A stretch of 64,000 nt of DNA from positions 60,037 to 124,036 of the forward strand of contig CAJOHO010000003.1 in the NCBI GenBank assembly GCA_905234555.1, written 5' to 3'. Positions 1-64,000 of this stretch are shown here, piece after piece (positions within the stretch are counted from its first letter, which is position 1; every line of letters begins with the position of its first letter). Position numbers and translations under genes: made by a program. The stretch comes from an uncultured Bacteroidaceae bacterium. Lineage in GTDB: Bacteria; Bacteroidota; Bacteroidia; Bacteroidales; Bacteroidaceae. Under the pieces are notes generated by a model. That model was not told where the DNA came from, made no database searches, and saw nothing but the letters and a program-made list of their open reading frames with translations.

Positions 1-564
1 ATAGTCGTAGAAAACGAGCAGCTGCTCATACTTGTCCCACGAAACATGGTCTTCTCTCAGCCAGAATGCTACGAGTTGATGACCGTTCGAGCGGTTCCAA
101 TAGCAGCAGTCTGTACACCAGTCCAGATCGCGATTCATGTAGCAAGACAGATAACCTTTCTTCTTCTGATCTTCCACACGATAGTCTGCCACTTCCTCTT
201 CATATCGGTCAGGAAATTCGAGGTACTCAGCCAGCGATTTGTTGGGAAGGTACTTAGCGTATTCCGTACAGAAAGCGTAGGCAAAATTGCCGATATCAGC
301 TCCCTTGTCGGCAGCTACAGGCGAGATAGGATTCTTTGCCCAAGCCTTACGGATGCCAGGGATTTCGCAGTCGCCAGGAGCCACGCCATCGTCTTCAATC
401 TCGCCGTCGGCAAGGATTTCCTCACCCTCGGCCTCCGTCTGTTCTTCAACAGCAGTTTCAGTCTGATTCTCATCGGCTTGCGCCTTGTCGGCTTTTTTCT
501 CCCCACATGCTGTCAGCAAGAAGGAAAGGGCAGCCACAGCCACAAAAAATACGTTTCTTTTCAT
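1..564 (-). CDS. Putative lipoprotein, C-terminus truncated by window edge
   Basis: Reverse-strand reading from ATG at 564: MKRNVFFVAVAALSFLLTACGEKKADKAQ... has an SPII lipobox (LTAC) and stays open to the window edge; absent from the ORF track because no stop is in the window. Confidence 0.8.
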   Translation of the reverse strand, partial: MKRNVFFVAVAALSFLLTACGEKKADKAQADENQTETAVEEQTEAEGEEILADGEIEDDGVAPGDCEIPGIRKAWAKNPISPVAADKGADIGNFAYAFCTEYAKYLPNKSLAEYLEFPDRYEEEVADYRVEDQKKKGYLSCYMNRDLDWCTDCCYWNRSNGHQLVAFWLREDHVSWDKYEQLLVFYDY

Positions 565-651
565 GTTTTATAAAGTAAAATGCTTGCGTGTATGATTGAA
601 AGTAAATTGCTTGTGTGTATGGTTCTGTGTGATGATATTTGACTTTGGATG

Positions 652-659
652 CAAAGATA
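652..659 (-). promoter_or_regulatory. Bacteroidetes-type -7 element (TATCTTTG) for the lipoprotein gene
   Basis: Forward CAAAGATA = reverse TATCTTTG, matches TAnnTTTG. Confidence 0.5.
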
Positions 660-782
660 GTGCAAATCAACAGAATATCAAAATAATTATGACATTTTTT
701 ATCTGTATGCTTGCATATTACGAAGAAAACCTTTACATTTGCAAACCAAACAAAAGAATCACCTACTTATAATAGAATTACT

Positions 783-958
783 ATGAGTTTTCATGACAAT
801 TACAGTTATTACAGTTATTTCAATTAAAAATGGCATACACATTTTCTCTATAAATACTATATAACTAATTAATATATAGATAGTTATATATAGAATTAAG
901 GGAATGTGAATATGACAAAAAAGAAACTGTAATAACTGTAATTGTAATGGAAACTCAT
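783..958. repeat. 176-bp AT-rich imperfect palindrome with 34-bp terminal arms
   Basis: 783-816 atgagttttcatgacaattacagttattacagtt pairs with 925-958; 32/34 match by eye. Confidence 0.85.
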
Positions 959-1339
959 ATCAATTTCCTCTAAAAAGCAGATATTCAACAAGTTACAATT
1001 CTACTATCATGGTGCACAGACTTATTTTTCCACAAATTAATTACAATTACACCCCTTTTTCCCTCTAAAAAGCCTCTAAAAACGTGAAAAAACTGCCATT
1101 TTTGATGCTTTTTCCTCACTTTTTTGCAAATTAGGCGTTTCAAAAAAATCGCATCTAACCTCCATTTGAACGGTTTTTTTCTTCAAAACTCACTCTACAA
1201 AGCCTAAAAATGAGCTTTGATGACACAAAAAACGTGTATTCAATTCATTTCATCGTACTACGGAAAACAATACATCGTGCTCTCATATTATTTCAAGCAC
1301 GCTCTCTTCACAATTAGAGAACGCTCCTACAACCATTAC

Positions 1340-1440
1340 AGCGTGCTGAAAATTTCTTCAGAGCACGCTCAAAATTTCGTCAGAACGTGCTCAAAATTTC
1401 GTCAGAACGTGCTCAAAATTTTGCCAGAGCACGCTTGAAT
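1340..1440. repeat. 22-bp tandem repeat array, 4 full copies plus a partial copy
   Basis: Copies begin at 1340, 1362, 1384, 1406, 1428 (e.g. aacgtgctcaaaatttcgtcag). Confidence 0.9.
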
Positions 1441-1456
1441 TTTGCTTATAAAACGA

Positions 1457-3889
1457 TTAGAATTCGACGGAGAGGCGGACGTTGATCTGACGGCCTGTGA
1501 GGTAGTTGGGAACGGCAAACTGGTTGTTGGTGATGTCGGTTACCCAATAGTAGGAGTTGACGTTGGAGATGTCGAGGATGTTGAAGGCGTCAAGACCGAT
1601 CCAGACGTTACGGAAGGCTGAGCCAATTCCTGTGCGGATGTGGCGGTCTTCGTTGTTGAGCAGACGGTAGGACATACCGAGGTCAACACGACGGTAAGAA
1701 GTCATGCGGAATACTTGCTTCTCACGACCTGAGTGGGGAGGACCGAAGGGAAGTCCGCCGGCAAAGTGACCACGAACCGTCACTTTCCATCGGTCGGTTC
1801 CTGGGAAATAATCGCTGAACAACATACCTACGTTCAGCAGCTGGTCGGTAGGACGGGGAACGGTCTTGCCGTTGATGGTCTCGCGTGTGCTCATCAGACC
1901 GAAACTCACCCATGAGTCTGTTCCAGGCACGAATTCACCGTAGATTTTGGCATCGATGCCGACGGCATAGCCTTTCGCCATATTCTGTCCGTAGTAGATG
2001 ACGCGGACGTTGTCCACGTTGTAGGGAATGAGGTTGGAGAGTGCCTTGTAGTAGGCTTCGGCGGTCAGGCGGAAAGGCCGTTGGTTGAGCCGGAACTTAT
2101 AGTCGGCAGCAAGGACAAAGTGGATGCTTCGTTGCGACTTGATGTTCTGGTTGAGCTGTACGACGGTATTGCCTGCTGTCGTGATGGTATCTTTCACTTC
2201 CTTGTAGAAGGGTGCCTGATAGTAAAGGCCTGTGGAGAAGCGAAGGGTAATGTTGTCGTTGGCAGACGGGATGAAAGCAACGGTTGCACGAGGGGAGAAG
2301 AGCCATTCCTTGTTCCACGACCAATGGGCAAGACGGAAACCGTAGTTGAGCACCATTTCGCCTTCGGGGAATGTTTTGCGCCAAGTGTCCTGAATGTAGC
2401 TTTCGAAACGTGAGGAGCTGATTTCGTTACGTGAGACGAGGTTGTAGATGAGGTCGAGACGGTCGGCAGAGTGGGGGAGTGAGTAGCCTACAGAGTCGCG
2501 CATTTCCCATTCGCGCATACGCTCGGTCACCTTTTCTTTCTTCATGAGAACACCGTAGCGTAGGTCGTGATTGCCAAACTGGCTGCGACCTGCGAGTCCG
2601 TAGTTGAAGACGGTTGCTTCGAGCCGGTTGCGTCCGTGTTCCAGGTATTTGCCGATGCCGAGCGCGTTGTCCACTCCGTCCTGCTGAAGCCAGTATTCGC
2701 CGCTGATGTCGAAGGTTTCCTGCTCCTGCGTCTTGAAGGCTGAGAGACTGAGCGTCAACTCGTTGCGTTCGTTGAAACGATGGGTCAGGCCCATGCTGCC
2801 GAAGTAGGTGTGGAACTGATCCTTCTCCTGTCCGTCGAAATCGACCTTGAACTCCTTCACATCCTCGCTCGTACCGAATCGGGTGGTGCGATCGCTGGGA
2901 ACGAACCGGTAGTCGTTTCGTGAGATATTGCCGAGAATGTCGACGCTCCAACGCTTCGACGGCATCCAGCTGAAGTAGGTCTGGTAGTCGAAGTCACGAG
3001 GATCGTACTCGCCCTTTGTATCGAGGGCTCCGAGCAGGTAGCTGGTGGTCTTGTAGCGTACGGCGTTCGTCCACGAAAAACGTTCGTTGCCCACACCCAC
3101 ATAACCGCTGGCACCCAGCATGCTGGCAGAGGCAGAACCTTCGAACCTACGTACCTTTTTATATTGTATGTCGAGCACGGAGGACATCTTCTCGCCGTAT
3201 TTGGCTTCGAATCCGCCTGCAGAGAACTGGATACGCTCCACCATATCGGGATTGATGATGCTGAGTCCTTCCTGCTGACCGCTACGAATGAGCAAAGGGC
3301 GATAGACCTCCACGCCGTTGAGATAGACACTGTTTTCATCGAACGAACCGCCTCTTACGTTGTATTGCGAGCTGAGTTCGTTGTGGGTACTCACACCAGC
3401 CTGCGTGGCGATAATCTGCTCCACGCCACCTCCGCTGGCATTACCCATGTGCTGCAGGTCCTTCATGCTGACGTCAGTCATTGTGGTGGTCTGACGACGG
3501 ATGTCCGTTACCTCAATTTCGCCCAATTCAACGCCATTTGACACGAGCATGACGTTGAGCGTGATGGTGTCGGAAGGATTGGAGAGCACTCGTTTGCGCG
3601 TCTGATAGCCCATAGCCCGATAGACAACCACGAGGCTGTCTGACGTGTGGCAGGAGAAGCTATAGCGTCCTTTCAAGTCGGTTGTGGTTCCAACGGCAGT
3701 TCCTTCGATATGGATCTGGGCAAAGGGGAGTTCCTTCTTCTCGTCATCGATGACGGTACCACGAATGACCACACGCTTGGTCGCAGCCTCCTCCAGCCCA
3801 ACACGGAGCGAGTCCTGGGCAGAAGCCGCTGATGCTGTCAGCAACAGCATCAAGAGGGTAGGTAATAATAAGGAACAGAATCTCTTCAT
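1457..3889 (-). CDS. TonB-dependent receptor with N-terminal carboxypeptidase-like regulatory domain
   Basis: 810 aa; signal peptide, VIRGTVIDDEKKELPFAQIHIEGTAVGTTTDLKGRYSF domain, plug motif YNVRGGSFDENSVYLNGVEVYRP, C-terminal beta-barrel. Confidence 0.93.
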   Translation of the reverse strand: MKRFCSLLLPTLLMLLLTASAASAQDSLRVGLEEAATKRVVIRGTVIDDEKKELPFAQIHIEGTAVGTTTDLKGRYSFSCHTSDSLVVVYRAMGYQTRKRVLSNPSDTITLNVMLVSNGVELGEIEVTDIRRQTTTMTDVSMKDLQHMGNASGGGVEQIIATQAGVSTHNELSSQYNVRGGSFDENSVYLNGVEVYRPLLIRSGQQEGLSIINPDMVERIQFSAGGFEAKYGEKMSSVLDIQYKKVRRFEGSASASMLGASGYVGVGNERFSWTNAVRYKTTSYLLGALDTKGEYDPRDFDYQTYFSWMPSKRWSVDILGNISRNDYRFVPSDRTTRFGTSEDVKEFKVDFDGQEKDQFHTYFGSMGLTHRFNERNELTLSLSAFKTQEQETFDISGEYWLQQDGVDNALGIGKYLEHGRNRLEATVFNYGLAGRSQFGNHDLRYGVLMKKEKVTERMREWEMRDSVGYSLPHSADRLDLIYNLVSRNEISSSRFESYIQDTWRKTFPEGEMVLNYGFRLAHWSWNKEWLFSPRATVAFIPSANDNITLRFSTGLYYQAPFYKEVKDTITTAGNTVVQLNQNIKSQRSIHFVLAADYKFRLNQRPFRLTAEAYYKALSNLIPYNVDNVRVIYYGQNMAKGYAVGIDAKIYGEFVPGTDSWVSFGLMSTRETINGKTVPRPTDQLLNVGMLFSDYFPGTDRWKVTVRGHFAGGLPFGPPHSGREKQVFRMTSYRRVDLGMSYRLLNNEDRHIRTGIGSAFRNVWIGLDAFNILDISNVNSYYWVTDITNNQFAVPNYLTGRQINVRLSVEF

Positions 3890-3900
3890 TCAAATTGACA

Positions 3901-3957
3901 GAACAGTTTCATCCGCAAGGCTGTTCCCCCTCTTTCGGAGGAGGGGGTAGGGGGAGG
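3901..3957. repeat. Short C/G-rich intergenic stem-loop region
   Basis: CCCCCTC (3926-3932)/GAGGGGG (3941-3947), flanked by GAACAG/CTGTTC. Confidence 0.6.
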
Positions 3958-3963
3958 CTTTAT

Positions 3964-4578
3964 TTAGATGCCGTGTACGTTAGCCTTGATATACATCTGC
4001 ATCATGGCAATTGCCTTTTCGTTGTTGCCGCCGTTAGGAATGATGATATCGGCAAACTGCTTGGTGGGTTCGATGAACTCATCGTGCATGGGCTTCAGCA
4101 CGTTGCGATACTTGTCGATCAGCATTTCCAACGGGTGTCCACGTTCAGCAATATCGCGTTGGATGACACGAAGAAGGCGTTCGTCGGCTCCTGCATCCAC
4201 AAAGATTTTCAGGTCCATGAGGTCACGAAGGGTCTTGTCGTAGAGCGCCATAATTCCCTCTACCACAATCACTTCTTTCGGCTCTACGTGGATAGTTTCG
4301 TCGAGACGCGTACAGGTGATGTAGGAATAGGTGGGTTGCTCAATCGCACGTCCCTGACGCAATTCCTCGATCTGGTGGGCAAAGAGTTCCCAATCGAACG
4401 CATCCGGATGGTCGAAGTTGGTACGTTTGCGCACTTCGAGCGGCAGGTTCGACTGGTCGTTGTAGTACGAATCCTGCGGAATGACGGCCACGCTATTGTC
4501 GGGCAACGTCTCAATAATCTTGCGGACTACGGTGGTCTTACCAGAACCGGTTCCGCCTCCAATACCGATGATAGTCAT
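3964..4578 (-). CDS. udk: Uridine kinase
   Basis: 204 aa; Walker A GGGTGSGKTTV, uridine kinase-type sequence throughout. Confidence 0.92.
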   Translation of the reverse strand: MTIIGIGGGTGSGKTTVVRKIIETLPDNSVAVIPQDSYYNDQSNLPLEVRKRTNFDHPDAFDWELFAHQIEELRQGRAIEQPTYSYITCTRLDETIHVEPKEVIVVEGIMALYDKTLRDLMDLKIFVDAGADERLLRVIQRDIAERGHPLEMLIDKYRNVLKPMHDEFIEPTKQFADIIIPNGGNNEKAIAMMQMYIKANVHGI

Positions 4579-4664
4579 AAGGCATATAGTTTTTTAGGCA
4601 TGTTCTTCTTTCATGCTAAGGATGAGAACCAACCTTATTGATTATTATTGATTAGAACTAACCT

Positions 4665-7340
4665 TTACAGCTTACTCAGGCTTTCCTTGATGGCAGCAAT
4701 CTTGGTTTCTGCGTCGCTTTGCTTCTTGCGTTCCAGTTCTACCACCTGGGCAGGTGCATTGGCTACGAAACGTTCGTTGCTCAGCTTCTTCTGCACGCCG
4801 ATGAGGAATCCTTCGAGATGCTTGAGTTCTGCTTCCAGCTTCTGGCGCTCAGCTTCTGTGTCGATAAGGTTGCCAAGCGGAACGGCAAACTCAGTCGTGC
4901 CTACCATAAAGGCAGAAGAACCGTCGCCCTTAGCAGCTACAACATCAATCTGGGAGAGGTTCGCCATCTTCAGAATCAGCTCAGACAGTTCCTCTACGGG
5001 GTTCTTGCCCACCACTTCAAGTGTCATAAGCTCCTTGGGAGCGATATTCTTGGCATTTCGTACGGCACGAACGCCTGCAACTACTTGCTTCATCGTGTTC
5101 ACAGCCTTCAGCAAAGCTGCTTCCTCAGCATTTGGTGCGTCGAGATGCAGGCTTTCAGTCATGATGCTGTCGCCTTCCTTTCGGTCGTAGATATGCTGGT
5201 AGATTTCTTCCGTGATGAACGGCATGAACGGATGGATCAGCTTCATCAGAATATCAAAGAAACGAAGGGTTGACTCGTAGGTTTCCTTGTCAATAGGCTG
5301 CTGGTAGGCAGGCTTAATCATTTCAAGATACCAACTGGAGAATTCATCGGTAAAGAGCTTGAACACAGCCATTAACGCCTCGCTCAGACGATATTTTCCG
5401 TAGAGGTCTTCCACTTCGGCATACGAAGCTTTCAACTGTGCTTCCATCCAACGAATGGCCTGTTTATTGCCTTCGGGCTGAGCGATATCTTCCACACTCC
5501 AACCCTTCACCAAACGGAAGGCGTTCCATATCTTGTTGCAGAAAGCCATACCGTTCTGACAAAGCTTTTCGTCGAAGAGAATGTCGTTGCCGGCAGGAGC
5601 TGAGAGCAGCATTCCCATACGCACGCCGTCGGCTCCGTAGTCGTCCATCAGCTTCAGAGGATCGGGTGAGTTTCCAAGACTCTTCGACATCTTACGACCC
5701 AGTTTGTCGCGTACAATTCCTGTGAAATAAACGCTCTTGAACGGCATTTCGCCTCTGTATTCGTAGCCTGCCATAATCATACGGGCCACCCAGAAGAAGA
5801 TGATGTCTGGACCGGTCACAAGAACGGAAGTGGGGTAGTAGTAGCGCAGTTCTTCGTTGTCAGGCTTGCTGATTCCGTTGAACAAAGAGATAGGCCACAA
5901 CCAACTTGAGAACCAAGTATCGAGTGCGTCTTCGTCCTGTCGTAAATCTTTAATGGTAAGTGTATTATCACCACTTTCCTTACGTGCCAGTTTAACTGCC
6001 TCTTCCTCGGTTTCTGCTACCACGAATCCACCTTTGGGCAGGTAGTAGGCAGGTATGCGATGTCCCCACCAGAGCTGGCGAGAGATACACCAGTCCTTGA
6101 TGTTTTCGAGCCAGTTTTTGTAGGTCACCTTGTATTTCGTTGGATAGAAACGAATCTCGTCGTTCATCACTGGAGGCAGGGCGATATCGGCAAAGTGCTG
6201 CATACGAAGGAACCATTGCATAGAAAGTTTTGGCTCAATCGCTACGCCTGTACGTTCGGAGCAGCCCACTTTGTTCGTGTAATCTTCCACTTTCTCCAGC
6301 AGTCCTGCGCTTTCGAGGTCTTTCTCGATCTGTTTACGCACATCAAAACGGTCCATTCCAACGTACAATCCTGCAGCTTCAGAAAGTGTGCCGTCATCGT
6401 TGAAAATGTCGATGCTTTCCAGTCCGTGCTTGTCGCCCAGCATGTAGTCGTTCACATCGTGAGCTGGCGTAACTTTCAGACATCCTGTACCAAACTCCAC
6501 ATCCACATAGTCGTCTTCAATCACAGGAATCACACGGTTCACGAGCGGAACAATCACTTTCTTGCCGCTGAGCCAACGGTTCTTCGGATCGTTGGGATTG
6601 ATACACATCGCCGTATCGCCCATGATAGTTTCGGGTCGGGTAGTGGCCACTACGGCATAATAGCCTTCCGCATCCTGATGAACGATCTCACCTTCTGCAC
6701 CAGTCGGAGAAACAGTCTCTCCTGGAGCCAGACGATATTTTAGGTAATAGAGTTTCGAGTGTTCTTCCTTATAAATAACTTCTTCGTCGGAGAGTGCCGT
6801 CTGAGCTTTTGGGTCCCAGTTAACCATTCGCACGCCTCTGTAAATCAAACCCTTACGATACAAATCCACGAACACTTTGATAACACTTTTGCTACGTTCT
6901 TCGTCCATCGTAAAGGCGGTACGATCCCAGTCGCAGCTGGCTCCCAGACGACGTAACTGCTTGAGAATGATGCCTCCATGTTCGTCTGTCCAAGCCCATG
7001 CGTGTTTCAGGAATTCCTCACGGCTGAGATCCGTCTTCTTGATTCCTTGTTCTGCCAAACGACCCACAACCTTTGCCTCTGTGGCAATACTTGCGTGGTC
7101 TGTTCCTGGCACCCAGCAGGCGTTCTTGCCATCCATTCGTGCCTTACGAACCAGAATATCCTGAATTGTTTCGTTGAGCATGTGACCCATGTGGAGCACA
7201 CCCGTCACGTTTGGTGGCGGAATCACAACCGTATAGGGTTCACGACCATCGGGTTTGGAACTGAAGAGTTTGTTCTCTTCCCAATACTTGTACCATTTTC
7301 CTTCAACTTCCGAAGGATTGTATTTAGATGCTAATTCCAT
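4665..7340 (-). CDS. valS: Valyl-tRNA synthetase
   Basis: 891 aa; HMGH signature ([10 protein letters not shown]), KMSKS ([14 protein letters not shown]), C-terminal coiled coil. Confidence 0.98.
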
Positions 7341-7455
7341 CTGAAAAGTAATTATTTTGTTTTGATTATAATCTGAAAAGAAAAATTCGTTTGATTTATT
7401 ATCAAGAATCTTATAAAGAAACGTCTTTCTGCTTGTTTTATTTGCAAAAACTCTG

Positions 7456-7463
7456 CAAAGTTA
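7456..7463 (-). promoter_or_regulatory. -7 element TAACTTTG upstream of valS
   Basis: Forward CAAAGTTA. Confidence 0.5.
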
Positions 7464-7836
7464 CAAAAAAATCGCAAAATGGAGGGTAGATTCTCCAGTT
7501 TTATTCATTCTTATACCTTATTTATTATAAGAATCTTCTTATTTCACCTTTTTAATTTATAATTCCTGCATTCGTATTGTTATTTGAATGTTAATTGAAA
7601 TTAGATTGAGCACCATTTATTTCTTTTTTTGAATATTAATTTTATTTGGTAAGTGTACATCCTTTTTTTCGTTATATCAAATTGATTGATTTCTTCCTAA
7701 TTTCTTTTATTTTAATGATTGAGTAGTGCCTATATTCTATTTGTTATATCTCCAATTAAACATAACCATGATTGCGAAAATAAGGTGCTCAGAAAAAATC
7801 ATGAGTGTAAATACTTGATAATTGAAAGAAAATGCG

Positions 7837-7844
7837 TAACTTTG
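7837..7844 (+). promoter_or_regulatory. -7 element TAACTTTG upstream of mutS2
   Basis: Consensus match about 30 nt before the ATG at 7875. Confidence 0.55.
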
Positions 7845-7874
7845 CAGTCGGATTAGAAATAATTGTATTTTCAA

Positions 7875-10523
7875 ATGATTTATCCTGAAAATTACGAAGA
7901 TAAACTGGAGTTTACGTCCATTCGCGACATTCTCAGTCATCATTGTCTGTGCGAATTAGGTGTTCAGCGTGTGAAGGAGATGAAATTTTCCGACAAGCAC
8001 GACTGGATTTCTCGACAAATTCGTCAGACGACAGAAATGAAGGCAATTCTGCAACTGGGCGATTTTCCCGACCAGAATTTCTATGATCTGCGTCCTGTGT
8101 TGCGTCGCATCCGTATTGATAAGACTTTTATGGATGTTCCCGAACTGTTCGACCTGAAACGTTCGCTCCAAAGCATCTGTTTGGTCGTAGCTTACCTGAG
8201 ACGTACCAAAGATGGAACAAATTCGGACTCCTCAAGTCGTACCCATAACATAGAATCGGATGCATTGTCACATTCACATGAGAAAGCTGACGCAGAATCT
8301 CCGTTATACCCTTATCTTTCCCAGTTGACAAACGATGTGCCGACCTATCCGCATTTGGTAAAACAGATTGAGAGGATTATCGATGAATTGGGCAATATTC
8401 GCGATTCTGCCTCACCCGAACTGGCTCGAATCCGACGCGAGAAAGCCTCTATGTCTGGTCGAATCTCGCGTTTGCTGTCAAATATCCTACAAAGTGCTCA
8501 GGATGAGGGAGTTGTAGATAAGAAGGCAACCCCTACCCTACGCGACGGACGTTTGGTGATTCCTGTAGCTCCTGCTATGAAACGCAAGATTAGCGGTATT
8601 GTTCACGATGAATCAGACACAGGCCGAACGGTTTATATTGAGCCTACGGAGGTGGTTGAAGCTAATAACCGTATCCGAGAACTGGAGAACGAGGAACGAC
8701 GCGAAATCATACGAATCCTGCAGGAAATATCGGCTCTCATTCGTCCGGAAATCAAGGAAATGCTGGATAGTTATGAGTTTCTGGCGGATGTGGATTTCAC
8801 TCGTGCTAAGGCAAAGTTTGCCTTGAGAACCAACGCCATAGAACCCACCATCCAGAATAAACAGGTGTTGGATTGGAGTATGGCTCGACATCCTTTGCTC
8901 CAACTTTCCTTCGAGAAAAAGTTGCCGATGAATGTTGAGAAAAAGTTGCCGACACAGAATCAAAATAACGGTTCCGACACGTCTCCGGATCAACCACGCA
9001 CCATCGTTCCACTCGACATAGAACTACGTGCTCCACACTCCCGAATCCTCCTCATTTCAGGCCCTAATGCTGGTGGTAAGTCCGTGTGTCTCAAGACCGT
9101 AGGCTTACTGCAGTATATGCTTCAATGCGGAATGCCTGTACCGATGGCTGAGAGTAGCATCTGTGGTGTCTTTAAGAACCTTTTCATCGATATTGGCGAC
9201 GAACAGAGTATCGAAAACGACCTCTCTACATATTCTTCCCACCTGCTGAATATGAAGATGATGCTTCGTCATGCTGACAGCACTTCGTTGCTGCTGATTG
9301 ATGAGTTTGGAGGTGGAACGGAACCACAAATCGGAGGCGCTATTGCAGAAGCGATGTTGCGTCGTTTCAACAACAAACATGCCTTTGGTGTTATTACTAC
9401 CCATTATCAGAACCTTAAACACTTTGCTCAGGAAACCAACGGAGTGCAGAACGCAGCCATGCTCTACGATCGCCAGCAGATGCAACCGCTTTTCCAACTG
9501 CGAATCGGTAATCCTGGCTCTTCGTTTGCTGTAGAGATTGCCCGTAAGATAGGCATTCCCGAAGATGTTATCAAAGATGCTTCAGATATCGTTGGAGCCG
9601 ACTATATCAATGCCGACAAATACCTTCAGGATATCGTGCGCGACAAGCGTTATTGGGAGAACAAACGCCAAGCCATCCATCAGCACGAAAAGCGGATGGA
9701 AGAAACAATCGAACGCTACGAATCAGACATAGAAAAACTGCGTGAAGAGAAGCGAAGAATCGTGGCTGAAGCCAAAGAAGAAGCACTTCGACTGTTACAA
9801 GAATCAAATGCACGTATTGAACAGACTATCAAAGATATAAAAGAAGCACAAGCAGAAAAAGAACGTACTAAACTGATACGTCAGGACTTTGCTGATTTCA
9901 AGCAGGAAGTGAAGAATCTGGATGCAGGACTGATGGAGGAGAAGATAGCGCGCCAGATGGAAAAAATCAAAGCTCGCCAGCAACGTCGTGCCGATAAGAA
10001 AAAGGAACGCGCGCAGGAAGGGCACTCCCCCACTCCACAAGCTGCGGCTCCGGCTCCCGTCGTGTTGGAAGAAGGCAGTTATGTGCGTCTGAAAGGACAG
10101 AATACGGTAGGTCAGATTTCACGCATCAACGGCAACGAAGCACAAGTGGTGTTCGGCTCCATCCAGACCAGCGTGAAGCTCAATCGTCTGGAACCCGCTT
10201 CTGCTCCGAAACCGGTGAAGCGAGCCAGCACCTTCGTCAGTCTCCAGACACAGGATTCCATTCGTGAAACCACCCTAAAGTTCAAGCCTGAACTCGATGT
10301 GCGGGGAATGCGGACTGACGAAGCCATTCAGGCTGTCACCTACTTTGTGGATGATGCGTTGGTTGCTTCCGTAGGTCGTCTGAAGATTCTTCACGGAACG
10401 GGCAACGGCATCCTCCGCACCATGATTCGCCAATACCTCAACACCTTACCTGCCGTCTCCGACTTCCACGATGAAGATATCCGCTTTGGAGGCGCAGGCA
10501 TCACAATCGTGGAACTCTTATAA
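7875..10523 (+). CDS. mutS2: Endonuclease MutS2 (MutS domain V ATPase plus C-terminal Smr domain)
   Basis: ATPase ISGPNAGGKSVCLKTVGLL, LLIDEFGGGTEP, Smr LDVRGMRTDEA...HGTGNGILR; ATG at 7875 preferred over the TTG at 7863. Confidence 0.95.
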   Translation: MIYPENYEDKLEFTSIRDILSHHCLCELGVQRVKEMKFSDKHDWISRQIRQTTEMKAILQLGDFPDQNFYDLRPVLRRIRIDKTFMDVPELFDLKRSLQSICLVVAYLRRTKDGTNSDSSSRTHNIESDALSHSHEKADAESPLYPYLSQLTNDVPTYPHLVKQIERIIDELGNIRDSASPELARIRREKASMSGRISRLLSNILQSAQDEGVVDKKATPTLRDGRLVIPVAPAMKRKISGIVHDESDTGRTVYIEPTEVVEANNRIRELENEERREIIRILQEISALIRPEIKEMLDSYEFLADVDFTRAKAKFALRTNAIEPTIQNKQVLDWSMARHPLLQLSFEKKLPMNVEKKLPTQNQNNGSDTSPDQPRTIVPLDIELRAPHSRILLISGPNAGGKSVCLKTVGLLQYMLQCGMPVPMAESSICGVFKNLFIDIGDEQSIENDLSTYSSHLLNMKMMLRHADSTSLLLIDEFGGGTEPQIGGAIAEAMLRRFNNKHAFGVITTHYQNLKHFAQETNGVQNAAMLYDRQQMQPLFQLRIGNPGSSFAVEIARKIGIPEDVIKDASDIVGADYINADKYLQDIVRDKRYWENKRQAIHQHEKRMEETIERYESDIEKLREEKRRIVAEAKEEALRLLQESNARIEQTIKDIKEAQAEKERTKLIRQDFADFKQEVKNLDAGLMEEKIARQMEKIKARQQRRADKKKERAQEGHSPTPQAAAPAPVVLEEGSYVRLKGQNTVGQISRINGNEAQVVFGSIQTSVKLNRLEPASAPKPVKRASTFVSLQTQDSIRETTLKFKPELDVRGMRTDEAIQAVTYFVDDALVASVGRLKILHGTGNGILRTMIRQYLNTLPAVSDFHDEDIRFGGAGITIVELL

Positions 10524-10570
10524 ATGGAAACTCATATTTCGCAAGCAAGCGCGACAGAACTCTTATAAAA

Positions 10571-10602
10571 AACCGCTGGACACGAAGTTCAGCGGTTCTT
10601 TT
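10571..10602. terminator. Intrinsic terminator (mutS2 side)
   Basis: AACCGCTG...CAGCGGTT followed by a T-rich tract; overlaps the stop of the convergent gene. Confidence 0.7.
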
Positions 10603-11164
10603 TCTTTTTCAGCATCTTGCGAAGCTTGGAGAGGGTGCGATAGGTTTTGTAGGCTGTGATACCGTACGAGACGTAACGACCTATCTTTGAGCCGTTTTTG
10701 TCGTCATCCGAAGATCCAGACATCGTCATCCGTGCTTTGTCCTTCATGCGTTCCTGGAGCAGCTGAAGTTGGTACTGAGTCTTCAGTTTCTCCACTTCCA
10801 GACCATGCTTCATGCGTTCGTCCTTAAAGAACGAATGCTGGAACTTCTTCTGTAGCGGACGTACGATCAACGCCTTGCGAACCAGCAAAACCAGCACACA
10901 AAGCAACAGCCAGCCCACACCTACCAGAGCATACGACAAAGCGAGATCGCCTGTCAGAACTGTAAGTCGGTGGGCTGCAAAGATGCTCAGACATCCGATG
11001 GCTATCAGCACGAATACCAACAGGATAGCACCCAGCACCAATGCACCAACGATGGACGACAGTTTGTCGGCAGCTTCCAGCTTCGCATAACGCTGCACCA
11101 GTCGCCACCATCGCTTACCGTCGTCTATCGTTTGCTGCACAGGACTTTTCACTTTGCTTTTCAT
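10589..11164 (-). CDS. Phage holin-superfamily III-like membrane protein
   Basis: 191 aa; two TM segments and a basic C-terminus; next to a YtxH gene. Confidence 0.6.
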   Translation of the reverse strand: MKSKVKSPVQQTIDDGKRWWRLVQRYAKLEAADKLSSIVGALVLGAILLVFVLIAIGCLSIFAAHRLTVLTGDLALSYALVGVGWLLLCVLVLLVRKALIVRPLQKKFQHSFFKDERMKHGLEVEKLKTQYQLQLLQERMKDKARMTMSGSSDDDKNGSKIGRYVSYGITAYKTYRTLSKLRKMLKKKKNR

Positions 11165-11179
11165 GCTTTAGAACACACC

Positions 11180-11383
11180 TTAAGCTTCCTCTGTTGCCTG
11201 GTCGATGTCCTCCACCAGTTCATCTAAATCGCTTTTACCGATTTTGATGCCGTGCTTGCGGAGAGCTTCCTTGATTTTACGACGCTGGTCAACACCCTTT
11301 TCAGGAGCAAAAAGGAGACCGAGAGTAGCACCTACGGCGATGCCGCCAATGAATGTAGCAGCAATTGCAATACCTTTTTTCAT
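11180..11383 (-). CDS. YtxH domain-containing protein
   Basis: 67 aa; MKKGIAIAATFIGGIAVGATLGLLFAPEKGVDQRRKI. Confidence 0.85.
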   Translation of the reverse strand: MKKGIAIAATFIGGIAVGATLGLLFAPEKGVDQRRKIKEALRKHGIKIGKSDLDELVEDIDQATEEA

Positions 11384-11676
11384 AATACAGAATTTTTTTT
11401 GTTAGTAATAATTGTTAGTCTTCTTCGAATTTTTACCGATGAAATCGAATAAAATCTGCATGATGCTTCATCAAAACAGTTCAGTCGGATTTCAACAATT
11501 TTTGTCCGAAGATGTATTTTAGGCTCCAAATTTATGGTTTTTTTTTCAAAATGCAAACAAATATTCAATGTTTAACAATTTTTTAGTGCAAAACATTTGT
11601 TTTACATGAAAGAAAGCCGTAATTTCGCACAATGAAACTAAAAAAGTCACCAAACATATCAACAAAATATCCATTT

Positions 11677-12156
11677 ATGAAAAAAAATCTATTCCTCGGC
11701 CTCACACTTCTCGTAGGCCTTTCCGTAGTTAGTTGCAAAACTAAAGAGAGTTCATTCAAAAAAGCCTATGAGCAGGCTAAGGCAGAAGAGATGGCCCAGC
11801 AGCAGACTCCTCAGCGTCAGCAGCCCGTACAGGTCACTCCAGTTCAGACCAACACCCAGAACGACCCAGTTGATACGAACGTGAAGGTTCAGACTGAGCG
11901 TCTCGATGTTCTCAATGGTGGTTCCCTGAAGGCTTACAACGTGGTTTGCGGTTCTTTCAAGAGTGCTGACAACGCCAACAATCTGCGCAACACCCTCGTG
12001 AATGCAGGCTATAACGCACAGGTGGCTAAGAATCCAGAGACTGGTATGCTTCGCGTCATTGCTTCCTCTTTCGACGACAAGACCGATGCCGTTCGTTCTC
12101 GCAACGACCTCCGCGCTAAATATCCTGACGCTTGGATTCTCTACCGCACTTATTAA
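11677..12156 (+). CDS. SPOR domain-containing lipoprotein
   Basis: MKKNLFLGLTLLVGLSVVSC lipobox; C-terminal YNVVCGSFKSADNANNLRNTLVNAGYNAQV SPOR repeat; start could be 11632. Confidence 0.85.
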   Translation: MKKNLFLGLTLLVGLSVVSCKTKESSFKKAYEQAKAEEMAQQQTPQRQQPVQVTPVQTNTQNDPVDTNVKVQTERLDVLNGGSLKAYNVVCGSFKSADNANNLRNTLVNAGYNAQVAKNPETGMLRVIASSFDDKTDAVRSRNDLRAKYPDAWILYRTY

Positions 12157-12176
12157 TCATCATCCATTAACAGAAC

Positions 12177-12214
12177 AACCTCCTATCTGGTCGTGTGCCG
12201 GACAGGAGGTTTTT
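12177..12214 (+). terminator. Intrinsic terminator
   Basis: AACCTCCT (12177-12184)/AGGAGGTT (12204-12211) followed by TTT. Confidence 0.7.
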
Positions 12215-12283
12215 AGTTTCCACACCTAATAATATACAACTGATAGACGAAGCCACCCGAAAACTGTAGGCAGGCCTGGTTCA

Positions 12284-13126
12284 TCAACGTGAAAGTTCGC
12301 GGATTTTGAGGTCGGGCGTAATGACGGCAGAAACATTCCAATGGATGCTCCGTTCCGATTTATCCGGATCGCGCGGAACGTAGTGAACCGTCATTCCGAA
12401 TTTTGCAGAATATACAAACGGACGATAACGTGGAATTTTGTGGATAAGTACAGAATCCATCGTGTAAATCAGACGATAATCCTGACGACGGACAGAATCC
12501 ATGAGGTGGCATACATCTTCGGGTGTGAAGTGATGGTGGTTCCAGTAATCCACTTCAGGAGCAAGGGTTTCCACAACAGCTGAATCACCACTCTGGAACG
12601 CGATGAAATGGCGAATCAACAGGTCGCGGACATCACGTTTCTCCAGGTCCGTTAGTTTAATCACCACACCCTTGAACTTATTATATCGTGTCTGCGCATC
12701 GTGCCGATGCAGTCCATTGGGATAGTTGCAGAGGTATTCCTCGTAGGAAGCTTCCGTATTCGTATTTACAGCCTCGGCATAGTCGATATGGTCAATCTGC
12801 TCCAGGGCAGGTTGACGGTAGAAACCCTCAGGATGCTCGTCGAGAAACTGCACAATCTCCATACGGGTGGGATAGTTCTTCATGAGCGTAATCCAGTCGT
12901 TTCGCTCCGACAGGACGCGGCTTTTCAGGTTCTCAGCCGTGTATTGATGAGCACCCTTGGGATAGTTCATCTGGTAGAGGTTGAGAGCATTCAGGAGTGA
13001 GTCGGTCTTCACCTCCAGTTTCAGGCGAAGAATATCGTTCCATAGTTCTTCCCCACCCTCCAGCTTAGAGGTACATGCTGCCAAAATGACAGCAGAAATG
13101 ACAAGGTATCGTAGGTTTTTTCTCAT
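12284..13126 (-). CDS. Hypothetical lipoprotein
   Basis: 280 aa; MRKNLRYLVISAVILAACTSKLEGGEE lipobox. Confidence 0.75.
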   Translation of the reverse strand: MRKNLRYLVISAVILAACTSKLEGGEELWNDILRLKLEVKTDSLLNALNLYQMNYPKGAHQYTAENLKSRVLSERNDWITLMKNYPTRMEIVQFLDEHPEGFYRQPALEQIDHIDYAEAVNTNTEASYEEYLCNYPNGLHRHDAQTRYNKFKGVVIKLTDLEKRDVRDLLIRHFIAFQSGDSAVVETLAPEVDYWNHHHFTPEDVCHLMDSVRRQDYRLIYTMDSVLIHKIPRYRPFVYSAKFGMTVHYVPRDPDKSERSIHWNVSAVITPDLKIRELSR

Positions 13127-13146
13127 TGCTTCGTCGATTTTCGCTG

Positions 13147-13154
13147 CAAATTTA
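13147..13154 (-). promoter_or_regulatory. -7 element TAAATTTG
   Basis: Forward CAAATTTA upstream of the 12284-13126 gene. Confidence 0.45.
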
Positions 13155-13186
13155 GTTAAAATTTTGTGTAATCGTGCTTTTTTTAG

Positions 13187-13194
13187 TAATTTTG
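13187..13194 (+). promoter_or_regulatory. -7 element TAATTTTG upstream of rsmG
   Basis: Consensus match 20 nt before the ATG. Confidence 0.55.
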
Positions 13195-13213
13195 CAACGT
13201 AATTCTTAGAAAT

Positions 13214-13834
13214 ATGGAGATAATCAGAAAATATTTCCCCAATTTATCGCCTTTGCAGGAGCAACAGATGGGTGCTTTGGCTGCGCTTTATGCCGACTGG
13301 AACAGCAAGATCAACGTCATTTCCCGCAAGGACATCGACAATCTCTACGAACATCACGTGCTGCACAGTCTGGCAATCGCCAAACTGATCAACTTCAAGA
13401 CAGGCAGTCGTGTGATGGATCTGGGTTGTGGCGGTGGTTTTCCAGGCATTCCCCTTGCCATTCTGTTTTCAGAAGTACGATTCCATCTGGTTGACAGCAT
13501 CGGCAAGAAAGTCCGTGTAGCAAGTGAGGTGGCAAATGCAGTAGGTCTGAAGAATGTGGAATTCTCACACGCGCGCGGTGAAGATATAAAAGGTAAGGAC
13601 TACGATTTCGTGGTTACTCGTGCCGTGATGCCGCTATCCGATTTGGTGAAGTGTGTGAAGAAGAATATCAGCAACGAGCAGAAGAATGCCCTGCCCAACG
13701 GAATTATCGCGTTGAAAGGTGGAGAGTTGGAACAGGAAATGGCTCCGATGAAACACCATTGCACCGTCTGGAACATTTCCGACTGGTTCGAGGAAGAGTG
13801 GTTCGAAACCAAAAAAGTAGTTCACGTCTGCTAA
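13214..13834 (+). CDS. rsmG: 16S rRNA (guanine527-N7)-methyltransferase
   Basis: 206 aa; VMDLGCGGGFPGIPLAI and RSMG-type ...DYDFVVTRAV. Confidence 0.95.
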   Translation: MEIIRKYFPNLSPLQEQQMGALAALYADWNSKINVISRKDIDNLYEHHVLHSLAIAKLINFKTGSRVMDLGCGGGFPGIPLAILFSEVRFHLVDSIGKKVRVASEVANAVGLKNVEFSHARGEDIKGKDYDFVVTRAVMPLSDLVKCVKKNISNEQKNALPNGIIALKGGELEQEMAPMKHHCTVWNISDWFEEEWFETKKVVHVC

Positions 13835-13865
13835 CCTCCATTAAGCATTGTTGAATGTATTCTTC

Positions 13866-13893
13866 ACTCTTCACTTAATACTCTTCACTTAAT
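13866..13893. repeat. 14-bp tandem duplication actcttcacttaat
   Basis: Two identical units ending 7 nt before ATG 13901. Confidence 0.9.
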
Positions 13894-13900
13894 AAAAAAT

Positions 13901-14563
13901 ATGGCCTTAGAAATCAAGCGGTTCATATCGAACCCAATAGAAGAGAATACCTATCTGGTGTGGGATTCCGAGACAAAGGAAGCCGGACTGATCGACTGCG
14001 GCTGTTTCGGAGAAGACGAATGGCTGAAAATCCAGCATTTCATCGACAATAACGGTCTCACGCTGAAGCAGCTGTGCTGTACCCACGCCCACTTCGACCA
14101 CATCCTGGGCATGGGCTTTGCCGAACACAAATACGGCGTGAAGTCCAAATGTCCTGTGGGCGATGTGCCCCTGTGGTTCAAGGTGGAAGAACAGGTCGTG
14201 ATGTTCATGGGCGGCTTTGCAGCCAAGCATGTAGAAGGTCTGCGACTGATGACTTCACCCAAGAGTATCGCAGAAGGCGACGAACTGAACATCGGTCAGT
14301 ATAAGTTCGAGGTCATCGGCACACCAGGTCATTCGCAAGGTGGCGTCTGCTTCTACTGCCAGCAGGAGAACGTCCTATTCAGCGGCGACACGCTCTTTCA
14401 GGGAAGCATCGGACGAACCGACCTCGAAGGCGGCAGCTACCCCACCCTCATCCGTAGCCTGCAGGAGAAAGTCTTTACCCTTCCTCCTCAGACGAGAGTG
14501 CTGGCGGGACATGGCGGCGAAACCACCATCGACTACGAAATCAAGTACAATCCCTACGTGTAA
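13901..14563 (+). CDS. MBL-fold metallo-hydrolase (glyoxalase II-like)
   Basis: 220 aa; CTHAHFDHILG metal motif, GTPGHSQGG, FSGDTLFQGSIGRTD. Confidence 0.93.
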   Translation: MALEIKRFISNPIEENTYLVWDSETKEAGLIDCGCFGEDEWLKIQHFIDNNGLTLKQLCCTHAHFDHILGMGFAEHKYGVKSKCPVGDVPLWFKVEEQVVMFMGGFAAKHVEGLRLMTSPKSIAEGDELNIGQYKFEVIGTPGHSQGGVCFYCQQENVLFSGDTLFQGSIGRTDLEGGSYPTLIRSLQEKVFTLPPQTRVLAGHGGETTIDYEIKYNPYV

Positions 14564-14622
14564 ACATCCAGGCATTCCTCAGAACAGCCCTCAACTCGTT
14601 TACCCGTCAACCATCATAGCCA

Positions 14623-15888
14623 ATGAATATCAACAGAGAATTGCAAAGCGTGAAGCAGCGGTACGGCATCGTCGGCAACAGCGATGAACTCAACCGTGCC
14701 CTCGACATCGCCATTCAGGTGGCGCCTACCGAACTGTCCGTACTTATCGAGGGTGAAAACGGCGTTGGAAAGGAAGCGTTGCCACGCATCATCCACGACA
14801 ACTCCACCCGCAAGCATCAGAAATACTTCGCCATCAACTGCGGATCCATACCCGAAGGCACCATCGACTCCGAGCTGTTCGGACATGAGAAAGGCGCTTT
14901 CACGGGTGCGGTTGGTGAACACGAAGGCTACTTCGGAGCAGCCAACAAAGGCACGCTTTTTCTCGATGAAGTGGGCGAATTACCCCTCTCCACACAAGTG
15001 CGTCTGCTGCGTGTGCTGGAGACAGGCGAATACCTGCGTGTCGGTTCCAACGAAGTAAGAAAGACCGATGTGCGCATCATCGCTGCCACCAACGTCAAGA
15101 TGAAGAAAGCCATTCGCGAAGGACGTTTCCGCGAAGACCTCTACTACCGTCTGGCTACTATCCCTATCACGATGCCGCCGCTTCGAGAACGTGGTCGCGA
15201 CATCGAACTGCTCTTCCGCAAGTTTGCTGCCGACGTGGCTGAGAAATACCGTCTCGACCCCATCTACCTCACGCCCGAAGCGCTCCAGCTGCTCAACGCC
15301 TACAAATGGCCAGGCAACATCCGACAGCTCAAGAACGTGGTGGAAAACCTCAGCATCGTGTCCAGAGAACGAGAAATCACAGCTGAACGCCTGCAGGAAT
15401 TAGGCATTACCGACGACCGTTCCGCTCAGGGCGGACTGGTGCTAGCAAGAGACGTAAGCAAGAGCCGAGGCGAAGAAACCTACGAGACCGAACGAGGTCT
15501 GCTGTGGCAACAACTCTTCACGCTCAGCCAGGAAATCAAGGAACTGAAGGAACTCATCAACCGTAACGCCAAGGCAACACCTGCCGATGTAGCTGAATAT
15601 CTGAGCTATAGCCCCGTCGCCACAGACAGCGGCATCGTCATCCAGCGTCCGCAGGACAAGAAGAACGCACAGTCTGCCAACATCCCTTCAGCACCCGAAG
15701 AGGAGGATATTCAGACCGCAGAAGCCTACGTCGAGGACCTGCCCCGTTCCATTAAGGAACAGAACGCACAAATCATTCTCGAATCGCTCAAGCGCAACCG
15801 TTACAACCGCAAGAAAGCGGCAAAGGAATTAGGAATCAGCGAACGCACCATCTATCGCAAAATTCGCGATTTAGGACTCGACGCGTAA
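14623..15888 (+). CDS. Sigma-54-interacting AAA+ transcriptional regulator
   Basis: 421 aa; GAFTGA loop (HEKGAFTGAVGEH), Walker A GENGVGKEAL, C-terminal Fis-type HTH (NRKKAAKELGISERTIYRKI); no receiver domain. Confidence 0.93.
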   Translation: MNINRELQSVKQRYGIVGNSDELNRALDIAIQVAPTELSVLIEGENGVGKEALPRIIHDNSTRKHQKYFAINCGSIPEGTIDSELFGHEKGAFTGAVGEHEGYFGAANKGTLFLDEVGELPLSTQVRLLRVLETGEYLRVGSNEVRKTDVRIIAATNVKMKKAIREGRFREDLYYRLATIPITMPPLRERGRDIELLFRKFAADVAEKYRLDPIYLTPEALQLLNAYKWPGNIRQLKNVVENLSIVSREREITAERLQELGITDDRSAQGGLVLARDVSKSRGEETYETERGLLWQQLFTLSQEIKELKELINRNAKATPADVAEYLSYSPVATDSGIVIQRPQDKKNAQSANIPSAPEEEDIQTAEAYVEDLPRSIKEQNAQIILESLKRNRYNRKKAAKELGISERTIYRKIRDLGLDA

Positions 15889-15903
15889 TCCAGAATCATT
15901 AAG

Positions 15904-16458
15904 ATGAAAGCAGAAAAACGAGATAAAAGAAGAACCTTCCGAGGACGCTTTACGCCTTGGAAATGGCTTACGGCATGGACACTCGCCATCGTCCTTGCTG
16001 GCTGTTCCGTCAGCATCTCGCTCAACGGCTCCAGCATCGACTACACGAAGGTAAAATCCATCAGCGTAGATAAATTCCCCATCCGCTGTGCCTACGTCTG
16101 GGCACCGATGGAATCGATGTTTTACAACAGTCTGAGCGACGAATACAGCAACAAAACCAAGCTCCAGGTGCTCAAGCGTGGAGGCGATTTGCAGCTCTCA
16201 GGCGAAATTACCGAATACTCACAGCTCAACAAATCTATTGCCAGCGACGGATTTGCCTCGCAGACGCAGCTGAAGATGACCGTCAACGTACGCTTCGTCA
16301 ACAACACCAAGCATGAGGAAGATTTCGAGAAATCCTTCACGGCAACTGCAGAATACGACTCCTCGCAGCAACTCAACGCCGTGCAGGAAGAACTCGTACA
16401 GCAAATGATCGACGACATCGTTGACCAGATATTCAACGCCACCGTCGCCAACTGGTAA
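15904..16458 (+). CDS. LptE-family outer-membrane LPS assembly lipoprotein
   Basis: 184 aa; lipobox VLAGCSVSISLNGSSIDYTKVKSISVDKFPI, typical of Bacteroidetes LptE-like proteins. Confidence 0.8.
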   Translation: MKAEKRDKRRTFRGRFTPWKWLTAWTLAIVLAGCSVSISLNGSSIDYTKVKSISVDKFPIRCAYVWAPMESMFYNSLSDEYSNKTKLQVLKRGGDLQLSGEITEYSQLNKSIASDGFASQTQLKMTVNVRFVNNTKHEEDFEKSFTATAEYDSSQQLNAVQEELVQQMIDDIVDQIFNATVANW

Positions 16459-16509
16459 TTCTTTTATTTACAACCATTTTCAATTCTCCTTTGGCAAGCC
16501 AATACCATC

Positions 16510-17544
16510 ATGTTAGGAAGAAGATTACCCGCTGAATGGGAACCACAGGCGTTCGTACAGCTCACCTGGCCCCACGCTCAGACCGACTGGAAAGACCTGC
16601 TGCCCGAAGTCCTCACGTGCTACCAGCAGATGGCAGCCGAAATCCTCCGCCACGAACCCTTACTCATCGTCGCAGCAGAGGACGAAGACCCTTTGGCTTT
16701 CGCCCCAGGCAGCTTCCCCTATCCTTATTCTGTCGTTCATTGTCCCACCAACGATACCTGGGCACGCGACCACGCCTTTATCTCTGTGTTAGAGGGAGAT
16801 GAACTTCGTCTGCTCGACTTTCAGTTCAACGGTTGGGGAATGAAGTTCGCTGCCCATCACGACAATCAAATCAATAGCTATTTGTGGGAACAACAGGCAG
16901 GGGGACTGTTGAACAGCGAGGATCGATACGAAAACCACCTTGACTTTGTGCTCGAAGGAGGAAGCATAGAAAGTGACGGTAAAGGAACGCTTCTTACCAC
17001 TACTTCTTGTCTGTTAGCACCCAACCGTAATGAGCCGTTAGGAAAAGCTGAAATAGAAAATGAACTAAAGTGCCGATTGGGCGTAGAACAAGTTCTGTGG
17101 CTCCACCACGGACATTTGATGGGTGACGACACAGACGGACACATCGACACTTTAGCCCGTTTTTGTCCAGATGACACCATTGCCTATGTCTGTTGCAAGG
17201 ACAAGGATGATGAACATTATGAGGACTTGGCACAGATGGAAAAAGAACTCGCCAGTTTCAGAACGCGTGAAGGCAAACCCTATAGACTCATTCCTCTTCC
17301 CATGCCAGATCCCATCTTTGATGAGGTTGGTATGCGACTGCCAGCCACATATGCCAATTTTCTTATTGTAAATGGAGCGGTGCTCTACCCCACTTACCGT
17401 CAGCCCGACATTGATGCCTTGGCAGCTCGTCAGCTTCAACTAGCATTTCCTAATCATGAAATAGTTGGCATCGACTGTCTTGTGTTAATACATCAACATG
17501 GCTCCCTTCATTGCTCAGCAATGCAGTATCCTCAACACGAATAA
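16510..17544 (+). CDS. aguA: Agmatine deiminase family protein
   Basis: 344 aa; RDHAFI, LEGGSIESDGKGTLLTT, HGHLMGDDTDGHIDTLARF, C-terminal HCSAMQYP. Confidence 0.85.
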   Translation: MLGRRLPAEWEPQAFVQLTWPHAQTDWKDLLPEVLTCYQQMAAEILRHEPLLIVAAEDEDPLAFAPGSFPYPYSVVHCPTNDTWARDHAFISVLEGDELRLLDFQFNGWGMKFAAHHDNQINSYLWEQQAGGLLNSEDRYENHLDFVLEGGSIESDGKGTLLTTTSCLLAPNRNEPLGKAEIENELKCRLGVEQVLWLHHGHLMGDDTDGHIDTLARFCPDDTIAYVCCKDKDDEHYEDLAQMEKELASFRTREGKPYRLIPLPMPDPIFDEVGMRLPATYANFLIVNGAVLYPTYRQPDIDALAARQLQLAFPNHEIVGIDCLVLIHQHGSLHCSAMQYPQHE

Positions 17545-17556
17545 ACCAAGCATTAA

Positions 17557-18021
17557 CTATTGAACAAGGATGGTCTTAGTGGTATAATTAGAATACACAA
17601 CGATTTGAAGACCCTTTTCTGCAGCTCTCACAGGTAGGCCCTGCAGATTATATCGTGCTACTTCTCTTACTTCTCCACCGTCTTCATTCACCCTCTTAAT
17701 CGAATCTGCCGATCCTGATGTATTCTTGGAAAGTAGATAATTCACACCTCGTTCATTCTCTGTACCATTGTTCAAACTACACATGAACTCCACCTCGTAT
17801 CCTCGTGCTGACAGTTGGTTGAGGATATCACCAATCTTTACTCTAGCACTCATTGCATAGAGTTTGTACATGTCTGATGGAACATCACCTGAGAGAATGA
17901 CAATCTGGCCTTCATCGTAATTAGCCCATAAGTCTATTGCTGTTACATTCACGTATGATTTTTGAGCGTGAATGTAGATGCTGATAAGAGAAAGGACGAA
18001 TATAGTTAAGTATCGTTTCAT
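17557..18021 (-). CDS. Hypothetical secreted protein with T9SS-like C-terminal segment
   Basis: 154 aa; signal peptide; C-terminus VREVARYNLQGLPVRAAEKGLQIVVYSNYTTKTILVQ. Confidence 0.7.
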   Translation of the reverse strand: MKRYLTIFVLSLISIYIHAQKSYVNVTAIDLWANYDEGQIVILSGDVPSDMYKLYAMSARVKIGDILNQLSARGYEVEFMCSLNNGTENERGVNYLLSKNTSGSADSIKRVNEDGGEVREVARYNLQGLPVRAAEKGLQIVVYSNYTTKTILVQ

Positions 18022-18083
18022 ATTGTTTTAATGTTTTAGAAGAAGTAATTAGGTTAACGTGTTTTATGTCATATAATTGAAAG

Positions 18084-18177
18084 CAACGGATTACATGGTG
18101 TTAAGTCTTTCTTACATATTACATGGTGTTAAGTCTTTCTTACATTCAAGAACTTATAACATCCACGTAATCCGTTG
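18084..18177. repeat. Palindromic intergenic element containing a 28-bp tandem duplication
   Basis: caacggattac 18084-18094 / gtaatccgttg 18167-18177; ttacatggtgttaagtctttcttacat[a/t] at 18091-18118 and 18119-18146. Confidence 0.9.
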
Positions 18178-18207
18178 TAAAATATGCTGGTAACGTTAAT
18201 TTATTTT

Positions 18208-19701
18208 TTAGAAGCTGAAGCCGAGAGTAGCGAGAATTTGGCTGCGATCGTTATGGATAACGGTAGGACGCAAATCGATATCATCGAAAGCATAGAAATC
18301 TCCCTTCTGTGTTTGGAGCTGGTAAGCGAGGTCAAAGTAACCACCATTCCAGCGCCAACCCAAACCTACAGTAAGGCGGTTGATACCCTTCCAGTTGGTA
18401 TAGTCTGTCTCGGTAAATGGACTATCATAAGCTATTATGCGGTAAGCTTCGTTCTTATAGGGAGAACTAACGTAGTTGTAGCCAAGACGAATGGCGAAGT
18501 TGTCAATGGGTTTGTACTCACAACCGATCTTGAATGTGTGAACGGGGCGAAGCGCATCCTTTGTATACTCGTTAATGTTGTAGAAGTAGGGATCGTTGTC
18601 CCAGTCGCGTGAATCGTACTTGGCAAAACTGTAATCCGTATATTCGTACTCAGCACCAATGGCAAAGTTGCGATCGATGGTATGTCCGAGACTAACACCA
18701 AACTTCCAAGGAGTGCGGTATGCATACTCGTAGGGATCAGTTCTCTCCGGATCTGCTGTTGGTTCGTCATCGAGGTAAGCCACGGAACCGTTGACATCCT
18801 CCAGATTGTACCATGTAGGTGTGTGGACAGCCAAACCGAAACGGAAGGGAGAGTCATCGATGGGACGGCAGATAAAACCAAACTTAAGGTCGAAACCTTC
18901 ACCATCAGTCTCATACCAGTTGCTGAAATCGTAAGGGGTTCCGGTTTCATCCATTCCAATTTCCTGATAGAAGGACTCTCGGCGATAGTTCAAGTCATAA
19001 ACTCCAAGGGTTATGCCATAGAAGAACTTATCGCTTACATTAAAGGAAACGTTGAAGTCAGCCTGCGAGGTGCTTCCATAAGTGGCACGCTTGTAGAGTG
19101 CTGAAGCAGCAGGTGTTCCTGTATATTCCAGAAAGTTTCCGTCATCATCGTGGAATGTAACAATCGGTTCGCCCATATAGCCAAGCATTCCCCAACTGTC
19201 ATAATTTGTGCCAAAGGCATCGTAGTTTTGGCTGACCATATCAGAGATCTGATAGCTTTGTGAGAACACACCTTCGAGGTTCTGCACATTTACCAAAGCG
19301 TTGCCTAGGTGATTACGTTTTTTCACGTAGTTAATACCAAAATTCACATATTGGAGGCCAGAATTGCCACGATTATCCTGGTCTAGTGCGAAGACAACAC
19401 CTGCGTGGTCTATAGAGGCACGAGTGGCATCATGTCCCAGTTGTCCTTTTTCATCGGTAAAGATGGCACTGGCGCCAAAACTTGCTTCGTTGTGACGGAA
19501 AAGACCGATACCGGCTGGGTTTGTTCCCATGACCGTGAGATCACCACCTAAGGCGCTGAGTGCTCCACCCATACCTACATAACGTGCTGTTCCGTTGAGG
19601 TCGCTACCTGCGAAATTAGCAGCATCGTATGTGTCTTGTGCCATTGCTGAACCGCCCATAAACGCAGCCAGGAGAAGGTAAGATATATTCTGAAGTTTCA
19701 T
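18208..19701 (-). CDS. Outer membrane protein transport protein (OmpP1/FadL/TodX-like)
   Basis: 497 aa; signal peptide; NGTARYVGMGGALSALGGDLTVMGTNPAGIGLFR; C-terminal beta-strands ending in F. Confidence 0.85.
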   Translation of the reverse strand: MKLQNISYLLLAAFMGGSAMAQDTYDAANFAGSDLNGTARYVGMGGALSALGGDLTVMGTNPAGIGLFRHNEASFGASAIFTDEKGQLGHDATRASIDHAGVVFALDQDNRGNSGLQYVNFGINYVKKRNHLGNALVNVQNLEGVFSQSYQISDMVSQNYDAFGTNYDSWGMLGYMGEPIVTFHDDDGNFLEYTGTPAASALYKRATYGSTSQADFNVSFNVSDKFFYGITLGVYDLNYRRESFYQEIGMDETGTPYDFSNWYETDGEGFDLKFGFICRPIDDSPFRFGLAVHTPTWYNLEDVNGSVAYLDDEPTADPERTDPYEYAYRTPWKFGVSLGHTIDRNFAIGAEYEYTDYSFAKYDSRDWDNDPYFYNINEYTKDALRPVHTFKIGCEYKPIDNFAIRLGYNYVSSPYKNEAYRIIAYDSPFTETDYTNWKGINRLTVGLGWRWNGGYFDLAYQLQTQKGDFYAFDDIDLRPTVIHNDRSQILATLGFSF

Positions 19702-19727
19702 ATTATTGGGGATTTAAAAGTTTTTCG

Positions 19728-19757
19728 ACATTTCGTTATTTCACATTTCGTTATTTC
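19728..19757. repeat. 15-bp tandem duplication acatttcgttatttc
   Basis: Two identical units at 19728-19742 and 19743-19757. Confidence 0.9.
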
Positions 19758-19778
19758 GAGGGCGCCCTTTATAGAAGG

Positions 19779-21014
19779 TTATCTGCGGCCTCCACGGCTT
19801 CCGCCGCCGCCACCTCCGCCTCGGCTACCGCCTCCGCCGCCTCCGAAGCTACCACCTCCACGGCTTCCGCCGCCGCTGCTATAGCTGCCTCCGCTTGAGT
19901 AGGAACGGGAAGAGGAGGATGTAGAGGGTGTGTAGCTGCTGCTACGGCTCGACTCTACGGCGCTGGTGCGTCCGCTGGAATAGCTGGATGAGCGAGAGCT
20001 GCTGGGACGTGAGTAGGAAGAGGAGTTGTTGCGGCTTCCTGCTGAGCGTGAGCGGTCGTAGGATGAAGAGCTGCGTGAGCGTGCATAGTCGGTATAACTG
20101 CTGCTGCGTCCGGCGTTGCTGTTGGCAGACGATGTGGTAGGACTGCCCTGGCGTCCGCCTCTTATGGCAGAGCCTGTAGAAGCTGTGCGACCTGCTGCGG
20201 TACGGCTGTTGGTGCTGGCAACGGTTGTACGGCTGCTGAGTGCGCTTGTGCGACCTGCGAAGGTGCCTCGGCTTGTGCTGGCGTTACCTCCGTTAGCCAA
20301 AGCGCTGGTGCGTATGCGTTCGCCACGGCTGTAGCGGTTGGTGAAGGTGCCGCGATTGAATCCGCGTCCTCTGTACCAGTTGCCTCTGTAGTGACCGCCC
20401 CAGCCGTAGTAGCTGTGGTGCCAGCCTGGTCCCCATCCCCAATAGCTCCAAGCGTAAGGATGGCTCCAACCCCAGATGGGTCCGTACCAAGCCGACCAAG
20501 GTCCCCAGCCCCAGCCGTAGCCCCAGCCGTAGTGCCAGAAGAATGGATCGTAGTAGTAGAAGTCGTCGTAGAGATAGTCATAAACTCCCCATCCATAGAC
20601 CAAATCCCAATAGTAGGGGCTGCTGAGAGCGATACCTACGCGCGGGCTGCGGAAACGGAGAATGCGACGGCTGTAGTAGTAATCTTCGTCGCGGAGTGCG
20701 GGGTCTTCTCCTTCCACGGTCTCAACAGATGCAGAGAGCGAATCCTCGTCGTATCCTCCACTTATCTGGTAAGCACCTTCATAGTTGGAGAAACGGCGGT
20801 TGTACTCGTCGTCACTACGTGCGTTCGTGTTATAGACTTCGACTGAAGGACTGTTCCAAGACGACGTACGCGAGTTGACAGAACCCTGATAGCTCGACGT
20901 AGTAGTTGTGGTCGTCTGGTTCTTTTTCTTCGGAGTGAAGTACAAGTCATCGTCCTGCGCCATGAGTGCGAGGGGCAGGCAAACAACCAATGTCATAAGA
21001 AGCAATCTTTTCAT
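19779..21014 (-). CDS. Secreted low-complexity protein: W/Y/G-rich middle, S/R/G-rich RGG-like tail
   Basis: 411 aa; signal peptide MKRLLLMTLVVCLPLALMAQ; ...GYGWGWGPWSAWYGPIWGW... and ...GGGSFGGGGGGSRGGGGGGGSRGGRR. Confidence 0.8.
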   Translation of the reverse strand: MKRLLLMTLVVCLPLALMAQDDDLYFTPKKKNQTTTTTTSSYQGSVNSRTSSWNSPSVEVYNTNARSDDEYNRRFSNYEGAYQISGGYDEDSLSASVETVEGEDPALRDEDYYYSRRILRFRSPRVGIALSSPYYWDLVYGWGVYDYLYDDFYYYDPFFWHYGWGYGWGWGPWSAWYGPIWGWSHPYAWSYWGWGPGWHHSYYGWGGHYRGNWYRGRGFNRGTFTNRYSRGERIRTSALANGGNASTSRGTFAGRTSALSSRTTVASTNSRTAAGRTASTGSAIRGGRQGSPTTSSANSNAGRSSSYTDYARSRSSSSYDRSRSAGSRNNSSSYSRPSSSRSSSYSSGRTSAVESSRSSSYTPSTSSSSRSYSSGGSYSSGGGSRGGGSFGGGGGGSRGGGGGGGSRGGRR

Positions 21015-21124
21015 AATCGTTTATGGTTTTAAGTTGTGAGTATTTTGGTTTATTTCAGCACGGGAATTCTTCGGCAAGCTCAGAAACCACGGTGCTGCAC
21101 AGTCTTTTTATGATTTTTCTGGTG

Positions 21125-21132
21125 CAAAATTA
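21125..21132 (-). promoter_or_regulatory. -7 element TAATTTTG
   Basis: Forward CAAAATTA upstream of the 411-aa gene. Confidence 0.5.
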
Positions 21133-21156
21133 CGATGATTTTAGCAAGAAAAAACG

Positions 21157-21191
21157 GGAATTCCCCTAAACAGAAGTAGGAATTCCCCTAA
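21157..21191 (-). promoter_or_regulatory. Direct repeat pair TTAGGGGAATTCC, 22-bp spacing
   Basis: Forward ggaattcccctaa at 21157-21169 and 21179-21191, just upstream of the -7 element. Confidence 0.75.
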
Positions 21192-21206
21192 TTGCGCTTT
21201 TTACGC

Positions 21207-21271
21207 GATGATTTTCCGATGAATTTTTGATGATTTTCCGATGAATTGACGATTTTTTGCGATGAATTCAC
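21207..21271. repeat. 22-bp tandem repeat (about 3 copies) just downstream of the GH2 stop
   Basis: gatgattttccgatgaattttt / gatgattttccgatgaattgac / gattttttgcgatgaattcac. Confidence 0.85.
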
Positions 21272-21275
21272 AGGT

Positions 21276-23729
21276 TTATTTCACAGGAATGGTGAGCGTG
21301 GCGGCAGTCAGACCCTTTGCCGACACCTTCACGTTGGCGGTTTGCTGCTTGCCGTTGGAGATGACGCCTATCATGAGCTGGCCTTTGAACACATGCATCT
21401 GCGGACGGGTGAAGACTTCGAGGCTCGTGGCGTCTCCGTTGCAGATTCCCTTGAACTGTGCGCCGCCCTTAACTTCTACGCTTAGCAAGTTGTCTGCCTC
21501 AGGACAGAGATTTCCGTCTTTATCCACGATGCGAGCCGTGATGAAAAGCATATCTTCGCCGTCAGCCTTCAGTTGTGTCGGTTCGTTAAGCAAGTTGTTG
21601 GCAATCAGTTCGATATGATGGGGTTTTCCTGCTGTACGAACCACTTCTTCACCTTGTTTCTTTCCGTCTTCGTCATAAACCACCACACGAAGTTCGCCTG
21701 GCTCGTACTTCACGTCGTTCCAACGCAGACGATAACGATCCAGGAGTTCCTGTTTCTCAGCTGTCACTTCGGTCTGCTTGGTAGGTTTTTTGCTGATGCG
21801 ACCCTGGCTCTTTCCGTTGACGAAGAGTTCTGCCGTCGGATAGTTGGTGTAGCAATAGACGGGTGTGACCTGTCCTTCGCGTCCTTCCCAGTTCCAATGT
21901 GGCAGCAGGTGGATGGTCTCTTCTTCCCAGTTCCAACGGGAACGATAGAGCCAGTAGCGATCCTTGGGCAGTCCTGCGAGGTCGAAGATACCGAAGTAGC
22001 TGCTGCGGCTGGGCCAGTATTCGTCGTAAGGTGTGGGTTCGCCCAGGTAGTCGAAGCCTGTCCATACGAACTCACCAATCACCCAACGCTTATCGTCCTG
22101 CAGGCACCAGTCGGCTTCGGGCAGATTGCTCCACCAGCAGGCTTCCACATCATAGCCGTTGCATTGTCCGTCGGGCCAAGCCTTGTTGTTGGCAGGAACT
22201 ACAGGGAACTTATACACACCTCGGCTGCTGACTGTGCTGGCTGTCTCGCTTCCCAATACAAATCCGTGGCGTAACCGTTCGTATGCCATCTGGTATTTCT
22301 GTGTTCGGTAGTTCATACCTGGAACATCCAGAACTTGTGCATAGCCTGTCTCCAGAGCGTTGTCGATGCGGTCCATCCCTGCGGTAACAGGACGAGTTGG
22401 GTCACATTCATGCATGAGCGAAACCATGTTGCGAGTCATGGGATTTCCTTCCTTCATTCCTTGCTCAGGAATCTCGTTGCCGATGCTCCACATGACGATA
22501 GAAGGATGGAGCATATTTGCCCACACGAGGTTTTCAAGGTCGTTTTCCCACCAATCCCTGTAGAAACGTGAGTAGCCGTTTTTACACTTCGGATAGACCC
22601 ACATATCGAAAGACTCCGCCATCACCATGAGTCCGAGGGAGTCGCAAAGGTCCATCTGCCATTGCGAAGGCATGTTGTGGCTGGTACGGATGGCGTCGCA
22701 GCCCATCGTCTTCAGCAGTTTCAGCTGATGAGCCAAAGCAGCTTTGTTGACGGCTGCACCCAGCATACCGAGGTCGTGATGAAGACAGACACCACGAATC
22801 TTGCGTGATTTTCCGTTCAATCTGAATCCACCCCAATCATCCACCATAATGGTGCGGATGCCGTACTTCACGGTCTTTTCATCGACCACTTTGTTTCCGT
22901 CTAAGAGCTGAACCGTGAGGTTGTAGAGCTTAGGCGTCTCGGGTGTCCAGGCTGTGACATCTGTGACGGCAACTTGACGAGAGACATATTCCATTGTGAG
23001 AGGCACGTTCAGCGTCTGTCCGGCTGTGATGAAACGAGCCGTCAGTCCTTTCGACTTACTCGTAAAACTGGCTGAGACCTCTATGACGGCATCCTTACCA
23101 TCGTGAAGTTGCTGAGTCACAACGTTGATACCCCACTCTTGGATGGCTTTCTCCTGCGTGGTAATCAGTTTGACGGGACGATAGAGACCTGCGCCAGGAT
23201 ACCAACGGCTGCTTTCCTCCACGTTCTCCAGACGGACCGCCAACGTGTTCGCGCGCCCGTCCGTATATATATAAGGTGTAATATCCACGTTGAAGGCGCT
23301 ATAGCCGTATTTCCATTCGCCAGCCAACTTGCCGTTTACATAGACTTTGGGTTCTGACATTGCTCCGTCGAAATTAAGGATAGCCCGTTGGCAGCCTTTC
23401 TCAACGGTAAATTTCGTGCGGTACCACCCTACCCCAATCCAAGGCAGACTGCCGCTACGACCTGTCTTCTCCGTCGCTTCTTTTTCTCCGTTCTGCTCAA
23501 TAGCAACCGTCTGTTTGTCGATTTCCTTGTCGAAAGGTCCGCTAATAGCCCAGTCGTGCGGAACAGACACCTGCTGCCATTTCGAGTCGTTGAACTGTTC
23601 GTTTGCCTGTTCAGGACTGTCGGTATGGGAAAAACGCCAACCGTCTTTCAGATAGATTTCCTTGCGTTGTGCCTTGAGGCTCAGACCACAAAGCATTCCA
23701 CAGATTGCAAATAAAAATAGTCGTTTCAT
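21276..23729 (-). CDS. Glycoside hydrolase family 2 (beta-galactosidase-like)
   Basis: 817 aa; signal peptide; jelly-roll, Ig-like and TIM-barrel regions (RTSHNMPSQWQMDLCDSLGLMVMAE, MWSIGNEIPE, EFVWTGFDYLGEPTPYDEYWPSRSSYFGIFDLAGLPKDRYWLYRS). Confidence 0.93.
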   Translation of the reverse strand: MKRLFLFAICGMLCGLSLKAQRKEIYLKDGWRFSHTDSPEQANEQFNDSKWQQVSVPHDWAISGPFDKEIDKQTVAIEQNGEKEATEKTGRSGSLPWIGVGWYRTKFTVEKGCQRAILNFDGAMSEPKVYVNGKLAGEWKYGYSAFNVDITPYIYTDGRANTLAVRLENVEESSRWYPGAGLYRPVKLITTQEKAIQEWGINVVTQQLHDGKDAVIEVSASFTSKSKGLTARFITAGQTLNVPLTMEYVSRQVAVTDVTAWTPETPKLYNLTVQLLDGNKVVDEKTVKYGIRTIMVDDWGGFRLNGKSRKIRGVCLHHDLGMLGAAVNKAALAHQLKLLKTMGCDAIRTSHNMPSQWQMDLCDSLGLMVMAESFDMWVYPKCKNGYSRFYRDWWENDLENLVWANMLHPSIVMWSIGNEIPEQGMKEGNPMTRNMVSLMHECDPTRPVTAGMDRIDNALETGYAQVLDVPGMNYRTQKYQMAYERLRHGFVLGSETASTVSSRGVYKFPVVPANNKAWPDGQCNGYDVEACWWSNLPEADWCLQDDKRWVIGEFVWTGFDYLGEPTPYDEYWPSRSSYFGIFDLAGLPKDRYWLYRSRWNWEEETIHLLPHWNWEGREGQVTPVYCYTNYPTAELFVNGKSQGRISKKPTKQTEVTAEKQELLDRYRLRWNDVKYEPGELRVVVYDEDGKKQGEEVVRTAGKPHHIELIANNLLNEPTQLKADGEDMLFITARIVDKDGNLCPEADNLLSVEVKGGAQFKGICNGDATSLEVFTRPQMHVFKGQLMIGVISNGKQQTANVKVSAKGLTAATLTIPVK

Positions 23730-23764
23730 AGATGAGTTATTAGTTGATAAAGTTATTTTCGTTA

Positions 23765-23789
23765 TTCCGGGATTCCGTTATTCCGTGGA
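23765..23789. repeat. TTCCGnnn 8-bp microsatellite (about 3 units)
   Basis: ttccggga ttccgtta ttccgtgg; overlaps the TPR gene stop. Confidence 0.75.
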
Positions 23790-25276
23790 TTCAGAGGGGT
23801 CGCCTTTCACGATGAAATCGAAGTAATCTTCTTTTGGCATGGTGTCGGGAATGTTGGGAAAGACTTTCTTGACGTGTTCCGGACATTTCTCGCAGGCTAA
23901 CCGCAAATACTCGGTGGATTCGTCCACATAGTTGAGCTTGTAGTAAGCCAACGCCAGATAGAGATAAGCTTCGTTGCGATTGTTGTATTCGGCATATTCC
24001 TCCGGATAATTGAGAGCTGCCTCTAAAATCGGAACGGCATAATCGCAATGGTCGTAGGAAAGGAAAAGTCCTCCGAGATGAACAAGGGCTGCAGGTGTAC
24101 ATAGCGCAAGTTCCAAGTATTTGGAAAACGTGTTGAGTGCCTTTTCTATCTGATTCATGGCCAGCAAGATAGTTCCTTTCAACATAAGGACTTCCTTCTG
24201 CTTCGGCAACAACTTCTGCACCTTCTTCATAACCGCCAATGCTTCCTTGGGATGCTGACAGTTGAGGTATTGCTCAGCCACTTCCAGCAAAGCCCATCCT
24301 TTCGCCTCTGTCGCAGCTTCGGGAAAGTTATCCAGCCCTTCTTCTGCCGATTTCAAATAGATGAGGGCGTTATCCACATCTTCCAACATCATATAGGAAT
24401 AGGAGATGTAGCGGTCGTCCAAGTGGTATGTGTCGTAGGGACGAGCCTCCAAGAACCAATGGATGGCATCGGCAAAAAGGTTCTTCTCGTAATAACAATG
24501 TGCCTTGAGGGAGAGAGCGTCAACGTCGTTAGGATCGATAGCGAGGGCAAATTCCAGCGAGTTCAATGCATCGTCAAGTTCGCCGTTATAGTGCTGGGCA
24601 GCAGCCAGAACGGTCCATCCGTCCTTCATATAAGGATCGCTGTCGAGAAGGGACGTGAAGACCGTGATAATCAGATCCACAAACTCGCATTCGCGAACGA
24701 TATCAGCTACCAACCAGTCGGAATCGTGACGACCCAACGGCTGATAGCGTTCCACATAACTTTCGATCCAGCCCTTCAGCTGCTTGTCGTGTTCAACGTC
24801 GGAAAGATCCACGTACGACATCATCACGTGGATATAGGCATCACGAATGGCGTTGTCGGCATCTTCGGCATCGTCCTCTTCTCCCTCATCCTGACGGTCC
24901 CAGTCTGTCTCCAGCATCTTGAACCAGTCGTGGAAGAGCTGGTCGGCTTTTTCCACGTCTCTGTCCTGAGCGTAGGTCAGTTGGGCGATGATGTAAACTT
25001 TCTCCAACTGGTAGTCGTCGTCCAGTTCTGCCAACACGCTTCTGGCTTCGTTGAACCGATGCAGATAGACCAGCAATCCACATTGCGAGCATTTCAACGT
25101 CCCGTTGTCGGGATGCTGTTGAAGTCCTTGCTCCACGACCTGAAGCGAGACGTCCGGCTTGTTTTTCTCCAGATAATAATCGCTGAAATCGACGAAATCA
25201 TCGGAATCAAAATAGCAAGACGCACCTGTCGGGCAAGCGTGTTCTTAAATTCTTCAGATTCGAAATATGGATTCAT
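23778..25276 (-). CDS. Tetratricopeptide repeat protein, apparent frameshift near its N-terminus
   Basis: Main frame 23778..~25244 (TPR-like); start-like peptide MNPYFESEEFKNTLA begins at 25276 in a different frame. Confidence 0.75.
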
Positions 25277-25286
25277 GAAGCGGCTG

Positions 25287-27056
25287 TTACTTGTTGATTT
25301 TTGCCCAGGTATCTTTCAGACCTACCGTGCGGTTGAAGACCATGTGCCCAGGCGTGGAATCGGGATCTACGTTGTAGTAGCCGATACGCTGGAACTGCAG
25401 ATAATCAAGCGGTTTGCGCGTAGCCAGCCATTTCTCCACGTAAGCAGTCTTCACTTCGAGGCTGTTGGGATTTAGGAACGGACGCATTTCTTCGATGCCG
25501 ATACGTTCCTTACCCTGTTCCTTGGCGTAGTTGGAGATTTCGTCGCGAGGATTCTCCACCATCCACAGGCGGTCGTAGTTGCGCACTTCTGCCTCCAGAC
25601 AATGTTTGCAGCTAACCCAATGGATGGTCTTTCCCTTGATCTTCATGTTGGAGTTGGCCTCGCCGGTCTTAGTCTCGGGAATCAGCTCAGCATAAATTTC
25701 CACGATGTTGCCGTCAGCATCTTTCTTGCAGCAGTTCTCCTCTGGACAACGGATGATATAGGAATTCTTCAAGCGTACTTCCTTGCCAGGACCGAGTCGG
25801 AAGAACTTCTTGGGAGCATCCTCCATGAAGTCGTCGCGTTCGATCCACAACTCACGGCTGAACTCAATTTCGTGGGTTCCGTCGGCTTCGTTCTCGGGAT
25901 TGTTCTGTGCCTGATACACTTCGACCGCATCCTCTGGGAAGTTCGTAATGACGAGTTTGACGGGATTGAGTACAGCACTTACACGTTGTGCACGTTTGTT
26001 GAGGTCGTCGCGTACAGCACTCTCGAAGAGCGACATCTGATTGAGGGCATCGAACTTGGTGTAGCCGATTTTGTCGATAAAGGCCTTGATACCTTCAGGG
26101 CTGTAGCCTCTGCGACGGAAACCGCAGATGGTCGGCATACGTGGGTCGTCCCATCCGTTCACCACTCCTTCTTTCACCATCAGCAGAAGGTTACGCTTGG
26201 AAAGGAGGATATGGGTGAGGTTGAGTTTGTTGAACTCAGTCTGACGAGGACGGTTGTCGTCCAAAGGCTGGTCGTCCCCAGCACATTGTTTTGCCCAGTC
26301 CACAAACAGGTCGTAGAGCGGACGATGACTAACAAACTCCAAAGTGCAAAGCGAATGCGTCACACCTTCCCAATAGTCACATTGTCCATGCGTAAAGTCG
26401 TACATGGGATAGGCATTCCACTTGTTGCCGGTACGCCAATGAGGCATATTGAGAACGCGGTACATAATCGGGTCTCGGAAATGCATATTGTCGCTCGCCA
26501 TATCGATTTTGGCACGAAGCACCATCTTTCCAGGCTCCATGTTTCCGCTGTTCATTTCCTCAAACAGACGCAGGCTTTCCTCAACGGGACGATCACGATA
26601 AGGTGAGTTCGTTCCTGGCGTGGTGGGCGTACCCTTCTGGGATGCAATCTGCTCTGCCGTCTGTTCGTCCACATAGGCTTTGCCGCGTTTGATGAGTTCA
26701 ACGGCCAAGTCCCAGAGCTGTTGGAAATAGTCGGAAGCATAAAGAATGTTGCCCCACTTGAAGCCCAGCCATTCAATATCTTTCTTGATGGCTTCCACAT
26801 ATTCCATATCTTCCTTCTGAGGATTCGTGTCATCCATACGCAGGTTGCAAACGCCCCCGTATTTCTCAGCAATACCGAAGTCGATGGCAATTGCCTTGGC
26901 GTGACCGATATGCAGGTAGCCGTTGGGTTCAGGCGGAAAACGGGTCTGCAACCGTCCGCCGTTCTTACCCTCTTCCAGGTCTTTCTTTACAATCTCTTCA
27001 ACAAAACTCAGCGATTCTTTCTTCGCTTCGAGTTTCTCTTCTGCTAAATTTTCCAT
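25287..27056 (-). CDS. glnS: Glutaminyl-tRNA synthetase
   Basis: 589 aa; RFPPEPNGYLHIGHAKAI, MSKR-like LLSKRNLL, C-terminal anticodon-binding region. Confidence 0.96.
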   Translation of the reverse strand: MENLAEEKLEAKKESLSFVEEIVKKDLEEGKNGGRLQTRFPPEPNGYLHIGHAKAIAIDFGIAEKYGGVCNLRMDDTNPQKEDMEYVEAIKKDIEWLGFKWGNILYASDYFQQLWDLAVELIKRGKAYVDEQTAEQIASQKGTPTTPGTNSPYRDRPVEESLRLFEEMNSGNMEPGKMVLRAKIDMASDNMHFRDPIMYRVLNMPHWRTGNKWNAYPMYDFTHGQCDYWEGVTHSLCTLEFVSHRPLYDLFVDWAKQCAGDDQPLDDNRPRQTEFNKLNLTHILLSKRNLLLMVKEGVVNGWDDPRMPTICGFRRRGYSPEGIKAFIDKIGYTKFDALNQMSLFESAVRDDLNKRAQRVSAVLNPVKLVITNFPEDAVEVYQAQNNPENEADGTHEIEFSRELWIERDDFMEDAPKKFFRLGPGKEVRLKNSYIIRCPEENCCKKDADGNIVEIYAELIPETKTGEANSNMKIKGKTIHWVSCKHCLEAEVRNYDRLWMVENPRDEISNYAKEQGKERIGIEEMRPFLNPNSLEVKTAYVEKWLATRKPLDYLQFQRIGYYNVDPDSTPGHMVFNRTVGLKDTWAKINK

Positions 27057-27061
27057 ATTAT

Positions 27062-27126
27062 TGTGAATTGTTAATTGTCAATTATGAATGATGAATCGTC
27101 AATTATGAATTATGCATTATGAATTA
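27062..27126. repeat. AT-rich 7-bp-type repeat (ttatgaa/attgtcaa)
   Basis: aattgtcaattatgaatgatgaatcgtcaattatgaattatgcattatgaattatc. Confidence 0.75.
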
Positions 27127-29946
27127 TCAAAACTCTTTCCTCAAGAACTCAGCTGTAAAGCCGCGTCCAGAATGAGCAACTTCCTCGGGCGAACCTGTTA
27201 CCACTACTTCGCCACCTTTTCGTCCGCCTTCCATTCCGATATCAATCACGTGGTCGGCAGCCTTGATGACATCCATATTGTGTTCAATCACGATGACGGT
27301 ATTGCCTTTGTCCACCAATCGGCGGAGCACGTTGAGCAAAGCCTGGATATCAGCAAAGTGAAGTCCTGTGGTGGGTTCGTCGAGAATGAAGAGCGTTTTG
27401 CCCGTATCGCGGCGAGCCAGTTCCGTAGCCAGTTTCACACGCTGGCTCTCTCCACCTGAAAGCGTTGTGCTGGGCTGTCCCAGTTTGATATAACCCAGAC
27501 CCACATCCTGCAACACTTGGATTTTGCGCAGAATCTGAGGCTGGTTCTCGAAAAACTCTACAGCCTCGTTGATAGTCATATCGAGCACATCTGCTATACT
27601 GCGTCCCTTAAACCTTACCTCAAGCGTGGCTCGGTTGTAACGTTGTCCGTGACACACCTCGCAAGGCACCTGAATATCAGGAAGGAAATGCATCTCGACG
27701 GTCTTGTAGCCGTTACCGCCACAAGCTTCACAACGTCCGCCTTTCACATTAAAGGAGAACTGCCCAGGCTTGTAGCCTCGCATCTTGGCTTCGGGCATCT
27801 CCACAAACAAGCTGCGGATATCGCTGAACACACCTGTGTAGGTTGCCGGATTGGAACGTGGTGTACGACCCAACGGCGACTGGTCCACACTTACCACCTT
27901 ATCTAAGTATTGAGCACCCTCGATGGATTCGTAGCTGAGCGGCTCCTTCAGACTCCTGTAGAATTTCTGTGAAAGGATGGGCTGAAGGGTTTCGTTCACA
28001 ATCGTGGATTTTCCGCTACCACTCACGCCCGTCACGCAGATGAACTGTCCCAGAGGAAAGCTCACATCCACATTCTTGAGGTTGTTGCCTGCGCATCCGT
28101 GAAGGGTCAGCACCTGTCCGCTTTCTTCCCTCCATTTCCCTTTTTCGTTCACCATCTTTTCCTCTCCCCTGAGCCAACGGGCTGTGATGGTATCAGCTTT
28201 CAGCAGTTGGGCAGGCGTTCCCTGGAACATCACTTCGCCTCCGTAACGTCCAGCCTTAGGACCTATATCTATAATCCAGTCGGCAGCCAACATCATGTCG
28301 CGATCGTGTTCCACCACCACTACCGTGTTACCTAAGTCGCGTAGGGCTTTGAGCGAATGGATGAGACGCACGTTGTCTCGCTGGTGCAAACCGATACTGG
28401 GTTCATCCAGAATATAGAGTACGTTCACCAGTTGCGAACCAATCTGTGTGGCCAGACGGATACGTTGGCTTTCTCCACCCGACAAAGAAGCTGTCTGTCG
28501 GTTCAGACAAAGGTAGTCCAGACCTACGTCGAGCAGAAACTGGAGTCGCTTCTGTATTTCCTTCACTATCTCGCTGGCTATCTGTTGCTGGCGTTCGCTG
28601 ATATGTTCATTCAGGTGGAGCATCCAATCGTGCAACTCACCCAAATCCATGATGGCCAGTTCGTGGATGTTCTTACCACCCAAGCGATAATGCAGAGATT
28701 CCTGCTTCAGTCTCGCTCCGTGACAATCGGGACACTCACACACCCTGTCGAAACTCTCTGCCCAACGTTGTGCTGCGGCTGAGTTATCGCTCTCGCTAAG
28801 TTGGTGGATATATTTCGAAATGCCTTCGTACAGACAGAAATAGTCGCTGCTGGTATGAATCTTCGAAGCCTTGATGCAAACCCTTCGGTCGCAGCCGTAA
28901 ATCACGTCGTGAAGCGCTTCTTCTGAAAGGTTCTTTACAGGCATCTTCAGCGTGAAACCATAACTTTCCAGCACAGCTTCGATTTGGTGGAATATCATGG
29001 TGGGGCGGGATTTGCCCAATGGTGTCAAGGCTCCTTCCGCAATACTCAGATTGGGGTCAGGCACAATCTTCGACTCGTCAATCATACTCACCACACCCAT
29101 ACCCTTACAACGAGGACAGGCTCCTTCGGGTGAGTTGAACGAGAACTGATTGGGTGCTGGATCGCTATAGCTGATACCCGTCGTAGGACACATCAACTTG
29201 CGACTGTAGTAGCGTGGCTGATTGGATCCTCGTTCCAGTATCATCACAAGCCCATTTCCTAAATGCATAGCTGTGGCGATGCTTTTCTTCAGACGTTCTG
29301 TATCCTTGGCATTTACCATCAGCTTATCCACTACCACTTCGATATTGTGGTTCTTGTAGCGATCCACCTTCATATCTGCTACCAGTTCCGTCATCTCTTC
29401 ATCCACACGCACATTGAGGTAGCCTTTCTTCATCATCGACTCAAACAGTTCGCGATAATGTCCCTTACGGCTTCTTACAAGAGGTGCCAACAGATAGATG
29501 GCCTTACCTTCGTAATCGTCGAGAACAAGCTGGAGAATCTGCTCCTCTGTATATTTCACCATCTCCTCGCCAGTCACATAGCTGTAGGCTGTGGCAGCTC
29601 TGGCATAGAGCAAACGCAAATAGTCATAGATTTCCGTCACGGTCCCAACGGTGGAACGGGGATTGCGGTTCGTAGTTTTCTGTTCGATACTGATGACAGG
29701 ACTCAGTCCGCTGATATGATCCACATCCGGACGCTCCAACCCTCCGAGAAAATTGCGGGCGTAAGCGGAGAAGGTTTCTATGTAGCGACGCTGCCCCTCA
29801 GCATAGAGCGTATCGAAAGCCAGACTCGACTTTCCGCTTCCGCTCAATCCTGTCACAACGGTGAGGCTCCCATGAGGAATCTCCACGTTGATATTCTTGA
29901 GGTTATGCACTCGCGCACCTTCTACTATAATCTTTCCGTCCTGCAT
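27127..29946 (-). CDS. uvrA: Excinuclease ABC subunit A
   Basis: 939 aa; two ABC ATPase halves (TGLSGSGKSSLAFDT, TGVSGSGKSTIVNE), zinc finger CEACGGNGYKTVEMHFLPDIQVPCEVCHG. Confidence 0.98.
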   Translation of the reverse strand: MQDGKIIVEGARVHNLKNINVEIPHGSLTVVTGLSGSGKSSLAFDTLYAEGQRRYIETFSAYARNFLGGLERPDVDHISGLSPVISIEQKTTNRNPRSTVGTVTEIYDYLRLLYARAATAYSYVTGEEMVKYTEEQILQLVLDDYEGKAIYLLAPLVRSRKGHYRELFESMMKKGYLNVRVDEEMTELVADMKVDRYKNHNIEVVVDKLMVNAKDTERLKKSIATAMHLGNGLVMILERGSNQPRYYSRKLMCPTTGISYSDPAPNQFSFNSPEGACPRCKGMGVVSMIDESKIVPDPNLSIAEGALTPLGKSRPTMIFHQIEAVLESYGFTLKMPVKNLSEEALHDVIYGCDRRVCIKASKIHTSSDYFCLYEGISKYIHQLSESDNSAAAQRWAESFDRVCECPDCHGARLKQESLHYRLGGKNIHELAIMDLGELHDWMLHLNEHISERQQQIASEIVKEIQKRLQFLLDVGLDYLCLNRQTASLSGGESQRIRLATQIGSQLVNVLYILDEPSIGLHQRDNVRLIHSLKALRDLGNTVVVVEHDRDMMLAADWIIDIGPKAGRYGGEVMFQGTPAQLLKADTITARWLRGEEKMVNEKGKWREESGQVLTLHGCAGNNLKNVDVSFPLGQFICVTGVSGSGKSTIVNETLQPILSQKFYRSLKEPLSYESIEGAQYLDKVVSVDQSPLGRTPRSNPATYTGVFSDIRSLFVEMPEAKMRGYKPGQFSFNVKGGRCEACGGNGYKTVEMHFLPDIQVPCEVCHGQRYNRATLEVRFKGRSIADVLDMTINEAVEFFENQPQILRKIQVLQDVGLGYIKLGQPSTTLSGGESQRVKLATELARRDTGKTLFILDEPTTGLHFADIQALLNVLRRLVDKGNTVIVIEHNMDVIKAADHVIDIGMEGGRKGGEVVVTGSPEEVAHSGRGFTAEFLRKEF

Positions 29947-29990
29947 TAATCAATCAGCTATCGACAATCAATAATATGCATTATGAATTC

Positions 29991-30743
29991 TCAATTCTCT
30001 CCTCCAGTACCAGTTGTACTCGATTCACCTTCCCTGTATCCTTTCAGCACACTAATAGCCTTGCGAATCTTATAATGGAGTCCGTCGCTGCCAATCGCGT
30101 CGATATGGAGGATGTAAGCTCCGTCTGGCACATAGTCGCCACCATATCTTCCATCCCATCCGTCTGCCAGGTTCGCCAGCGTAAACGTATGCAGCTTCTT
30201 CCCCCAACGGTTCCAGATACCTCCGCTGACTTTTACAATTGACTGGTATTCAATTACCAGTTTGTCGTTGATAGCGTCATCATTGGGCGTGAGGGCATCC
30301 GTACACGTCAGTTTCGATTCGCTGATAACAATCTTGAATTCATCCGACACATATTCTGTGGTGTCATTGTCTGCGCTTACAAAGGTAACATAGAGCTTGG
30401 CACCATAGCCGCCAGACGTGGTCAGCGTATAATCCGATTCCTCCGTAAAACGATTGACAACAGGATCGTTCTCACCCTTGTCGGAGTTGTAAATGCGCCA
30501 TTCCACCGTATAGTTCCACTCATTCCCGTCTGCATCCTCTGGATCTACATTGGCGGTAAGGTGGATGTCAAGGGGAGCCTGCTGAGTTTGCGTCTCACCA
30601 GGGTTCATTTCCACCTCCGTCAACGTTCTTGCTTCGTCATCTTCATAATAAGAGAACGAAATCGTTGGATTTGCCGTTTGTGACATTGACGTTCCAACAA
30701 AAAAACAAGACATCAGACTTGCTAAAATCAATCGAGTATTCAT
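29991..30743 (-). CDS. Gliding motility-associated C-terminal domain-like secreted protein
   Basis: 250 aa; LTPNDDAINDKLVI...GIWNRWGKKLHTF...GWDGRYGGDYVPDGAYILHI. Confidence 0.85.
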   Translation of the reverse strand: MNTRLILASLMSCFFVGTSMSQTANPTISFSYYEDDEARTLTEVEMNPGETQTQQAPLDIHLTANVDPEDADGNEWNYTVEWRIYNSDKGENDPVVNRFTEESDYTLTTSGGYGAKLYVTFVSADNDTTEYVSDEFKIVISESKLTCTDALTPNDDAINDKLVIEYQSIVKVSGGIWNRWGKKLHTFTLANLADGWDGRYGGDYVPDGAYILHIDAIGSDGLHYKIRKAISVLKGYREGESSTTGTGGEN

Positions 30744-30775
30744 GATTGCATCCGTTTAATCTTAAAAAAACAGCG

Positions 30776-30783
30776 CAAATTTA
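30776..30783 (-). promoter_or_regulatory. -7 element TAAATTTG
   Basis: Forward CAAATTTA. Confidence 0.45.
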
Positions 30784-30846
30784 CTAATATTTATTGAATT
30801 TTCTATACTTCGGAGCAAGTTTTTTGGTAGAGAAAAAGAAAACTTG

Positions 30847-30854
30847 TAACTTTG
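30847..30854 (+). promoter_or_regulatory. -7 element TAACTTTG
   Basis: Consensus match upstream of the LysM gene. Confidence 0.55.
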
Positions 30855-30881
30855 CAACCATAATTTAACAAAAATGAACAA

Positions 30882-32555
30882 ATGAAGGCTATTGGTATCA
30901 ACCGTTGCATCGTTGTCTGTGCAGCATTATTCATCTCATTTCAGCTCTCAGCACAGACCCAAAACCTGCGCCACGAAGTGCAAGGCGGAGAAACACTCTA
31001 CTCCATCAGTCGTACCTACGGAGTGAGTGTGGAAGCCATTCGTCAGGCGAATCCCAAAATGGGTGACACCCTGTTGGCAGGAAGTGTCATCAACATTCCA
31101 CAAAAAGACGCTACTCCCACTCAGCCGTCAACTCCCGTAACAACCCAGCCTGTTACTCCAGTAAAGGCTCAGCCTGTTACGCCTGTGAATGCCCAACCTG
31201 TTTCCACTTCTCAGCCGGAGAAACAGATAATTCCTTCCACCGCACCTGAGTGCAAGTTTATGTATAAGGTGGAGAAGAAGGAAACCGTCTATAGCATCAG
31301 CCACCGTTTCGGACTGACCGAAGAGGAACTGTGTCGCGCAAATCCTCAGATTGACGAGAAGAAAAAAGTGAAGAAGGGCGAATATCTCTGCATTCCTTAT
31401 TCTCAAGCGGAAATCGCACAACTGCAGCTCAATGCGCAGAAAGCCCGTGAAGAGGCAGAACGTCTGGCAGAACAAGAACGCCAACGTGAATTGGAAGCCG
31501 AACGTGCACGTCGCAGAGCCGAAGTGGTCGATGTAGCAGTATTCCTACCCTTTGAACTCAGCGCCAAGAAGAAGTCTGCATCTGCCGTGAAGATTTACGA
31601 CTTCTATGAAGGTTTCCTCCTGGGAGTGAAAGAGATGAAGAACAACGGTATTTCCGTCAACGTACACACATACGAGGAAAAAGCCTCCAACGCTGTGATG
31701 GACTCTCTCTTACGATTGCCCGAGATGACGGAAATGGAATTGATGATTGGTCCTTCGAATGCCAACAACATCTCATCTGTAAGCCGTTTCTGCAAACAGA
31801 ATAACATCTGTCAGATTATCCCGTTCTCAACGAAGGAAAACCTCGTCAACAACTACCCAACTTCATTTCAAGTAAATGTTCAAGTTGCGGGACTTTACAA
31901 TTCTGTCTATGAGCAGTTTATACAACAGTATCAGAACCATGATATTTACTTTGTAAGTTGTCAGGACAAAGAGGAAAACGAATCCTACACCAATGGTTTC
32001 AAACGTGCTTTGCAGGATGCCGGCATCAGCTTTAAAACCACGTCGATGGACAAGCTGAGCAAACTGGAAGAACTGATGGAAGAGAAGGGACGCCCCACCG
32101 TCTTCATCATCTCCACAGGTGCTGTAAAGTCTTTCGACACGCTGACCCAGAACATCGAGAAGAACGAAGGCTATGCCTTTTACAACTACACTTTGTTCGG
32201 ACCAATGGGTTGGGCAAATTTCAACCAACAGAAGAATCAGCAGAAACTCACACGCCACCATGCTGCTTTCTTTACCACTTATTACGCTTATCCATACAGC
32301 ACGCCTGTCAGCACCTTCAAGTCGCAGTTCCACCGTTACTTCAAGCGTGAGGCACTCAATGCCAACCCCAACTTCGACATGCTGGGCTACGACATTGCCC
32401 GCTATTTCATCAAGGGTTATGCTGAAAATCGCAGCGATTTCTACGATTTGCAAAGCAATATGGGAAGCGACACACTCCAGAATCCCATGCAGTTTGTCCG
32501 CAAGGCTGACGGCAGCGGTTTCATCAACGCTCACGTCAAAATCATCCACTTCTAA
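30882..32555 (+). CDS. LysM domain protein fused to a periplasmic ligand-binding-like domain
   Basis: 557 aa; LysM1 HEVQGGETLYSISRTYGVSVEAIRQANP, LysM2 YKVEKKETVYSISHRFGLTEEELCRANP, then receptor-family ligand-binding fold. Confidence 0.85.
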   Translation: MKAIGINRCIVVCAALFISFQLSAQTQNLRHEVQGGETLYSISRTYGVSVEAIRQANPKMGDTLLAGSVINIPQKDATPTQPSTPVTTQPVTPVKAQPVTPVNAQPVSTSQPEKQIIPSTAPECKFMYKVEKKETVYSISHRFGLTEEELCRANPQIDEKKKVKKGEYLCIPYSQAEIAQLQLNAQKAREEAERLAEQERQRELEAERARRRAEVVDVAVFLPFELSAKKKSASAVKIYDFYEGFLLGVKEMKNNGISVNVHTYEEKASNAVMDSLLRLPEMTEMELMIGPSNANNISSVSRFCKQNNICQIIPFSTKENLVNNYPTSFQVNVQVAGLYNSVYEQFIQQYQNHDIYFVSCQDKEENESYTNGFKRALQDAGISFKTTSMDKLSKLEELMEEKGRPTVFIISTGAVKSFDTLTQNIEKNEGYAFYNYTLFGPMGWANFNQQKNQQKLTRHHAAFFTTYYAYPYSTPVSTFKSQFHRYFKREALNANPNFDMLGYDIARYFIKGYAENRSDFYDLQSNMGSDTLQNPMQFVRKADGSGFINAHVKIIHF

Positions 32556-32623
32556 AACTTTAAGCTTCTAATCCCCCATATAAGTTTGTTCGGCAGTTTC
32601 ACCGCCGTAATTCTCAAAGCCCT

Positions 32624-33334
32624 ATGCTTCGCAAAAGTCTACATTCCCTTCTCCTGCTACTGGCAGCATTTCTCGTCCTCCCGCTCCATGCACAAGTGGG
32701 TGAACGGCGCACGGACTTTGCGATGGGTGGAAATGCAGGCTGGCTGCTCAACACCATGAATTTCACACCTACCATTAAGCAGTTCAGCCATCAGGCACCC
32801 ACCTTCGGATTTTCAGCCCGATACATCAGCGAGAAGTACTTTACCGCCATCTGTGGCGTACAAGCAGAGGTGAACTTTGCGCAATTGGGTTGGAAGGAAA
32901 ATATAGAAGACGGTACACTCAACGAATACTCCCACCACCTCAACTACATCCAGATTCCGCTCCTTATGCAGATGGGTTGGGGAGGAGAACAAAGAGGACT
33001 CAAATTTGTCTTCGAAGCTGGTCCTCAACTCGGTTATTGCTTTGCCACCTCTGAAAGCCGTGGAGGCTCAGGTGCCTGGGACACCTCCCATCGTCCCAAC
33101 GGAGTGGTCTATCAGTACGACCACGATATAGACAACCGCTTCGACTACGGTATTACAGCCGGCATCGGCGTGGAACTCTCCACCGCTATCGGTCATTTCA
33201 TTCTCGACGGACGCTACTATTTTGGTCTGGCTGACACCTATGATAGTTCCAAGCAAGGTTACTTCGCACGTTCTGCCAACCAAACCATCTGCGTAAAACT
33301 CAACTACCTCATCGACTTCCACAAAACGAAATAA
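32624..33334 (+). CDS. PorT-family / outer-membrane beta-barrel protein
   Basis: 236 aa; signal peptide; GFSARYISEKYFTAICGVQAEVNFAQLGWKE...GLKFVFEAGPQLGYCF. Confidence 0.75.
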   Translation: MLRKSLHSLLLLLAAFLVLPLHAQVGERRTDFAMGGNAGWLLNTMNFTPTIKQFSHQAPTFGFSARYISEKYFTAICGVQAEVNFAQLGWKENIEDGTLNEYSHHLNYIQIPLLMQMGWGGEQRGLKFVFEAGPQLGYCFATSESRGGSGAWDTSHRPNGVVYQYDHDIDNRFDYGITAGIGVELSTAIGHFILDGRYYFGLADTYDSSKQGYFARSANQTICVKLNYLIDFHKTK

Positions 33335-33344
33335 CTCATCAATC

Positions 33345-33389
33345 CTAGTCCAACTAGTTTAACTAGTTTCACTAGTCTAACTAGTAACC
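33345..33389. repeat. 9-bp tandem repeat ctagtnnna x5
   Basis: ctagtccaa ctagtttaa ctagtttca ctagtctaa ctagtaacc. Confidence 0.92.
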
Positions 33390-33409
33390 CCTAAAAACAA
33401 CTATACAAC

Positions 33410-35359
33410 ATGAAAAAACTACTTCTCACCTCCCTCATCGCGTTCGTGGCCAGCGGTTTTTCCACTGCCATTCAAGCTCAGAACGACGAGCCGAAAGTTG
33501 CGTTCCTCTTCACCTACTTCACAGGTAACGCGCCCCACGAAGAACAAATCTGCTATGCCCTCAGCGACGATGGCTACAACTACACACCTCTCAATCACGG
33601 GAATCCAGTTATCAAGAGCGACACCATCGCCTACACAGGCTGTGTCCGCGACCCGCACATCCTCCGCGGAGAAGATGGGAAGACCTTCTATATGGTCATT
33701 ACCGACATGAAGTCTTCACTCGGATGGAGCAGCAACAGAGGAATGGTGCTGATGAAATCTACCGACCTCATCAACTGGACACACTCCGCCATCAATTTCC
33801 CAACAAAGTATCCCAAGACCTGGGGTAATGTCATCCGCGTGTGGGCACCAGAGACCATCTACGACCATGTAGCCAAGCGCTATATGGTGTTCTACTCCCT
33901 CCGCACCAGTGACGAGGATTCCTTCGACCGCATCTATTACAGCTATGTCAACGACGATTTCACCGACCTCATCGGCGAACCGAAGTGGCTATTCGACGCA
34001 GGAAATGCCACCATCGACGGCGACATTGTTTATAATGAGGCAGACCAACTCTACCATCTCTTTTACAAGCAGGAGTCTGGACGAGGCATCTACCAGGCTG
34101 TAGCTCCCAAACTGACAGACCGCTGGACAATGTTGGATGGACATGTGGAACAAACCAATAAGGCTGTTGAAGGTGTAGGCGTATGCAAAAGTCTCGACGG
34201 AAAGACTTGGATCGTGATGTACGACTGCTACGGCGACGGACACTATCAATTCTGCACCAGCGAGGACCTCAAGACCTTCAAGTGGGTGCAGGACACACAC
34301 ACAACGGGTAAGTTCACCCCTCGCCACGGAACCATCATGCCCATCACACAGGCGGAAAAAGACAGACTGCTTCTCCACTACGGCAACCACACAAACCCCA
34401 TTCTGCCTGACTTCCACGCAGATCCCGAAGTGCTCTACTCCAACCAGACTGGAAAGTACTACATCTATTCCACCACAGACGGTTATCGTGGCTGGGGAGG
34501 ATGGAAATTCAATGTCTTCTCCTCTGAAGATCTTGTAAACTGGAAAGACGAAGGCACCATGCTCGACGTACGCAGCGATCAGGTGAGCTGGGCAAACGGG
34601 AACGCTTGGGCGCCTGCCGCTATTGAGGTAAAGCAGAAGGACGGTTCTTATAAGTATTATTTCTACTTTTCTGCCCACAACCCCAAGACCAACCGCAAGG
34701 AAATCGGCGTAGCTGTGAGCGACAGTCCTACTGGTCCGTTCGTAGATTCAGGCAAAGCTATCGTCACCGACGAGGAACGTCCTGCAGCAGCTCGTGGTGG
34801 ACAAGCCATCGACGTAGATGTATTCTATGACGCCAAGTCCAAGAAATACTATCTCTACTGGGGTAACGGCTTCATGGCAGGTGCTGAACTCAACGCCGAC
34901 ATGCTCTCCATCAAGAAGGAAACTACTACCCTGCTTACCCCACAAGGCGGTTCACTCCAAACTTGGGCTTATCGCGAGGCTCCCTATGTGTTCTTCCGCA
35001 AGGGAACCTACTATTTCCTTTGGTCTGTCGATGACACAGGTTCACCCAACTACCACGTCTGCTACGGCACAGCCAAGTCTCCGCTTGGACCCATCCAGCA
35101 GGTGAATGGTGAATACCCCACCATCCTCCAGCAAGACCCCTCACAATTCATCTACGGCACGGCCCACAACTCCGTGCTTCAAGTGCCAGGTAAAGACCAG
35201 TGGTACATCGTCTATCACCGCATCAACAAGAACTTCCTCGGACGCAACCAGTCACCAGGAACTCATCGTGAAGTCTGCATCGATGCCCTCACCTTCGATA
35301 AGAAAGGAAACATCATCCCCGTTCGTCCAACTCATGAGGGTCCACAACCACTCAAATAG
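33410..35359 (+). CDS. Tandem GH43-like five-bladed propeller glycoside hydrolase
   Basis: 649 aa; two propeller halves (CVRDPHILRGEDGKTFYMVITD... and FHADPEVLYSNQTGKYYIYSTTDG...APAAIEV...). Confidence 0.88.
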   Translation: MKKLLLTSLIAFVASGFSTAIQAQNDEPKVAFLFTYFTGNAPHEEQICYALSDDGYNYTPLNHGNPVIKSDTIAYTGCVRDPHILRGEDGKTFYMVITDMKSSLGWSSNRGMVLMKSTDLINWTHSAINFPTKYPKTWGNVIRVWAPETIYDHVAKRYMVFYSLRTSDEDSFDRIYYSYVNDDFTDLIGEPKWLFDAGNATIDGDIVYNEADQLYHLFYKQESGRGIYQAVAPKLTDRWTMLDGHVEQTNKAVEGVGVCKSLDGKTWIVMYDCYGDGHYQFCTSEDLKTFKWVQDTHTTGKFTPRHGTIMPITQAEKDRLLLHYGNHTNPILPDFHADPEVLYSNQTGKYYIYSTTDGYRGWGGWKFNVFSSEDLVNWKDEGTMLDVRSDQVSWANGNAWAPAAIEVKQKDGSYKYYFYFSAHNPKTNRKEIGVAVSDSPTGPFVDSGKAIVTDEERPAAARGGQAIDVDVFYDAKSKKYYLYWGNGFMAGAELNADMLSIKKETTTLLTPQGGSLQTWAYREAPYVFFRKGTYYFLWSVDDTGSPNYHVCYGTAKSPLGPIQQVNGEYPTILQQDPSQFIYGTAHNSVLQVPGKDQWYIVYHRINKNFLGRNQSPGTHREVCIDALTFDKKGNIIPVRPTHEGPQPLK

Positions 35360-35401
35360 TCGTCAATCAACATCGGCTTAGGCCGACATGAGTTATAACA
35401 G

Positions 35402-35430
35402 AAAATCCCAGCCGTTTGGTTGGGATTTTT
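35402..35430 (+). terminator. Intrinsic terminator
   Basis: AAAATCCCA...TGGGATTTTT. Confidence 0.8.
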
Positions 35431-35488
35431 CATTTAGTATTTAGCCTCTCTGTATGAAGCATTCGATGGATTGCAAGGTGAAGTAGTT

Positions 35489-36058
35489 CTACTTCACACG
35501 GCCTCCATTGACCCAATGCTTCACGTAGTAGTTACCGGAGAGGTTATCAACGACGACACCACGGGAGCTGCTGGCGTGGATGAAGCGATTATCTTTCAGA
35601 TAGATGCCTACGTGACTAACGGTGGTCTTACTGCTGCCTGTAGCAAAGAAAACGAGGTCACCCATCTGGAGATTACTTTTGTGGACTGTCTTGCAGTCTT
35701 TCTTGTACTGATCGACAGCACGACGATGTAGCCCGATGTTATATACTTTCTTGAAAACCTGAGAAGTAAAGCCTGAACAATCTGTTCCTCGTTTGTTGTT
35801 GCCACCATAAACGTAGGGAGTTCCTAACCATTGACTGGTCTCGATGAGCAGGGGCCAGTCGTCGGTTTCATCGACATCGAGACCCAAGGCAATACCTGCA
35901 CGAGCCAACTGGCGCATATTCACGCCATAGATATCATCTCCTTTCGTCCCATGACGTGAACTGTGACAGGAAAAGAAACAAGTACAAAGCAGCAAGTATA
36001 TAGCACAACGCAGGAAGGTAGCAGTTTTGCCCCTTAACCCTTGTATTTTGTACTTCAT
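35489..36058 (-). CDS. NlpC/P60 family cysteine peptidase lipoprotein
   Basis: WLGTPYVYGGNNKRGTDCSGFTSQVF, SHVGIYLKDNRFIHASSSRGVV; start MKYKIQGLRGKTATFLRCAIYLLLCTCFFSC at 36058 (ORF opens at 36160). Confidence 0.88.
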   Translation of the reverse strand: MKYKIQGLRGKTATFLRCAIYLLLCTCFFSCHSSRHGTKGDDIYGVNMRQLARAGIALGLDVDETDDWPLLIETSQWLGTPYVYGGNNKRGTDCSGFTSQVFKKVYNIGLHRRAVDQYKKDCKTVHKSNLQMGDLVFFATGSSKTTVSHVGIYLKDNRFIHASSSRGVVVDNLSGNYYVKHWVNGGRVK

Positions 36059-36077
36059 ACTTTTTCCTGTGTCGTTT

Positions 36078-36785
36078 TTACGAGTTGTGGATAAAGTATT
36101 CCTGGATTTCATCAATGAGATTCGCATAGTCTTTATCGTGGTCTTTGATAATTTTTCCATGTTCCAAGAGCGTCACGCGCGTACATATATCTAAGGTATG
36201 GGCCAGATTGTGGCTGGAGACGATAATCGTGGCACCAGTCTCGCGGTTATAGCTTTCAAGAAGATACTTCATGGCGTGCTGGCTCGAAGGATCGAGGAAA
36301 TTAAAAGGTTCGTCGAGCAGTAGAAGCTGAGGATAGTGAAGCATGGCGCCGATGATTCCGACTTTCTGCTTGTTACCAGCCGAGAGATTGCGTATCAGCG
36401 TATTTCTTCCCATTACCTCGCCATTCATAAAGTGTTCGAATTGCTGAAGTCGCTCATGAAGCACATCCTTACGGATATTCGAAACTTTTGCGATGAAATC
36501 GAAGTATTCCTCAGGAGTGAGGTAGTCGATGAGAAAGCCTGTATCAACGTAGGCGCCCGTATGTTCCTTCCATTCCTCACTATGAGCTGTTGGCACTCCT
36601 CCAATACGAGCAATGCCGCTATCTGGCTTGATGAGGTCGAGGACAACGCGGAAAAGTGTGGTCTTTCCGGCTCCGTTGTTTCCGACCAAACCCACGATCT
36701 CACCACTATGTACCACATAATGGTTCACGTCGAGAGCTACCTTCTCTCCAAAAGTCTTGCGAATGTTATCAATGGTCAGTTCCAT
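36078..36785 (-). CDS. ABC transporter ATP-binding protein
   Basis: 235 aa; GLVGNNGAGKTTLFRV, LSAGNKQKVGI, LLLDEPFNFLDP. Confidence 0.94.
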   Translation of the reverse strand: MELTIDNIRKTFGEKVALDVNHYVVHSGEIVGLVGNNGAGKTTLFRVVLDLIKPDSGIARIGGVPTAHSEEWKEHTGAYVDTGFLIDYLTPEEYFDFIAKVSNIRKDVLHERLQQFEHFMNGEVMGRNTLIRNLSAGNKQKVGIIGAMLHYPQLLLLDEPFNFLDPSSQHAMKYLLESYNRETGATIIVSSHNLAHTLDICTRVTLLEHGKIIKDHDKDYANLIDEIQEYFIHNS

Positions 36786-36848
36786 GTTATTGGTTGATTG
36801 TTTAGATGTTTTTTGTTAATTCGTCGCGGAAAAGCGCGAGACAGGTTT

Positions 36849-38366
36849 TTATGAGCGAGTATCTCTGAATCCCTCCATGTTAATATAGCGACGGAGCATG
36901 AAGCGATGGTAGATATTGCGAAGCCAGAGCGGACTTGCCAGCGTTCCGATTATTCCCAGTCCCAGCATCAGCCAGGCTGCTACCAAATCGTTGAAACACA
37001 GCACAAGGATATACATCAGGACGACAGGGAGCAACAGAGCTGCCAACGAGAAGATAATCTGCGTCTTGGTGTTGCGTCCGCTGCTACGGATAACTTTCTG
37101 GTTGAGGTTGATGGTGGTTTTGTTATACACAGCCAGTTGGAAAAGGAAGGGGAAAATGCAGCCGGTAGCGAAGAAAGCACAGGAAAGGGCTTCGATGAGC
37201 TGAATCTTTCCTTCCATGATTGGCATGAGCATAAAAAGCATGGGGAAGACGATCATCAAGATATTGAAATAGTATTTCGCCTTGAGCAACGAGAGAACGG
37301 ACTCCTTTCGCGACATCAGTAGGTCGATGTAGTTACCTTCTGCACACATCACGCTGGTCAGCGTCATCGTGCAAAGACAGGCAAAACAATAGACACAGAT
37401 GAAGGTCTTCATGAAGGGCTGATTATCGTAGATGTTGGTGAAGGCAAAGACAAAGCAGAAGAGCAGCATATAGATGACACCAATCATAAACTGTGCCCTT
37501 ACCACCTTGTTACGCATCGCCGACTTAATCTCCAATTTCATGTACTCACCGATAACTCCAAAACGGTTCAGCCAGTGCATTTCTCGCGATTTCACCTTTG
37601 TCACACGTTCCACTTCTGCGATTTCATCGTACACACATTTGCGCTGCATCTTTCTGTTGACAAAGAAAAGCACTACAGAACAGGCTATAGGGAAAAGATA
37701 GGCTAACACATTCATGTCGCAGAAGGCACGACCCAAAATCATACTGCCTTTGAAGAGCCATTTGTTCTGTTCGTCGAAGAAGAAACCGAAGTAAATCAGC
37801 AGGAAATAAACGGAAGCGGGAATGAGCAGATAGAGGATGTTGCGTTGCATCTTTGTGCGCCAGATGAGATACCAGTAGCCATTGAGTACATACATCAGCC
37901 ACCACCCCAGCAAATAGCCGAAAAAGCCGATGAATCCGTAGAATTTCACGATGGCGAAAAGTGCGAACGGTACGTGGAAGAAGAACCAGAAGAGGTTTTC
38001 GCCACGAAGAGCCATGCGCATAAGGAATACATTCAGCAGAAAGTTCTGGGGAATGGGATGGAGTTTGTAGGGTTTGATTTCCTGAGCAGGCGTTTCCTGC
38101 AGAATGAAGCGTGTGCCAAAATCGACCAGCAGAAAATAGACCATTCCACCGTTGATCCAGTCGAAGGGTTCGTAGTTGGTCTCTTGGAGTGCAAAGGCAA
38201 ACATCACGCCAAAGAAGATGAGATAGACAGCCCAGAAGGCAAGGAAAAGAAAGATGAAAATCTTCATTGCCTTGTTCTGACTCATAAGCGGATGACGTCG
38301 TGTTGATATCCGCTGGTTTTTGCTGACTAACTTATAAAGGAGTCTTGCTCGTTGGAAATCCATCAA
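36849..38366 (-). CDS. DUF5687-like ABC transporter permease
   Basis: 505 aa multi-TM protein directly upstream of the ATPase. Confidence 0.8.
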   Translation of the reverse strand: MMDFQRARLLYKLVSKNQRISTRRHPLMSQNKAMKIFIFLFLAFWAVYLIFFGVMFAFALQETNYEPFDWINGGMVYFLLVDFGTRFILQETPAQEIKPYKLHPIPQNFLLNVFLMRMALRGENLFWFFFHVPFALFAIVKFYGFIGFFGYLLGWWLMYVLNGYWYLIWRTKMQRNILYLLIPASVYFLLIYFGFFFDEQNKWLFKGSMILGRAFCDMNVLAYLFPIACSVVLFFVNRKMQRKCVYDEIAEVERVTKVKSREMHWLNRFGVIGEYMKLEIKSAMRNKVVRAQFMIGVIYMLLFCFVFAFTNIYDNQPFMKTFICVYCFACLCTMTLTSVMCAEGNYIDLLMSRKESVLSLLKAKYYFNILMIVFPMLFMLMPIMEGKIQLIEALSCAFFATGCIFPFLFQLAVYNKTTINLNQKVIRSSGRNTKTQIIFSLAALLLPVVLMYILVLCFNDLVAAWLMLGLGIIGTLASPLWLRNIYHRFMLRRYINMEGFRDTRS

Positions 38367-38375
38367 ACGATTGTA

Positions 38376-39308
38376 TTAAAGTGTCATAAGGTATTTCTCA
38401 GCTTCCATCGCTGCCTTGCATCCGCTTCCTGCAGCTACAATTGCCTGGCGATATGTGGGATCTGCTACATCACCTGCTGCAAACACACCTGGAACATTTG
38501 TCTTGGGCGTGCCGTCAAGCGTCTTGATGAAGCCCGTTTCATCGGTTTCCACCCAAGGCTTGAAGATATCGGAATTGGGCTTGTGTCCGATGGCAAGGAA
38601 GAATCCGTCGATAGGCAGGTCGTACCTCCGTTCATCGTTCTCGCCTTTGCGGAATACCAGATGCGCTCCTTCCACACCGTTCTCACCGAAGAGTCCCAGC
38701 GTGTTGGTCTCAAACAAAATCTCAATCTTCGGATTCTGCATGACGCGATCCTGCATGATTTTCGAAGCACGAAGGAAGGGTTTGCGGACAATCAGGTAAA
38801 CCTTTGCTGCGAGACCAGCAAGATAGAGGGCTTCGCCACAGGCGGTATCACCTCCACCAACCACAGCAACAGTGCGTTTACGGTAGAAGAAACCGTCGCA
38901 GGTGGCACAGGCACTCACACCTTGGCCCATATACTTCTTTTCGTCATCCAATCCAAGGAACTTTGCCGAAGCACCTGTAGCGATGATGACAGCATCAGCC
39001 GTCACTTCCGTCTGGTCGTCGAACCAGAAGTGATAAGGCGCCCGACTGAGATCGGACTTTACACAGATGTGAGGACGAATCTCCACACTGAATTTTTCTA
39101 CCTGTTCACGCATCCTATCCATGAGTTCCGTTCCCGACAGTTCTTCTGGAAATCCAGGAAAATTCTCGATGGAATCGGTGATAGTGAGCTGACCGCCAGG
39201 CTGCAGACCTTCGTAGAGTACAGGCTGGAGATTGGCACGACTGGCATAGATGGCAGCTGTGTATCCAGCTGGGCCAGAACCGATAATCAGACAACGAATA
39301 TGTTCCAT
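38376..39308 (-). CDS. trxB: Thioredoxin-disulfide reductase
   Basis: 310 aa; IIGSGPAGYTAAIYASRA, CATCDGFFYRKRTVAVVGGGDTA. Confidence 0.97.
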   Translation of the reverse strand: MEHIRCLIIGSGPAGYTAAIYASRANLQPVLYEGLQPGGQLTITDSIENFPGFPEELSGTELMDRMREQVEKFSVEIRPHICVKSDLSRAPYHFWFDDQTEVTADAVIIATGASAKFLGLDDEKKYMGQGVSACATCDGFFYRKRTVAVVGGGDTACGEALYLAGLAAKVYLIVRKPFLRASKIMQDRVMQNPKIEILFETNTLGLFGENGVEGAHLVFRKGENDERRYDLPIDGFFLAIGHKPNSDIFKPWVETDETGFIKTLDGTPKTNVPGVFAAGDVADPTYRQAIVAAGSGCKAAMEAEKYLMTL

Positions 39309-39320
39309 TTGCTATATGTT

Positions 39321-39959
39321 TTATCTCAAGTCGATGACATCAACGTCAGGATAGTTCTTTTCACTAAAAGTGAAGGTGACATCGGTGAACTTTTGGTTCT
39401 TGGCGTATGATTTCACCGTTATCTCCACACTATTTCCATCCGCAGAGGTCATTTTTACATAAGAAAGTTGGTTGTTAAAGCGATTGATTCGCAGAAGGAT
39501 GGACTTGAAAGTCGCAGTTTTCTTGCTGGGTGTCAACAGAACTTCGTAATCGTCATGAGTCGATTTGTGGGTCATGCTGGCTTTATAGCCTTTTTTGTAG
39601 AGCGAAACGAAAGCGTATGGATTCATCTTGGCGATTTCCTTTGACGATGGATTCGTGATGGTGACTTCCTCATTACTCTTCACCAACGTCCAGACCGTCT
39701 TACCATTGAACCACACCACCATATCACCCATATCGTTCATGAACTTCTGTCCGTTCATCTTGATGGTTCCGTTTCCACTCGTTCCGTTTCCAGTATAGGA
39801 ATACGTGATTTTCACACCCCCTGCACTCTTGAAATTAGAGACTGCTGTGTCCAGAATCTTTGTAGCGTTCTGGGCTGAGGCGTCCAATGCTGAGCAACTG
39901 AGTATGCATATCAGACCCAGCAGGACAGATAAACGATTTTTCTTTACTTTCATAATCAA
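39321..39959 (-). CDS. LolA-like outer membrane lipoprotein carrier
   Basis: 212 aa; signal peptide; GQKFMNDMGDMVVWFNGKTVWTLVKSNEEVTITNPSSKEIAKMNPYAFVSLYKKGY; ftsK neighbour. Confidence 0.85.
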   Translation of the reverse strand: MIMKVKKNRLSVLLGLICILSCSALDASAQNATKILDTAVSNFKSAGGVKITYSYTGNGTSGNGTIKMNGQKFMNDMGDMVVWFNGKTVWTLVKSNEEVTITNPSSKEIAKMNPYAFVSLYKKGYKASMTHKSTHDDYEVLLTPSKKTATFKSILLRINRFNNQLSYVKMTSADGNSVEITVKSYAKNQKFTDVTFTFSEKNYPDVDVIDLR

Positions 39960-39983
39960 TTATTTCTAAGGTTTAAGTTGTGA

Positions 39984-42611
39984 TTAATTAACTCCTAAGC
40001 TGTTGAGCAGTCCATCGAGGGTCAGCAGATCCTGAATCAGTACTTCTCGTGGTTTTGCACCAATCTGAGGACCTACCACACCAGCTTTTTCCAACTGATC
40101 CATCAGACGACCAGCACGGTTGAAGCCAATAGAGAACTTACGCTGAATAAGCGAAGTGGAACCTTGTTGCTGACTGACAATCATCTTGGCTGCATCGCCA
40201 AAGAGTGAATCGAGGTTCTGCATATCCACTTCTTTTGAGCTACTCTCACCTTCTTCCATTGGTGGTTCAGGCAGATAAGTCATCTCAGGAAATTTCTGCT
40301 GTTGGCTGATGAACTCACAAATGCGGTTCACTTCAGGTGTATCGACGAAAGCACATTGCACACGAACTGGATCGGCACTTTGGAGATAGAGCATATCACC
40401 TCGTCCGATGAGCTGGTTGGCGCCTGGACGGTCGAGGATGATACGTGAATCCATCATGGCAGAGACCTTGAAAGCCACACGGGCTGGGAAGTTCGCCTTG
40501 ATGGTACCAGTGATAATGCGGGTGGTAGGACGCTGTGTAGCAATTATCATGTGAATGCCGACGGCACGTGCCAACTGGGCAATACGACAGATGGGAAGTT
40601 CGATTTCCTTGCCAGCCGTCATAATCAAATCACCGAACTCATCGATAATTACCACATAGTATGGCATGTAGTCGTGGCCTTCAAGCGGATTCAGCTTGCG
40701 TTCCTTGAACTTCTCGTTATATTCCTTGATATTGCGCACGGAAGCACGCTTGAGCAGCATATAGCGGTCGTCCATCAGCTTGCAGAGTGCATTGAGCGTC
40801 TTCACCACACGCTGGTTGTCTGTTATGATGGCTTCTTCCTCATCTTCGAGTTTTGCCAGGAACTGATTGGCGATAGGCGAATAGACGCTGAACTCCACCT
40901 TCTTGGGGTCAACCATCACCATCTTCAGTTCGCTGGGATGTTTCTTATAGAGTAACGAGGTGATAATGGCGTTCAGACCTACAGACTTACCCTGACCCGT
41001 AGCACCTGCGACAAGCATGTGGGGAGCCTTAGCCAGATCAACCATAAAGACTTCGTTGGTGATGGTCTTACCCATCGCACAGGGCAGTTCCATCTTCGAT
41101 TCCTGAAACGTCTTGCTGTTGAGCACACTCTCCATCGAAACGATGCGCTTGTTTTTGTTCGGCACTTCTATACCGATGGTTCCCTTGCCTGGAATCGGTG
41201 CAATGATACGGATGCCTTCAGCGGCAAGACTCAGAGCGATATCGTCTTCCAAGTTGCGGATTCTGTTGATGCGTGTTCCTTCTGCAGGCGTAATCTCATA
41301 AAGCGTAATCGTAGGACCGATGGTGGCAGCAATCCGCTGTATCTCAACGCCGAAGGTCTTCAGCACGTGGATAATGCGGTTCTTATTCGCTTCTTGTTCT
41401 GCCTTATCGACATTCAGGTTCCCGTCTTCCTTCTTGTCAAGGAGATCCAGCGTTGGATATTTGTAGTTTTCGAGTGCAAGTTTGGGGTCATAAGGGGTCA
41501 GGATGTCTCCTCTTTCTATATTGCCGTCACCTTTCTCGGTTTCAACAGGAGTCTCGATGGTAAACTGTGGATCGTTGCCTTCAACTGATTCTTCTTCGTT
41601 TTCTTCATGATCATCGTTTTCTTCGATGGATTCGTCAGTTTCTTCTTTTTTCTGTCCACCCTCAACATCGTTAATATCCAGCACAATCTGGGTGGTGTCA
41701 ACATTGGAAACACTTTGTGTTTCAGCCTCTTCCTCCAACTCGTTCTGCTCACCCACCAGATTGCCTTCTGCGTCATAGACCAATGTTTTCGATTTCTCTG
41801 GATCAACAAACGACGTCTCCTCACCTTCTTCCTTCTCTTCTTCCTCATCCTCTTTCTCGTCGGTCTGTTCATTTTCCGTGTTCTTCCGATGAGCCAGACG
41901 GGCTGCCAGTTCCTTTGCCTTCTTCAGACGCTTGATGGAGTTGGTGATGTTCTCGATGGTCAGCCAACTGAAATAAATCAGCACAAGGAGTGTGGTCAGA
42001 ACGACCAGGATAAAGACACCAATCTGTCCCACCACGCTATAAAGTGAGGAATAGAGGTTCTCGCCTATCCTACCGCCCATCGACCAACAGTCGCTGATAC
42101 GGAACATATCTGGCAGCCAGGCCAATACGAAATGCGCCCAAATCATCAGGATGGCAGTCTTCACAAAGAACTTGAACATTCTGAGACGAATGGAATCAAT
42201 CAGCCAAAGGGCAAAGATAAAGATGAAGACTGGAACAAAGAAGGAAGCGAGACCGAACGTCTTATAAATAAAGAAATAAGAGGCTTTCAGTCCCAGCTTT
42301 CCACAGATATTGTGAACAGGTTCACCCGTCAGCTCGCCTTTTTCGTTGATGGCATGCACGATATCGTGGTCATTGAAAACGAAGGACGTGAACGAGACGA
42401 TCAGGAAGATTGCCAGAAATATCAGCAACATACTGATCACGAATTTCACCACCTTCGAACGGGGTATAGGCTCTTCTGTCGGAGCCGATTTCTTTGAAGA
42501 AGGTTTAGCCGAAGTTTTTCTTGCAGACTTTCCTTTCGAAGCTGACGCGTCTTTTTTAGTAGAAGAGACGCTGGTTTTGGGTTTAGCTGTTGATTTCTTA
42601 TTTGTTGCCAT
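39984..42611 (-). CDS. ftsK: DNA translocase FtsK/SpoIIIE
   Basis: 875 aa; N-terminal TM helices, acidic linker, LVAGATGQGKSVGLNAII, C-terminal gamma winged helix. Confidence 0.97.
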   Translation of the reverse strand: MATNKKSTAKPKTSVSSTKKDASASKGKSARKTSAKPSSKKSAPTEEPIPRSKVVKFVISMLLIFLAIFLIVSFTSFVFNDHDIVHAINEKGELTGEPVHNICGKLGLKASYFFIYKTFGLASFFVPVFIFIFALWLIDSIRLRMFKFFVKTAILMIWAHFVLAWLPDMFRISDCWSMGGRIGENLYSSLYSVVGQIGVFILVVLTTLLVLIYFSWLTIENITNSIKRLKKAKELAARLAHRKNTENEQTDEKEDEEEEKEEGEETSFVDPEKSKTLVYDAEGNLVGEQNELEEEAETQSVSNVDTTQIVLDINDVEGGQKKEETDESIEENDDHEENEEESVEGNDPQFTIETPVETEKGDGNIERGDILTPYDPKLALENYKYPTLDLLDKKEDGNLNVDKAEQEANKNRIIHVLKTFGVEIQRIAATIGPTITLYEITPAEGTRINRIRNLEDDIALSLAAEGIRIIAPIPGKGTIGIEVPNKNKRIVSMESVLNSKTFQESKMELPCAMGKTITNEVFMVDLAKAPHMLVAGATGQGKSVGLNAIITSLLYKKHPSELKMVMVDPKKVEFSVYSPIANQFLAKLEDEEEAIITDNQRVVKTLNALCKLMDDRYMLLKRASVRNIKEYNEKFKERKLNPLEGHDYMPYYVVIIDEFGDLIMTAGKEIELPICRIAQLARAVGIHMIIATQRPTTRIITGTIKANFPARVAFKVSAMMDSRIILDRPGANQLIGRGDMLYLQSADPVRVQCAFVDTPEVNRICEFISQQQKFPEMTYLPEPPMEEGESSSKEVDMQNLDSLFGDAAKMIVSQQQGSTSLIQRKFSIGFNRAGRLMDQLEKAGVVGPQIGAKPREVLIQDLLTLDGLLNSLGVN

Positions 42612-42639
42612 GAATACTTTCGTTTACATTTTAAGATTG

Positions 42640-42647
42640 CAAATTTA
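42640..42647 (-). promoter_or_regulatory. -7 element TAAATTTG upstream of ftsK
   Basis: Forward CAAATTTA. Confidence 0.5.
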
Positions 42648-42730
42648 CCATTTTTTTCGCAAAAATCGTTCAAATCGATGAATTTTCGCTGTTTTTTTTC
42701 GAAGAATTCGCGTATTTTAAGAAAAAATTG

Positions 42731-42738
42731 TACTTTTG
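42731..42738 (+). promoter_or_regulatory. -7 element TACTTTTG, only 4 nt from the ATG
   Basis: tacttttgcactATG. Confidence 0.6.
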
Positions 42739-42742
42739 CACT

Positions 42743-44473
42743 ATGGAGACACGCAAAATTAACATCATATTCACAACAGATGTTCATGGAAACTACTTCC
42801 CCTACGACTTCAAACACGATCATTGGGGGAAGGGAAGTTTGCAGCGTGTTCATGCGTTTGTGGCACAACAGGTGAAGCGGTTGTCCGGTTCTACCATCCT
42901 CATCGACGGCGGCGATCTCCTTCAAGGTGATCCCACTTCTTATTACTTCAATTGTCTTTGCAGGCCAAACGATGAGGATTTTCCAATGAATATCACGATT
43001 CCATCGAAAGAATCGTTTACTCGCCACAAAGTATCGGAAATGTGTAACTTCATCGGTTACGATGTAGGCGTCATTGGTAATCACGACATCGAAACTGGTC
43101 ACGATGTGTATGACCAGTTTGTTCACGACTGCAATTTCCCCATTCTGGGTGCCAACGCCATCAGCGACGAAACGGGGGAACCCTATTTCGAACCTTATAC
43201 CATTCTCTATCGTAGTGGCATCCGTATTGCTGTCATCGGCTTCATCACGCCTGCTATCCCCCATTGGGTTCCCCGTAGAGTGTGGGAGGGCATGCATTTC
43301 GAGGATATCAAGGAAAGTGCACGCTATTGGGTTCAGTTCGTTAAAGAACATGAGCAGCCGGATTTCATCATCGGACTCTTCCATTCGGGTATGGACGAAG
43401 GCATTATAACGCCTGAGTATCACGAGAATGCCACACGAGAGACAGTGGAAAACGTCGATGGATTCGACCTTGTTCTCTATGGACACGACCACGCAAGCCA
43501 CATGGAAGAAATAGAAAGTCCTTGCGGAAAAAGCGTGCTTTGCGTCAACCCAGGCAGCTATGCATTTTCAGTTGCCGAAATCCGTCTGAAATTTCATGTG
43601 GATAGTGAAGGAAAAGTCGGCAAACACGACATTACCAGCCAAATCAGCTATATCGGAACGCTCAACAACACCCATTCATCTGAGTTCAAACGCCATTTCC
43701 GTCATGAATTCCAGATGGTAAAGGACTTTGTTCAGCACAAAATCGGCTCATTTGCCAGCGGTGTCGATATCACAGATGCCTATTTCGGCAGTTCTGCCTA
43801 CATCGACTTCCTCCAACAGCTTCAGTTGCAGGTATCGGGTGCCGACATCAGTTTCTGTGCACCTCTCTTCTTCAACGCCTCCATACAGGCAGGTGAGGTT
43901 AAGATTGCCGACCTCTTCAACCTTTATCGTTTTGAGGACCGACTCTATATCCTGCAACTGACAGGACAGGAAATCAAAGACTATCTGGAAATGAGTTATG
44001 CCAACTGGACGGGTGTAATGAAATCTAAAGATGATAACATGCTGTTATTAAGTCCAATGAAGAGCAATCCTGAAAGAATCGGTTTTACTAATTTTATCTT
44101 TAATTTCGATTCGGCAGCAGGTATTCGCTATGAGGTAGATTTGCGTCGCCAACAGGGTGAAAAGATCAACATCCTCAGTATGGCTGACGGCACACCCTTC
44201 CAGTACGATCGTTTCTATAAGGTCTGCATGACAGCTTATCGTGCCAACGGAGGCGGAGAATTGCTGACCAAAGGGGCAGGATTGACAAAGGAAGAGATTG
44301 AGCGACGCATTCAGGAAATAACCTCCAATGACGTCCGCCACTACATGATGGATTTTATTAACAAGGAGAAGACGGTCACACCTACCGCACTCCATCACTG
44401 GCGTTTCATTCCTGAAGATTGGGCGAAGGCAGCCGAGGTTCGCGAACGTCAATTATTGTTTGGAAGTAAATGA
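42743..44473 (+). CDS. Bifunctional metallophosphatase / 5'-nucleotidase
   Basis: METRKINIIFTTDVHGNYF, LIDGGDLLQGDP, GNHDIE, C-terminal 5_nucleotid_C (YKVCMTAYRANGGGELL). Confidence 0.92.
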   Translation: METRKINIIFTTDVHGNYFPYDFKHDHWGKGSLQRVHAFVAQQVKRLSGSTILIDGGDLLQGDPTSYYFNCLCRPNDEDFPMNITIPSKESFTRHKVSEMCNFIGYDVGVIGNHDIETGHDVYDQFVHDCNFPILGANAISDETGEPYFEPYTILYRSGIRIAVIGFITPAIPHWVPRRVWEGMHFEDIKESARYWVQFVKEHEQPDFIIGLFHSGMDEGIITPEYHENATRETVENVDGFDLVLYGHDHASHMEEIESPCGKSVLCVNPGSYAFSVAEIRLKFHVDSEGKVGKHDITSQISYIGTLNNTHSSEFKRHFRHEFQMVKDFVQHKIGSFASGVDITDAYFGSSAYIDFLQQLQLQVSGADISFCAPLFFNASIQAGEVKIADLFNLYRFEDRLYILQLTGQEIKDYLEMSYANWTGVMKSKDDNMLLLSPMKSNPERIGFTNFIFNFDSAAGIRYEVDLRRQQGEKINILSMADGTPFQYDRFYKVCMTAYRANGGGELLTKGAGLTKEEIERRIQEITSNDVRHYMMDFINKEKTVTPTALHHWRFIPEDWAKAAEVRERQLLFGSK

Positions 44474-45420
44474 TTACCATCTTAGGCCCAACTGCTTGTG
44501 GTAAAACCACTTTTGCAACTCAACTTGCATACAAAATCGGAGCAGAAATTATCAGCGCCGATAGTCGACAAGTGTATCGTGGTATGAACCTCGGAACGGG
44601 GAAAGATCTGGAGGATTACGTGATTGACGGCAGTCCAATTCCGTATCATCTCATTGATATAGCTGAAGCAGGTGAAAAATATAACGTCTATCGTTTTCAA
44701 AAAGATTTTCTCAACGCTTATCGCGACATCGTCAGCAGAGGAAAACAACCGCTCCTTTGTGGCGGCACAGGACTATATATCGAAAGCGTACTGCGAGGTT
44801 ATCGTATGTCGGAAGTTCCCCAGAATCCAGCCCTGCGAGAAGCCCTTAGCGGCAAGAGTCTTGAGGAACTTACCACACTCCTCGCCTCTTACAAAAAACT
44901 CCACAACAAGACGGATGTGGATACCGCCCAACGTGCTATCCGTGCCATCGAGATAGAGCAGTTCTATGTGGACCACCCAGAGGAAGAACTGGTAGCCGAT
45001 GCCAATAACCGCTCACTTCTCAACGAGATCCAGAAAACGAGTTTGGTCGTCGGACTCCACATCGATCGCGAACTTCGTCGTCAGCGCATCACCCAACGTC
45101 TTCACCAACGTCTCGAGGCAGGTATGCTGGACGAGATACGTCGCCTTCTCGAATCTGGAGTAAAGAGTGAAGAACTTATCTATTATGGCTTAGAATACAA
45201 ATACTTAACACTTAACGTTATAGGACAGTTATCCTATGATGAGATGTTCAGGCAACTGGAGATTGCCATTCACCAATTCGCCAAACGCCAGATGACGTGG
45301 TTCCGAGGAATGGAACGACGCGGCATCCACATCCATTGGATCGACGCTTCCCTCCCCACTTCCGATAAAATCAACCAAGTGCTACGTCTTCAAGAAGAAT
45401 TAACTTCCTCCGCCTCTTAA
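44470..45420 (+). CDS. miaA: tRNA dimethylallyltransferase
   Basis: 316 aa; ILGPTACGKTTFATQLA, SADSRQVYRGMNLGTGKD, GGTGLYIES; ATGA overlap with the upstream gene. Confidence 0.97.
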   Translation: MITILGPTACGKTTFATQLAYKIGAEIISADSRQVYRGMNLGTGKDLEDYVIDGSPIPYHLIDIAEAGEKYNVYRFQKDFLNAYRDIVSRGKQPLLCGGTGLYIESVLRGYRMSEVPQNPALREALSGKSLEELTTLLASYKKLHNKTDVDTAQRAIRAIEIEQFYVDHPEEELVADANNRSLLNEIQKTSLVVGLHIDRELRRQRITQRLHQRLEAGMLDEIRRLLESGVKSEELIYYGLEYKYLTLNVIGQLSYDEMFRQLEIAIHQFAKRQMTWFRGMERRGIHIHWIDASLPTSDKINQVLRLQEELTSSAS

Positions 45421-45462
45421 TTCCGATATTCCGTAATTCCGTAATTCCGTTATTCCGATAAT
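45421..45462. repeat. 8-bp tandem repeat ttccgnna x5
   Basis: ttccgata ttccgtaa ttccgtaa ttccgtta ttccgata. Confidence 0.92.
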
Positions 45463-45468
45463 CCTCCC

Positions 45469-46278
45469 ATGTACTGGTTCATTTTCCTTTCCAACAACCT
45501 GATTGTTCACAAAAATGGCGAATCCATCGAGATTCCTCAGGGCAACGAGCCTCCCACAGAAACAGCTCCTTGGACAACAATCCAGGAATTGCCTGACTGT
45601 GAGGGAATTCCCTGTCGCGCATACACACTTCGTACACCACCAAAGGAAGGTTTGCCGGAAGGATTCACCACCATCGACCTCCGTTCGTCCTACTATTCCC
45701 TACCCTATACCTTATATAATATGGCTGGCAAGGCAGCGGAACTGCTCTATTGGGACAGTAACACGAAGTACTGCGGCGTGTGTGGTGCACCTATGAAACG
45801 ACACACAGCTATCTCTAAGCGTTGCACAAATTGCGGAAAGGAGGTGTGGCCGCAAGTATCACCTGCCATCATTGTCCGCATCCTCAAAGCAAAAAAGGTC
45901 GATTCCAACGGTCAAATCCTTGAACCTGAGAAGATTCTCCTTGTTCACGCACGAAATTTCCGACGAAGTGATTATTTCGGACTTGTAGCCGGATTCGTAG
46001 AGACAGGTGAGACGCTGGAAGAATGTGTACGAAGGGAAGTGCGTGAGGAGGTTCATCTGGAAATCGATAACATCCGTTATTTCGCCTCACAACCCTGGCC
46101 CTATCCGTGCGGCATCATGATTGGTTTCACAGCCGACTACAAAAGTGGAACGATGCAGCTGCAAGACGAAGAACTCACTATGGGTGGCTGGTACACCAAA
46201 GATTCACTACCCCACATCCCCGACAAAATGTCAATTGCACGCCGACTCATTGACGACTGGGCCTTGAATCATCATTAA
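45469..46278 (+). CDS. nudC: NAD+ diphosphatase (NudC-type Nudix hydrolase)
   Basis: 269 aa; Zn ribbon CGVCGAPMKRHTAISKRCTNCGKEVWPQVSPAIIV, Nudix box GFVETGETLEECVRREVREEV. Confidence 0.95.
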   Translation: MYWFIFLSNNLIVHKNGESIEIPQGNEPPTETAPWTTIQELPDCEGIPCRAYTLRTPPKEGLPEGFTTIDLRSSYYSLPYTLYNMAGKAAELLYWDSNTKYCGVCGAPMKRHTAISKRCTNCGKEVWPQVSPAIIVRILKAKKVDSNGQILEPEKILLVHARNFRRSDYFGLVAGFVETGETLEECVRREVREEVHLEIDNIRYFASQPWPYPCGIMIGFTADYKSGTMQLQDEELTMGGWYTKDSLPHIPDKMSIARRLIDDWALNHH

Positions 46279-46291
46279 ACAATAAACTGTG

Positions 46292-46311
46292 CCTTGCGGT
46301 TTTCCGCAAGG
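46292..46311. other. Perfect 8-bp hairpin with TTTT loop
   Basis: CCTTGCGG tttt CCGCAAGG, 14 nt after the nudC stop. Confidence 0.85.
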
Positions 46312-46334
46312 ATTAACATTAAACATTAAACAGA

Positions 46335-46368
46335 TTAGGGAAATTCCGAAGACATTTAGGGATTTTCG
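46335..46368 (+). promoter_or_regulatory. Direct repeat pair TTAGGGAAATTCC / TTAGGGATTTTCG, 21-bp spacing
   Basis: Starts at 46335 and 46356, upstream of -7 TAACTTTG at 46415. Confidence 0.65.
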
Positions 46369-46414
46369 CCTTCATTTTTCGGTAATTCTCTATGCAGTTC
46401 TCAACAAAATGCAC

Positions 46415-46422
46415 TAACTTTG
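46415..46422 (+). promoter_or_regulatory. -7 element TAACTTTG
   Basis: Consensus match 43 nt before the ATG at 46465. Confidence 0.6.
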
Positions 46423-46464
46423 CAGCGTCAAATCAAAATAACAACCATTAAAACCCATACGATT

Positions 46465-47238
46465 ATGAAAAAAATTGCCATCTCATCCCTCGCTGCCATC
46501 TTTCTTCTGAGCAGCATTACCAGTTGCGAGACGATGGATTCTCGCAGTTATCTTGGCACAATGGCAGGAGCCGAAATCGGTGGAACCATCGGTGAAGCAA
46601 TTGGTTGGCTCTCTACCAGCCGTCACGACGGACCAGGCAAAGCTATGCTGGGCAGCATTATCGGTACAGTAGCCGGTGCAGCCATCGGCAATGTGTTGAC
46701 TTCTCCTAAGAGTAAGAAGGAAGCGAAAGCCGAACGCTACAACGACTACAATGATTATAACAACTACTCATCGGGTCGCAGCAACGATTATGGCGACTAT
46801 CAGACCGGTGGCGGTTATGATTCCTACGACTACAACAACTATTCGAGCCGTCAGTCGAAGAAGAGCCGTAAGTATCAGGACAACTCCTATACATCCAACA
46901 ATGGAATGCTGACCATCAGCAAGGTATCCTATCAGGATGAGGACGGAGATGGACGCATCTCACGCTATGAAACCGTCAACGTCATCTACGAAGTGACCAA
47001 TCACGGGCAATCCACAGCCACCGTCACGCTGAGTGTGGACGATCCTGACAACAGCCGCAACTTTGCTTTCTCTCCGTCAAACACCATTGACATGCGCCCA
47101 GGTGAGACAGTACGCTACAAAGCCAAAATATTCTGCAAAAGCAAGCCTTCGAGCGGCTTTACCAATGTTCGGGTTTATGCACGCAGCCAGACAGCTGGTG
47201 CAGCCTCTTCATCCGTCCGAATCCCCTATCAGAAATAA
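46465..47238 (+). CDS. Glycine-zipper surface lipoprotein
   Basis: MKKIAISSLAAIFLLSSITSC lipobox; AGAEIGGTIGEAIGW / GSIIGTVAGAAIGNVL glycine zipper; D/N/Y-rich linker. Confidence 0.8.
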   Translation: MKKIAISSLAAIFLLSSITSCETMDSRSYLGTMAGAEIGGTIGEAIGWLSTSRHDGPGKAMLGSIIGTVAGAAIGNVLTSPKSKKEAKAERYNDYNDYNNYSSGRSNDYGDYQTGGGYDSYDYNNYSSRQSKKSRKYQDNSYTSNNGMLTISKVSYQDEDGDGRISRYETVNVIYEVTNHGQSTATVTLSVDDPDNSRNFAFSPSNTIDMRPGETVRYKAKIFCKSKPSSGFTNVRVYARSQTAGAASSSVRIPYQK

Positions 47239-47281
47239 CATCTTGATTATGTCAACATGTTGATTTTCGAACATTTATAAA

Positions 47282-47314
47282 AAGCCCCAGCACTCGATGA
47301 AAGTACTGGGGCTT
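47282..47314. terminator. Intrinsic terminator (bidirectional)
   Basis: AAGCCCCAG...CTGGGGCTT. Confidence 0.85.
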
Positions 47315-47365
47315 CAAAAAAATATAGACTAATGAAAAAAAGAATTTATTGACAATTGGAGAGGA

Positions 47366-47578
47366 TTACCAGAGACCCCAGCTGTCGGATTCACCTGAAT
47401 CGTAGCCGCGAGAGTTGGCTCGACCAGAGCCTGTGCCTGATGAGACAGATTCATTGAACACATCAGACTTAACGCTGGAAGCTTTAGGACCTTGTCCACC
47501 ACCTTGTGACGTACAGATGATACTTGCTGGTTGCAGGAGAGTTACCTGCATATTGGGAGTTTGATATTGCTTTTTCAT
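47366..47578 (-). CDS. Small protein (70 aa), Gly/Ser-rich C-terminus, unknown function
   Basis: MKKQYQTPNMQVTLLQPASIICTSQGGGQGPKASSVKSDVFNESVSSGTGSGRANSRGYDSGESDSWGLW; between the adhesin stop and the terminator. Confidence 0.7.
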   Translation of the reverse strand: MKKQYQTPNMQVTLLQPASIICTSQGGGQGPKASSVKSDVFNESVSSGTGSGRANSRGYDSGESDSWGLW

Positions 47579-47633
47579 ATTGTTATTGTTTTATTTGTTA
47601 TTCTTGTTTGTCTAAGGAATCGGAATTTAGGAA

Positions 47634-50453
47634 TTAATATATCATAACCTTTTTTCCGTTGTGGATATAGAGTCCCTTAGGCAATTTACCATTTACGATT
47701 TTGCGTCCGTTGAGGTCGTACCAACCCTCTGCAGATTCTTCACTCTTCACTCTTAACTCTTCACGGATCGAAGTAGTATCGTCGAAGTTCATCGTCATGC
47801 TCTTCACTTTCAGGTTGCTGTCTTCGCCATCACCCAACTGGATGTAGGCACGCATCGCACCAAGACTAGCACCAGCTGAGGGCCAGAAAAGTGAGTTGTT
47901 GGTTCCAACCATGATAAAGTTGGTCACTTCCTTGTCGAAAGAGCGGTAGTCGAAATTGCCCATGAAGGTCACTTTGCCGTTATCGCAGACAATATCGTGC
48001 TTCTCATCCTTGATGGTGACGCCCGTGAACTCAGGATTCTCGATATTCTCATCAGCTGCCCATTTGATCAGGTAGGGTGTGCCTGCCTTGATGGAAGTAA
48101 CGGCACCGTTATCTGGATTCATTGTGTCGGCAGCAGGTGTGAAGGTAAGTGAAAGTTCTCCTGCGTCGCTGAGAGAAGCATCGCTGAGGGTGCGAATATC
48201 TGCTCCTGCCAGTACAGAAGAACTGATATTATCTATATCGAAAGGCAGACAGAGGGTGTTCCAGTCGTTGTCCTTCCAGAGTGTGCGACCAGAAAGGGTC
48301 ACCTTCGAAGGCGTGCTACCGTTCAGGTCATTGATGACGTTTGTTCCCTTATCAGCAAAATCCAGTTCGAAGGTTCCTTTACCCACATTGAAGAGAGCAT
48401 TGTTCTTGGTAGTAGTGACATTGTCCTTATAGATACCGCCATTCATGATGTAAGTACCGTCCTTCATGCTTACACAACCACCCACTGGAGATTCGTTTCC
48501 TGTGATGGTGCAGTTGTTAGCGGTGAGTGTTCCGTTCAGCACGAAGATACCACCTCCCTCAACTTTCGAGTTGTTGTCTTTGATCACGCAGTTGGTAAGC
48601 GTCAAATCGTATTTCTCCATATAGATGCCGGCACCTCTTCCTTGTTCATCGTTGGTCGTGGTGTTGCCAATAATCGTACAGTTAGAGATTACGGCATTTG
48701 CCGTATTGGTACGGATGGCACCACCCTTGCTGCCTGCTATGTTGTTGGTGAAGGTACCACCAGTGATGCATAATGTTCCGTTGATGGCATGAACACCACC
48801 GCCACCACCTTGTGCATAGTTGTCGGAAAATGTTCCGCCAGTCATGTAGAAGTGTCCACCAGTACTGAAGACACCACCACCGGTACCCCAATATCCATTA
48901 CCTTCTAAGCTTTTATTGTTGGCAATAGTACCGCCTTGCAGCTTCAGCGTACCTTGTTCGATATAGATACCTCCGCCGTTACCGCTGTTATATCCACCTG
49001 TGATGAGACCGTTCTGGCTTTCGCTGGAGTCTGTGATGGTCAGAGATGTGTATTTTTTCACAAGAATGACATATCCGTTTTCCTTTGCTTCACTCAGACC
49101 ACGACTGATGGTGTGGCCGTTGAGGTCGAGGGTTACATTCTTCTTGATAGTCAGGGCTTCATCATCGGCACCAGCTGTATAATTGCTTGTGATGATAACC
49201 ACACCACCCTTCTCCAGTTCGGCCTGCAGGTCAGCCCATTCAGCGCCGATCGCTACGACTTCCAACGAAGCAAAATCCTGACCTGCGTAGTTGCCCTGAC
49301 CTGTTACGATGAGTTGATACTCACCAGCATTCTTGATTTCGTCAACGGCAACGAACTCGTCGTTGTCATTCTTCATCTTGTAGCTAACGATGTAGTCCGT
49401 ACCCTCTTCGAGTTGTTCGCCAAGATAAGTTACAGAAGGTTCTACAACGATGGTCTTTTCTGTATATGGGAAAGAAGCGGCAACTTCGGAAAGAACGGCA
49501 GGAGGAATGAAGTAATCTGTTTCGCCAAACGTATATTTCCTGACAATCTGGTTGTCAGGAGCTGTTGTTGGAGCCTGTTCACCCTGTGATACGTTGCCTG
49601 CGACAGCATCTGTGCAATCTGTAATATAATAGGTATTGGTGAAGTTCTCTGGTTTGGAACCTCCTCTGTGGAACGTAGCTGTGTTACCACTGACCTGTAC
49701 CTTACCAGCCTGCAGACAGTTCGTGTAAGACACCTGTCCAGCATTCCATCCGAGAAAGCCAGCACACTTGATGGTCTTGCGTGCGTCCAGGTCGATGTCA
49801 CGGATGAGTCCATAGAAGAAGCAGTTCGTGAAGGTAAGAGTTGAACTCTCCATGTTTCTTCCGACCAGACCTCCGTAAGTGGCATCGCCATCCTTCTTGT
49901 TGGCGTTCATGTCGATGTCGCTGATGAGTTCCACCTTGCTGACACAGTTCACGAGTTTCGTTTTTCCATAAGCCTTACCCACTATACCGCCGGCAAACTT
50001 CTGAGTAGATTGGATCGTTCCCTCAACGGTGAGGTTGCTGATAGTAGCACTGCTGACCACACTGAAGGGTGCTGCATTCTCCTCTGTGTTGTTGATGGCG
50101 ACAGTCAGTTTGTGTCCCTTGCCATCAAACTGTCCTTTGAAACGATGTTCCACTGTGCCCACCGTTGTGGTGATGCCGTCGAGGTCATCCTCTAATATAT
50201 AATAAGGTAAAGCCTCGTCGTTCGCCACAGCAGCAGCAAAGTTGTTCCAGTCGTCTACGTTCTTAATCACACCGACGTTTTCGTCAGTATTTTCGGCTTC
50301 ACTGTCTGAAACCTTTTTCGAACCAGCTGTTACAGCAGATTGAGCGAACACCTGATCCGTTTCTGCCCACAACTCGCTGGTTGTGAGCAATGCGAAGAGC
50401 AGTGTGAATACCACCTTCGCAAAAGTCTTTTTTTCTGAAATGATTTCTTTCAT
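47634..50453 (-). CDS. Right-handed beta-helix adhesin-like surface protein with T9SS-type C-terminus
   Basis: 939 aa; signal peptide; repeated GGTFTNN/GGGIYIEQGTLKLQGGTIANN motifs; C-terminus GWYDLNGRKIVNGKLPKGLYIHNGKKVMIY. Confidence 0.85.
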   Translation of the reverse strand: MKEIISEKKTFAKVVFTLLFALLTTSELWAETDQVFAQSAVTAGSKKVSDSEAENTDENVGVIKNVDDWNNFAAAVANDEALPYYILEDDLDGITTTVGTVEHRFKGQFDGKGHKLTVAINNTEENAAPFSVVSSATISNLTVEGTIQSTQKFAGGIVGKAYGKTKLVNCVSKVELISDIDMNANKKDGDATYGGLVGRNMESSTLTFTNCFFYGLIRDIDLDARKTIKCAGFLGWNAGQVSYTNCLQAGKVQVSGNTATFHRGGSKPENFTNTYYITDCTDAVAGNVSQGEQAPTTAPDNQIVRKYTFGETDYFIPPAVLSEVAASFPYTEKTIVVEPSVTYLGEQLEEGTDYIVSYKMKNDNDEFVAVDEIKNAGEYQLIVTGQGNYAGQDFASLEVVAIGAEWADLQAELEKGGVVIITSNYTAGADDEALTIKKNVTLDLNGHTISRGLSEAKENGYVILVKKYTSLTITDSSESQNGLITGGYNSGNGGGIYIEQGTLKLQGGTIANNKSLEGNGYWGTGGGVFSTGGHFYMTGGTFSDNYAQGGGGGVHAINGTLCITGGTFTNNIAGSKGGAIRTNTANAVISNCTIIGNTTTNDEQGRGAGIYMEKYDLTLTNCVIKDNNSKVEGGGIFVLNGTLTANNCTITGNESPVGGCVSMKDGTYIMNGGIYKDNVTTTKNNALFNVGKGTFELDFADKGTNVINDLNGSTPSKVTLSGRTLWKDNDWNTLCLPFDIDNISSSVLAGADIRTLSDASLSDAGELSLTFTPAADTMNPDNGAVTSIKAGTPYLIKWAADENIENPEFTGVTIKDEKHDIVCDNGKVTFMGNFDYRSFDKEVTNFIMVGTNNSLFWPSAGASLGAMRAYIQLGDGEDSNLKVKSMTMNFDDTTSIREELRVKSEESAEGWYDLNGRKIVNGKLPKGLYIHNGKKVMIY

Positions 50454-50658
50454 AAATACTTATTGAGAAGATTTTTGATTTTCAAAATGAAAACATCCTA
50501 AAACACAATACCAAAAATTTACCTGAACATTCCTTTATTCTGACCTGCTTCTTGACGTTCCCCCGAAGGAATCCACTGATTCCGACGGGAGACGCAAGAA
50601 CTTGTCGTGTTAAAAGGATTGTGTTTGTGTGTAAGTGTGTTTGAACCTAAATCGAGTG

Positions 50659-50666
50659 CAAAGTTA
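50659..50666 (-). promoter_or_regulatory. -7 element TAACTTTG of the adhesin gene
   Basis: Forward CAAAGTTA. Confidence 0.6.
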
Positions 50667-50683
50667 CAAGTTATTTCACAAGT

Positions 50684-50752
50684 AGGAGTCTGAATTTTGA
50701 CAAAGGAGTCTGAATTTTAACAATCGGGTGTCTGAATTTTGCGAATTCGGAC
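50684..50752. promoter_or_regulatory. Three direct repeats GTCTGAATTTT (20- and 22-bp spacing) plus an inverted copy: candidate operator
   Basis: GTCTGAATTTT at 50688, 50708, 50730; inverted gaattcggac at 50743-50752. Confidence 0.75.
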
Positions 50753-50880
50753 TGTAACAAAGGGACACAAAACCCCGTTTTTGTTTTCAAATACGTTATA
50801 TTTCGGGGCAATTTTGATACATTTTGCCCCTTTTCATAAAAAAAACGCGACACTTGATATTATCTTTCAAAAAATATTCA

Positions 50881-50888
50881 TAATTTTG
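50881..50888 (+). promoter_or_regulatory. -7 element TAATTTTG of the AraC-type regulator
   Basis: Consensus match. Confidence 0.5.
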
Positions 50889-50916
50889 CAGAAAATATAA
50901 CACGACTAACAAGACA

Positions 50917-50986
50917 CCTAATCAATTTCCAGTTGTAAAACGAAGAAATTGTGCATTGTGTTTAAAAAATACACTTACTGATTAGG
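50917..50986 (+). ncRNA. Candidate structured 5' leader (three-way-junction-like)
   Basis: CCTAATCA/TGATTAGG closing ATTTC/GAAAT and GTGT/ACAC. Confidence 0.4.
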
Positions 50987-51021
50987 ATTCTTTTTAGGAT
51001 AAATTACTATTAGTTGACAAA

Positions 51022-52152
51022 ATGAAAGAGATGCAATTCACATCCATCGTCCTCTCCGCACTTATGGCTATGGCGCTGATCACGATGTTACCACAGCGAG
51101 TATCACGCGACCGCGTCCTCAACCACTCACGCAGGATGATGGCCGTCAGCATGCTATTGTTCTGTGCACAATATATACTTCAATATACATTAGACCTCCG
51201 TGCAAAAAGCACCACACAGGCCGTAATGGTCAACCTCATCTTCTTTATTCCCATTTCCGCACACATGTCCCTCGGCATACTCAACCTCGAACGGCAGGGA
51301 CGTCTCAAGTCCATAGAACGAATCGTGGGAATTGTCACCTGGATCTTTGCAGTCGTCATCATCGGCATCGTCGTCTTCCTTAACAAAGCCCAGTCCGCAG
51401 AGTTGAGCGACAGGATGCAATGGGCAGAAATCACCGTCAGTTGCGCCTGGGGACTCATGCAGATTTTCTATGCCTACGCTATATTAAAGGAATTAGGGCG
51501 TATGGAGCTGGCTCTCGCCGACTACTACGACCACGACCGAGGCGGACTGCTACGCTGGCTGAGAATCACAGTCGGAACGATGGCCACTGTCGCCCTCTTC
51601 GCCCCCCTACTCATCTACTCACCCAAATGGGCTTTGGCTATCTATGGCACATTCACCATTATCGGCATCTTCTACATCTGGTTCTGCTTCATCCGCTACG
51701 TCATCACCAGCGCATCCAAGAAAGTGAAAGAAGCAGAACTGAATCTCTCCTCACTTTCCTCAGAAGCAGACGGGACAAACCCAGAAGTCGCTACGGCGAT
51801 GTCCGAAGAAACCATGCAGCATATCAGAAGAACGGTAGAACGCTGGTTGCAGAAAGGATCCTATCTCAAGGCAGGAATCACCAGCCCTGTGGCAGCCACC
51901 GAGATGAAGATACCACGCTACCAGCTCTCAACTTGGCTGAAGGTGGCAGAACACACCTCCTTCTCCCGTTGGATTACCAAACTCCGCATCGAGAAAGCCA
52001 AGAGCCTCATGAGCGAGAATCCCGAATACAGCATCGACGTGCTGGCAGACCAGTGTGGCATCAGCCGCAGCTACTTCTTCTGCGTCTTCAAGAAAGAAAC
52101 AGGAATGGCACCCCTCGACTACATCAACAAGATGAAACAGAACAGGAACTAA
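51022..52152 (+). CDS. Membrane-anchored AraC-family transcriptional regulator
   Basis: 376 aa; several N-terminal TM helices; C-terminal AraC HTH (SIDVLADQCGISRSYFFCVFKKETGMAPLDYINKMKQ). Confidence 0.9.
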   Translation: MKEMQFTSIVLSALMAMALITMLPQRVSRDRVLNHSRRMMAVSMLLFCAQYILQYTLDLRAKSTTQAVMVNLIFFIPISAHMSLGILNLERQGRLKSIERIVGIVTWIFAVVIIGIVVFLNKAQSAELSDRMQWAEITVSCAWGLMQIFYAYAILKELGRMELALADYYDHDRGGLLRWLRITVGTMATVALFAPLLIYSPKWALAIYGTFTIIGIFYIWFCFIRYVITSASKKVKEAELNLSSLSSEADGTNPEVATAMSEETMQHIRRTVERWLQKGSYLKAGITSPVAATEMKIPRYQLSTWLKVAEHTSFSRWITKLRIEKAKSLMSENPEYSIDVLADQCGISRSYFFCVFKKETGMAPLDYINKMKQNRN

Positions 52153-52321
52153 CCATTCTGAAACCAGAACAGGAACTAACCGTTCTGAAACGAAAGAGAT
52201 TCATTCGCTGTGATTCATTCGCTGTTATTGAAACTATGTTTTTTACATCGGATGAGCACGAATTACAAGGATTTTTTCGTCATATCATTGGGATTTTTTT
52301 GGCTGTCTCAAAAGAAATGCG

Positions 52322-52329
52322 TAACTTTG
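52322..52329 (+). promoter_or_regulatory. -7 element TAACTTTG
   Basis: Consensus match upstream of the DUF1846 gene. Confidence 0.5.
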
Positions 52330-52407
52330 TGTCGTATTTTCAAACACAATTCTTTAAGGTCTTTCTTTAAGGTTTATTCTTTATTTATTCTATAAGGTAA
52401 AAGGACG

Positions 52408-53874
52408 ATGAAAAAAATCGGATTCGACAACGATAAGTATCTGAAGATTCAGTCGGAGCATATCCGCGAACGGATCGCTCAGTTCGACGGCAAGCTCTAT
52501 CTAGAACTGGGTGGCAAGCTCTTCGACGACCACCATGCCTCGCGTGTGTTGCCTGGCTTCAAACCTGACTCAAAACTGCGTATGTTTGCCCAGCTGCGCG
52601 ACCAGCTGGAAATCATCATCGTGATCAGCGCTGAGGACATCGAGAAGAACAAGGTTCGTGCGGACTTGGGCATCACCTACGACGAGGATGTGCTGCGTCT
52701 GCGCGACGAATTCATGAACCGCGACTTCATGGTGGGCAGCGTGGTGATCACTCACTACAACCACCAGCGGTCTGCCGACCAGTTCCGCAAACGTCTGAAG
52801 CGTATGGGCATCCCCTCGTACGTGCACTACCTCATCGACGGCTATCCGCACAACGTGGCGCTTATCGCCTCGGACAAGGGTTTCGGCAAGAACGACTACG
52901 TGGAGACGACGCGTCCGTTGGTCATCGTGACGGCTCCTGGTCCTGGCAGTGGCAAGATGGCGACGTGCCTCTCTCAGCTCTACAACGAGAACAAACGGGG
53001 TGTGCGTGCGGGCTATGCGAAGTTCGAGACGTTCCCAGTGTGGAGCCTGCCCCTGAAACACCCTGTGAATATCGCCTACGAAGCAGCAACTGCCGACCTC
53101 GATGACGTGAACATGATTGACCCGTTCCACTTGGAGGCTTACGGCAAGATTGCCATCAACTATAACCGAGACATCGAGATTTTCCCTGTGCTCAACGCTC
53201 TCTTCGAAGGTATCTACGGAGAGAACCCTTACAAATCGCCGACGGATATGGGCGTGAACATGGTGGGATTCTGCATCAGCGACGACGAGGTGTGCTGCCA
53301 AGCCAGTCGCGACGAAATCATCCGTCGCTACTACGCTGCCACCAACAAACTGGCTGACGGAGCAGACAACGAGGGTGAGGTGCAGAAACTGCGGATGCTC
53401 TTCAATCAGGCTAAAATCTCGACTGCTGACCGACGTACGACTGTTGCTGCGAACGAACGACGAGAGAAGGACGGCGAACCTGCTGCCGCCATCGAGCTGG
53501 AGGACGGAACCATCATCACAAGCGGAACGTCTGTGCTGCTGGGATGTAGTGCGGCGCTCATCCTCAACACCATCAAGCATCTGGCTGGCATCGACCACAG
53601 ACTTCAGCTCATTCCTCAGAGTATGATCGAGCCTATTCAGAAAACGAAGACGGAGTATCTGGGTGGACACAACCCACGTCTGCACACGGACGAGGTGCTG
53701 GTGGCGCTGAGTGTGCTCTCGCAATACGACGACCGTTGCCGCCGTGCGCTGGAGAGCCTGCCTCAGATGCGTGGCTGCCAAGTGCACACCACCATCATGC
53801 TAGGCGAAGTAGATAGGAAAATTTTCAAGAAACTGGGCTGCGACCTCACTTGCGATCCAGTCAAGAAGAAGTAA
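52408..53874 (+). CDS. DUF1846 domain-containing protein
   Basis: 488 aa; MKKIGFDNDKYLKIQSEHIRERIAQFDGKLYLELGGKLFDDHHASRVLPGF. Confidence 0.93.
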   Translation: MKKIGFDNDKYLKIQSEHIRERIAQFDGKLYLELGGKLFDDHHASRVLPGFKPDSKLRMFAQLRDQLEIIIVISAEDIEKNKVRADLGITYDEDVLRLRDEFMNRDFMVGSVVITHYNHQRSADQFRKRLKRMGIPSYVHYLIDGYPHNVALIASDKGFGKNDYVETTRPLVIVTAPGPGSGKMATCLSQLYNENKRGVRAGYAKFETFPVWSLPLKHPVNIAYEAATADLDDVNMIDPFHLEAYGKIAINYNRDIEIFPVLNALFEGIYGENPYKSPTDMGVNMVGFCISDDEVCCQASRDEIIRRYYAATNKLADGADNEGEVQKLRMLFNQAKISTADRRTTVAANERREKDGEPAAAIELEDGTIITSGTSVLLGCSAALILNTIKHLAGIDHRLQLIPQSMIEPIQKTKTEYLGGHNPRLHTDEVLVALSVLSQYDDRCRRALESLPQMRGCQVHTTIMLGEVDRKIFKKLGCDLTCDPVKKK

Positions 53875-53879
53875 ACTTC

Positions 53880-53910
53880 TTAAATTATAAATTGTAAATT
53901 ATAAATTATA
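53880..53910. repeat. 7-bp AT-rich tandem repeat (aaattat)
   Basis: ttaaattataaattgtaaattataaattataaa. Confidence 0.75.
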
Positions 53911-53944
53911 AACGGCTCCTTGCGATGTGCAGGGAGCCGTTTTG
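53910..53944. terminator. Intrinsic terminator between convergent genes
   Basis: AAACGGCTCC...GGGAGCCGTTTT. Confidence 0.85.
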
Positions 53945-53945
53945 C

Positions 53946-54872
53946 TTACAGCCACTGACGTTTCCGGAACCACATCCAGGAGAGGATGGTGGTGATGATG
54001 GACAGGACGATGGCGATGGGGAAGCCTAATGCCCACGACTCCATGCCGTTGATGAGGTTCATGCCGAAGATGGAGGCGATGAGGGTCGGGAACATGATGA
54101 TCATGTTGAGCGACGTGAGCAGACGCATCACTCGGTTCATATTGTTGTTGATGACGTTGGCGTAGGTGTCCATCGTGGCATTGAGGATGTTGGAGTAGAT
54201 GGCTGTGGTCTCACGTGCCTGGTTCATCTCGATATTGACGTCCTCGATGAGTTCGGCATCGAGTTCATCGACAGGCAGACGGAACTTCAGCTTAGAGAGC
54301 AGGGTCTCGTTACCACGAATGGATGTGGCGAAGTAGGTCAGACTGTCCTGCAGGCGTGAAAGGCTCACGAGGTCTTTGTTGTCAATCTGTCCTTCTATAT
54401 TCCGCTTGGCTTTCTCGATGAGTCCGCTGACCTGCTTCAGATACTTCAGATACCAGACGGAAGCAGACAGGAAGAGGCGGAAGACGAGGTCGGCTGCATC
54501 GCTGAATCCTTCGGCCCGTCGCTGCTGGTGGTTGATAAAGTCAATCATCATGCGGGTTTCCTGATTGCAGATGGTGATGATGACGTCTTTCTTGATGACC
54601 ACACCCAAGGGGATAGTGGTATAGGGGGCACGGGAGTTCACACTTTTGAGGTGGGGAATACGCAAGATGACCATGAGCCACCCTTCGTCCATATCGTAAC
54701 GTGCACGCTCGTCGGCATCGGCTACGTCGGAGAGGAAGTAGTCGGGCATGTGAAGTTCGTTCACCAGGTAGTTCACATCGTCCTCCACGGGACAGGTCAC
54801 CTGCACCCAGCAGTTTGGCTGCCAGGCATCCATAGGCTTAACGCCATTGGTTGTGTTCCAAAATGTACGCAT
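53946..54872 (-). CDS. corA: CorA-family magnesium/divalent cation transporter
   Basis: MRTFWNTTNGVKPMDAWQ... to ...IFGMNLINGMESWALGFPIAIVLSIITTILSWMWFRKRQWL; GMN motif (FGMN); ORF opens at 54953 but ATG 54872 is preferred. Confidence 0.93.
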   Translation of the reverse strand: MRTFWNTTNGVKPMDAWQPNCWVQVTCPVEDDVNYLVNELHMPDYFLSDVADADERARYDMDEGWLMVILRIPHLKSVNSRAPYTTIPLGVVIKKDVIITICNQETRMMIDFINHQQRRAEGFSDAADLVFRLFLSASVWYLKYLKQVSGLIEKAKRNIEGQIDNKDLVSLSRLQDSLTYFATSIRGNETLLSKLKFRLPVDELDAELIEDVNIEMNQARETTAIYSNILNATMDTYANVINNNMNRVMRLLTSLNMIIMFPTLIASIFGMNLINGMESWALGFPIAIVLSIITTILSWMWFRKRQWL

Positions 54873-54875
54873 AAT

Positions 54876-54963
54876 GTTCTGTTCTTTGTTTTCCCTGCGA
54901 CAGTAGGCAGGCACAGTAAATAATCCAGAATAAGCAGCTGGGCTGCGTGGCAAAGAACAGAAC
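54876..54963 (-). ncRNA. Candidate cis-regulatory RNA in the corA 5' leader
   Basis: Perfect 13-bp stem gttctgttctttg (54876-54888)/caaagaacagaac (54951-54963) enclosing GCAGC/GCTGC and CCTGC/GCAGG hairpins. Confidence 0.55.
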
Positions 54964-54977
54964 TCGGTGGTCCTATC

Positions 54978-55019
54978 CTAAGCCTTCAACTGAATACTAT
55001 TCGCCGGATAGTCGTCCAT
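54978..55019 (-). CDS. Candidate 13-aa leader peptide (uORF) upstream of corA
   Basis: ATGGACGACTATCCGGCGAATAGTATTCAGTTGAAGGCTTAG = MDDYPANSIQLKA*. Confidence 0.4.
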   Translation of the reverse strand: MDDYPANSIQLKA

Positions 55020-55083
55020 GTTTTTTCTCTATTTATATTTTGTTTATCCCTGCGGTAACCGAAGGGTGTATTGAAAATCGCTG

Positions 55084-55091
55084 CAAAGTTA
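55084..55091 (-). promoter_or_regulatory. -7 element TAACTTTG for corA
   Basis: Forward CAAAGTTA, 11 nt downstream of the pfkA stop. Confidence 0.6.
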
Positions 55092-55101
55092 CGAAAAAAA
55101 A

Positions 55102-56076
55102 TTAAATTGACAAAGTATCGAGCACTTTTATCAAGTTTTTATTCATCGGCTTATCGCTGCGGATGGCGTCGGTAAAGGGGATATAGACCACCTGATCGTT
55201 GCGAACGCCTATCATCACGTTGCGCTGTCCGTCGATGATGGCGTCGATGACGCCTGAACCCAGACGAGTGGCAAGGATGCGATCGCGTGCCGAGGGGCTA
55301 CCGCCTCGCTGAAGATGCCCCAGGATGGACACTCGCACATCGTACTGTGGGTATTCCTTCTTGACGCGGTCAGCATAGAACATGGCTCCGCATTTGGGGC
55401 TTTCGCTCACGATGACGATGCTGGAGTTCTTGCTCTTGCGTATGCCTCGTCCGATGAAATGCTCCAACTGGTCGGCATCGGTGCTGTCCTCTGGAATGAT
55501 GGCTGCCTCTGCCCCACTGGCGATGGCGCTGTTCTGAGCGAGGAAACCTGCATCGCGTCCCATCACCTCGACGAAGAAGATGCGCTCGTGGCTGGTGGCT
55601 GTATCTCGAATCTTATCGACACACTCGACGATAGTGTTGAGAGTGGTGTCGTAACCGATGGTGAGGTCTGTGCCGTAGAGGTCGTTGTCGATGGTTCCAG
55701 GCAGACCGATGCAAGGCACGTTGAACTCCTGCGCAAAGAGATGGGCACCTGTCAGCGATCCGTTTCCGCCAATCACGACCAGAGCATCGATGCCTTCCTT
55801 TTTCATCGTCTCGTAGGCCTGTGCTCGTCCTTCGGGCGTCATGAACGCCTTGCTACGGGCACTTTTCAGGATGGTTCCACCACGAGCAATGATGTTGCTC
55901 ACGCTCTCTGTGGTAAACTCAGCCACCTCGTCGGTCATCAGTCCTTCGTAGCCACGATAGATTCCTTTCACCTTGAAGCCGTGGGCAATGCCTGTGCGTG
56001 TGACAGCACGGATGGCTGCGTTCATACCTGGGGAGTCGCCGCCAGAAGTCAAAATACCGATACAGTTGATTTTCAT
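55102..56076 (-). CDS. pfkA: ATP-dependent 6-phosphofructokinase
   Basis: 324 aa; [40 protein letters not shown]. Confidence 0.97.
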
Positions 56077-56156
56077 ATCTTGGGAACTTGTGATTTTAAG
56101 GGATTGAATGTGTGCTTAGGGGGATGGACGGGTGTTTAGTAGAACTGAGTTGCCTG

Positions 56157-57524
56157 TCAATGGATGGCCCAGAAGACTAGCATACCTACTGCCCAGGCTA
56201 TGAGTACTCGCCAGAGTATTTTCCTGATGTACCAGCCTGCTCCGATATTCTCCACCTCGACGACTGCATGTCCTGCCAGCGTGCTGGAATAGAGCAGACA
56301 GCCACCGATGGCGCTGCAGAAGGAAAGCATCTGCCAATAGGTGCCGTTGAGGACGGTATCTGCCGTAGCATCCAAATCGAACATATTCATACCCGACATC
56401 ACGAAGGGCACATTATCGACGAACATGGAGACAAAACCTGTGATTACACCATAGGCATAGACGTTGTGGACATATTGCGTCAGCCAGTTGCAGGCTGCAT
56501 CGAGTGCGCCACATTCCTTCATCGCACCTACGCCAAGGGCAATACCTAAATAATAAAGGATAATCTGAATGCCCACGAACTCTGTGTTGTGGAGTCGTTC
56601 GCGTGTGACGAAGAGGACGTTTCCGTTCATTTTAAACGTGAAGACACCTTCGAGCAGCCAAATGAGTGCCAGCACACAGAGTGCGCCGATGAAGGGCTGG
56701 AAGTGGGTGACAGCGCTGAACGTAGGGATGAACCATAGTCCCACGATGCCGACAAAAAGCATGACACCTTTCTGCCAGGGACGCAGGAAAGAGTCGTCGC
56801 CCTTGTAGCGGTGTAGGAAGGAGATTACTTCCACTTTCCCATGAAGCATGGTGGAAAGGAGGAAGTTGAAAGCTGCAAGTGTGGCGATGGCAGGCAGGAA
56901 GAGTCCCTGCGAGAAGGCAGCCGGCGTCACCACCTTATGCACCCAAAGCATCATGGATGACATATCGCCAATGACGGTAAAGGAGCCGCCCAGATGGGCA
57001 GCCACAAGTATGGCACTGGCATAGATGACCTTCTGATAGTGGCTGTTGACGATCTTGCTCATGATGCTGAGCATGAGGACCACAGCCGTCAGGTTATCCA
57101 CATTTGCAGAAATGAAGAAAGTGAGCAGCGTAAGCACCCAGAGGAAGAGCTTGCTGCTGCGCATTCGCAGCCACGAGACAAGGGAATCGAAGACTCCGTT
57201 GTTGTTCATCACGCCCACGATGGTGTTGGTGGCAATAAGGAAGAGGATGACGTAACAGGCCTCAGCCACATAACGCATCATCAGGTTGTTGGCGACAAAA
57301 TCGCCAATCGTTGCCTTCGACTCAGGGTCGCTCAGATAAGCTGCATATTCTGCAGGGTGCATGAGATTCACGAAATCGACGCCGCGAAAAACGTAGAGCA
57401 CCCACACGATGACACCACTAAACATGGCAACAGCAGCACGGTTCAAGTGGTTTACCTGCATCGTGCTCATCAGCAGATATCCGGTCAGGAGTACTGCCAC
57501 GATTGTCAGTGTCATCAACAACAT
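56157..57524 (-). CDS. NhaD-type Na+/H+ antiporter / SLC13-like permease
   Basis: Multi-TM; FFISANVDNLTAVVLMLSIM, HLGGSFTVIGDMSSMMLW; starts at 57524 or 57515 (upstream extension would be tRNA sequence). Confidence 0.85.
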   Translation of the reverse strand: MLLMTLTIVAVLLTGYLLMSTMQVNHLNRAAVAMFSGVIVWVLYVFRGVDFVNLMHPAEYAAYLSDPESKATIGDFVANNLMMRYVAEACYVILFLIATNTIVGVMNNNGVFDSLVSWLRMRSSKLFLWVLTLLTFFISANVDNLTAVVLMLSIMSKIVNSHYQKVIYASAILVAAHLGGSFTVIGDMSSMMLWVHKVVTPAAFSQGLFLPAIATLAAFNFLLSTMLHGKVEVISFLHRYKGDDSFLRPWQKGVMLFVGIVGLWFIPTFSAVTHFQPFIGALCVLALIWLLEGVFTFKMNGNVLFVTRERLHNTEFVGIQIILYYLGIALGVGAMKECGALDAACNWLTQYVHNVYAYGVITGFVSMFVDNVPFVMSGMNMFDLDATADTVLNGTYWQMLSFCSAIGGCLLYSSTLAGHAVVEVENIGAGWYIRKILWRVLIAWAVGMLVFWAIH

Positions 57525-57526
57525 AG

Positions 57527-57599
57527 AGCGGCAAGCGGGACTCGAACCCGTGACCCTCGGCTTGGGAAGCCGATGCTCTACCAACTGAGCTATTGCCGC
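57527..57599 (-). tRNA. tRNA-Gly (anticodon CCC)
   Basis: GCGGCAATAGCTCAGTTGGTAGAGCATCGGCTTCCCAAGCCGAGGGTCACGGGTTCGAGTCCCGCTTGCCGCT folds as a cloverleaf; 7-nt loop TTCCCAA. Confidence 0.95.
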
Positions 57600-57744
57600 A
57601 ATTTTTACAAATCGACTGCAAAATTAGAAAGAAATTCGTAAAAGAAGAAAGTATTTCAACTTTTTTTTGTAATTTTGCCAACAAATTTGCAAAAACCCGT
57701 GTTTTTTGCCTTTGAACGACGAAAAAGAAATAAACTATCAACCC

Positions 57745-57777
57745 AAACTCAGAAACTCAAAAACTTAATAACTCAAT
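57745..57777. repeat. 8-bp-type tandem repeat aaactcaN up to the recF ATG
   Basis: aaactcag aaactcaa aaacttaat aactcaat ATG. Confidence 0.8.
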
Positions 57778-58893
57778 ATGTTCCTCAAATCGCTGACCAT
57801 ACTTAACTACAAGAACATCGCAGACGCCAACCTGCAGTTCTCGTCGAAAATCAACTGTTTCATCGGCAGCAACGGTGAAGGCAAGACCAATGTGCTCGAC
57901 GCCATCTATTTCCTGTCGTTCACCAAAAGTGCCACCAACGCCAACGACTCGCTCAACATCCGTCACGGCGAAGAACTCATGATGCTGCAAGGTACCTACG
58001 ATCTGGAAGGTTCGTTGGAAGACATCAACTGCGGACTGAAGATTCACCAGAAGAAGGTGTTCCGTCGCAACCAGAAAGCGTATAAACGGATGGCTGACCA
58101 CATCGGCCTGCTTCCGCTCATCATCGTTTCGCCCAACGACAGCGAACTCATTCTGGGTGGCAGCGAACTGCGACGCAAATTCATCGACAGCGTCATTGCC
58201 CAGTATAACCCCACTTATCTGCCCCTGCTTGCCCGCTACAACAAAGCCCTGCAACAGCGCAACGTGCTGCTTCGCCAATGCAGCGAAGCCTCTGCCCCAC
58301 TCTCTTCCGATACGCTGGCTTCTATCGAAGTGCTGGAAGAGATGATGGCACAAAGCGGAGAACAGATCTATGCCGAACGCAACAAGTTTATCGAGGCATT
58401 CGGTCCTGTCTTCCAACAGTATTACGCAGAGATCTCAGGCGGACACGAACAGGTAACGCTGACCTTCACCAGTCATTGCCAGCGCGGACCGCTGTTGGAT
58501 GTCATCCGTCAGGGACGACAGAAAGAACTCATCTTGGGTTATAGTCTTCACGGCATCCATCGCGACGACCTCGACATGCAGCTTTCGGGACACCCCATCC
58601 GCTACGAAGCTTCGCAGGGACAGAGCAAGACCTACCTCATCAGCCTGAAACTGGCTCAGTTCGACTTCCTGCTCAACACAGGCAGCCACACCACCCCGAT
58701 CCTCTTGCTCGACGACATCTTCGACAAGCTGGACACCAGCCGTGTGGAGAACATCGTCAACCTCGTTGCACGTCGTCACTTCGGCCAGATCTTCATCACC
58801 GACACCAACCGCGAACACCTCGACCGCATCCTCCAGCAATCGCCATCCGATTACAGGATATTTACCGTTAGGAATGGGGTGATAAATTCGTGA
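57778..58893 (+). CDS. recF: DNA replication/repair protein RecF
   Basis: 371 aa; CFIGSNGEGKTNVLDAIYFLSFTKS, EASQGQSKTYLISLKLAQFDFL, LLLDDIFDKLD. Confidence 0.96.
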   Translation: MFLKSLTILNYKNIADANLQFSSKINCFIGSNGEGKTNVLDAIYFLSFTKSATNANDSLNIRHGEELMMLQGTYDLEGSLEDINCGLKIHQKKVFRRNQKAYKRMADHIGLLPLIIVSPNDSELILGGSELRRKFIDSVIAQYNPTYLPLLARYNKALQQRNVLLRQCSEASAPLSSDTLASIEVLEEMMAQSGEQIYAERNKFIEAFGPVFQQYYAEISGGHEQVTLTFTSHCQRGPLLDVIRQGRQKELILGYSLHGIHRDDLDMQLSGHPIRYEASQGQSKTYLISLKLAQFDFLLNTGSHTTPILLLDDIFDKLDTSRVENIVNLVARRHFGQIFITDTNREHLDRILQQSPSDYRIFTVRNGVINS

Positions 58894-58979
58894 GAGTTTT
58901 AGGGAGATTCACTACGTGCTAAGTTCAAGGTTGGTGGGGGATTCACTGCGTGCATCCCCTCGCTCCCGCGGGGTTCCTT

Positions 58980-59132
58980 GCAAACAACAACAAAACAAGA
59001 GAAAGGACGCTACGCTAAATTCTTTTCGCTTGTGTCCAGTCCTGTTTCATGCAAGCATGACCTGTTCTGGGCACAAACGAAAAGAACATCCCCCGTTGGG
59101 ATGCTCCTTTCTCTTGTTTTGATGTTGTTTGC
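58980..59132. repeat. 153-bp palindromic element abutting the tRNA-Ser 3' end
   Basis: 28-bp outer arms 58980-59007/59105-59132 (27/28), 20-bp inner arms 59020-59039/59067-59086 (18/20), central TCATGCAAGCATGA. Confidence 0.9.
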
Positions 59133-59218
59133 GGAAGGAGGGGGATTCGAACCCCCGGTACGGTAACCCGTACGTCAGTTTAGCAAACTGGTGGTTTCAG
59201 CCACTCACCCATCCTTCC
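59132..59218 (-). tRNA. tRNA-Ser (anticodon GCT)
   Basis: GGAAGGATGGGTGAGTGGCTGAAACCACCAGTTTGCTAAACTGACGTACGGGTTACCGTACCGGGGGTTCGAATCCCCCTCCTTCCG; long variable arm. Confidence 0.96.
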
Positions 59219-59372
59219 AGAAACCTAAGTTTCAATAGGGCTTTGCTGAAGTTAAACCTTCCATTTCATGGGTCCGTTTTCTCGCCATGACAATGCTCAA
59301 ACAAGTTTGGTATTGTTCATTTGGCTTAACGAAAACGTTCCTTTAACAGAGAGCTTCTTTTCAAAAGCGGTG

Positions 59373-59380
59373 CAAAGGTA
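59373..59380 (-). promoter_or_regulatory. -7 element TACCTTTG upstream of tRNA-Ser
   Basis: Forward CAAAGGTA. Confidence 0.45.
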
Positions 59381-59461
59381 GGTGTATTTTTTGAACTATG
59401 CAAACTTTTTGAGGAAAAATGTACAGAATTTGTAGATAATTTTTCAAAAATGGGGTTCTCG

Positions 59462-60355
59462 TCAACATTTTATGTTCAAATCCTTGACAATCGCCGAGAT
59501 TTCACCCATGGTTGTGATGCGAGCCGGAACGAGAGGCAGTCGGAGTTCGTTTTGGATGAGACCCATCGAGTTGAGCATGGCTTTCACGCCTGCTGGGTTG
59601 CCATCGACGAAGAGAAGTTTGAAGAGTTCGGTAAAACGATGATGGATATGACGGGCTGCGTCGTATTCGCCATGCAGAGCTAAGCGTACCATTCGGCTGA
59701 ACTCTTTGGGCAGGGCATTTCCAATCACGCTGATGACACCTACGGCTCCAAGGGTGATGAGAGGGAAAGTGATGCCGTCGTCGCCGCTGATCACATCAAA
59801 GCGTTCAGGTTTGTTCTTGATGATGTCGTCGATTTGTGTGAAATTGCCGCTGGCTTCCTTGATTCCTACGATGTTTTCGCAGTCGTTTGCCAGACGGAGA
59901 GTGGTTTCGGCAGTCATGTTGACACCTACACGACCTGGTACGTTATAAAGCACGACAGGCATGTCGGTAGATTGGGCAATGGTGCGGAAGTGCTGGTAGA
60001 GTCCTTCCTGCGAAGGTTTGTTGTAGTAAGGGCAGACGCTCAGCACACCGTCAATTCCTTTGAAGTCGCCTTGCTGGAGCTGACGCACCACTTCGGCTGT
60101 GTTGTTGCCGCCACATCCCATGAGGATGGGCACTTTTCCGTTCACTTTCTCGACGATGAGATCCTTGATGCGTTGCTTCTCGTCGGCTGTGAGGCAAGGT
60201 GCCTCGCTGGTAGTGGCAAGAATGCAGAGGAAATCGACTCCTCCCAGGAGTTGGTAGTCGAGTAACCGTCGGAGTGCTGTGTAATCAACTTCGCCTGTTG
60301 GCGTGAAGGGTGTGATGAGGGCAATTCCCAGCCCTTTGAACTTATGATAGACCAT
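59462..60355 (-). CDS. dapA: 4-hydroxy-tetrahydrodipicolinate synthase
   Basis: 297 aa; GLGIALITPFTPTGEVDY, YYNKPSQEGLYQHF, YNVPGRVGVNM, GIKEASGN. Confidence 0.97.
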   Translation of the reverse strand: MVYHKFKGLGIALITPFTPTGEVDYTALRRLLDYQLLGGVDFLCILATTSEAPCLTADEKQRIKDLIVEKVNGKVPILMGCGGNNTAEVVRQLQQGDFKGIDGVLSVCPYYNKPSQEGLYQHFRTIAQSTDMPVVLYNVPGRVGVNMTAETTLRLANDCENIVGIKEASGNFTQIDDIIKNKPERFDVISGDDGITFPLITLGAVGVISVIGNALPKEFSRMVRLALHGEYDAARHIHHRFTELFKLLFVDGNPAGVKAMLNSMGLIQNELRLPLVPARITTMGEISAIVKDLNIKC

Positions 60356-60395
60356 GTAGGATTTAATTTTCGCGTTTTGTTTCTGAAATCGAGTG

Positions 60396-60403
60396 CAAAG
60401 GTA
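60396..60403 (-). promoter_or_regulatory. -7 element TACCTTTG upstream of dapA
   Basis: Forward CAAAGGTA. Confidence 0.5.
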
Positions 60404-60529
60404 GCTTATTTCTGCGGAAAATCAAAATAGATGCACCCGAAAATGACATTATAAGGCATATATTCCAACTTTATGCGCTGATTTTTATCATTTTAAGGCA
60501 AAAAATTTTTCTATTCATAACTTTTTTAC

Positions 60530-60537
60530 TAACTTTG
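60530..60537 (+). promoter_or_regulatory. -7 element TAACTTTG of the HU gene
   Basis: Consensus match 165 nt before the ATG. Confidence 0.6.
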
Positions 60538-60544
60538 CACCTCG

Positions 60545-60649
60545 ATTGGCGTTTGGGACATTCCTGAACGGCCAATTCAGTTTGCGCTTGACGGCAACCT
60601 CCTATACCTTATTAATATATATAGGGAGCGGCTCAAAGGCATACTTGAG
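60545..60649 (+). ncRNA. Candidate structured 5' leader of the HU gene (three consecutive hairpins)
   Basis: ATTGGCGTT/AACGGCCAAT; CCTATA/TATAGG; CTCAA/TTGAG. Confidence 0.4.
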
Positions 60650-60701
60650 AGAGAGTAAATGTATTACATCATAACAATTTTTTTAAAATATCATTATTAT
60701 T

Positions 60702-60977
60702 ATGACTAAAGCAGACATCGTAAACGAAATCGCCGGCAAGACTGGCATCGACAAGCAGAGCATCCTCGTCACAGTGGAAGCTTTCATGGAAACAGTAAAA
60801 GGCTCACTCGCTAACAACGAAGACGTATTCCTTCGTGGTTTCGGTAGCTTCATCGTGAAGAAGCGTGCTCAGAAGACCGCTCGTAACATCAGCAAGAACA
60901 CCACGCTCATCATTCCTGAGCACAACATCCCAGCTTTCAAGCCAGCTAAGGTGTTCATGGACCAGCTGAAGAAGTAA
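60702..60977 (+). CDS. HU family DNA-binding protein
   Basis: 91 aa; MTKADIVNEIAGKTGIDKQSILVTVEAFMETVKGSLANNEDVFLRGFGSFIVKKRAQKTARNI. Confidence 0.96.
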   Translation: MTKADIVNEIAGKTGIDKQSILVTVEAFMETVKGSLANNEDVFLRGFGSFIVKKRAQKTARNISKNTTLIIPEHNIPAFKPAKVFMDQLKK

Positions 60978-61094
60978 TACACTCAAGTCATACCGATTAC
61001 CTTACGGGGTAATACACAGGTGATGCCAACGTGTAATACTGAGCCAACGGCATTGAGTATTCCTTTTATTTCAAACTATTAAATCTTTAGAATT

Positions 61095-61184
61095 ATGCCA
61101 AACGGTAAGAAGAAAAAAAGACACAAGATTTCTACTCACAAGCGTAAGAAGAGACTGAGAAAGAATCGTCACAAGAGCAAGTAA
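61095..61184 (+). CDS. AURKAIP1/COX24 domain-type small basic protein (bS22/mS38-like), 29 aa
   Basis: MPNGKKKKRHKISTHKRKKRLRKNRHKSK*; below the ORF-track size cutoff. Confidence 0.88.
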   Translation: MPNGKKKKRHKISTHKRKKRLRKNRHKSK

Positions 61185-61197
61185 GAGTGGAAACCAA

Positions 61198-61242
61198 AGG
61201 TTAAAAGTTAAAAGTGCTTCTTTAACTTTTAACTTTTAACCT
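61198..61242. other. 18-bp perfect inverted repeat upstream of the RNase E/G gene
   Basis: aggttaaaagttaaaagt (61198-61215)/acttttaacttttaacct (61225-61242), 9-nt loop. Confidence 0.92.
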
Positions 61243-61265
61243 CTTCACTTCAAACTCACAAAGAA

Positions 61266-62840
61266 ATGACCAGCGAACTTATCATCGACGCCCAACCGAA
61301 AGCCGTCACGATAGCCCTGCTGGAAGACCAACGACTGGTTGAATTCCAGCGCGAGGACAGTGATTCGAAATTCGGCGTAGGCAACATCTACGCTGCCAGG
61401 GTGAAGAAAATCATGCCAGCCCTGAACGCGTGCTTTGTCGAAGTCGGTCATGAACGCGAAGCATTTCTACACTACCAAGACTTAGGTATACAGTTTCTGT
61501 CGCTTGAGAAATACACCAAGCAAGTTATCAGCGATCGCAAGCGGCTTGCACCTATGGACAAGCTGAAGCGTCAAGCAGATCTGCCCAAAGTGGGCGAAAT
61601 TCAGAATATTCTGGAAGTTGGACAAGAGGTATTGGTTCAGATCACCAAAGAACCCATCTCCACGAAAGGTCCACGACTGACAGCAGAGATCTCGTTTCCA
61701 GGACGTTACTTGGTGCTCATTCCTTTCGACGACAAAGTGTCAGTATCTTCCAAGATCAAGTCATCCGAAGAGCGTGCACGCCTCAAACAGCTCATCCAGA
61801 GCATCAAGCCCAAAGGGTTCGGCATCATCGTCCGTACTGTGGCTGAAGGAAAACGCGTGGCAGAGCTTGACAAGGAACTGACGATTCTCATGGAAAACTG
61901 GCGAGACTGTCTGACCCGGATGCAACAGGCCACCGATTTGCCCATACTGGTTCACGAAGAGACCAGCCGAGCCGTATCGCTTCTGCGCGACCTCTTCAAC
62001 CCCTCCTACGAAAGCATCCGCGTCAACGACCCTGACGTCTATCGAGAAGTACAAAAGTACGTATCGCTCATCGCTCCCGACCGCAAAGATATCGTCAAAC
62101 TCTACAAGGGGAGCACGCCCATCTTCGACAACTACAACATCTCGAAGCAGATAAAGTCGGGATTCGGCAAGACCGTCAGCCTGAAAAAAGGCGCTTACCT
62201 TATCATCGAACACACAGAAGCACTCCATGTGGTGGACGTGAACAGCGGAAACCGGAACAGAGGAGTGGAAGGTCAGGAGGCCAATGCGTTCGAAGTGAAT
62301 ATGGGAGCAGCAGAAGAACTGGCAAGGCAATTCCGACTGCGCGATATGGGCGGCATCATCGTCATCGACTTCATCGATATGGACACGGCGGAACACCGCC
62401 AGAAACTCTACGAACACATGACCGAACTGATGCGGGGCGACCGCGCAAGGCACAACATCCTGCCACTCTCGAAGTTCGGACTCATGCAAATCACACGACA
62501 GCGAGTGCGGCCAGCTATGGACGTAAATGTGGAAGAAAGCTGTCCCACCTGCGGAGGAAAGGGAACCATCAAGTCTTCGTTCCTTTTCACCGACTCGCTT
62601 GAGCGCAAGTTAGAGTATGCCTACAACAACCTTGGTGTGAAGAATCTTCGTCTCTACGTACACCCTTACGTCGCAGCCTACATCATGAAGGGAATCTTCT
62701 CGATCTACAGGAAGTGGCAAATGAAGTACGGACTTGGGCTGAAGGTCATCCCCAGCCAGCAACTTGCCTTCCTACAATATCAGTTTACAGACAAGAAAGG
62801 CAACGAATTGCACATGCAGGAGGAAATTGACACGAAGTAG
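61266..62840 (+). CDS. rng: Ribonuclease E/G family (Rne/Rng)
   Basis: 524 aa; S1-like N-terminus (GNIYAARVKKIMPALNACFVEVGHEREAFLHYQD), GGIIVIDFIDMD, Zn-link CPTCGGKG. Confidence 0.95.
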   Translation: MTSELIIDAQPKAVTIALLEDQRLVEFQREDSDSKFGVGNIYAARVKKIMPALNACFVEVGHEREAFLHYQDLGIQFLSLEKYTKQVISDRKRLAPMDKLKRQADLPKVGEIQNILEVGQEVLVQITKEPISTKGPRLTAEISFPGRYLVLIPFDDKVSVSSKIKSSEERARLKQLIQSIKPKGFGIIVRTVAEGKRVAELDKELTILMENWRDCLTRMQQATDLPILVHEETSRAVSLLRDLFNPSYESIRVNDPDVYREVQKYVSLIAPDRKDIVKLYKGSTPIFDNYNISKQIKSGFGKTVSLKKGAYLIIEHTEALHVVDVNSGNRNRGVEGQEANAFEVNMGAAEELARQFRLRDMGGIIVIDFIDMDTAEHRQKLYEHMTELMRGDRARHNILPLSKFGLMQITRQRVRPAMDVNVEESCPTCGGKGTIKSSFLFTDSLERKLEYAYNNLGVKNLRLYVHPYVAAYIMKGIFSIYRKWQMKYGLGLKVIPSQQLAFLQYQFTDKKGNELHMQEEIDTK

Positions 62841-62973
62841 CCCACCAGAGTGAACCGACTGACACACCCTGCGAAATGAACTATTCAAAACTCTTGAACC
62901 CTCTACACTAAGGGCGAACGGCAGGCACAACCTGCCTTCGCCTTTAGCATTTAAAGAAAATCGTTCTACGTTA

Positions 62974-63005
62974 TTCCGAAATTCCGTTATTCCGAGATTC
63001 CGAAA
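62974..63005. repeat. 8-bp tandem repeat ttccgnna x4
   Basis: ttccgaaa ttccgtta ttccgaga ttccgaaa. Confidence 0.9.
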
Positions 63006-63039
63006 TCGTAAATAGTAAATCGTCAAATCGTCAATCCCC

Positions 63040-63456
63040 TTGGGACGTATCCTCGCCATCGACTACGGTAAGAAACGGACGGGCATCGCCGTCACAGACC
63101 CCTTGCAGATCATTGCTGGAGGCCTTTGCACCATTCCTACCGTCGAACTCTTCGCCTTCCTGGAGAAATACCTGAACGACGAAGAAGTGGAAACCGTCGT
63201 GGTGGGACTTCCCCGTCAGACCAACGGGGCAGATTCGGAGAACATGGTGCGCATCACACCTTTTGTCAACCGTCTGCGCAAACTCTACCCTGCCCTGCCC
63301 GTCGAGATGTACGACGAACGCTTCACCTCCGTGCTGGCTCATCGTGTCATGATCGACAGCGGCATCAATCGCAAAGCCCGTCAGAACAAGGCGCTGGTCG
63401 ATAAGATAAGTGCCACCATCATCCTTGAAGACTATTTAGAAAGCAAAAGAATATGA
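63040..63456 (+). CDS. ruvX: Putative pre-16S rRNA nuclease / Holliday junction resolvase YqgF (TTG start)
   Basis: 138 aa; GRILAIDYGKKRTGIAVTDPLQIIAGG, VVGLPRQTNG, YDERFTSVLA. Confidence 0.93.
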   Translation: MGRILAIDYGKKRTGIAVTDPLQIIAGGLCTIPTVELFAFLEKYLNDEEVETVVVGLPRQTNGADSENMVRITPFVNRLRKLYPALPVEMYDERFTSVLAHRVMIDSGINRKARQNKALVDKISATIILEDYLESKRI

Positions 63457-64000
63457 TTCTCCCTATGTACATCTTCGGACAGCCTGTGCTGCGCAAGCAC
63501 GCCGAAGACATCCCGACTGACTATCCCAATCTCAAAGAACTCATCGCCAACATGTTCGAGACCCTGAAAGAGGCTGAGGGCGTCGGTTTGGCAGCACCAC
63601 AGATTGGTCTGCCCATCCGCGTCGTGGTGGTTGACCTCGACTGCGTCAGCGACGACGAACCGCAGTTCAAAGGTTACCTGCGTGCCTTCATCAACGGTCA
63701 TATTGTGGAAGAAGGCGAAGAAATGAGCGACTTCGAAGAAGGTTGCCTTTCTGTTCCTGGCATCCACGAGAAGGTACGCCGTCCGTCTCGCGTACGCATC
63801 CAGTACCTCGATGCCGACCTTCAGCCCCACGACGAATGGCTTGAAGGCTTTGAGGCACGTGTCATCCAGCACGAGTTCGACCACCTGGAAGGAAAGATGT
63901 TTGTTGACCGCCTCTCTCCCCTTCGCAAACAGCTCATTAAGAAAAAGCTCGTAGCGATGTCGAAGGGAAAATTTGCCTGCTCCTATAAGGCAAAACCCAA
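63453..64000 (+). CDS. def: Peptide deformylase, 3' end beyond window
   Basis: MILPMYIFGQPVLRKHAEDIP...GVGLAAPQIG...EEGCLSVPGIHEKV...VIQHEFDHLEGKMFVDRLSPLRK; ATGA overlap with ruvX; no stop in window so absent from ORF track. Confidence 0.96.
   Translation, partial: MILPMYIFGQPVLRKHAEDIPTDYPNLKELIANMFETLKEAEGVGLAAPQIGLPIRVVVVDLDCVSDDEPQFKGYLRAFINGHIVEEGEEMSDFEEGCLSVPGIHEKVRRPSRVRIQYLDADLQPHDEWLEGFEARVIQHEFDHLEGKMFVDRLSPLRKQLIKKKLVAMSKGKFACSYKAKP

Follow-up and report, generated by a model that had tools for sequence, protein, structure and literature searches.

In translational attenuators of the Erm and Cat type, stalling of a ribosome covers a first leader segment and exposes the downstream ribosome-binding site. 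The closest described systems in front of Mg2+ transporter genes are mgtL and corL, the upstream open reading frames (uORFs) in the leaders of mgtA and corA of Salmonella and Escherichia coli (PMC11552253, PMC11282234). Early acidic residues, including the EPDP of MgtL, destabilise ribosomes (PMC11282234, PMC11552253). In E. coli MgtL, these early acidic residues and prolines lead to ribosome drop-off at low Mg2+, which is counteracted by EttA, and a di-acidic motif alone is insufficient for destabilisation (PMC11282234). The expression of corA is inversely related to the translation of corL, and both enteric leaders use Rho (PMC11552253). The open-access literature searched yielded no account of a leader peptide ahead of Bacteroidetes corA or mgtE genes, nor of how Bacteroidales regulate Mg2+ uptake, and the main text of a B. 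thetaiotaomicron transcriptome atlas mentions neither corA nor leader peptides.

Here, we examined the leader of a corA gene in a 64,000-nt stretch of contig from an uncultured Bacteroidaceae bacterium (the window), which an initial annotation had described as a candidate metal-responsive RNA with an architecture resembling that of an aptamer. With a probability of about two in three, we read it as a translational attenuator controlled by a leader peptide, with low Mg2+ as the presumed signal. The attenuator architecture is well supported, and it is most likely the progress of the ribosome on the uORF that decides whether the channel is made.

Layout of the corA leader

The elements of the locus, with the basis for each assignment, are as follows.

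55111-55114, minus strand: putative -33 element TTTG, inside the end of pfkA (sequence; 19 nt before the -7 element)
55084-55091, minus strand: -7 element TAACTTTG of the corA transcript (sequence; TAnnTTTG counts in relatives)
54978-55019, minus strand: uORF opening with ATGGACGACTATCCGGCGAATAGT..., translated MDDYPANSIQLKA, the candidate leader peptide, with its TAG stop at 54980-54978 (conserved at corA loci; single copy in the genome)
54969-54980, minus strand: segment A, TAGGATAGGACC, which begins at the uORF stop codon and pairs with B (folding and triple scan)
54951-54963, minus strand: segment B, GTTCTGTTCTTTG, the 5' strand of the stem annotated initially, with A or C as partner (folding, triple scan and covariation)
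54889-54950, minus strand: B-C loop with the two hairpins annotated initially, not conserved (absent from the nearest relatives and other families)
54876-54888, minus strand: segment C, CAAAGAACAGAAC, the 3' strand of the same stem, over the corA initiation region (sequence, folding and covariation)
53946-54872, minus strand: corA, the regulated gene, for a CorA-type Mg2+ channel of 308 aa (homologues; named from similarity and the C-terminal GMN motif)

The -7 element is present as annotated, and transcription of corA is predicted to start near 55078. In 116 of 127 relatives, the 120 nt ahead of the uORF contain an element of the form TAnnTTTG, compared to about 8 expected from shuffles, at a median distance of 31 nt; the uORF is therefore probably close to where the transcript begins. 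From a TTG at 54953, the reading frame is open up to the corA ATG (54953-54873), which formally allows for a CorA with an N-terminal extension; the homologues align from the ATG.

The 13-bp stem that had drawn attention to the leader is real. Its arms, B and C, match perfectly, and only the 3 nt ATT (54875-54873) lie between the 3' arm and the corA ATG at 54872. By a rough count, a perfect inverted repeat of this length is expected about 3e-4 times per ~200 nt. Both internal hairpins also appear when the 101-nt sub-leader (54970-54870) is folded, at -32.4 kcal/mol (z -4.0; 1 of 200 shuffles equally good). Taken as a whole, the leader has no exceptional stability (z -1.2), and the stem is missing from its minimum-energy and centroid folds, where the 5' arm instead pairs with AGGATAGGAC just upstream, a segment that itself directly follows the uORF. 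The stem makes up half of a larger arrangement that had so far gone unnoticed.

Under the riboswitch reading of the initial annotation, the 13-bp stem would close the multiloop of a metal-binding aptamer. The stability of the stem and its two hairpins in the sub-leader speaks for such a structure, but the hairpins are gone in the nearest relative (L009/L172, 94% CorA identity) as well as in other families, the length of the B-C loop varies widely, and its sequence is unconserved. Rfam searches at gathering and permissive (E<=10) thresholds returned only tRNAs and chance microRNA and DnaX matches, and neither the M-box (RF00380) nor the mgtA leader (RF01056), with which a comparison had been suggested, was among them. 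The conserved core of the leader is instead a coding uORF, and an aptamer is extremely unlikely; we rejected it because the internal hairpins are unconserved.

A conserved uORF upstream of corA

An MDD uORF of <=30 codons within 300 nt was found ahead of corA at 73 of 74 loci but upstream of only 1 of 239 other genes. These 74 loci were fetched by the CorA protein alone and are thus unbiased, whereas a wider set of 133 distinct corA leaders, 127 of which have an MDD… uORF, was partly chosen by the uORF pattern and is biased to that extent. At the sole exception among the 74, L029, the start of the uORF is lost. The leader of L029 is nearly identical to that of L065 apart from the deleted uORF start codon, which makes it either a natural mutant or an assembly error. 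The pattern occurs in a single copy in the window's genome and is present in 47 of 201 genomes of the family, with no matches to a reversed control pattern; order-wide matches include genuine gene starts (L201, L212 and L220) and are no evidence by themselves.

The uORF varies in the manner of a coding sequence, with insertions of whole codons and with substitutions that alter amino acids (MDDSYPATS, MDDYHAEN and MDDPYSRE). Besides MDDYPANS and the first two of these, the variants include MDDYSANS, MDDYYPEN and MDDYLTEN, and Bacteroides-like genera carry MDDSNPRTYS, MDDPNPRTYS or MDDPYSREQ before a CorA that is only ~42% identical. The peptides are 8 to 19 residues long, and Y4 is kept in 118 of 127. 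A conserved peptide, codon-wise variation and a conserved stop position together point to the short uORF of a leader-peptide attenuator. Codon 2 (window 55016-55014) is GAC in 126 of 127 leaders, while codon 3 is freely GAT or GAC, and codon 6 (window 55004-55002) reads NCG in 123 of 127, irrespective of the residue encoded. Codons 2 and 6 thus appear to be constrained at the nucleotide level, for which the peptide alone offers no explanation.

A simpler role for the uORF would be to load ribosomes for reinitiation at corA, or to uncouple corA from pfkA, with no sensing involved. Short leader genes are able to raise downstream translation, and reinitiation in Bacteroidetes favours stop-to-start distances of 11-14 bp (PMC4833913). 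The distance from the uORF stop to the corA start is mostly 54-110 nt, and up to 215 nt, and neither the A/B/C switch nor the conservation of the first codons would be explained, making this role very unlikely.

Alternative pairings over the corA start

Segments A and C share a complement, B, and the A:B and B:C pairings are mutually exclusive. The letters differ in other clades with the relation intact, as in the A/B/C triples GGATAAGACTCA / GAGTCTTTGC / AGCAAAGGTTCA, AGAATAGAGGC / TCCTCTATTC / TATGGAGGAT and TCCGGAGGCC / TTGCCTCTGG / ACGGAGGCAAC. The segment C of many families is a genuine GGAGG Shine-Dalgarno sequence, and in every well-resolved clade, either the start codon or the GGAGG lies under C, which is the alternative pairing over the initiation region that characterises leader-peptide attenuators.

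The stem beside the AUG is under selection. In an unfitted alignment of 33 leaders, the B:C helix covaries, with 97.2% of cells paired (23-48% in a slid control), 13 changes on both sides and none of 500 shuffles as high. Covariation of A:B was weak on fixed MAFFT alignments, partly because the helix slides between clades. Such alignments being poor for A:B, we adopted a per-leader shuffle test in which the joint score of a triple is that of the weaker of its two helices, compared to dinucleotide-preserving shuffles at p<=0.05. By this test, the triple was significant in 93 of 127 leaders, with about 6 expected (median z -3.0), and in the window's own leader (p=0.02). Most of the genomes are metagenome assemblies. 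Leaders of closely related species are not independent, and a non-redundant set was therefore used as well, in which 27 of 43 were significant (Fisher P 1e-27), compared to 3 of 36 control leaders of other window genes. The scan was not significant for four genus-mates with expanded leaders (L103, L104, L173 and L174). In L010, L011, L012 and L017, of the window's genus, 130-215 nt follow the uORF, and A/B/C appears to be duplicated, with C farther from the start.

In the middle half of leaders, segment A starts -1 to +6 nt from the first base of the uORF stop codon. Such a constant position of A at the stop, despite the varied length of the peptide, is what would be seen if A had to be covered by ribosomes completing the uORF. 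Partition-function folding of the window leader in the absence of a ribosome gave probabilities of 0.81 for A:B and 0.19 for B:C. An in silico ribosome footprint on the uORF stop changed this to 1.00 for B:C, and a footprint on the early codons gave 0.98 for A:B. The corresponding probabilities that the corA start is unpaired were 0.57 for the free leader, 0.37 with a stop-bound ribosome and 0.57 with an early ribosome, so the predicted shift in access to the start site is moderate (0.57 to 0.37, window leader). Over 93 leaders, the simulated stop-bound ribosome reduced access to the start region in 56 and increased it in 9 (P 3e-10). From this footprint modelling, completion of the uORF is predicted to repress corA, and an early stop or failure to start to permit its expression.

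The regulation could also be transcriptional, either through intrinsic termination at the A:B hairpin or through Rho acting on the leader, for which the enterobacterial mgtA and corA leaders are a precedent (PMC11552253). In some clades, a U-rich stretch follows the A:B hairpin, and T5 is found <=14 nt past B in 23 of 93 leaders. The window leader and most families are without a U-tract, and the position of C over the start codon or GGAGG fits translational control, so that we find a transcriptional mechanism quite unlikely. An attenuator responding to amino acid starvation was considered and rejected, there being no runs of one amino acid's codons in the uORF peptides and T5 in so few leaders.

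The uORF and switch are found before corA in many Bacteroidales families and in some outside the order, the latter at L303 (MDDYPADGNQRVKP), L304 and L305, with triple p values of 0.007-0.033. A similar uORF and triple (p=0.003 each) are also found ahead of mgtE, whose product is a Mg2+ channel with no homology to CorA; this applies to 4 of the 11 genes in one divergent subfamily. These uORF peptides are MDDVPGYIKQVY, MEEDPYRSYSREKETMC, MKDDPYSCCLINH and MDEGPYSSKN, with the starts MDDVPGY, MEEDPY, MKDDPY and MDEGPY. None of about 37 canonical mgtE genes (HPADIAE type) had the uORF layout, and no such uORF was found before CNNM/CorB genes at loci with a recovered gene start. A MDDYHAERQ… ORF upstream of a CNNM/CorB-like gene (L242:1480-1620) may be due to chance. 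At L241:1000-2800, a MDDYHAENATS… uORF overlaps the start of ksgA, with the corA-family gene next, making it the leader of a two-gene operon. Other Bacteroidia corA genes (L310, L312 and L319, also L316 and L318) have an out-of-frame ATG 7 nt upstream (ATGGACGATG). The predicted peptides, MDDDN…, MDDDQH… or MEDDPD…, would be read from a frame that overlaps the corA start, possibly a second form of acidic uORF.

The proposed signal and comparison with known systems

In the mechanism that we propose, ribosomes would translate the 13-codon uORF (MDDYPANS…). If the uORF is empty of ribosomes, or if a ribosome halts or is lost within its first codons, A would pair with B, leaving C free and corA translated. 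A ribosome reaching the uORF stop would cover A, and a B:C helix would then form over the site of corA initiation and turn corA off, translation of the uORF thereby acting as the repressing event. At low cytosolic Mg2+, ribosomes would abort on the acidic N-terminus through intrinsic ribosome destabilisation, as in E. coli MgtL, and corA would be switched on. Mg2+ is the likely common factor because the element precedes both corA and mgtE, two unrelated Mg2+ channels, and destabilisation is the most economical explanation since two acidic residues follow the initiator Met, often with a Pro after them. A point against it is that MDD is less extreme than the acidic and proline runs demonstrated to destabilise ribosomes. 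Of 21 relatives examined, 11 have an EttA homologue (TIGR03719) that scores above the cut-off.

The same attenuator might respond to something other than Mg2+, with MDD(Y/S/P)-(P/H/Y) as an arrest peptide for another ligand, an antibiotic, polyamines or general translation stress. Early stalling would yield the same ON logic, and the conservation of Y4 and of codons 2 and 6 exceeds what acidity demands. A metal-independent signal would give no reason for the choice of corA and mgtE, however, and we assign this alternative a low but appreciable likelihood. With Mg2+ as the most plausible signal, the metal response envisaged in the initial annotation is kept, and so is its conserved cis-regulatory corA leader, undescribed in the papers and the Rfam copy searched. 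The ligand-binding RNA is not, since what is conserved is a leader peptide and an A/B/C switch.

More broadly, the chances seem to us evenly balanced that Bacteroidota have their own widespread ribosome-based Mg2+ sensor, in which a peptide with an acidic start (MDDYP, MDDYH, MDDSNP or MEEDPY) that aborts at low Mg2+ is joined to a translational switch, independent of the enterobacterial mgtL and corL and fitted to corA and divergent mgtE. If this is true, Mg2+ sensing via ribosome stability is no enterobacterial peculiarity, and the natural variation of this candidate destabilising peptide, with more than 100 versions to hand, would make it directly testable what sequence confers Mg2+ sensitivity on the ribosome. 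Tractable gut Bacteroides carry the MDDSNPR version before corA and are thus amenable to such work.

Among the described systems, Erm- and Cat-type attenuators resemble this leader in placing, after a leader peptide, segments that mask or release a downstream ribosome-binding site in alternation. The difference is that the first segment here lies at the uORF stop, so that completion of the uORF is predicted to cover A and repress. The M-box (ykoK) riboswitch likewise controls Mg2+ transporters from a 5' leader, but the leader studied here has no match to it at E<=10 and no conserved aptamer, and control resides in a putatively translated uORF. The likeness to mgtL and corL extends to a uORF in the leader of a Mg2+ transporter gene, to two mutually exclusive leader structures (here A:B and B:C) and to an inverse relation between uORF translation and expression, which was demonstrated there and is suggested by modelling here; with mgtL it shares acidic and proline residues early in the peptide (here MDDYP). 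In contrast to those systems, which expose a Rho site, the start site is occluded here, sequence and structure are unrelated (RF01056 is matched at neither threshold), and the MDDY/MDDP/MDDS peptide is conserved over many Bacteroidota families and is also found before mgtE. By function, the leader is like mgtL and corL, but by sequence, structure and output, the occlusion of a start site, it lies outside that RNA family.
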